From: Bacillota bacterium
GTDB lineage: Bacteria > Bacillota > Clostridia > Peptostreptococcales > Anaerovoracaceae
DNA length: 35,769 nt
Direction of reading: 5' to 3'
Assembly: GCA_022767945.1 (NCBI GenBank)
Contig: JALENF010000045.1
Location: 1 to 35,769, forward strand
Part shown: positions 1 to 35,769 of the stretch, piece after piece
Numbering within the stretch: the first letter of the stretch is position 1
How the letters are laid out: every line of letters begins with the position of its first letter
Position numbers and translations under genes: made by a program
The notes under the pieces: generated by a model
The model's database searches: none
The model's input: only the letters and a program-made list of their open reading frames with translations
What the model was told of the DNA's origin: nothing

Positions 1-103
1 AATCTCCGAATATCATTCCGAGTATTCCCAGCACGTACATAAGTACGATAATTGTGAACAGTATCGTAATCAGACACTGCCACATAGGAATCTTCTTTCC
101 CAT
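1..103 (-). CDS. N-terminus of a membrane protein (possible transporter), truncated by window edge
   Basis: Reverse strand reads aaaaaggaggtattttt-ATG then MGKKIPMWQCLITILFTIIVLMYVLGILGMIFGD: good SD and one hydrophobic helix, open to the window edge. Confidence 0.6.
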   Translation of the reverse strand, partial: MGKKIPMWQCLITILFTIIVLMYVLGILGMIFGD

Positions 104-196
104 AAAAATACCTCCTTTTTAAAGTGACACTAAGATCCTACTGATATATATATGCAGGGCATGTCACAAATATGAAAGTTTTTTATGGGAACAGGT

Positions 197-224
197 AAAA
201 AAAGGGGATGCCAGTCGGCATCCC
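197..224 (-). terminator. Intrinsic terminator downstream of nicotinate phosphoribosyltransferase
   Basis: Minus strand GGGATGCC-gact-GGCATCCCC followed by TTTTTTT. Confidence 0.85.
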
Positions 225-254
225 ATGCAGTTCACATATTAATTATCTGTATTT

Positions 255-1688
255 CTATAGTATTGTATGCTCCTGAAGAAGCTTCTGCTTCATATCCCAC
301 AGCTTCTGTGACAGGTCAACATAATAGGTCTGCGGATTGTCCAGTCGAAGGGTTTCGTCCCACAGTGTTCCTATCTGTTCCTGACAGTAGTTCTTTACAG
401 TTTCGATTTCAGGACACTGGTATACACATTCACCCTTATCGAAAATGCGAACACGAAGATCTTTAGCGTAGAAGTTGTGCAGCTTTTTTCTCTTCCATAC
501 AGCATTAGGATCGAAAATCTCATATCCGTCAACCTCCGGAATCACTTCATCAGCAAGTGTTACGACGTCAGCAAGAGCCTTGTCTGTGTCCTTGTCATAC
601 AGTCTGTACAGCTTCTTGAATCCCGGATTGGTTATTTTGGCAACATTTTCCGAGATTTTAATCTTAGGGATAACCTCGCCGTTTTCCTCCAGTGCTGTCA
701 GCTTGTACACACCTCCGAAAACCGGCTCGGACTTGGCTGTAATCATTCTCTCGCCTACACCAAAGGAGTCAATCTGAGCGCCTTCAAGCAGTACATCCCT
801 TATCAGATACTCGTCCAGAGAGTTGGAAATAGTTATTGTACAATCCTGAAGTCCGGCTTCGTCAAGCATACGGCGCGCCTTTCTTGTCAGATATGTGATA
901 TCCCCGCTGTCAATTCTGATGCCCATCTTGTTCGGCCTGCATTCCTTGAATACCCTGATTGCGTTAGGTACACCCGATTTAAGAACGTTATATGTGTCAA
1001 CCAGAAGAACGCAGTTGTCAGGATAAACCTCCGCATACTTCTTGAATGCCTCATATTCACTGTCAAACATCTGAACCCAGCTGTGAGCCATAGTTCCAAG
1101 TGCCGTAATTCCATAGTCTCTGTCAGCGATGGCACATGCTGTTCCTGAACATCCTCCAATATAGGCTGCACGCGCACCCAGGACAGCTGCTGCCGAGCCG
1201 TGAGCTCTTCTCGTTCCAAATTCCATAACGGGTCTTCCCTTGGCAGCTCTCACAATTCTGCTTGCTTTTGTAGCAATCAGGCTCTGGTGGTTTACCAGAA
1301 GTAGAATCATAGTCTCTATGAACTGCGCCTGGATGACCGGGCCTCTCACTGTAATAATCGGTTCATAAGGGAATATTGGTGTTCCTTCCGGCACAGCCCA
1401 AACATCACAGGAAAACTTAAAATCACGAAGATAATCAAGGAATTCCTCACAGAAAACACCTTTGCCTCTGAGGAATTCAATGTCATTTTCATCGAACCTG
1501 AGGTTCTTCAGATAGTCGATTACGGGTTCCAGCCCAGCCATGATAGCATAACCGCCACCATCAGGAATTCTCCTGTAAAACATATCAAAATAAGCAATGT
1601 CGTCAACAATACCTGACTTTAAATAACCATTAGCCATAGTAATTTCATAGAAATCTGTCAGCATAGTCAGGTTTTCTTTCTCAATCAT
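255..1688 (-). CDS. pncB: Nicotinate phosphoribosyltransferase
   Basis: 477 aa; MLTDFYEITMANGYL start and EFGTRRAHG, DSGDITYL motifs typical of NAPRTase; SD GAGAGGAG upstream. Confidence 0.92.
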   Translation of the reverse strand: MIEKENLTMLTDFYEITMANGYLKSGIVDDIAYFDMFYRRIPDGGGYAIMAGLEPVIDYLKNLRFDENDIEFLRGKGVFCEEFLDYLRDFKFSCDVWAVPEGTPIFPYEPIITVRGPVIQAQFIETMILLLVNHQSLIATKASRIVRAAKGRPVMEFGTRRAHGSAAAVLGARAAYIGGCSGTACAIADRDYGITALGTMAHSWVQMFDSEYEAFKKYAEVYPDNCVLLVDTYNVLKSGVPNAIRVFKECRPNKMGIRIDSGDITYLTRKARRMLDEAGLQDCTITISNSLDEYLIRDVLLEGAQIDSFGVGERMITAKSEPVFGGVYKLTALEENGEVIPKIKISENVAKITNPGFKKLYRLYDKDTDKALADVVTLADEVIPEVDGYEIFDPNAVWKRKKLHNFYAKDLRVRIFDKGECVYQCPEIETVKNYCQEQIGTLWDETLRLDNPQTYYVDLSQKLWDMKQKLLQEHTIL

Positions 1689-1772
1689 TTCTTCTCCTCT
1701 CGCAACATTGGATTGCAGCCATATTTACATGTACTGATGCTTAAAAATTACGTATTAATGATTCATTGTACA

Positions 1773-4607
1773 CTATTTAAGCATTTTTTTCAAGAATTGC
1801 CCTGTATATGACTCCTCACATGCAGCGATTTCTTCCGGGGTGCCTGTGGCTACAATAGTACCTCCCCTTATTCCGCCTTCAGGTCCAAGGTCTATAATGT
1901 GATCCGCTCTCTTGATGACGTCAAGGTTATGTTCTATTACAACAACCGTGTTGCCTGCATCAACCAGCTTTTCCAGTACCTGAATCAGCTTGTCAACGTC
2001 AGCAAAGTGAAGTCCGGTAGTCGGCTCATCCAGGATGTACAGGGTCTTTCCGGTGCTTCTCTTCGACAGCTCCGTAGCCAGCTTGACTCGCTGTGCCTCT
2101 CCTCCCGAAAGCTGTGTAGAAGGCTGTCCCAGCTTGATGTAGTCAAGTCCCACTTCATTAAGTGTATCCAGCTGACGCTTGATACCCGGTATATTCTTAA
2201 AGAAATCAAGTGCCTCTGCCACACTCATGTCCAGTACATCGAAGATACTCTTGCCCTTATATTTGACTTCGAGGGTTTCTCTGTTGTACCTCTTGCCCTT
2301 GCATACCTCGCACGGAACATATACGTCAGGCAGGAAGTGCATCTCTATTTTGATAATTCCGTCTCCGCTGCAGGCTTCGCATCTGCCACCCTTAACGTTG
2401 AAGCTGAATCTTCCCTTTTCAAATCCTCTGATTTTCGACTCCGGAAGGGACGCAAACAGATCCCTTATATGAGTAAACATTCCAGTATAGGTTGCAGGAT
2501 TGGATCTTGGAGTCCTTCCTATAGGAGACTGGTCAATATCTATAACCTTATCTATATTCTCAATTCCCAGAATTTCCTTGTGCTGTCCGGCAGGAGCCTT
2601 AGTCTTGTTTGTTATGTTTGATGCACCCTTAAAAAGTATTTCGTTAATCAGGCTGCTCTTTCCCGAGCCGGAAACCCCCGTTACGCATACAAACTTTCCT
2701 AACGGAATATCCACGTCTACATTCTTAAGGTTATTCTCAGTTGCTCCCTTAATCGTAATGAACTTTCCGTTTCCCTCTCTTCTGTGCTTCGGAACCTCTA
2801 TTTTCTTCGCTCCTGACAGATACTGTCCGGTAATCGACTCTTTGCAGGCTTTGATATCCTCAACCGTACCCTGTGCCACAAGCTCACCGCCGTAGATGCC
2901 TGCACCCGGTCCGATGTCAATAATATGGTCTGCCGCATACATTGTATCCTCGTCGTGCTCCACCACGAGAAGGGTGTTCCCCAGATCGGTCAGGTGGCGC
3001 AGGGTTTCCAGCAGCTTTTCGTTATCTCTCTGGTGCAGACCGATGCTCGGCTCGTCCAGAATGTACAAAACTCCCATAAGGCTGGATCCTATCTGTGTCG
3101 CAAGCCTGATTCGCTGTGACTCTCCTCCGGAAAGTGTTCCTGCAGCTCTTGACAGGGTAAGGTAGTCAAGCCCCACGTTTATCAGGAAATTAAGTCGTTC
3201 TTTGATTTCTCTGATAATCTGACGTCCGATTATCTCCTCTTTTTCTGTAAGCTGCAGTCCATCAATAAAGTCGTAGGCATCCCTTATGGACATATCTGAG
3301 ACCTGGGCAATGTTCTTGCCTCCGACTGTAACTGCCAGAACTTCAGGCTTCAGCCTCTGTCCTTTACAATCCGGACAAGCTTTAGTAACCATATACTTTT
3401 GCATCTTGTCCTTCATATAGTCGGAATTTGTTTCTCTGTATCGTCTCTCAAGATTGTTAAGCAGACCTTCAAAGGGATGATCTCTCTTAGTTTCAGCTCC
3501 TGAGGTTCTACTCTTATATGTGTATCTGATATGTCTGTCTCCTGTACCGTATAGCAGTTCCTGCTTGAACTTTTCAGGCAGATCCTTATATGGCACGTTA
3601 ATATCCACTCCGTGTTCCTGAGCCAGAGCATCAATCATCTGTCTGTATACCCCTGCAAATTCAATGGATGCAAAGACTGTTCCCAACGCACCCTTTGTGA
3701 TGCTCAGTTCTGATTTGATAATCCGCTCAGGATCCAGCTTCTGCGTGAATCCCAGTCCGTTACATGTCGGGCATGCACCGAAGGGACTGTTAAATGAAAA
3801 CATTCTCGGCTCCAGTTCATCCATGCTGATACCGTGTTCAGGACATGCCAGCTTGCTTGAGAAGGTCTTCTCCTGCTTCCAGTCATCTGCGATAAACTGT
3901 ACGATGGCCAGACCATCCCCTTCTCTCATGGACAGCTCCAGTGCTTCGGACAGTCGGCTTTCCTGACCTTCTCTTACAACGATTCTGTCCACTACGATTT
4001 CAATATTATGTGCGAACTTCTTGTCAAGCTTGATTTCCTCTTCATTTATCAGTCGGATCTCCCCGTCTACTCTTACACGGGTGAAACCCTCTCTTCTGAT
4101 CCTTTCCAGAATCTTTTCATGCTCTCCTTTTCTCTTGCGGACCACCGGCGCCATAATCATCAGCTTCGTACCCTCCGGGTATCCCAGTATGGTGTCGACC
4201 ATCTGGTCGACGGTCTGACTTGTAATGGGCAGGCCGCACACAGGACAGTGAGGCTGTCCGATTCTTGCATAGAGAAGTCTCAGGTAGTCGTGAATCTCTG
4301 TTACCGTACCGACTGTTGACCTCGGGTTCTTGCTCGTTGTCTTCTGATCTATTGAAATTGCCGGCGACAATCCGTCGATAAGCTCTACGTCAGGCTTATC
4401 CATCTGTCCCAGGAACTGTCTTGCATATGCGGAAAGGCTTTCCACATACCTTCTCTGTCCTTCAGCATAGATTGTGTCAAAAGCGAGAGATGATTTTCCA
4501 GACCCTGAAAGACCTGTAATTACAACCATCTTGTCTCTTGGAATATTTACATCTATGTGTTTAAGATTGTTTTCGCTGGCTCCCTTTATTATTATTTCGT
4601 TTCCCAA
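1773..4607 (-). CDS. uvrA: Excinuclease ABC subunit A
   Basis: 944 aa; two ABC domains ([44 protein letters not shown]), LSGGE signatures, zinc-finger CxxC motifs. Confidence 0.98.
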
Positions 4608-4622
4608 TGTTCCTTAATCTCC

Positions 4623-6596
4623 TTATAGTCTTACCTTATATTCAAATATCTGGTCACGCAGCTGGGCAGCTCTCTCGAACTGCAGGTCCGCTGCCGCCTG
4701 CTGCATCTCCTTTTCCAGTTTCTTCACGTATTCCTTCAGCTCCCTGTTTGTCATTTCCAGAGGCTTCTTTCCCTTGTATCCTGCCTCACTGTCAGCAGCT
4801 CTGGTCGCCTCGATAACAGCACGGACTGACTTCTGCACGCTCTTCGGTGTGATGTTATGCTCCCTGTTATATCTGTCCTGAATTCCGCGTCTTCTGTCTG
4901 TCTCGTCTATTGCGGCCTTCATAGCCTGACTGATATGATCCGCATACATTATCACGCGGCCTTCGGCGTTTCTTGCCGCACGTCCTATGGTCTGTATCAG
5001 AGACGTTTCTGTACGAAGGAAGCCCTCCTTGTCCGCATCAAGAATTGCAACAAGAGTGACCTCCGGAATATCCAGACCTTCTCTAAGAAGATTAATTCCC
5101 ACCAGAACATCAAATTCTCCCAGTCGCAGATCCCTGATAATCTCCAGTCTCTCCAGAGTATCAACCTCGGAGTGCAGATATCTTACTCTTATCCCTGCAT
5201 TGGTCAGATATGTCGTAAGGCTTTCAGCCATCTTCTTAGTAAGTGTGGTGACAAAGGCTCTGTTTCCTGCCTTGGCAACAGCCTTCAGCTCTCCAATCAG
5301 ATCGTCAATCTGTCCCTCTGTCGGACGGACTTCAATAGGAGGGTCAAGCAGACCTGTAGGTCTGATGATCTGTTCAGCACTTATACCGCCTGACTGTTCT
5401 CTTTCGTAGGATGCAGGCGTTGCACTGACATAAACTGCCTGGTTGACCATACTCTCAAATTCAGCAAACTGAAGAGGTCTGTTATCCAGTGCCGACGGAA
5501 GCCTGAAGCCAAAGTCAACCAGAGATGACTTTCTTGATCTGTCTCCGGCATACATTGCTCTCAGCTGAGGCAGCATTACGTGTGACTCATCGATTAAAAG
5601 CAGGAAATCGTCGGGGAAGTAGTCTATCAGAGTGTAAGGTCTGGTTCCTGCCTCCACCCCTGCAAGGTGTCTGGAGTAGTTTTCTATCCCCTTGCAGGTT
5701 CCGATTTCTCTTAACATTTCTATATCATATCTGGTTCTCTGCTCTATGCGCTGAGCCTCCAGCAGCTTTCCTCTGTCCTGAAACCACTGAACTCTTTCCT
5801 TCAGTTCCTCCTCAATGGTGCCGATAGCTCTCTCCATGTTCTCTTTGGTCGTTACATAGTGAGACGCAGGATAAATCGCCACGTGGTTTCTTATTCCAAG
5901 AATTTCTCCGGTAAGCGGATTCATTTCTTTTATTGACTCAACCTCATCGCCGAACAGCTCGATTCTGACAGCCTTGTCAGATCCGGCTGGGAAAACATCT
6001 ATGATGTCACCTCTTACCCTGAAGGTACCTCTCTCGAAAGCCAGATCATTTCTGTTGTACTGAATATCTACCAGCTTGCGCAGAATTTCGTTTCGGGGCT
6101 TTTCCATACCCGGTCTGAGTGAAAGCATCTGATTCTCATAGTCAAAGGGGCTTCCCAGACCGTATATGCACGACACTGATGCCACGATAATAACGTCCCT
6201 TCGTTCAGCCAGAGCTGCTGTTGCTGAGTGTCTCAGCTTCTCAATCTCATCATTTATCTGTGAGTCCTTTTCAATATATGTGTCCGTGGACGGAACGTAT
6301 GCTTCCGGCTGGTAGTAATCATAATAGGACACAAAGTATTCCACCGCATTCTCCGGGAAGAACTCCTTGAATTCTCCATGAAGCTGTGCTGCCAGTGTCT
6401 TGTTGTGAGATATTACCAGTGTAGGCTTCTGCACCTGCTCGATGATATTAGCCATGGTAAAGGTCTTTCCGGAACCGGTCACTCCCATGAGTGTCTGGTG
6501 TTTCTTACCTTCTTTAATCCCTTTAACCAGCTTCTCCACAGCCTGGGGCTGGTCGCCCATCAGTTTATAGTCAGATTTAATACAGAATTCAGCCAT
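4623..6596 (-). CDS. uvrB: Excinuclease ABC subunit B
   Basis: 657 aa; [15 protein letters not shown] Walker [23 protein letters not shown]-terminal UVR motif. Confidence 0.98.
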
Positions 6597-6658
6597 TTGC
6601 GTGTTCCTTTCATACTATGTATTATGACCATAATTCTCAGCCATAACAGTTCATTCAT

Positions 6659-6698
6659 ATTATACAACAGCAGTTTTTAAAGGTCAAACAGATGTTCT
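6659..6698 (-). promoter_or_regulatory. uvrBA promoter with overlapping LexA/SOS-box-like site
   Basis: Minus strand TTGACC-17 nt-TATAAT (6687..6659); site on + strand CAAAC-AGAT-GTTCT at 6685..6698, near Firmicutes LexA consensus CGAAC-N4-GTTCG, overlapping the -35. Confidence 0.75.
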
Positions 6699-6714
6699 GT
6701 ATTTTCTGAAGCAT

Positions 6715-6760
6715 CAAAAAAGGCGCTCCGTCGGCAGTTTTACCTTACCGATGTGCGCCT
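6715..6760 (-). terminator. Intrinsic terminator downstream of tetR-type gene
   Basis: Minus strand AGGCGC..ATCGG..CCGA..GCGCCT followed by TTTTT. Confidence 0.65.
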
Positions 6761-6813
6761 GTTCTCAACTTGTTAAACTGTTTGCCGAACTGTTTGGCCC
6801 GGTCTTTTTCTGT

Positions 6814-7497
6814 CTACTTTTCCGGACATTCTGCAGCTGCAGACTGTTCTTCAGCATCCTCCTCATCACGTTCCCGCTTGTAAGACAGATACGAAATGCC
6901 CACTCTCATAGAGTTCAGCAGGCTGATAACCTCATCATCAGACAGTGAATATGAATCGTTCTCCATCATCCAGCTTCTCGCTGCCAGGAAGTGAAGCTCT
7001 ATGAAAATCTTTACATAATGATGACGGAAAGCGTCATTGGCAAGCCCGTCCTCATCCATCATAGTGTGAAGTTGTTCTTCAATAATGACCTTCAGTCTCT
7101 TAACGAAGTATGTATCGCCGTGTTTACGATCCAGCATTACATTCATGGCCTTGCTGTTGTTCTTGCAGAACTCAAACCATGAGGTCAGGATGTACGGCGG
7201 GTCACAGTCAAAGGTTTCTTCGAAGAACTTAGTGGAAGTCACGTGCGCCCTGGGCGGTGCAGCCGCATATCTTGCCTTTATCTCCGTGAACAAAGCCGTC
7301 TCAATCTGTTCCATAAGGTCATATATTCCCTCAAAGTACTGATAGAAGGTTCCTCTTGTAATGGAAGCCTTTTCACAGATTTCCTTTACAGTAATCTTAT
7401 CCCACTTCTTATCTACAATAAGATCCAAATATGTATCTATAATCTTTGCTCTGGTCTGCTGAGATTTCAGACTTTTCTGATTACTTCCCTGTTCCAT
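6814..7497 (-). CDS. TetR/AcrR family transcriptional regulator
   Basis: N-terminal HTH (TRAKIIDTYLDLIVDKKWDKITVKEICEKASITRGTFYQYFEGIYDLMEQIE). Start moved to MEQGSNQK at 7497, preceded by GGAGAGGAG; ORF-track start is 7545. Confidence 0.88.
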   Translation of the reverse strand: MEQGSNQKSLKSQQTRAKIIDTYLDLIVDKKWDKITVKEICEKASITRGTFYQYFEGIYDLMEQIETALFTEIKARYAAAPPRAHVTSTKFFEETFDCDPPYILTSWFEFCKNNSKAMNVMLDRKHGDTYFVKRLKVIIEEQLHTMMDEDGLANDAFRHHYVKIFIELHFLAARSWMMENDSYSLSDDEVISLLNSMRVGISYLSYKRERDEEDAEEQSAAAECPEK

Positions 7498-7584
7498 ATC
7501 GTACTCCTCTCCTGTCAACATATACCTTTTATTAGTATACATCATTTTTCAAACAGAATCAGGCATGGAAGTATTGCCCTTTTC

Positions 7585-7600
7585 TATGACACATGTCATA
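7585..7600. promoter_or_regulatory. Perfect palindromic operator, TATGACA-CA-TGTCATA
   Basis: Exact 7+2+7 inverted repeat in the divergent tetR/crp intergenic region. Confidence 0.7.
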
Positions 7601-7616
7601 ATATTTATAAATAGAT

Positions 7617-7630
7617 TATGACATATGTCC
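7617..7630. promoter_or_regulatory. Second operator copy, TATGACA-TA-TGTCC (imperfect)
   Basis: Same ATGACA-N2-TGTC architecture, centre 32 bp from the first operator. Confidence 0.6.
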
Positions 7631-7675
7631 GTTTTGTCAACCGGCTCAACGGACGGTCTTAAACATGTGGTTATT

Positions 7676-8410
7676 ATGAGGATAGTAAAAAGTGAAGAAC
7701 AGTTAAACAAGTACATCAACAGACATCATATACAGGATCTCTTTTCTCCGGAGTATTATGACACTTACAGAAAACATCTCGTTCTTGTTCATTTCGATAA
7801 GAACGAATTCATCTACAAGGACCCGGGCGAGGACATTTCTTATCTTTACTTCTTTGTCGAAGGAAAAGCAAAGGTTATTACAACACTGAGCAACGGGAAG
7901 AGACAGCTCCTCTTCTTCTACACAAATGACGGTATTCTTGGAGACCTGGAAATGTTCAATCTGTCCAATCCGTATACAACAGTACAGGCTGCAACCAGTT
8001 CCTACTGCATTGGCCTGAATATCAGAGCGGTAAGAAGCATTCTGGAGAGCGATCCGGTGTTTCTGTACAACCTGGCAAAGAACCTGGCATTCAAACTTTC
8101 CCGCTCTTCCAGCAACAGTTCACTGAACATGTACTACCCGCTGGAAAACAGGCTGTGCAGTTTTATTAACACTATGGCTGCCCCTTATCCCCGGAATCCG
8201 GCACTTCCCAGAATATATAAGGAGAGTCTTTCAGAAACGGCTGAAGTACTTGGAACAAGCTACAGACATCTGCAGCGTACACTTAAGGAACTGTGTGAGC
8301 AGGGTATAATTCAGAAAGAAGGAAAAGCATACAGGGTAATAGACGAAAAGGCTCTCAGCGAAAAGGGTCAGGATATCTTTATTGATGAGTATTCTTTGAC
8401 AACAAAATAA
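7676..8410 (+). CDS. Crp/Fnr family transcriptional regulator
   Basis: Cyclic-nucleotide-binding fold (YFFVEGKAKVITTLSNGKRQLLFFYTNDGILGDLEMF) plus C-terminal HTH (SLSETAEVLGTSYRHLQRTLKELCEQGII). Likely start MRIVKSEEQ at 7676; ORF opens at 7625. Confidence 0.82.
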   Translation: MRIVKSEEQLNKYINRHHIQDLFSPEYYDTYRKHLVLVHFDKNEFIYKDPGEDISYLYFFVEGKAKVITTLSNGKRQLLFFYTNDGILGDLEMFNLSNPYTTVQAATSSYCIGLNIRAVRSILESDPVFLYNLAKNLAFKLSRSSSNSSLNMYYPLENRLCSFINTMAAPYPRNPALPRIYKESLSETAEVLGTSYRHLQRTLKELCEQGIIQKEGKAYRVIDEKALSEKGQDIFIDEYSLTTK

Positions 8411-8497
8411 AAAACGTTCTTTTATCGCATGATTTTTTTGATTATGATATACCATACATGATACATTCTGTATTTTTATGCAGTATATGTAAATTTT

Positions 8498-9337
8498 ATG
8501 AATTTAGTGAAGGAGAGTAAAGTCGGTGACAGACTGTACCTGTTCCCCGGTACTTACTGCATGGAATGTGACAACTGCATAAGCGGACACAGTGAAAACT
8601 GTGAAAATGAACATGTTGCCAAGCTTGCAGGAACAGGCGGTTTTGCTCAGTATATTGCTGTAGGAGGAGAAAAGATTCACTACGGCGGAATATATGAAAT
8701 TCCGGAAGGTGTCTCTCTTGAAGCAGCAAGTCTCGGAGAGCCTCTGACATCAGTATATGCATGTCTGGACAATATCAAGGTTGGATATCCTGATACTCTT
8801 GTTATCATCGGAGCAGGTCCGATCGGATGCTTTATGGCTCAGCTTGCCAAGGTTAGAGGTGCCCAGAAGGTTATCATGATTGACCTTAACCAGCAGCGTC
8901 TTGATATGGCTAAAGAATTCGGTGTTGATATTACTGTCAACGGTTCCGAGGTTGACACAATCGAGGAAATCAAGAAGCTGACCAACGGAAAAGGCGCAGA
9001 TAAGGTTATTTCAGCTACTCCTGCCAATATCACTCAGACCCAGTCAATCCATATGGTTAAGAAAGGCGGTATCGTAGTATTCTTCGGTGGAGTTCCTAAG
9101 GGATCAATGACTGAGCTTGACACTAACCTGATCCACTACAACAACATCTGGATCAAGGGACACTTCGGTGCATCATATGAGCAGTCAAAGGCTGCATTCC
9201 AGCTGGCAATCAACCCTGACTTCCCTACTGAAAAATTTATCACTCACAGACTTCCGCTTAAGGACATCAACAAGGGAATCGAGCTGACAAAAAGCGGTGA
9301 AGCAATTAAGGTTGTCCTTCTTCCATTTGAAGAATAA
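8498..9337 (+). CDS. Zinc-type medium-chain dehydrogenase, N-terminally truncated (possible pseudogene)
   Basis: 279 aa; structural-zinc cysteines (YCMECDNCISGHSENC) and Rossmann VIIGAGPIGC present, but the usual first ~70 residues with catalytic Cys and GHE motif are absent. Confidence 0.75.
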   Translation: MNLVKESKVGDRLYLFPGTYCMECDNCISGHSENCENEHVAKLAGTGGFAQYIAVGGEKIHYGGIYEIPEGVSLEAASLGEPLTSVYACLDNIKVGYPDTLVIIGAGPIGCFMAQLAKVRGAQKVIMIDLNQQRLDMAKEFGVDITVNGSEVDTIEEIKKLTNGKGADKVISATPANITQTQSIHMVKKGGIVVFFGGVPKGSMTELDTNLIHYNNIWIKGHFGASYEQSKAAFQLAINPDFPTEKFITHRLPLKDINKGIELTKSGEAIKVVLLPFEE

Positions 9338-9370
9338 TCAATAGATAACACACTATACACACTATCCTTT

Positions 9371-9405
9371 AATGTGTGCCGGATATGCGGTTTCCGGCAC
9401 ACATT
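9371..9405. repeat. Strong intergenic hairpin without T-tract
   Basis: AATGTGTGCCGGA-N9-TCCGGCACACATT, perfect 13-bp stem between dehydrogenase and aldolase. Confidence 0.8.
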
Positions 9406-9466
9406 GATAACCCAGGATTACAGAACCTGAACTCAGGTAAATCATAAACAGAAAGGAATTAAAGAA

Positions 9467-10117
9467 ATGCAGTACGAAACACTTAGACAGACAGTATTAG
9501 ATGCAGTATTAGATGCAGTACACCAGGGTCTTATTCACGGAACCTCCGGTAACGTTGCCATGAGAGATGATGACTGCAAGGTTATCGCTATCACACCAAG
9601 CGGTGTTCCTTACACTGGAATGACTGCTGGTGATATCGCTCTTTGTGACTATGAAACACTGGAATGGATTGATGGACCTTACAAGCCGTCTTCAGAACTT
9701 CCAATGCACTCAGCTGTATTGAAGGCAAGACCTGAAATGAAAGCTACAGTTCATACTCACAGCATGTATGCTACTATCCTTGCTATGGGAGAAAATCCTG
9801 AACCGTTAAAGCCGATCACTCCTCCTCAGTGTGAGTTTACACCGGTAGGAATCGTTCCTTTCACAATGCCGGGATCAAATGATGTAGCTGATAAGGTTGT
9901 TGCTACACTGGGAAAAGACGGTTTAGCATGCCTGATCAAGAACCACGGCATGATGACTTGCGGAAAGAACATGAAGCAGGCTATGCACGCAACAGTATAT
10001 GTTGAAGAAATGGCTCAGACAACTGTTATCGCTAAGACATTAGGAACTTACGAACCAATGCCTCAGGAAGCAGTAGATGCTATGAAGGCTCTTATCGCTG
10101 CAGACCAGGCAGTATAA
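9467..10117 (+). CDS. Class II aldolase/adducin family protein (L-fuculose-phosphate aldolase-like)
   Basis: 216 aa; GLIHGTSGNVAMR, SSELPMHSAVLKARPEMKATVHTHSMYAT, CLIKNHGMMTCGKNMKQAMHATVYVEEMAQT motifs. Confidence 0.88.
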   Translation: MQYETLRQTVLDAVLDAVHQGLIHGTSGNVAMRDDDCKVIAITPSGVPYTGMTAGDIALCDYETLEWIDGPYKPSSELPMHSAVLKARPEMKATVHTHSMYATILAMGENPEPLKPITPPQCEFTPVGIVPFTMPGSNDVADKVVATLGKDGLACLIKNHGMMTCGKNMKQAMHATVYVEEMAQTTVIAKTLGTYEPMPQEAVDAMKALIAADQAV

Positions 10118-10162
10118 AATATCCTCTCTTTAATGGTTTTGATACGTAAAAATGGTATGTAA

Positions 10163-10224
10163 AAACGGTGTATCCCTCTGGCTCGATGTAGCATTGAACC
10201 AGCCGGATACACCGTTTCTTTTTT
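10163..10224 (+). terminator. Intrinsic terminator after the aldolase
   Basis: AAACGGTGTATCC..GGCT..AGCC..GGATACACCGTTT followed by a T-rich tract. Confidence 0.85.
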
Positions 10225-10253
10225 CATGACAGCCACTAAAATGCCTAACGTGA

Positions 10254-11111
10254 CTAATCGTTAGGTCTCTTGTAGAATCTTCCGTCAATCTGTTCGGTTT
10301 TAAAGGTGTTAATAAATGCTTTAGGATCTATTTCACGAATACCTCTGATGACCTTTGATACTTCTTCACTTCCGATTACTGAATACAGCATTTCTACCTC
10401 GCCGCCCATGTAACAGCCGGTTCCCCTGAAAAGTGTCGCATCATGATGAGTAAGTATTCTGATTCTTTCATACACATCGTGCGGTTTACTGGTGATGATA
10501 AGCAAGGTATGCTTCTGGTACCTTTTAAAGAGCAGTTGTATTACCTGTGTTGTGCAGAACTGGTATATTATTGAATAAAGTGCTCTGTCGAATCCGAACA
10601 GCACTCCTGCAGATGCCAGAATGAAAATGTTTGCCATGAAAATATAGTTCCAGGCATCTATTCCCTTCTTCTCGGAAAAATATATGGAAATGAAATCTGT
10701 TCCACCTCCACTTGCACCTACAGTCAGGCAGATTGAGATTGCTGTCCCGTTGATAATACCCCCGAAAATGCTTATCAGCAGCACGTCAACGGTTATATCG
10801 AAGGATGGCAGAATATCTGTCAGTATACTTCCTAAAACAATTACGTACATTGAATATAAGGTGAAATTTCGTCCCAGGTATTTTAATCCGATATAAATAG
10901 GAATCAGGTTAAGCGGTATGTAGACAAGAGTGTACGGTAATTCGATACTGAAAAAAACCCTGCAGATTTCCTGTATCAGTATTGTTGCTCCTGCAAAGCC
11001 ACCGGGAAACAATCCGCCTGCACTTACAAATGTGCTGAGATTAAATCCTACCAGAAGTGCCCCAACAGTGCAGAATAACAGCCGTTTCCCTTCTTTTTTT
11101 AGCGTGTTCAT
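10254..11111 (-). CDS. YitT family membrane protein (DUF161/DUF2179)
   Basis: Repeated TM segments, GGGTDFISIYFS-type motif, C-terminal DUF2179-like domain. Start moved to MNTLKKEGK at 11111; ORF opens at 11207. Confidence 0.85.
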   Translation of the reverse strand: MNTLKKEGKRLLFCTVGALLVGFNLSTFVSAGGLFPGGFAGATILIQEICRVFFSIELPYTLVYIPLNLIPIYIGLKYLGRNFTLYSMYVIVLGSILTDILPSFDITVDVLLISIFGGIINGTAISICLTVGASGGGTDFISIYFSEKKGIDAWNYIFMANIFILASAGVLFGFDRALYSIIYQFCTTQVIQLLFKRYQKHTLLIITSKPHDVYERIRILTHHDATLFRGTGCYMGGEVEMLYSVIGSEEVSKVIRGIREIDPKAFINTFKTEQIDGRFYKRPND

Positions 11112-11164
11112 TATTATTTCCCCCATTACATATTTTATTACCGCCCTATATTCTATCATAGTTG

Positions 11165-11194
11165 TTGACACCATGCTATACCGATAGTTATAAT
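11165..11194 (+). promoter_or_regulatory. Promoter for first NSS transporter
   Basis: TTGACA-18 nt-TATAAT. Confidence 0.75.
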
Positions 11195-11238
11195 GGAATG
11201 TACACAAAATGTTTAAGCATATTAAGGAGGACTATAAT

Positions 11239-12636
11239 TTGGAAAACAAACGAGGAAAATTCAACAGTAACTTTGGATTTCTTATGGTTTCTATCGGAAC
11301 GGCCGTAGGTCTGGGCAACCTGTGGAGCTTTCCGTATAAGATGGGAATCGGAGGGGGATTTGCATTCCTTTTAATATACCTGGTAATGGCGGTATTCGTA
11401 GGTTATCCACTGATGATGGGCGAAATTGCCCTTGGCAGAAAAACACAGAAAGCTGCAATTGATGCTTTTGAAGAATGCGACAGAAGGTTTAAGTTTGCAG
11501 GCTTCATCGAAATGCTTGTGCCCTTCTGCCTGCTCTGCTTCTACTGTACATTCGGTGGATACGTAATCAAGTACTTTATCGCAAACCTTGGAACGGTACT
11601 TGGAGCATCATGGGGTGTAAATGGAACAGATGCCGGAGAGTTCTTTGGAACATTTATAACAAGTGGCGCCCCTGCAACAGTTTACTCATGGATTTTCTTG
11701 GGACTTACAGTGGCAATCCTCATCTGTGGGGTTGCAGAGGGTCTTGAGAGATTTTCAAAGGTTGCAATGCCTGTACTTTTCGTTATGCTGCTTGTCGTTG
11801 TTGTTCGCAGCTGCACTCTTCCGGGTGCTGCAGACGGCATAAAATTCATGTTCAGACCTGATTTTTCAGTATTTGCAGGTAAAGGATGGCTTAAGGTTCT
11901 GGGTCTTGCCGGAGGACAGATGTTCTTCTCACTTTCACTGGGATCTGCAGCCATGATTGCATTTGGTTCATATCTGAAAAAAGACGCAGACATCGAACAG
12001 AACTCGATTATCATTCCGGTTGCAGATACTGCTGTAGCTTTACTATCCGGTCTGGCAATAATGCCTGCGGTGTTCGCTTATGGACTTGAACCTGCTAGTG
12101 GCCCCAGCCTTCTGTTCGTTTCACTTCAGTCTGTATTCAACGGAATGGGAAGCTTCGGAGCAGTCTTCGGCGCATTCTTCTATTTATTAGTATTCTTTGC
12201 TGCTATATCATCATCAATAGGTATGATGGAAGGCGGTGTTGCACCGTTTACCGATATGGCTCACAAGAAGGGTAAGAAGGCAAGAAGACCATTATACATC
12301 GCGTTCATTTCCATCATTGCACTGTTAGGATCAACCTTAGTGTCATCAGATGCATTAGGTTCATCAGGCTTCTGGCATCCTTTCGGACTGGAAACATGGC
12401 TTGATTTCTTTGATCTTCTTGGAGAAGGTATCTTCATGCCTCTGGGATGTCTGATAATGACAATTGTGCTGGGATGGACACGGAAGAATTATATCGATGA
12501 TGAAATTGCTTCATCGAGTCCATATAAGACGCGCAGGTTCATCAACATCTGTCTGCGTTACATCGCACCTGTATTTATGTCTCTGCTGGTTATCGTCCAG
12601 CTGAATTCATTCTTTGGTTTCACCACACTGATTTAA
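11239..12636 (+). CDS. Sodium-dependent transporter, NSS/SNF family (paralog 1)
   Basis: GTAVGLGNLWSFPYKMGIGGGFAFLLIYL signature. Likely TTG start at 11239 after AAGGAGG; ORF-track ATG at 11209 lies upstream of the SD. Confidence 0.9.
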   Translation: MENKRGKFNSNFGFLMVSIGTAVGLGNLWSFPYKMGIGGGFAFLLIYLVMAVFVGYPLMMGEIALGRKTQKAAIDAFEECDRRFKFAGFIEMLVPFCLLCFYCTFGGYVIKYFIANLGTVLGASWGVNGTDAGEFFGTFITSGAPATVYSWIFLGLTVAILICGVAEGLERFSKVAMPVLFVMLLVVVVRSCTLPGAADGIKFMFRPDFSVFAGKGWLKVLGLAGGQMFFSLSLGSAAMIAFGSYLKKDADIEQNSIIIPVADTAVALLSGLAIMPAVFAYGLEPASGPSLLFVSLQSVFNGMGSFGAVFGAFFYLLVFFAAISSSIGMMEGGVAPFTDMAHKKGKKARRPLYIAFISIIALLGSTLVSSDALGSSGFWHPFGLETWLDFFDLLGEGIFMPLGCLIMTIVLGWTRKNYIDDEIASSSPYKTRRFINICLRYIAPVFMSLLVIVQLNSFFGFTTLI

Positions 12637-12653
12637 TCGATACAGAATCAATG

Positions 12654-12694
12654 ACTCCATAATCTGCCTGAAACGGCTGATTATGGAGTTTTTT
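12654..12694 (+). terminator. Intrinsic terminator after NSS paralog 1
   Basis: ACTCCATAATC-t-GCC..GGC-t-GATTATGGAGT followed by TTTTT. Confidence 0.92.
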
Positions 12695-12703
12695 GCTCTT
12701 GTA

Positions 12704-12739
12704 TTGACATCTTAACATTATATCTAGTATAATGTTAAG
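12704..12739 (+). promoter_or_regulatory. Promoter with embedded perfect 12-bp inverted-repeat operator
   Basis: TTGACA (12704-12709), 18 nt, TATAAT (12728-12733); CTTAACATTATA-tctag-TATAATGTTAAG spans 12711-12739. Confidence 0.85.
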
Positions 12740-12778
12740 GCATTTGTATCATTTGCTAGTTTATTAGGAGGTTATTTT

Positions 12779-14185
12779 ATGGAAAACCATAACAAAGGTC
12801 AATGGAGCAGCAGCTTCGGCTTTTTAATGGCGGCAATCGGTTCCGCAGTAGGTCTGGGCAACCTATGGGGCTTCCCTTATAAGATGGGAATGAACGGTGG
12901 CTTTGCTTTTTTACTACTATATTTGATTCTGGTAGTACTTGTAGGTTTTGTAATCACAACAGGAGAACTTGCACTTGGTCGCAGATCAGGCAAGGGCGTA
13001 GTTGATGCATTCAAATCTATTGACAAGAAATATGGATTTATCGGATGGTTTGCATGGATTTCACCGCTGCTGATCCTGGGTTTCTACTGCATGCTTGGGG
13101 GATACTGCATGAAATATGCAATTGCGAACCTTGGTGATCTGTTCGGTGCATCCTGGGGTGTCAACGGTGCTGATTCCGGTGAATACTTTGCAGGCTTCTA
13201 TACCGATCAGTTCCAGACTGTTCTTTTCACAGTAATCTTTATTTTACTTACTGTGTTAATAGTTAAAGGCGGGGTATCCGGAGGTATCGAAAAGTTCACA
13301 AAGGTTGCAATGCCTGCACTGTTTGTAATGCTTGTAATTGTAATCATCAGAAGTGTAACGCTTCCGGGTGCTGCTGAAGGTATTGCATTTATGTTTAAGC
13401 CGAACTGGGAAGTATTCCAGGGCTCAGGCTTTATTTCAGTGCTTGCTGCAGCAGGCGGACAGATGTTCTCCTCACTTTCACTTGGTATGGGTATCACCGT
13501 TACATATGGTTCATACATGAAGAAAACAGAAGACATCGAAAGAAATGCGATAATTGTCCCTCTTGCAGATACTATTATCGCTATTATGGCAGGTCTTGCA
13601 GTAATGCCCGCTGTATTCGCATCCGGGTTAGACCCTGCAGGTGGTCCCGGACTTCTGTTCGTAACACTTCAGACTGTATTCCAGGCAATGGGTGGATTCG
13701 GACCAATCTTCGGCTTCCTGCTGTATGCCCTGGTATTCATCGCAGCAATCACATCATCAATTGCTCTGCTGGAGGCAGTTTCATCAGTAATCATGGACAG
13801 AGAGCTTGAGAAGAATCCAAATGCAGATAAAAAATCAGTCAGAAACAAGTCAGTATTCCTTGTCTCTGCTATCATCCTGTTAGAAGGCATATTCGTTTCA
13901 GTCGATGGACTGGGAGCTAACGGACTTCCTCAGATTTTCGGACAGGGATGCTGGCTCGACACCTTCGACCTGATATCAGAAGGAATTCTGATGCCTCTGG
14001 GTGCCTGCTACATGGCTATCATTCTTCCAAATGCATTTGTAGACGAAGAACTTACTCTTGAAGGCAACAGGTTCAGAACAAGAAGATTCTATGACTTCTG
14101 CATCAAGTTTATTGCTCCTCTTATGATGGTTCTTGTTCTTCTGGGACAGATTGATACGTTCTTCAAACTGGGAATCTTCGGCTAA
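12779..14185 (+). CDS. Sodium-dependent transporter, NSS/SNF family (paralog 2)
   Basis: GSAVGLGNLWGFPYKMGMNGGFAFLLLYL signature; strongly similar to the preceding CDS; SD TAGGAGG. Confidence 0.92.
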   Translation: MENHNKGQWSSSFGFLMAAIGSAVGLGNLWGFPYKMGMNGGFAFLLLYLILVVLVGFVITTGELALGRRSGKGVVDAFKSIDKKYGFIGWFAWISPLLILGFYCMLGGYCMKYAIANLGDLFGASWGVNGADSGEYFAGFYTDQFQTVLFTVIFILLTVLIVKGGVSGGIEKFTKVAMPALFVMLVIVIIRSVTLPGAAEGIAFMFKPNWEVFQGSGFISVLAAAGGQMFSSLSLGMGITVTYGSYMKKTEDIERNAIIVPLADTIIAIMAGLAVMPAVFASGLDPAGGPGLLFVTLQTVFQAMGGFGPIFGFLLYALVFIAAITSSIALLEAVSSVIMDRELEKNPNADKKSVRNKSVFLVSAIILLEGIFVSVDGLGANGLPQIFGQGCWLDTFDLISEGILMPLGACYMAIILPNAFVDEELTLEGNRFRTRRFYDFCIKFIAPLMMVLVLLGQIDTFFKLGIFG

Positions 14186-14198
14186 AATAGAAAAAAAC

Positions 14199-14230
14199 AA
14201 AGGCGTGAGTCAAATGCTCATGCCTTTTTC
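14199..14230. terminator. Bidirectional intrinsic terminator between convergent genes
   Basis: AAAGGC-g-TGAG..CTCA-t-GCCTTT flanked by A-run and T-run; overlaps the DUF2508 stop region. Confidence 0.8.
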
Positions 14231-14413
14231 TTTTGCTATCTGTATAAGATAGGAATATTTGGTTTTAGCTGCCAGCAGATTATACGCCGCATAATCCACG
14301 GCAGTATCATCTGTAAGCTCATTGAAAAGCCTGTTAGCCTCCTCAATCTCATTATGAGCACGTCTTATAGAAGCAATTATTCTTTCGTTTTCACTCTGGA
14401 GCTTCTGTCTCAT
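14210..14413 (-). CDS. YaaL-like DUF2508 family protein
   Basis: Short helical protein MRQKLQSENERIIASIRRAHNEIEEANRLFNELTDD.. next to recR/bofA as in Bacillus; GGAGGT SD before ATG at 14413. Confidence 0.65.
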   Translation of the reverse strand: MRQKLQSENERIIASIRRAHNEIEEANRLFNELTDDTAVDYAAYNLLAAKTKYSYLIQIAKEKGMSI

Positions 14414-14523
14414 GGTTTTACCTCCAAGTAAAGTATACATTCCACTTCTTACTTATATATTCTATTTTATTCAAAACCCACATATTCTATACAATGCCAG
14501 AAAAATACTCGGAGGTATATAAC

Positions 14524-14787
14524 ATGGGTACTGAAATGGGTGTATTCTTAACTTTTGGAGGAATGCTGATTCTCATATTCCTCTTCGGAAGGGCCTTGCT
14601 TGTGCCGCTCAAAATAATACTGAAGCTTATTCTCAGCAGCGTCATCGGCGCCATCCTGATTGTCGTAATAAACATAGCCGGTGCCGGCTTCGGCATCGCT
14701 GTGCCTGTCAATGTAATAACTGCTGTAACAGTTGGAGTCCTTGGAATTCCGGGAGCCGTAATGCTGGTTGTTCTAGCTTTGCTATAG
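14524..14787 (+). CDS. bofA: BofA-like pro-sigmaK processing inhibitor family membrane protein
   Basis: Small TM protein ending [33 protein letters not shown] before ATG at 14524; adjacent to recR. Confidence 0.75.
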
Positions 14788-15381
14788 CTCTCTTCTTCCC
14801 TCCATCGCCTTCAGCAGAGTAATCTCATCTGCATACTCCAGATCTCCGCCTACCGGAATGCCGTTGGCGATTCTGCTGACTTTGATTCCCGACGGTTTAA
14901 TCAGCCTTGCTATGTACATGGCTGTAGCCTCACCCTCAATATTCGGGTTGGTTGCCAGAATCAGCTCCTTAACATCGCTGTTCTGAAGTCGGACAATCAG
15001 AGACTTCAGGTTGATATCTTCCGGCCCCACTCCGTCCATAGGCGAAATTGCACCGTGAAGAACGTGATACAGTCCGTCAAACTCCCTGATTCTCTCCATA
15101 GCCATAACATCTCTCGGACTTTCTACGACGCAGATCACATCCTGTCTGCGGCTCTTGTCTGAACAGATGGCACACGGATCCGTATCGGTAAGATTGCCGC
15201 ATACAGAACAGTATTTCATCTGTGCCTTTGCCTCTTCAATGGCATGGGCAAGATTTCCCGCCTCCGCATCAGTCATGGACAGAATATGAAAGGCCAGGCG
15301 CTGAGCCGTTTTACCTCCAACGCCCGGAAGCTTGGACAATTCATTTATCAGTTTAGCCAGTGGCTTTGGATACTGTCTCAT
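14782..15381 (-). CDS. recR: Recombination mediator RecR
   Basis: 199 aa; [38 protein letters not shown] zinc finger, Toprim domain. Confidence 0.97.
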
Positions 15382-15402
15382 TCCAACAATCCTGCTCTGA
15401 TA

Positions 15403-15771
15403 CTACACAAGTCCCGGAATATTCAGTCCACCTGTGATTTTGCTCATTTCTGAGCTGGACATCTCATCAATCTGTCTCATCGCTTCGTTTACTGCGGCCA
15501 TTACAAGATCCTGAAGCATTTCAACATCGTCCGGATCCACAACTTCCTTATCAATAGTCAGGTTGACAATTTCTCTCTTGCCGTTGACGGTTACGCTTAC
15601 AGCACCGCCGCCTGCAGTAGTTGTGATTTCCTTCTCTTCGATTTCAGCCTGCATTGCCTCCATCTGACGCTGCATTGCCTGCACCTGCTGAAGCTGCTTC
15701 TGCATGTTTGCTCCACCCATTCCTGGTGCCTTAGTCTTAGGTTTCTTACCTGCTCTCATTCCTCTTCCCAT
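15403..15771 (-). CDS. YbaB/EbfC family nucleoid-associated protein
   Basis: 122 aa; MQKQLQQVQAMQRQM..GGGAVSVTVNGKREIVNLTIDKEVVDPDDVEMLQDLVMAAVNEA, between recR and dnaX. Confidence 0.95.
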   Translation of the reverse strand: MGRGMRAGKKPKTKAPGMGGANMQKQLQQVQAMQRQMEAMQAEIEEKEITTTAGGGAVSVTVNGKREIVNLTIDKEVVDPDDVEMLQDLVMAAVNEAMRQIDEMSSSEMSKITGGLNIPGLV

Positions 15772-15793
15772 TGTTCGTCTCCTCCATGTTTCA

Positions 15794-17380
15794 TTATTCT
15801 ACCCTGACAGTTACGCCCAGGTTCAACTTTTCTTCTACTTCTTTCGCCAGATTGTCAAAACTTCCATCGTCATCTGTCCCGGTCTGCGTCTGACTTCTGC
15901 ATACCATTTTCAGGCGTTTGCCTACAATCTGCTCCATAATGTCACAGATGTGCTGTCTGTTCGACTCAACATGAGATCTGATTATGTCATTGCTGGCAAT
16001 CACCTTGAATTCAGCGTCGTTTATGCCTGCCAGTGAGGCTCCTGCCCTGATAAGGTTGAAGCTACCCTTGATATGCTCACCCATTTCGAAAACTCTGGCC
16101 CAGATTTCATCCAGATCGTACTGAGGTTCAGCCTGCTCCTTCTTAGCCGGAGCTGAAGTCTGTACCACCGCCGCCTTTCCTGATGGTGCTGAGGCAGCAT
16201 TAGCCGGTGACGTCCTGGCTGCGGCAACAGGTACCTTTCTCTGTACAGAACTCTTAGAACTCTGACTGCCTGCCGTGGTAGGACCTGCAGCAGACAGTCC
16301 CTCTGCAATCATTACAATTGCCAGCTCAAGCAGTACTCTCGGCTGAGATGAATACCTGGCATCATTAATCGTCTTAGACAGTGTCAGGATGGCATCATTG
16401 ATTTCATCAAGAGAAATCTGTTCACTCTGCTTTCTCAGTTTCTCTATGTTCTCAGAAGACATGTTCAACATGTCCTCGGCGTGCTTGATATACTTCGTAA
16501 TCAGCAGACTTCTGTAGTGACTCATCCAGTCCTTCATCAGCTGTTTGACATCTTTACCTTCAGACAGAGCTCTGTCTACAGCAAGCAGTGCACCTGCTAC
16601 ATCGTGAAGCGAAACTCTGTCAGTGAGCTCAATAAAAAACTCCTCTGAAACGGTGCCCAGAAATTCCAGTACAGTATCTCTGTCCAGTTCCTTGTCGCCT
16701 CCGGCGAGACACTGATCCAATATGGAAAGCCCGTCTCGTACAGAACCGTCCGCATTAGCCGCCAGCAACCTTAAGGCGCCGTCAGAGATATTTATCCCCT
16801 TATCGCGGCAAATCGCCGCCATATGGTCAATCAGAACCCTTTCAGGCACTCGCTTGAAGTCCAGTCTCATGCACCTCGACAGTATAGTCTGAGGCAGCTT
16901 CTGGGGATCTGTGGTAGCCAGAATAAACATAACATTCTCCGGCGGTTCCTCCAGTGTCTTCAGAAGCGCATTATAGGCTCCCGTCGACAGCATATGAACC
17001 TCGTCTATTATGTAAACCTTTTTCCTTCCCACCGCAGGCGGATATTTTACACTCTCACGAAGCTCTCTGATGTTTTCCACACCGTTATTGGATGCCGCGT
17101 CAATTTCTATAACATCCATAAAGATTCCTTCCTTAATTGCCATGCAGTTTGCACAGTGTCCGCATGGAACCTCATCACCCTCTGTCTCCAGACAGTTGAC
17201 AGCCTTTGCAAGAATACGTGCAGTGGTTGTCTTACCCGTTCCTCTGGTTCCGCAGAACAGATAGGCGTGGCTTACAGTCCCGGTATTTATTTGATTTTTC
17301 AGGATTCTCACTATATGATCCTGACCGATGACCTCTGAGAAAACCTCCGGTCGCTGGGTTCTGTATAACGCTGTGTACAT
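15794..17380 (-). CDS. dnaX: DNA polymerase III subunit gamma/tau
   Basis: MYTALYRTQRPEVFSEVIGQDHIVRILKNQI..GTRGTGKTTTARILAKAVNC. Start at 17380 with SD CGGAGGAAAG; the ORF-track extension to 17497 translates SRP RNA. Confidence 0.95.
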   Translation of the reverse strand: MYTALYRTQRPEVFSEVIGQDHIVRILKNQINTGTVSHAYLFCGTRGTGKTTTARILAKAVNCLETEGDEVPCGHCANCMAIKEGIFMDVIEIDAASNNGVENIRELRESVKYPPAVGRKKVYIIDEVHMLSTGAYNALLKTLEEPPENVMFILATTDPQKLPQTILSRCMRLDFKRVPERVLIDHMAAICRDKGINISDGALRLLAANADGSVRDGLSILDQCLAGGDKELDRDTVLEFLGTVSEEFFIELTDRVSLHDVAGALLAVDRALSEGKDVKQLMKDWMSHYRSLLITKYIKHAEDMLNMSSENIEKLRKQSEQISLDEINDAILTLSKTINDARYSSQPRVLLELAIVMIAEGLSAAGPTTAGSQSSKSSVQRKVPVAAARTSPANAASAPSGKAAVVQTSAPAKKEQAEPQYDLDEIWARVFEMGEHIKGSFNLIRAGASLAGINDAEFKVIASNDIIRSHVESNRQHICDIMEQIVGKRLKMVCRSQTQTGTDDDGSFDNLAKEVEEKLNLGVTVRVE

Positions 17381-17404
17381 CTTTCCTCCGTATAAAAAAA
17401 CAAA

Positions 17405-17558
17405 ATTGCCCTTGTATAGTTCCGCAGGCGTTGGAGAAGGCTTATCTGCGGCACATAAGAACCTCCGCTTATTGCTGCTTCCTTCCGGACCTGACAAGGT
17501 TCACGGTGTCTCATTGCGCAGGACCCAAACCATACCAGCGGAACTATATAAGGGCAAT
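17405..17558 (-). ncRNA. ffs: Bacterial signal recognition particle RNA (small type)
   Basis: Conserved domain IV GGTCCGGAAGGAAGCAGCA with GACCTTG-type pairing; ~21-bp closing stem ATTGCCCTTATATAGTTCCGC / GCGGAACTATACAAGGGCAAT followed by TTTTGTTTTTTT. Confidence 0.93.
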
Positions 17559-17578
17559 CTTAAATTGTCATCCCATAT

Positions 17579-17607
17579 ATTATATTGGTTTTTGTGCTTA
17601 ATGTCAA
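17579..17607 (-). promoter_or_regulatory. SRP RNA promoter
   Basis: Minus strand TTGACA-17 nt-TATAAT, exact consensus; -35 overlaps the TGA stop of the upstream CDS. Confidence 0.9.
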
Positions 17608-18602
17608 TCTATTATCTTGTAGAGTTCATCAGCCTCCGGCGGCGCAATTGTCTCTCTGGTTCCGTCCGCCTTCACAAGATACAGACCTTCCTCAGCCGGT
17701 TTCACCCTGCCTATGCAGGTGATTCTGACTCCTGCCTCCGTAACGGCCTCCATAATCTCATCCGTCTTTTCAGGATCAGCTATGATAAGCATGCAGCCGC
17801 TGGAAATCAGGCGCATCCAGTCAGCACCGAAATGTTCACATATCTTCACGGTAACCGGGTCGACAGGAATGTCTTCCTCTATGATCTCTGCTCCCAGTCC
17901 GGCAATATGGCACATTTCCCATGCCGCACCCAGAATTCCTCCTTCAGTCACATCATGCATGCCATGTGTGCCGATGCCTCCTGCAATAACACCTTCCCGG
18001 ATAACACTTACTCGATCCAGCATTTTTCCCGCAGCGGTGAACTCCTCTTCACTCAGCACTCCGGAAAGCTTTTCTCTGCATTCAGATGCGGCTATTCCTG
18101 TACCCTCAAGTCCGGCATTCTTTGTCATGAGAATGCAGTCTCCCACCTTCATATCGGCTGCCTTCTGAGAAGCACCGCTCACACCACGGCCGATAGCGGT
18201 GGAAACGATAACAGGCTGATTAACCGCCCTGGTTATTTCCGTATGGCCTCCTATTATTTCGACTCCGGCAAGCTTTGATGCCTCACCGGCCTGGGTCATG
18301 ATGCCCTCAATGTCCTCCTCGGTTGTTCCCTCTGGAAGCATGACCGCAAGAGTGATTCCCAGAGGCTCTATGCCGTTGCTTGCTATATCGTTGCACGAGA
18401 TGTGTATTGCAAGGCGTCCAACGTCCGCGACGGAAGCCGTAATGGGATCAGTCGACACTACGCACTCGTAAGTGCCAAAATCCATTACAGCGCAATCCTC
18501 GCCTATTCCTGCGCGTGTCAGAACCTCCGGTCTTCTGTACGTTATCTTATCAATTACAATTCTCTGCAGTAAATCGCTGTCTAGTTTTCCTACTTCAAGC
18601 AT
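17604..18602 (-). CDS. AIR synthase-related protein (HypE/ThiL/PurM-like)
   Basis: 332 aa; GIGEDCAVMDFG, HISCNDIASNGIEPLGITLAVMLPEG, EIIGGHTEITRAV motifs of the PurM superfamily. Confidence 0.82.
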   Translation of the reverse strand: MLEVGKLDSDLLQRIVIDKITYRRPEVLTRAGIGEDCAVMDFGTYECVVSTDPITASVADVGRLAIHISCNDIASNGIEPLGITLAVMLPEGTTEEDIEGIMTQAGEASKLAGVEIIGGHTEITRAVNQPVIVSTAIGRGVSGASQKAADMKVGDCILMTKNAGLEGTGIAASECREKLSGVLSEEEFTAAGKMLDRVSVIREGVIAGGIGTHGMHDVTEGGILGAAWEMCHIAGLGAEIIEEDIPVDPVTVKICEHFGADWMRLISSGCMLIIADPEKTDEIMEAVTEAGVRITCIGRVKPAEEGLYLVKADGTRETIAPPEADELYKIID

Positions 18603-18633
18603 TTCCTCATCTTCTTCCTCGTGAATACCACGT

Positions 18634-20610
18634 TTATTCTATGCTGCCCCTCTGGAGCCAGCCTGCAATTGTCTCCTCACTGATGACAGGCACGCCAAGC
18701 TCCCTGGCTTTTTTATTCTTGCCCGATGTCGACATGACATCGTTATTTATCAGATACCCGGTTTTAGAGCTTACTGAGCCCGCAACCTTTCCTCCGGCTT
18801 TTTCAATCTCCGCCTTCAGAGCGTCTCTGTTGGCAAAGCTGTTCAGTGAGCCGGTGATTACAAAGGTGATTCCCTTAAGGAAGTCCGCGCTCTCCTCTAC
18901 GGTTTCATCCAGTGTCAAAACCTCCAGAAGGTCTGAAACCACCTGCTTTCGAACCGAATCGTCAAAAAACGATACGTATCCTTCGGCCATGATTTCACCA
19001 ATTCCGTCAATTTCCAGCAGATCCTCCCTGGTCAAAGACTCCATAACGGCCCATTTCCTGTCGCATGCTTTAGAAATATTCTTCGCATTGGCCACCCCGA
19101 TTCCCGGAATACCCAGAGCATACAGCAGCCTCTCAGGAGTGGTGTGGCTCGCCTTTTCCAGTGACCTCTGCAGGTTGTCGAAAGACTTCACCCCGAAGCC
19201 TTCCATCTCCACAATATCTGCCCTGTGCTCTTCCAGCCGGAAAAGATCGGCAAATTCCTTTATGAAACCTCTTGCAATAAACTTTTCAATTGTTGCTTCG
19301 GACAGTCCGTCAATATTCAGTGCATCTCGAGAAACGAAAAGAGTAAAGCTCTTTATCTGCTTTGCCAGGCAGTTCTCGTTAGTGCAGTACAGGGTCTCTA
19401 CCCCTGTTTCATTTTTTACCGCTGTCTTTCCGCCGCATACAGGACAGGCCTCCGGAATCCGGATATTATTGCTTCCGGTTAGATTTTCCGCTATCTGCGG
19501 TATTATCATGTTGGCCTTGTAAACCGTTATCCTGTCGCCTATTCCCAGTTTGAGGTCGCGCATAACGCTTATATTGTGAACCGACGCGCGGCTTACAGTA
19601 GTGCCCTCCAGCTCCACAGGGTCGAATATAGCCACAGGATTTATAAGGCCTGTTCTCGATGCGCTCCACTCGATTTCCTTAAGGGTGGTCTCCGCCTCCT
19701 GGTCCATCCATTTAAATGCAATGGAATCTCTCGGGAACTTCGCTGTCGTTCCAAGGCTCCTGCTGTAAGGGATATCGTCTAAGGTCAGCACCAGTCCGTC
19801 CGAAGGAAGATCATTATCTTCAATCTCGCTCTCAAACTGTCCGACTGCCTCAACAACCTTCGCCTTGTCCACCACCCGGTACTGAACCACATCAAAACCC
19901 TGGTGCCCCAGCCACCTCAGCTGTTCTTCGCGGCTTTCCATACCCGGACCGTTCTCACTCTCACCTGCCTCAACCAGGCTGAACGCAAAGAAGTTTACCT
20001 TTCTTTCTGCAGTAATCCGGTTGTTCAGCTGTCTTACAGATCCGCTGCACAGATTCCTCGGATTCTTGTATCTCGCATCCACGTCATCTATGGACTCATT
20101 TATCTTCTCAAAATCGCTGTACTTTATTACAGCCTCTCCTCTCAGAACCAGCCTGCCTTTGAAAGGAATCTCCACAGGAGTGTTTTCAAATACTCTTGCA
20201 TTGCCGGTGATTACTTCGCCCACATCGCCGTTGCCTCTGGTCAGAGCTTTCACAAGCTTACCGTCCTCATAGGTGAGCACGATGGTAAGGCCATCCAGCT
20301 TCCATGACAGGAGTCCCTTATGGTCTCCCAGCCACTCAGCAAGCGCATTCCTGTCCTTTGTCTTATCCAGTGACAGCATTCTGCTTGGATGCCTCTCCTT
20401 CGGCAGCTCTGACAGAATCTCGTATCCTACATTCTGGGTAGGGCTGTTTGCAAGGATGATCCCTGTCTCCTCTTCAAGGGCAACCAGCTCATCATACAGC
20501 CTGTCATACTCCAGATTGGACATGATCTCCGTCGCATCCTGATAATAGGCTTTCGCCGCCCTGTTCAGAATATCTATTTTCTCTTTTATAAGGTTTTTCT
20601 TGTCTTCCAT
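18634..20610 (-). CDS. ligA: NAD-dependent DNA ligase
   Basis: 658 aa; adenylation motif SWKLDGLTI, CPVCGGK..CTNENC zinc finger, HhH and BRCT domains. Confidence 0.96.
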   Translation of the reverse strand: MEDKKNLIKEKIDILNRAAKAYYQDATEIMSNLEYDRLYDELVALEEETGIILANSPTQNVGYEILSELPKERHPSRMLSLDKTKDRNALAEWLGDHKGLLSWKLDGLTIVLTYEDGKLVKALTRGNGDVGEVITGNARVFENTPVEIPFKGRLVLRGEAVIKYSDFEKINESIDDVDARYKNPRNLCSGSVRQLNNRITAERKVNFFAFSLVEAGESENGPGMESREEQLRWLGHQGFDVVQYRVVDKAKVVEAVGQFESEIEDNDLPSDGLVLTLDDIPYSRSLGTTAKFPRDSIAFKWMDQEAETTLKEIEWSASRTGLINPVAIFDPVELEGTTVSRASVHNISVMRDLKLGIGDRITVYKANMIIPQIAENLTGSNNIRIPEACPVCGGKTAVKNETGVETLYCTNENCLAKQIKSFTLFVSRDALNIDGLSEATIEKFIARGFIKEFADLFRLEEHRADIVEMEGFGVKSFDNLQRSLEKASHTTPERLLYALGIPGIGVANAKNISKACDRKWAVMESLTREDLLEIDGIGEIMAEGYVSFFDDSVRKQVVSDLLEVLTLDETVEESADFLKGITFVITGSLNSFANRDALKAEIEKAGGKVAGSVSSKTGYLINNDVMSTSGKNKKARELGVPVISEETIAGWLQRGSIE

Positions 20611-20626
20611 TTTTATAAACCCGTCT

Positions 20627-22852
20627 TTACATCTTTTTCAAACCGGCAAAGCCCTTTGCCAGCTTTTTCATTCCAACGCTTTCAAAGATAACGCTTACTG
20701 TGCTCTTATCCTGATCGATTACAGTTCCCTCGCCGAATTTCACATGCTTAACCCTGTCACCCGGTGTATAGTCCACGATGGCTCCGTCAGCAGCCTTTGC
20801 CTTAGTGGCGGACCTGGCATATTTCAGAGCATCGTAAGGCTTTGGACTTTCAGCCATGGCATATCCGTCAAAGGATCCGGTGAATACACCTAAATCCGTA
20901 TCTCTGCTGCTTCTTCTTTCATATATAGAATCTCCCTCAACCAGCTTTTTATCCAGTTCTCTCAGGAACTGAGACTCTCTGGTATAGTCTGTTCTTCCGT
21001 AAAGGGTTCGCATCGCTGCGCTTGAAAGAATCAGCTTCTCCTTGGCTCTCGTCATTCCTACATAGCAGAGGCGTCTCTCCTCTTCCATTCCGCTTTCGCT
21101 GTCGAAGGATCTGCTCCCCGGAAACAGCCCGTCCTCAAGGCCGGGCATAAACACAACAGGAAACTCCAGTCCCTTGGCACTGTGCATGGTCATAAGGACC
21201 ACCGCATCCTGAGTTTCGTCATGATTATCCACTTCCGCCATCAGTGTCAGCTTTTCCATAAATTCATCAATTGAAGGAAGTGTACCCTGAATTTCGCATT
21301 CTCTTTCATAATCGTATATAACCGATTTAAATTCCATCAGATTTTCTATGCGGCCTTCTGCCTCGACAGTGTTCTCATCCTCAAGAGCCTTCATGTAGCC
21401 GGTCTCTACCAGCAGCATGTCGTAAATGTCTGAAACCATAAGGTTTTCTCTCTCGTTCTGACATTTTACTATGCAGTCCACCATGGCTTTCACACCGCTG
21501 TAAGCTTTGTTCGGCAGAGAGGAAAGAATCATCTCATCGCAAAGCCCCTGGAAGATGCTCTTCCCCTGCAGTCGTGCGAAAGCTTCAATCTTCTCCACAG
21601 ACTTGGGCCCCATGCCTCTCTTCGGCTCATTGATTACCCTCTTCAGTGACAGGTCATCCCTTGGATTTACAACCAGACGCATATATGCCATTACATCCTT
21701 GATTTCCTTGCGGTCATAGTAGCGCAGACCGGACAGAACCCTGTACGGAATATCTCTTTGTGTCAAAGCCGCCTCAAAGTGTCTGGACTGGGCATTGGTT
21801 CTGTACAGAATGGCAAAGTCGCTGTATTTCAGCTCTGAATTCTTCATAAGGTCAATCTGCCACGCAACCTGATAAGCCTCATCCTTTTCCGTTTCAGCTC
21901 TGAAATATTTTATCTTCTCCCCATCCTCCTGCTCTGTCCACAGCTTCTTCGCCTTACGGCCTCTGTTGTTGGAAATAACAGAGTGAGCCGCAGCAAGGAT
22001 GTTACCGGTGGACCTGTAATTCTGCTCCAGCTTGATGACCTTAGCCTCAGGGAAGTCCTTCTCAAAGTCCAGAATATTTCTTATGTCGGCTCCCCGCCAC
22101 TGGTATATGCACTGGTCGTCATCGCCCACAACGCACAGATTGTGGTGTGAGTCAGCCAGCATCTTTATTATCTTGTACTGTATGTGGTTGGTGTCCTGAT
22201 ACTCGTCCACCATAATGTATCTGAACCGGTTCTGATACTTCAGCAGAATCTCTTCATCGGCTCTGAAAAGCTTCAGAGTGTTCAGCAGCAGGTCGTCGAA
22301 GTCCATGGCATTGTTGTTCTTCATCTGAGTCTCATAGGCCCGGAAAACATTATAAATGGTCTTATTTTTGAAATTATCGTCCTCGACCCTTCTGAAGCCC
22401 TCTGCATCCAGGCCTCTTTCCTTGCTGCTGCTTATAATGCTCAGAAGGTACTGTGGACTGAACTCTCTGTCGTTTATATTTAACTCCTTAAGGATGTTTT
22501 TCACCAGAGTTTTCTGGTCTGTACCGTCATAGATTACGAAATTGCTGTCGTAGCCGATGCGGTCATAATGGTATCTCAGTATACGCAGGCACATGGAATG
22601 GAAGGTCATAATCCACATATCGCTGCAGTTTCCGACAAGCGCCTCCACACGTGTTCTCATTTCTCCTGCCGCCTTATTTGTAAATGTAACGGCCAGTATG
22701 TTCCAGGGAGCTACCCCCTGCTCAATCATGTATGCTATTCTCTCTGTCATGGTGCTGGTCTTTCCCGAGCCTGCACCGGCAAGAATCAGCAGCGGCCCTT
22801 CAAGGCACATTGCCGCCTCTCTCTGTTTATCGTTTAATCTGTCCAAACTCAT
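20627..22852 (-). CDS. pcrA: ATP-dependent DNA helicase PcrA/UvrD
   Basis: 741 aa; LNDKQREAAMCLEGPLLILAGAGSGKTSTMTERIAYMI, VVGDDDQCIYQWRGAD, TMHSAKGLEFPVVF motifs. Confidence 0.97.
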   Translation of the reverse strand: MSLDRLNDKQREAAMCLEGPLLILAGAGSGKTSTMTERIAYMIEQGVAPWNILAVTFTNKAAGEMRTRVEALVGNCSDMWIMTFHSMCLRILRYHYDRIGYDSNFVIYDGTDQKTLVKNILKELNINDREFSPQYLLSIISSSKERGLDAEGFRRVEDDNFKNKTIYNVFRAYETQMKNNNAMDFDDLLLNTLKLFRADEEILLKYQNRFRYIMVDEYQDTNHIQYKIIKMLADSHHNLCVVGDDDQCIYQWRGADIRNILDFEKDFPEAKVIKLEQNYRSTGNILAAAHSVISNNRGRKAKKLWTEQEDGEKIKYFRAETEKDEAYQVAWQIDLMKNSELKYSDFAILYRTNAQSRHFEAALTQRDIPYRVLSGLRYYDRKEIKDVMAYMRLVVNPRDDLSLKRVINEPKRGMGPKSVEKIEAFARLQGKSIFQGLCDEMILSSLPNKAYSGVKAMVDCIVKCQNERENLMVSDIYDMLLVETGYMKALEDENTVEAEGRIENLMEFKSVIYDYERECEIQGTLPSIDEFMEKLTLMAEVDNHDETQDAVVLMTMHSAKGLEFPVVFMPGLEDGLFPGSRSFDSESGMEEERRLCYVGMTRAKEKLILSSAAMRTLYGRTDYTRESQFLRELDKKLVEGDSIYERRSSRDTDLGVFTGSFDGYAMAESPKPYDALKYARSATKAKAADGAIVDYTPGDRVKHVKFGEGTVIDQDKSTVSVIFESVGMKKLAKGFAGLKKM

Positions 22853-23610
22853 CTGTCAACTCTCTCCTTCAGCCACTCAACGCTGTCTCTGCACTCATGG
22901 CTTTCTATAGTAAAGGTCACATCGTGACTGCAGTATTTTTCTGCACAGTCCAGAATGCGTTCCATGTCTAAATATCCGTCTAACAGCTGTCTGTGCTGGT
23001 CATCGGTTCCGTCATTGTTGTGAAGATGAAAATGACCGATACGGTCACCCAGAATCTCAATCCAGCTGTACACATCATATTCCGGCTTTGTCACGGCGTT
23101 GGCATGTCCAACGTCCAGGCAGACCCTGATTCTCGGATCGTCCAGCTCATCTATCAGATCCTTCATCATCAGAGGCTCATCATCAAAGACGTTCTCAATA
23201 TAGATGTGAAAATTGCCCTTGTCCTTCATGTACTCCCTCCAGAACTCAACGGAACGCTCATGGTGCCACTCCTTAAAGTACATAAGCGGTTCATACCCCG
23301 TGTGAACCACCATTCTGTCCACGCCCATGGCCTGACATGCCTCATAGGCTTCATTGAGTCTGTCCATTCCCAGCTTCACGAATCTGCGATCGATGCCTGC
23401 AGGAATGATTTCGGTGAATGGTCCGTGCATTATAACATCTGCGGCCCCTGAGCCAGCAACCTCCTGCTTCATTCGTTCTACAGTGGCATCAAAACTTTCA
23501 GGGTTCAGAGACTCTGAAATACATATGTCATTCAATTCTATATTTACGCCATATTTCTTAGCCGCCTCAACAGCATTGTTCGAAAAAGTGGCGATGTATA
23601 CTCTGCTCAT
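22849..23610 (-). CDS. TIM-barrel protein (sugar phosphate isomerase/epimerase, AP endonuclease family 2 fold)
   Basis: 253 aa; VVHTGYEP, IYIENVFDDEPLM, CLDVGHANAV, IGHFHLHNNDGTDDQH motifs; ATGA overlap with pcrA. Confidence 0.82.
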   Translation of the reverse strand: MSRVYIATFSNNAVEAAKKYGVNIELNDICISESLNPESFDATVERMKQEVAGSGAADVIMHGPFTEIIPAGIDRRFVKLGMDRLNEAYEACQAMGVDRMVVHTGYEPLMYFKEWHHERSVEFWREYMKDKGNFHIYIENVFDDEPLMMKDLIDELDDPRIRVCLDVGHANAVTKPEYDVYSWIEILGDRIGHFHLHNNDGTDDQHRQLLDGYLDMERILDCAEKYCSHDVTFTIESHECRDSVEWLKERVDR

Positions 23611-23697
23611 AATTAACCTCTTTGGTCGGTGCTTCTGTGGTACTTTTCAGTTCAAAAAATTCGTTTTCTGCCTATTTTGATAGAATCCACTCTTATA

Positions 23698-23730
23698 ATA
23701 AAAAGGAGGCAGGGTGACTAGGCCTGCCTC
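23698..23730 (-). terminator. Second intrinsic terminator downstream of the cobalamin riboswitch
   Basis: Minus strand GAGGCAGG-N9-CCTGCCTC followed by CTTTTTATT. Confidence 0.85.
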
Positions 23731-23775
23731 TAAAAAGAATGAAAAGCTTGGTCATCCGTTCCCGTTCCTATGTTC

Positions 23776-23806
23776 AAAAAAAGGACTGTGGATAACCCCA
23801 CAGCCC
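23776..23806 (-). terminator. First intrinsic terminator downstream of the cobalamin riboswitch
   Basis: Minus strand GGGCTGTGG-ggttat-CCACAGTCC (one G-T pair) followed by TTTTTTT. Confidence 0.9.
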
Positions 23807-23857
23807 GTATTTGCTGTTCTTATTCTCCACCTCCGGTTCCTCGCCGGCGTGTAAGTA

Positions 23858-24046
23858 TTCTATGCAGGTCTCCTGGCTCAGACATCATCGCACATCCTCC
23901 CTTCCCGAGTCTCCTCAGTGGATATGAAAATGTGCTCCTTCCTTACAGTGGCGGGACCGCGCAGGACTCACACCTGCTTCCCTCTTAGCCATCCGGACGA
24001 TTATCGGTAGGTAACACGTTATCATCGATCCGGACGGAACATAGAA
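23858..24046 (-). promoter_or_regulatory. Cobalamin (B12) riboswitch aptamer
   Basis: Minus strand contains GGGAAGCAGGTGTGAGTCCTGCGCGGTCCCGCCACTGTAA and terminal AGCCAGGAGACCTGC; closing P1 TTCTATG / CATAGAA. Confidence 0.96.
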
Positions 24047-24066
24047 CAGTATTTCATTACACCATC

Positions 24067-24095
24067 ATTATACTCAAATTTCTTCTCTTAATCAA
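24067..24095 (-). promoter_or_regulatory. Dedicated promoter for the cobalamin riboswitch RNA
   Basis: Minus strand TTGATT-17 nt-TATAAT immediately upstream of the aptamer and just after the cbiC stop. Confidence 0.8.
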
Positions 24096-24111
24096 CCCCA
24101 ATATTAAGGAT

Positions 24112-24765
24112 TTATTTCGACCAGTAATGGCGTTCGTTGTTGATCATATAGAGCAGGGCGTTCACGATGCATGCAGCGATGTTGCTGCCGCCCTTGCGTC
24201 CCTTTGCAACGATGTACGGAACGTCTGTGCTCATAATCAGTTCCTTGGACTGCACCACGTTAACAAAACCCACAGGTACTCCGATTATTCCGACAGGGTT
24301 GATCTTGCCCTCCTGCATAAGGTCATACAGGGTTACAAGTGCTGTAGGCGCATTTCCGATGGCGAAGATGAAGTTCTCATCCATGGCCGCGGCCTTCTTC
24401 ATGCTCTCCGATGCGCGAGTTGCTCCGGAAAGCTTTGCAGCAGCTGCCACATCCTCATCTGACATGAAGCAGTGAACCTGTCCGCCGTACTTGCCGAGAG
24501 AAACCTTGTTTATTCCTGCCTTCGCCATATTCGTGTCTGTCACAATAGATGCACCGTTTTTTATAGCCTCTGTCAGTTTTGATACTACGTCCTCGGAGAA
24601 GCACAGGTTGTCAGCATAGTCGAAATCTGCACTTGTATGTATGCACCTCTTCACGATCAGCTCAGTGTTGTTGGCAAAAGTGCGGTCGCCCAGCTCTTCG
24701 GTTATAATCTCGAAGCTTCTGGTTTCTATATCTCTTGGCTCAACCTTTTCTATTAAATTTCTCAT
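24112..24765 (-). CDS. cbiC: Precorrin-8X / cobalt-precorrin-8 methylmutase
   Basis: 217 aa; VTDTNMAKAGINK, AIGNAPTALVTLYDL, GVPVGFVNVVQSKE, GRKGGSNIAACIVNALL motifs. Confidence 0.96.
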   Translation of the reverse strand: MRNLIEKVEPRDIETRSFEIITEELGDRTFANNTELIVKRCIHTSADFDYADNLCFSEDVVSKLTEAIKNGASIVTDTNMAKAGINKVSLGKYGGQVHCFMSDEDVAAAAKLSGATRASESMKKAAAMDENFIFAIGNAPTALVTLYDLMQEGKINPVGIIGVPVGFVNVVQSKELIMSTDVPYIVAKGRKGGSNIAACIVNALLYMINNERHYWSK

Positions 24766-24766
24766 T

Positions 24767-26281
24767 TTACAGACCCTCCTCCAGAATTCTGTATATCTGT
24801 TCCATATCCAGGTTGGCTCTGATTGAGTCAGCCAGGATATCGTACTGTCTTTCCTTGTATTCCTTATAGCTTACAGTTGCCACGTCTTCCATTTCAACGC
24901 CCTTGGCCTTTGCAAGTGCCTTTACGACCACCGCTCCGATGCCGTCCCCGTCAAATATGCCGTGGACATATGAACCGAACACGTTGCTGCAGTAGGCACC
25001 ATCCTCTTTAGTTTCTCCGGAAACGCTGTCCGTGATGGTCATAAGGGGTTTTGCTCCCTCCTTCAACGTCGACTGACCCATGTGGATCTCGTAACCCTCA
25101 GCCTGAATGTCATCACCGCAAAGGCCGCCGAAGATACCGTCAGTACAGTGGAAGGTGCCGCTGACTCTGGTTCTTGTCTTTTCTTCCAGAAAAACAGTAT
25201 CCACCGGCAGCAGTCCCATTCCGCGAACCTCTCCTGAGGTCTCCACACCTGACGGATCCGCCAGAGTTTCTCCGAGAATCTGGAATCCTCCGCATATGCC
25301 GAAAATTACCTTTCCTGCACCTGCCTGCTTCAGAACCGCGGCTTCCAGGCCGTTCTGCCTCATCCAGAGTAAATCCGAAATTGTGTTCTTGGAGCCCGGA
25401 ACCACTATCATATCAGGGTTTCCCAGCTCTGCCGCTGTCTTCACGTATCTCACTGAAACTCCCGGAATCATCTCCAGAGAGTTAAGATCGGTAAAGTTGG
25501 ATATGCGCGGCAGACGGATTACTGCAATGTCTATCATGTCAACCTGGGCTGAGCCTACAAGTCTCTCACTCAGGCTGTCTTCATCCTCTACGTCTATGTA
25601 CACATACGGCAGAGTACCCACCACAGGAATGCCGGACTTGTCCTCCAGAATTTCAACACCTGGATCCAGAATAGTCTTATCACCTCTGAACTTGTTGATA
25701 ACAAGGCCCTTCACCATGCTTCGCTCATCGTCCTCAAGCAGATTCACAGTTCCGATAAGCTGGGCAAACACGCCGCCTCTGTCGATGTCTCCCACCAGAA
25801 GCACCGGAGCCTTGGCCATCTTTGCCATTCCCATATTAACTATGTCTTCATCCTTAAGATTTACCTCCGCAGGGCTGCCAGCACCTTCAATAACGATGAT
25901 GTCGTTCTCCTCAGCCAGAGTATTGAACGCCTGCATGATATCAGGTATCAGATTATGCTTGTATGCAAAATAGTCCACCGCGCTCATCGTTCCTCGGATT
26001 TCACCATTTACAATCACCTGACTGCCCACATCATTTGTCGGCTTCAGAAGGATGGGGTTCATTCTTACGTCCGGCTCAATTCCTGCCGCTTCAGCCTGCA
26101 TAACCTGAGCACGACCCATTTCCAGGCCGTCTGCAGTAATAAATGAATTCAGTGCCATATTCTGTGACTTGAAAGGCGCCACTTTATATCCGTCCTGCCT
26201 GAAAACTCTGCACAGACCTGCAGTCACCAGACTCTTTCCCACGTTTGACATGGTTCCCTGAACCATAAGTACCTTTGCCAT
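24767..26281 (-). CDS. cbiP: Cobyric acid synthase
   Basis: 504 aa; [61 protein letters not shown]. Confidence 0.97.
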
Positions 26282-26302
26282 TTGTTCTATCCTCTTATTT
26301 CA

Positions 26303-27340
26303 TTAAATTATTTCATCAAATACTTTAATTATCCGGTCATTATCTTCCTGCAGCCTTACCGCTATGCGATAATAGCCCTTCTCCAGTCCCACATAGTTAC
26401 TGCAGTCTCTTATGAGAATTCCCCTTTCCAGAGCCTTCTCATATAAATCCGCATCACCTTTGAAGAATATGTAGTTTGCGCCGGAGCCATATACCGTAAA
26501 GCCCAGGGACTTAAGAGACTTGATAAGTCTTATTCTCTCCGCCTCTATGGCCGCCAGACTCTCTTCCACATACTGCTTTTCCTTAAGAGCCGCAACCCCT
26601 GCAGCCTGCGCCAGATTGGACAGGTTCCACGGCTGTCTCACTCTATCCAGGGCTTCCATTATTTCAGGGTTTGCACATAAGCAGTAACCCAGCCTCACAC
26701 CTGCCATGGCATACAGCTTGGTAAAGGCCTTCAGGATTATCACGTTATCATACTCTTCCAGCTTATCCGTCACAGAGTACTTTTCTCTGCCGTCGATGAA
26801 GTCCATGAAGCATTCATCTACCACCAGTACAACGTCCTTCTCCCTGCACTTTTCCGCCACCCTCTCTATCAAAGCCCTCTCAGTGAGAACTCCTGTCGGG
26901 TTGTTTGGATTGCAGATAAACATAATATCTAAATCCTCGTCGATGGCGTCCAGAATATCTTCGCTGATCACAAACCCCTTTTCCTCATAAAGCCTGTAAT
27001 ATTCTATCTCACAGTCAGCCGCTTCCAGAGCCTCCCCGTATTCCGCAAAGGTAGGAGCTGTCAGCAGTGCCCTGCGCGGTTTAAGTGCAAAGACGATGTC
27101 CAGAATAACCTCCGCCGCACCGTTCCCGAAGAAAATTCTGTTCTCCGGTATATTGAGATGGTTCGCCAGCGCCTCTCTCAGCTCAGATGCGTTTACATCG
27201 GGATAATGATTTATCTCCGATGCTGCCCGGCAGATTGCCTGTACAACTCCCTCCGGAGCCCCGAAAGGATTGCAGTTTGACGAATAATCTGTCACGTTTT
27301 TATGACGGTAGATATCACCGCCGTGGATGTTTTTTCCCAT
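26303..27340 (-). CDS. cobD: Threonine-phosphate decarboxylase-like PLP enzyme
   Basis: 345 aa aminotransferase fold; HGGDIYRH, FICNPNNPTGVLTE, ILKAFTKLYAMAGVRLGY; sits between cbiB and cbiP. Confidence 0.9.
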   Translation of the reverse strand: MGKNIHGGDIYRHKNVTDYSSNCNPFGAPEGVVQAICRAASEINHYPDVNASELREALANHLNIPENRIFFGNGAAEVILDIVFALKPRRALLTAPTFAEYGEALEAADCEIEYYRLYEEKGFVISEDILDAIDEDLDIMFICNPNNPTGVLTERALIERVAEKCREKDVVLVVDECFMDFIDGREKYSVTDKLEEYDNVIILKAFTKLYAMAGVRLGYCLCANPEIMEALDRVRQPWNLSNLAQAAGVAALKEKQYVEESLAAIEAERIRLIKSLKSLGFTVYGSGANYIFFKGDADLYEKALERGILIRDCSNYVGLEKGYYRIAVRLQEDNDRIIKVFDEII

Positions 27341-27360
27341 ATATTTTCCTCAAGTTAAAA

Positions 27361-28341
27361 TCAGATCAGCATTATCAGACTGACAGCCGCCGTATGCAGC
27401 AGGGCAAACAGTATGATGGCAAGTCCGCCTCCATAGTACATCAGCCTGTTTACTCTCGGTATATCCGAAATGCTCACTTCCCTTACAGGGTCACCGATGG
27501 TAGGCTTCTCGTAAAGCTTTCCAAAATAGTAGGCGTTGCCTGCAAGCTGTATTTCCAGAGCTCCTGCCGCCGCAGATTCTGTCTGTGCGGAATTAGGGCT
27601 CGCGTGGTTGAAGCGGTCTCTGCGGAAGATTCTCCATGCGTTTTGCATGTTTTCACCGCAGAGCCCTGCGGCCAGAACCAGAAAAATTCCTGCCAGTCTG
27701 GACGGAATATAGTTTGCCACATCGTCCAGCTTTGCCGCATAGCGTCCGAAGTTTATATATTTTTCGTTTTTATACCCCACCATTGAGTCCATGGTGTTTA
27801 TTCCCTTGTAGATAAGCATGAGAACCGGTCCGCCGATTATCATATAAAACATCGGTGCAAACACACCGTCAGAAAAGTTCTCCGCAACAGTCTCCACTGC
27901 CGCCTTTGTTACTCCCTTTTCATCAAGATTCTGAGTGTCACGTCCCACTATCATTGATACAGCATAGCGACCGTCCTCAATAGTGCCTTTCTTCAGTGCA
28001 TCATAAACCTTCATGCTCTCGTCCTTAAGAGCTTTCACTGCGATAAACTGGTAGCATATTATGGACATTACACCAACTCCCAGCACGGTGTTCACCCTGA
28101 AGCAGAGCTGCAGAATAACCCATGGAATCAGTCCGCTTCCGATGCAAATCAGAATCACCATGACCAGCCCTGCGGCTCTCTCTCCACCTGCACTCTTCGG
28201 GAAAATATTCCTCAATATCTTCTCCAGAGCCTCAATTGCCTTTCCGATAATCCTCACGGGATGATACAGCCACCTGGGATCCCCTATTATGAGGTCAAGC
28301 ACATATCCGATTACCAGCGCAATGGCTGAATATTTTAACAT
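27361..28341 (-). CDS. cbiB: Adenosylcobinamide-phosphate synthase
   Basis: 326 aa; GYVLDLIIGDPRWLYHPVRIIG, AVETVAENFSDGVFAPMFY, FRRDRFNHASPNSAQTESAAAGALEIQLAG. Confidence 0.97.
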   Translation of the reverse strand: MLKYSAIALVIGYVLDLIIGDPRWLYHPVRIIGKAIEALEKILRNIFPKSAGGERAAGLVMVILICIGSGLIPWVILQLCFRVNTVLGVGVMSIICYQFIAVKALKDESMKVYDALKKGTIEDGRYAVSMIVGRDTQNLDEKGVTKAAVETVAENFSDGVFAPMFYMIIGGPVLMLIYKGINTMDSMVGYKNEKYINFGRYAAKLDDVANYIPSRLAGIFLVLAAGLCGENMQNAWRIFRRDRFNHASPNSAQTESAAAGALEIQLAGNAYYFGKLYEKPTIGDPVREVSISDIPRVNRLMYYGGGLAIILFALLHTAAVSLIMLI

Positions 28342-28363
28342 TAGTTTCTTCTCTCCAAATCAG

Positions 28364-29752
28364 TTATTTTTCATAGTTCTCGCATTTTCTCAGAAATGCT
28401 GCCGCAACCTGCGAGTTGCCGTAATAATAAAGGTGAGGGAATCCCGCCAGCATTGTTTCCGTCTGATGCATGCACTTCCAGCTTCTGCCTCCCACCGGTT
28501 TTCTTGCAGTCATAGTATCTCCGTTGCTGGTTGAGTCAAAGTAATGAAATTCATGGGCAGGAACAGGCATAAGTCCTACTTCACCCACAACGTCCTCACT
28601 GAAGAATGCACCGTCATTTTCTCCGAGAGTAACATATCCGAAACGATTCAGCTTCGGAGTTCTGAATGCCTTCCCCTCGATTACTCCAACACCATCGTGT
28701 GCGTTGCCTTCGTTGTCCTCCATGCTCTCATGCAGATACATGAAACCACCGCATTCAGCCAGCGTGGGCAGTCCGCCCTCTATCGCCTCTCTGATGCTGC
28801 TTCGCATGGAGACATTCTTTTCTATTTCGTCAGCATATAGCTCCGGATATCCCCCGTAGAGAATCAGCCCGGAAACACCCTCCGGCAGTTCTGCATCCCG
28901 GACAGGCGAAAATTCAACGATTTCCGCCCCCATCTTCTGCAGCAGCCTCAGGTTGTCCTCATACATGAAGCAGAAAGCCTCGTCTCTGGCCAGAGCAATC
29001 CTCACCGGCTCCGCCGTATGGAAGTCAAAGGCTCCCCCGCGCGGCTCGGCGGCATCTATATCCCCGGCGCTTTCCGCCAGTTCTATCAAAGCTTCCAGAT
29101 TCACAGTCTCCTCAACTATTTCAGCGAGAGCCTGCAGCTTCTCCCTGATATTCTGGATTTCGTCAGGCATCACAAGACCCAGATGTCTGCTCTCAAGCAG
29201 GCAGTCCGTAACCCTAGGCAGATAGCCTATAACCTTTACGCCGCATACCTCTTCAATGTGTCCTTTAAGCGTCTTATAAAGCATTGGGCTGACCTGATTC
29301 AGGATTACGCCCTGAATGTTGCTGTCTTCCTTATAATCCCTGAAGCCTTTGACGAAGGCCGCTGCCGATCCGCTCATTCCCTTGGCGTTTACAATCAGCA
29401 CTACAGGAGTATCTGTCGTCCTGGCCACATCGTAGGCGCTTGCCCTCTGGCTGATTCCCCCCAGGCCGTCATAGTAGCCCATTACACCTTCGATTACTGC
29501 AATATCACAGTCTCTGCTGTTGTCTGCAAGTATATACCTGAGTATGTCGCCATCAGCAAAAAAAGTATCCAGGTTTCTGGATTTTGCACCTATAACCTTG
29601 CTGTGAAACATGGGGTCTATGTAATCCGGCCCGCACTTGAAGGAACAGGGCTTCAGCCCTCTGTTTATCAAAGCCTGCAGAATGCCGCATGTTATTAATG
29701 TTTTTCCGCTTCCGCTGGCACCTGCCGCCAGCAATATCCTGGGAACCTTCAT
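28364..29752 (-). CDS. cbiA: Cobyrinate a,c-diamide synthase
   Basis: 462 aa; AAGASGSGKTLITCGILQALINRGLKPCSFKCGPDYIDPMFH, YGGYPELYADEI, AECGGFMYLHESM. Confidence 0.97.
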   Translation of the reverse strand: MKVPRILLAAGASGSGKTLITCGILQALINRGLKPCSFKCGPDYIDPMFHSKVIGAKSRNLDTFFADGDILRYILADNSRDCDIAVIEGVMGYYDGLGGISQRASAYDVARTTDTPVVLIVNAKGMSGSAAAFVKGFRDYKEDSNIQGVILNQVSPMLYKTLKGHIEEVCGVKVIGYLPRVTDCLLESRHLGLVMPDEIQNIREKLQALAEIVEETVNLEALIELAESAGDIDAAEPRGGAFDFHTAEPVRIALARDEAFCFMYEDNLRLLQKMGAEIVEFSPVRDAELPEGVSGLILYGGYPELYADEIEKNVSMRSSIREAIEGGLPTLAECGGFMYLHESMEDNEGNAHDGVGVIEGKAFRTPKLNRFGYVTLGENDGAFFSEDVVGEVGLMPVPAHEFHYFDSTSNGDTMTARKPVGGRSWKCMHQTETMLAGFPHLYYYGNSQVAAAFLRKCENYEK

Positions 29753-29755
29753 CTG

Positions 29756-31753
29756 TTATTCTAATCCTTTTCCTGTAAAAGCTATTACATATATCGGGTT
29801 CTCACCCTTCATCATCGTATACGGTCCAACCTTATGTCCCTCTGCGGACGTAATCTGGCTGATTTCCACGCTTCCCTCCAGAGCAAATTCCCTGCTGCAG
29901 TCAAGGGCCTGAGTCATGGACTCAAGGGCGATACAGTTGATTACAAATCTTGCGGAAGGGTTTTTGCGGCACACCGATGCCACAATTTCTCTCATATTTC
30001 CGGAAGAGCCTCCGATAAAAACATGGGTAGGAGCAGGCAGCTCCTCCATTGCCTCAGGTGCCAGTCCGGGAACGATAGTAAAGTTATCACACATGAACTT
30101 TCTCTTGTTCTCCTCAGCCAGAGCAACGGCCTCTTCCTTCTTTTCAATTCCGTAAACGCGGCCTTTTGATGCGATTACTGCCATCTCTATGGACACAGAC
30201 CCTGTTCCTGAGCCAACGTCGTAGCATACAGAGTCTTCCTCAAGATTCAGCCTTGCGATGGAGGCGTTTCTCACATCGAACTTGGTCATAGGAACCTTCG
30301 CCCTGATAAACTCCTCGTCTCTTCTTCTGGCCAGTTTGTTTATTCTCGTATTCTTATAATCCTCATTTACTGCGCAGATCACGCAGAGAGGATCGTTTTC
30401 ATAGTGCTCAAAGTCGGCAGCACGGCCTGTCTGAATTTTCTCCTCTGCATAGGACAGCCTCTCACCTACGTAAAACTTTACCTTATCCAGTCCGTAGTAA
30501 ATCAGCTTTTCAGCAAGATCAGCCACATCGGTCTTTTTCCCCAGTATGGAGAAAACCTTTTCATTGTCCCTTATAAGGGGAATAAGTGATGCCTCTCTGC
30601 CATGGTTGCTTACGATTACAGCATCATCCCAGCTTTCACCTATTCTGCTCATGAAGTATGAAACAGATGAGACCCCGGCAATCTGTCTGACCTGACAGCC
30701 CGCAGCCTCGAGAACCTTTGTCAGCTTTCTCGCGCCGCTGTAAAAGCCCGTATCTCCGGAAAGAAGCACTGTGATTCTCTCATACTCCGGATGTTCCTCT
30801 ATATATTCAGCAATTTTTCTGCTGTCGTATTCAACTAAAATATCTTTATCTGAACTGCTGCAGGCTTCAACCATGCGTCTCGCTCCCACAATCAGCTCAG
30901 CCTCTTCTATAGCCTTCGCAGCCTCTTCTGTCATGCTGTCACGGCTTCCCATTCCGATACCTGCAAGTACCACGGTTCTGTTGGTTTTGATAGAAAACCT
31001 GCGACAAAGCTCGCCCTTGCACTGATAGAAGCCCATGCCTTCCTCAGTCTCCGGTCTGCCCACGATAACGCAGACACAGCCTGCCTCTCTTGCCGCCTCG
31101 ATTTTTTCCTCATAGCCTCCTGCCCTGCCGGTAACCTTCGTCACCAGGTATCCGGCCTTTTTAGCCTTCAGCATGGCAACGTTAAGTTCCCTGGAGAAAG
31201 GTCCCTGCATGCATATCAGATTCTCTCCCTGAAAACCCAGTTCCGCGCACTCAGCCGCAACCCCCGGTGTGGAAAGAACCCGGGCAACCACTCTCTCCCT
31301 GTATCCCGGGATAACAGTATACTTGTGCAGCTCCTTGCTTCCCGTAGCCGCAAAGATTACGCCCTCTGTTCCCGCAAGGTATTCAGCCGCCTCGTCCACG
31401 CTGTCAACGAAAACAGCATCCGCAGCCTCAGAGCCTTCGCCGGTCACATCTCTCAGAAGTCTCATGTACTCCGTGTTTTCCGCCCGGCAGGCTGCCTTAA
31501 TGTTGGCTGTCACCTCTTTTGCGTAAGGGTGGGTTGCGTCCACCACTATCTCAGGTTTCTCCGCTTCTATCAAAGCTTCCATAGCCTGCTCATCCAGCCT
31601 TGTCGATGAAATTCTTAAATAAGGGCTTTCCTTCATTCTGGTCGCGCCGTATTCTGTCGCAACGCATACCAGAGTTTCCACCTGATGCTCTGCCAGGAAT
31701 TCGGCTGTTTCGTTACCTTCAGTTGTTCCTCCAAAGAGTATTACCTTACACAT
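29756..31753 (-). CDS. Three-domain cobalt-precorrin-6A reductase / precorrin-7 C5-methyltransferase / C15-methyltransferase (decarboxylating) fusion
   Basis: 665 aa: CbiJ/CobK-like (ILFGGTTEGNETAEFL, VDATHPYAKEV), CbiE-like (VLAGIGMGSRDSMTEEA, LLSGDTGFYSGARKL), CbiT-like (VCYDVGSGTGSVSIEMA, VFIGGSSGNMREIV). Confidence 0.93.
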   Translation of the reverse strand: MCKVILFGGTTEGNETAEFLAEHQVETLVCVATEYGATRMKESPYLRISSTRLDEQAMEALIEAEKPEIVVDATHPYAKEVTANIKAACRAENTEYMRLLRDVTGEGSEAADAVFVDSVDEAAEYLAGTEGVIFAATGSKELHKYTVIPGYRERVVARVLSTPGVAAECAELGFQGENLICMQGPFSRELNVAMLKAKKAGYLVTKVTGRAGGYEEKIEAAREAGCVCVIVGRPETEEGMGFYQCKGELCRRFSIKTNRTVVLAGIGMGSRDSMTEEAAKAIEEAELIVGARRMVEACSSSDKDILVEYDSRKIAEYIEEHPEYERITVLLSGDTGFYSGARKLTKVLEAAGCQVRQIAGVSSVSYFMSRIGESWDDAVIVSNHGREASLIPLIRDNEKVFSILGKKTDVADLAEKLIYYGLDKVKFYVGERLSYAEEKIQTGRAADFEHYENDPLCVICAVNEDYKNTRINKLARRRDEEFIRAKVPMTKFDVRNASIARLNLEEDSVCYDVGSGTGSVSIEMAVIASKGRVYGIEKKEEAVALAEENKRKFMCDNFTIVPGLAPEAMEELPAPTHVFIGGSSGNMREIVASVCRKNPSARFVINCIALESMTQALDCSREFALEGSVEISQITSAEGHKVGPYTMMKGENPIYVIAFTGKGLE

Positions 31754-32480
31754 TTTTATAGCCTCGTGGTGTTACCATCTTTCCGTTCATGTTCATGGTT
31801 GAGCTGTTTCCGATAAATACTGTGGTAAACATATCTACCTTCGTATCTCTGAGCTCTGCCAGTGTCATGGTTTCACAGCTCTGTCCTTCTCTTCCGATCA
31901 TCTTTACGATTCCGCATACTGTCTCCGGTGCTTTTCCGTAATCCATAAGAATATCGCACGCCTTCTGCAGATAGTCGTGTCTCTTGATGCTGGACGGATT
32001 GTACAGACTTACTACGAAGTCTCCAGCAGCTGCAGCCTTAAGTCTTGATTCGATAAGCTCCCACGGTGTAAGCAGGTCGCTCAGACTGATAAGACAGAAA
32101 TCGTGAATCAGCGGTGCTCCAAGAACTGCAGCTCCGCTGACTGCAGCAGTTACGCCCGGAATGATTTCAATTTCCGTTTCAGGATAGTCGGCACCCACCT
32201 GGTAGATAAGGCTTGCCATCCCGTACACACCTGCGTCTCCTGAGCAGATCATGGCAACAGTCTGATCCTTGTTTGCCTCGTCGAAAGCCATTACACATCT
32301 CTCAACTTCTTTTCTCATAGGTGTGCTGAGGAATTTTTTATCTGCAAAGTGGTCTCTGACAAGGTCGATATATACGTCGTATCCCACGATGCAGTCACAC
32401 CTCTTCAATGTTTCAGCTGCTTCGATAGTCATCTTCTCATAAGCACCCGGACCGATTCCGACTACGTAAATCTTATTCAT
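31746..32480 (-). CDS. cbiH: Precorrin-3B C17-methyltransferase
   Basis: 244 aa; YVVGIGPGAYEKMTIEAAETLKRCDCIVGY, MICSGDAGVYGMASL, SLYNPSSIKR. Confidence 0.95.
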   Translation of the reverse strand: MNKIYVVGIGPGAYEKMTIEAAETLKRCDCIVGYDVYIDLVRDHFADKKFLSTPMRKEVERCVMAFDEANKDQTVAMICSGDAGVYGMASLIYQVGADYPETEIEIIPGVTAAVSGAAVLGAPLIHDFCLISLSDLLTPWELIESRLKAAAAGDFVVSLYNPSSIKRHDYLQKACDILMDYGKAPETVCGIVKMIGREGQSCETMTLAELRDTKVDMFTTVFIGNSSTMNMNGKMVTPRGYKNV

Positions 32481-33477
32481 ATTTCAGTTCCTCTTCCTTT
32501 ATTACTATTGCTATTGTAACGCCGTCTCTGGCGAATTTTCTCAGCGTGAAGCAGGGCTCCGGCTGGCTGGCTTCCACCGCACCGCTTCTCAGGGCTGCCG
32601 CCATGGCGCTTCTCTCGCAGACACTTCCCACTCCGACAGTTTCCCTGACAAAGTCTGATTCCGTGTATTCTCCCGGGACTGCCTCCAGTTCCTCCGGTGT
32701 GAAGAATTCTATGTCCAGCCCTCTGTTTTTGCAGAAGTCCAGCAGTCCCTTTTCATCTGCCTTTAGAGTTACAGATGCACAGATCCTGATGCTTCTTGGA
32801 TCAAGTCGGCCTGTACTGCAGGCCTTCAGAGCCTCCTCAAACACATCGTTAATTGTCGATTCGTCAGTATTTCTGCGGCATCCGATGCCCACATATGCCC
32901 ATTTCGGTATGAGCCAGAGGTATTCTCTTCCATCCTTCCCCGGTTCCTCGCAGAAGGGTGAAACCCACATATCCATCTCATCCTCACGGTTCTGAATCTG
33001 GAGAGCCGCATATTTTTTTGCCTGTGTGAAATCGGAAATTACAAGTCCGTTCTTCTTTGCAAACACGTCAGGGGCATACTTTCCGTGTATGTCCGTGGCT
33101 GTGGTTATTACAGCGCGTCCTCCTGCTATGCGTGCAACATCTGCCGCCAGCTCATTGGCACCGCCCAGGTGACCTGACAGCAGTGCGATTGCATTCAGTC
33201 CAAGCTCGTCCACAGCTATCACCGCAGGATCTGTTTTCTTGCTTCTGACAAAAGGCGCAATTGCTCTGACTGCAATTCCGCAGGAGCAGACAAAAATTAA
33301 GGCATCTGAATCCTGAAACCTGGCCTCCGCCCACTGGTTCAGACTTTCCTTTATGGAATTGTCAGCGTGGATGCTTTTGACATATACATCCACCTCATTA
33401 TGTCCTGACAGACCGTCTTCCAGCTTTTCTGCCAGGCTGAGGCCTGTAAGGCTGAAAGCTATTACTGATATTTTCAT
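32473..33477 (-). CDS. cbiG: Cobalt-precorrin-5A hydrolase
   Basis: 334 aa; FVCSCGIAVRAIAPFVRSKKTDPAVIAVDELGLNAIALLSGHLGGANELA, VGIGCRRNT. Confidence 0.95.
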   Translation of the reverse strand: MKISVIAFSLTGLSLAEKLEDGLSGHNEVDVYVKSIHADNSIKESLNQWAEARFQDSDALIFVCSCGIAVRAIAPFVRSKKTDPAVIAVDELGLNAIALLSGHLGGANELAADVARIAGGRAVITTATDIHGKYAPDVFAKKNGLVISDFTQAKKYAALQIQNREDEMDMWVSPFCEEPGKDGREYLWLIPKWAYVGIGCRRNTDESTINDVFEEALKACSTGRLDPRSIRICASVTLKADEKGLLDFCKNRGLDIEFFTPEELEAVPGEYTESDFVRETVGVGSVCERSAMAAALRSGAVEASQPEPCFTLRKFARDGVTIAIVIKEEELKYE

Positions 33478-33494
33478 CTCTCTACCTGATTCTC

Positions 33495-34259
33495 TTATTT
33501 AGTGGCTTCTCTGAATTCTGTCGTGAATCCCGGATCGTAAAGCTTGGATCTGTCATAATTCTGACATCCCACAACATCTCCGATAATCATGAGAGCTGTC
33601 TTTGTAATATTGTTTTCCTTTGCAGTCTGTGCAAGTGTTCCGACTGTACAGACAAATGCCTTTTCGTCTTCCCATGTAGCCTTGTATACGATTGCTGCAG
33701 GAGTATCTGCACTGTATCCGCCTTCTATAAGTCTCTTGCTCAGTTCCTCCAGAAGTCCCGTGCTCAGGAACACTACCATTGTTGCCTGGTGCGCAGCGAA
33801 GGATTCGATGCTTTCCTTTTCCGGTACAGGAGTTCGTCCTGCCATTCTCGTAATTATAACGCTCTGTGAAACGTTAGGCAGAGTGTATTCCAGGTTCAGC
33901 GCTGATGCAGCTCCGCAGAAGGAGCTTACTCCCGGTGTGTAATCGTACTCGATTCCCTCTTCATCGAGAACATCCATCTGCTCTCTGATTGCACCGTAAA
34001 GGCAAGGGTCACCGGTATGAAGTCTTACGATTTTCAGTCCGTTCTTGTAACCCTCTGTCATTACCTCAAGGACCTCCTCCAGTGTCATCTTTGCACTGTT
34101 ATATATCTTACAGTCCTTCTTCGCATAATCCAGAAGCTGCGGATTAACCAGGGAACCTGCATAGATTATAATATCTGCCTCTTCCAGATACTGCTTGCCT
34201 CTTATAGTGATTAAATCTGCCGCACCGCTTCCGGCACCTACGAAATGAATCTTGTTCAT
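33495..34259 (-). CDS. cbiF: Precorrin-4 / cobalt-precorrin-4 C11-methyltransferase
   Basis: 254 aa; FVGAGSGAADLITIRGKQYLEEADIIIYAGSLVNP, RLHTGDPCLYGAIREQM. Confidence 0.96.
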   Translation of the reverse strand: MNKIHFVGAGSGAADLITIRGKQYLEEADIIIYAGSLVNPQLLDYAKKDCKIYNSAKMTLEEVLEVMTEGYKNGLKIVRLHTGDPCLYGAIREQMDVLDEEGIEYDYTPGVSSFCGAASALNLEYTLPNVSQSVIITRMAGRTPVPEKESIESFAAHQATMVVFLSTGLLEELSKRLIEGGYSADTPAAIVYKATWEDEKAFVCTVGTLAQTAKENNITKTALMIIGDVVGCQNYDRSKLYDPGFTTEFREATK

Positions 34260-34280
34260 GTCTGAAACCTCTTATTCTTT

Positions 34281-34979
34281 CTACATTTTTTCTTTAACTA
34301 TCAGCAATGAGAAATATGATGCATCGCTTGGAATATCCTCTGCATCAAGATGAATTTTCTCATTTTCCATTCCACAGTTTTCAACCATGACAGCCTCCTG
34401 TCCACTGGCTATGATGCTTTCTCTTATGGAAGCCATCTTCTTTCCGCCCTTCATCAGAACCTTGGTTCCCGGAAGCTTCAGAATATCCTCCATAGTGTCT
34501 GCCTTGTATGTGGCCGGGATCACATGCAGCGGTTCATCTCTTTCCACCAGGCTCATATTCAGCCGCGCTGCGGCTGCGCAGAAGGACGGAATTCCGCTTA
34601 TAATCTCCGCCTCGTATCCGTCAGCCAGAACTCTCTTGTGCACGTACAGATATGTGGAATATACGCACACATCTCCAAGTGTAAGAAAGGCCACATTCTT
34701 TCCCTCATCCAGAAGCTTCTCTATGGTCTCTGCTGCAGCGTCGTGTGCCCTGTCAAGCTCCGTCTCGTCCTTGACCATTGGCATATCCAGGCCGATAATC
34801 TCTTTCTCTCCCAGCTTCGGATACGCTTCCTCGACTATTCTGTAGGCCACCGTATCTCTCGGATTCTCTCCGGGAACAGCTATCACATGGCTTTCCTTAA
34901 TATATCTTAACGCTTTCAGAGTCAGCAGCTCGGGATCTCCCGGTCCGACTCCTACGCCGTACAGTTTTCCTCTACTCAT
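34281..34979 (-). CDS. cbiL: Precorrin-2 / cobalt-factor II C20-methyltransferase
   Basis: 232 aa; YGVGVGPGDPELLTLKALRYIKESHVIAVPG, FLTLGDVCVYSTY, SGIPSFCAAAARL. Confidence 0.95.
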   Translation of the reverse strand: MSRGKLYGVGVGPGDPELLTLKALRYIKESHVIAVPGENPRDTVAYRIVEEAYPKLGEKEIIGLDMPMVKDETELDRAHDAAAETIEKLLDEGKNVAFLTLGDVCVYSTYLYVHKRVLADGYEAEIISGIPSFCAAAARLNMSLVERDEPLHVIPATYKADTMEDILKLPGTKVLMKGGKKMASIRESIIASGQEAVMVENCGMENEKIHLDAEDIPSDASYFSLLIVKEKM

Positions 34980-35769
34980 TTTCTTTTCTTATCCTTTCAA
35001 CGGCATCTCTGAAGCCTGCAGTCTCTCCAAGATATCCCCTTGAATTTGAGAATATCATAGCCTCTGTCTTAAGCCTTCCGTAGCTTCTGTGGTTCAGATA
35101 AAAGCCAATCTTTGCGCAGATTATTTTCATGGTCTCTTCCAGACAGCCTTCTTCTTCCAGAATGTCCAGAGCCTCATCGGTGGTCAGGGTGTCCAGTATT
35201 TTCAGGGCTCCCGCTCTATCCAGGCCCGCCCGGAGGGCTGCTGCCGCCAGTATTTCCGCTCTGCTGTCAGCATTTCTGGAGTGGGTGTTCATGATACCCC
35301 CCGCAACCTTGACAAACTTTCCTATATGGGCGATAAAAACAAGTTCCTCGGCTCCGTAGTTTAACGCCGCATCGATAACCTCGCCCACGTAATTGCTGCA
35401 CTTGACCGATTCCTTAAGAGGGAAGTTCTCCAGCCCCTCCAGATAGTCTCTGCCGTAGTTTCCCAGGGTCACCACGATGTGCTTTCTTCCTCCTGCAATC
35501 TGCTGTGCAAGCTCCACCTGCAGGCTCTTAATAAGGGCTGTTTCACTCATTGGCTCCACTATTCCCGAGGTTCCTAGAATAGATATTCCGCCCTGTATCC
35601 CGAGCCTCGGGTTGAAGGTCTGTTCCGCGGTCTTTTCACCTCCGGGAACGCTTATCACCGCTTTCAGTCCTCCCTCGTATCCGGCTCTTGCAGCCTCTTC
35701 ACGAAGGGCTTCCTCTATCATTCTTCTCGGTACAGAGTTTATGGCGGCCTCACCTACAGGCTGCTCCAG
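34972..35769 (-). CDS. cbiD: Cobalt-precorrin-5B C1-methyltransferase, 5' end beyond the window
   Basis: TLGNYGRDYL, GILGTSGIVEPMSETA-type motif; frame stays open from 35721 to the window end reading LEQPVGEAAINSVPRRMIEEA, so the listed Met at 35721 is internal. Confidence 0.95.
   Translation of the reverse strand: MEQPVGEAAINSVPRRMIEEALREEAARAGYEGGLKAVISVPGGEKTAEQTFNPRLGIQGGISILGTSGIVEPMSETALIKSLQVELAQQIAGGRKHIVVTLGNYGRDYLEGLENFPLKESVKCSNYVGEVIDAALNYGAEELVFIAHIGKFVKVAGGIMNTHSRNADSRAEILAAAALRAGLDRAGALKILDTLTTDEALDILEEEGCLEETMKIICAKIGFYLNHRSYGRLKTEAMIFSNSRGYLGETAGFRDAVERIRKENE

Follow-up and report, generated by a model that had tools for sequence, protein, structure and literature searches.

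To our knowledge, nearly all known corrinoid riboswitches switch genes off in the presence of B12, which raises the question of how bacteria avoid useless B12-dependent enzymes when B12 is absent. In Listeria and Enterococcus, this is achieved by an RNA that soaks up a protein or by a long antisense transcript, with EutX of Enterococcus following the same logic as Rli55 of Listeria. The latter is a stand-alone noncoding RNA (ncRNA) headed by a B12 riboswitch and truncated by B12, the long form of which prevents the expression of B12 enzymes without their cofactor (PMC8079631). A B12 riboswitch also controls the Listeria ncRNA AspocR/Rli39, which has a truncated form of about 230 nt with B12 and can act in trans, while RNA derived from the Listeria SAM riboswitches SreA and SreB pairs in trans and blocks the translation of an mRNA (PMC8079631). 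Furthermore, antisense-acting riboswitches are found at the 3' ends of operons, e.g., the SAM riboswitch of the C. acetobutylicum ubiG operon (PMC9943018).

Riboswitches of the ubiG type run antisense into the genes they regulate, whereas the element described here runs in the same direction as the adjacent operon and away from it. It lies in a window (the whole stretch of DNA that was analyzed, 35,769 nt) that constitutes the entire contig C23 of an 86%-complete MAG. Its features and their flanking genes are as follows:

24765-24112, minus strand: cbiC, upstream of the promoter
24095-24067, minus strand: sigma-70 promoter TTGATT-17-TATAAT, 10 of 12 consensus matches, with a predicted transcription start near 24060
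24054-23846, minus strand: cobalamin riboswitch aptamer (RF00174; cmscan, 106.3 bits, E 7e-26, model positions 1-189)
23847-23833, minus strand: P13-like hairpin CCGGCGAGGAACCGG, conserved in all relatives
23806-23776, minus strand: terminator 1 (GGGCTGTGG-loop-CCACAGTCC-T7), the riboswitch expression platform and end of a predicted short RNA of about 284 nt
23764-23700, minus strand: match to the tail covariance model (69.8 bits, E 7.6e-15; the window sequence is part of the training set)
23757-23750, minus strand: GGATGACC, a complement of the terminator 1 sequence GGTTATCC (23797-23790), located in its loop and 3' arm
23747-23732, minus strand: proposed seed GCUUUUCAUUCUUUU(U), which in the window reads GCTTTTCATTCTTTTT, complementary to AAAAGAAUGAAAAGC at aminomutase start codons
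23730-23700, minus strand: hairpin C (GAGGCAGG-CCUAGUCAC-CCUGCCUC) plus CUUUUU, i.e., terminator 2 and the end of a predicted long RNA of about 360 nt
23610-22849, minus strand: PF01261 TIM-barrel gene, starting about 90 nt past the second terminator

Elsewhere, the window holds a small bacterial SRP RNA (17530-17431, minus strand, 72.5 bits) that adjoins a dnaX-like gene.

An initial annotation of this DNA had described a complete cobalamin aptamer with a promoter in front of it and a strong terminator behind it, and all three were recovered at the coordinates given above. The aptamer is a full-length member of RF00174 by covariance-model score (106.3 bits in cmscan vs a curated cut-off of 31.5 bits), and corrinoid binding is predicted. 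In an oriented alignment of relatives, a near-consensus TTGACT-17-TATAAT stands at the same position as the promoter of the window; since a raw scan yielded promoter-like sites at no more than the chance level (three found vs 3.7 expected), it is this positional conservation that supports the promoter. The loop of terminator 1 reads GGTTAT, and a CAGC at 23816-23813 is able to pair with its 5' arm. The 86%-complete MAG yielded no further cobalamin riboswitch; relatives from the genus have three to 11 of them per genome. Contig C4 of Emergencia timonensis (G012; L005, L016, L027) contains seven cobalamin riboswitches within about 43 kb, and similar clusters occur in close Emergencia relatives.

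The RNA had initially been taken to end at 23776, at a length of about 285 nt. The unit continues, however, into a conserved block (23758-23700) that had been missed and that consists of GGATGACC, the 15-mer GCUUUUCAUUCUUUU, and a second terminator, the hairpin of which shows compensatory changes. When positions 24160-23690 were used as a blastn query, the alignment of the element extended to the second terminator in roughly a dozen genomes, mostly of the same genus and one from another. The oriented alignment of relatives comprised the promoter, the aptamer, CGGCGGTGAACCG, CAGC(A/G)AATACGGGCTGTGG...CCACAG, and then the tail with an invariant CTTTTCATTCTTTT. An assembly error at this junction, which the initial annotation had considered, is ruled out by the collinearity of promoter, riboswitch, and tail in a dozen other genomes.

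The tail pattern was present in 31 of 352 Anaerovoracaceae genomes, exactly once in each, while its reversed control gave no match. A covariance model built from these 31 matches recognized the tail in 35 of the 352 genomes, which belong to five genera, with a gap in scores from 43.8 to 28.8 bits, and elsewhere in the order it gave no strong match. Because the model was trained on pattern matches, part of the 14-mer's invariance is built in, and the unconditioned evidence for it is the oriented alignment. Scanning 85,462 species gave 27 stretches, and the named ones include Emergencia timonensis, Hornefia butyriciproducens, Aminicella lysinilytica, Eubacterium minutum, and Eubacterium infirmum; Emergencia and Hornefia were placed in Anaerovoracaceae by look-up, while the family of the other named taxa was taken from the genome grouping. 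The B12-box motif was found about 190 to 265 nt upstream of the tail in all 30 loci inspected.

Among 30 sequences, both partners had changed in four pairs of hairpin C without any pair being broken, and in one genome (G225, L393) its stem was entirely rewritten while the GUCA of its 9-nt loop (CCTAGTCAC) stayed the same. This invariance of GUCA even on a different stem raises the question of a protein or RNA contact. A run of at least four T within 26 nt after the hairpin was present in 23 of the 30, the other seven being without a near U-run; two of these seven (G155, G156), as well as G349 from outside the 30, have a separate GC-rich terminator slightly past hairpin C. A search of positions 23600-23850 against Rfam assigned the tail to no family, the one match, to a miRNA, being due to chance. 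As to coding potential, a short ORF in the tail (ATG ACC AAG CTT...) was considered and rejected, as relatives read GGATAACC or have no ATG, and as the distance between block and hairpin changes by lengths that are not multiples of three, so that the tail is noncoding.

With respect to its neighbors, the element had been placed at the 3' end of a B12 operon and described as having no evident ORF. The former holds for the genome of the window only, since in relatives the upstream neighbor differs, and this also opposes the suggestion that the element is a regulated 3' end of the cbi transcript, the upstream genes in relatives being unrelated. As for the latter, the same-strand PF01261 ORF at 23610-22849 had been overlooked; in the window it is followed by a PcrA/UvrD helicase gene. 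Most Emergencia species and two g12 genomes have this TIM-barrel gene next after the RNA, with its start about 25 to 100 nt past hairpin C and often no obvious room for a promoter. It might therefore be supposed that the element is an ordinary cis leader whose riboswitch controls the TIM-barrel gene, possibly of the CbiR kind acting in cobamide remodelling, with the tandem terminators forming a two-step attenuator. The product gave a weak match to the CbiR model NF041277, with 42.6 bits against a cut-off of 105, and 44.3 bits with the model of deoxyribonuclease IV. Outside these genomes the arrangement breaks down: (i) in G006, G016, G158, and the g84 genomes, the whole RNA is kept with pcrA directly downstream; (ii) in g45, the gene downstream resembles that of NADH:flavin oxidoreductase (named by eye); (iii) in genus g5, various genes follow at a distance of 60 to 600 nt; (iv) in G225, rplQ comes next and is convergent, as read directly in the reverse frame; and (v) in the Hornefia-group genomes G149, G150, and G152, the TIM-barrel gene is located upstream of the riboswitch. 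Moreover, the tail would have no role in such a leader, though it is among the most conserved parts. The initial annotation had named a conserved B12-regulated ORF directly downstream in relatives as a finding that would speak against its reading, and this applies in part within Emergencia, where most species have the TIM-barrel gene next, but not across the other genera. A CbiR leader as the sole explanation was thus dropped, since other genera keep the RNA without an adjoining TIM-barrel gene, and we regard the cis leader as unlikely.

The element has its own promoter and terminator and no fixed downstream gene, and since the downstream gene is not conserved, we consider it highly probable that it is a stand-alone, riboswitch-controlled ncRNA gene rather than a plain leader. 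Its architecture, its conservation, the compensatory changes in the stem, and the lack of a fixed gene behind it can be read directly in the aligned DNA, as can the complementarity described below. The TIM-barrel gene may also be expressed by read-through, or the RNA may have a second role in cis in Emergencia; being repeatedly linked to a B12 RNA, this gene possibly encodes a cobamide-related enzyme outside the described CbiR clade.

In repressing corrinoid riboswitches, P13 and the terminator are compatible with each other, while in the one known activating corrinoid riboswitch they share bases (Procknow et al., PMC10653944). In the window, P13 (23847-23833) and terminator 1 (23806-23776) are 26 nt apart and share no bases, so the known activating layout is excluded and the repressing one is favored. 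B12 would thus lead to the short RNA and its absence to the long one. Equilibrium folding always formed terminator 1, and the candidate antiterminator pairing CAGC:GCTG was unstable at equilibrium. In the read-through RNA, terminator 1 has a second sequence complementary to its loop and 3' arm; this sequence reads GGATRACC in Emergencia and is CTGTGG-like (vs CCACAG) in most others. The pairing of block 23757-23750 with 23797-23790 is possibly a second switch that locks the open form of the read-through RNA.

Reverse-complemented, the 15-mer becomes AAAAGAATGAAAAGC, a sequence that resembles a ribosome site followed by a start codon. In 22 carriers of the RNA, it had 54 sites with at most one mismatch besides the element itself vs 17 for the reversed 15-mer, which is an imperfect control because ATGAAAA is common as a start. 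Twelve of the 40 sites examined (out of these 54) were on plausible start codons, and they belonged to oraS (six), kamD (five), and a gene for a DUF4430 protein (one). The identities of the aminomutase genes were confirmed with Pfam (OAM_alpha, 183 bits, for oraS; Lys-AminoMut_A, 398 bits, for kamD). kamD encodes the alpha subunit of lysine 5,6-aminomutase and oraS the small subunit of ornithine 4,5-aminomutase, both of which are described as AdoCbl/PLP-dependent aminomutases of lysine and ornithine fermentation (PMC3958899). The remaining one-mismatch start match (L225, G004:C59) is that of an exported protein with a borderline DUF4430 assignment, on a contig with two cobalamin riboswitches.

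Gene starts were sampled in three genomes from three genera (16 to 20 stretches of up to 20 kb each per genome) and scored for pairing with the 15-mer using RNAduplex. kamD ranked first among 375, 335, and 289 starts, respectively, and oraS ranked third, seventh, and second among the same starts, the oraS start of G128 having been added by hand after it was missed by the simple gene caller. With the longer block instead of the 15-mer, kamD was second in G107. Among 300 shuffled 15-mers, the result for kamD was equalled by four, one, and two in the respective genomes and by one in all three together, while none of the 300 did as well for kamD and oraS jointly in the three genomes; shuffling is here a composition control and not a clean test, as kamD and oraS were picked after their start-codon matches were known. 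By this control, the seed is complementary to these mRNA starts beyond chance, with energies that do not differ in genomes lacking the RNA. In E. timonensis, the other genes of the kamD and oraS operons had mostly near-average pairing scores, the exception being a kdd-like (3,5-diaminohexanoate dehydrogenase-like, named by eye) start, ATGAAAAAAG, which pairs with the second UUUUUUCAU motif. At L385:8230 (G012:C8), there is a second gene with a 3,5-diaminohexanoate-dehydrogenase-like start (MKKGCPYGTHRVISPKG), which lies beside a near-identical paralogue at L385:6967; it is the start of this second gene, ATGAAAAAAG, that pairs with the second UUUUUUCAU motif of the RNA. The TIM-barrel gene was rejected as a seed target, its energies being average (-5 to -9) except in one genome. 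A good seed match at the start codon of a TIM-barrel gene (MKKRDIFLATF...) was seen at G155:C11:2143-2156 (L445), on a contig that carries the RNA, in a genome without oraS and kamD.

These findings led us to hypothesize that the element is a stand-alone ncRNA gene composed of its own promoter, a cobalamin riboswitch, a regulated terminator 1, and an output domain made up of the invariant seed and the terminator hairpin. With corrinoid bound, transcription would stop at terminator 1 and yield an RNA of about 284 nt without the seed, while under corrinoid scarcity the polymerase would read through to give an RNA of about 360 nt that carries the seed GCUUUUCAUUCUUUU. The seed would then pair with the Shine-Dalgarno and start-codon region of kamD and oraS and block their translation, so that the usual OFF switch would be inverted and synthesis of the B12-dependent enzymes would be restricted to conditions in which their cofactor is available. 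What we infer here is which way the switch works, that the two RNAs exist and have these lengths, and that translation is repressed. We lean moderately toward the full proposal, i.e., a riboswitch-gated RNA whose seed blocks kamD and oraS, and find direct repression of the two genes by the seed only a little likelier than its opposite; the odds are even that the RNA is a ligand-gated, trans-acting antisense sRNA that works as a one-RNA inverter and silences the mRNAs of AdoCbl aminomutases needing the cofactor. Of the options in the initial annotation, a B12-controlled small RNA is therefore the best supported, but its informative part lies beyond the terminator at which that annotation had ended the RNA.

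The targets call for qualification. Duplex energies did not differ between carriers and non-carriers of the RNA for either kamD or oraS (Mann-Whitney, p 0.45 and 0.29, respectively), which argues that the target sites did not visibly evolve for the RNA. A purine-rich ribosome site followed by an MKR or MKS start explains much of the match to both genes, and the RNA may have adapted to a constant sequence that was already there, or the complementarity may be coincidental. In addition, the distant homology of kamD and oraS means that they do not count as two fully independent matches. Within the family, oraS read AGAATG, a full Watson-Crick match, in 28 of 28 genes from carriers vs three of 22 from non-carriers (Fisher, p 5e-11 by genome and 5e-4 by genus in a hand tally), a contrast confounded by phylogeny. 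In genus g5, oraS and/or kamD was present in eight of 11 carriers vs none of six non-carriers (p 0.009, phylogeny uncorrected). Three carriers (G016, G155, and G156) kept the RNA with neither kamD nor oraS present, and a search for substitute targets in carriers without both aminomutases found nothing convincing. In the MAG of the window, kamD lies on contig C171, and its duplex has a single bulged base and an energy of -14.6 kcal/mol, which is stronger than the best duplex among the 26 window genes checked (-10.7 kcal/mol), while oraS was not found in this 86%-complete assembly.

The equal strength of the complementarity in relatives without the RNA and the three carriers without both targets would also fit a conserved RNA of unrelated function, whose U-rich sequence matches purine-rich ribosome sites by coincidence. 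Such an RNA accounts poorly for the joint ranks, which none of the 300 composition-preserving shuffles reproduced, and for the fact that the matched genes encode B12-dependent enzymes, in agreement with the sensor; we judge it slightly less probable than the cis leader. Less probable again, by a narrow margin, is a riboswitch-gated protein sponge like Rli55 or EutX, in which the U-rich block and the GUCA-loop hairpin would sequester an RNA-binding protein. The plan of the element (riboswitch, terminator, output domain) is like that of Rli55 (PMC8079631), and the GUCA loop is kept even on a rewritten stem, but no Rfam family matched the tail, no ANTAR-type hexaloop pair (A1, G4) was seen among the loops of terminator 1 and hairpin C, read directly, or in the general Rfam search, and a sponge would leave the shuffle-resistant complementarity of the invariant block to the start codons of two B12 enzymes unexplained. 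Finally, a relic left after the loss of a regulated gene, as the initial annotation had also suggested, would fit the lack of a single gene that is always downstream, but it is hardly credible given that, in five genera, an invariant block and compensatory changes are kept past the terminator.

The proposed antisense RNA also differs in mechanism from the precedents named initially, Rli55/EutX and AspocR, as its tail has no Rfam match, no ANTAR-type hairpins were recognized in it, and the RNA is not antisense to an adjacent regulator gene. Whereas Rli55 and EutX trap the EutV protein through ANTAR hairpins, its output would be direct pairing with mRNA starts; whereas AspocR is a 1.4-kb antisense RNA to the neighboring pocR, it would use a short dedicated seed against distant targets; and whereas the terminated short form acts in the case of SreA and SreB, the former of which is in addition linked to a fixed operon in cis, the seed would here be borne by the read-through form. 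The novelty that we propose is that read-through adds the seed itself, aimed at the mRNA starts of cofactor-dependent enzymes. Searches of the literature, which covered open-access papers, returned no report of this RNA.

Riboswitches regarded as orphans for want of an ORF can thus be sRNA genes, for which a searchable pattern is provided here. If the proposal is true, a short RNA seeded by read-through and directed straight to enzyme mRNAs would be a simpler general solution to the problem of B12-dependent enzymes without B12, and a one-RNA inverter would couple cofactor supply to cofactor-dependent amino-acid catabolism, so that in gut and oral Anaerovoracaceae the fermentation of lysine and ornithine would be tied to the B12 supply.
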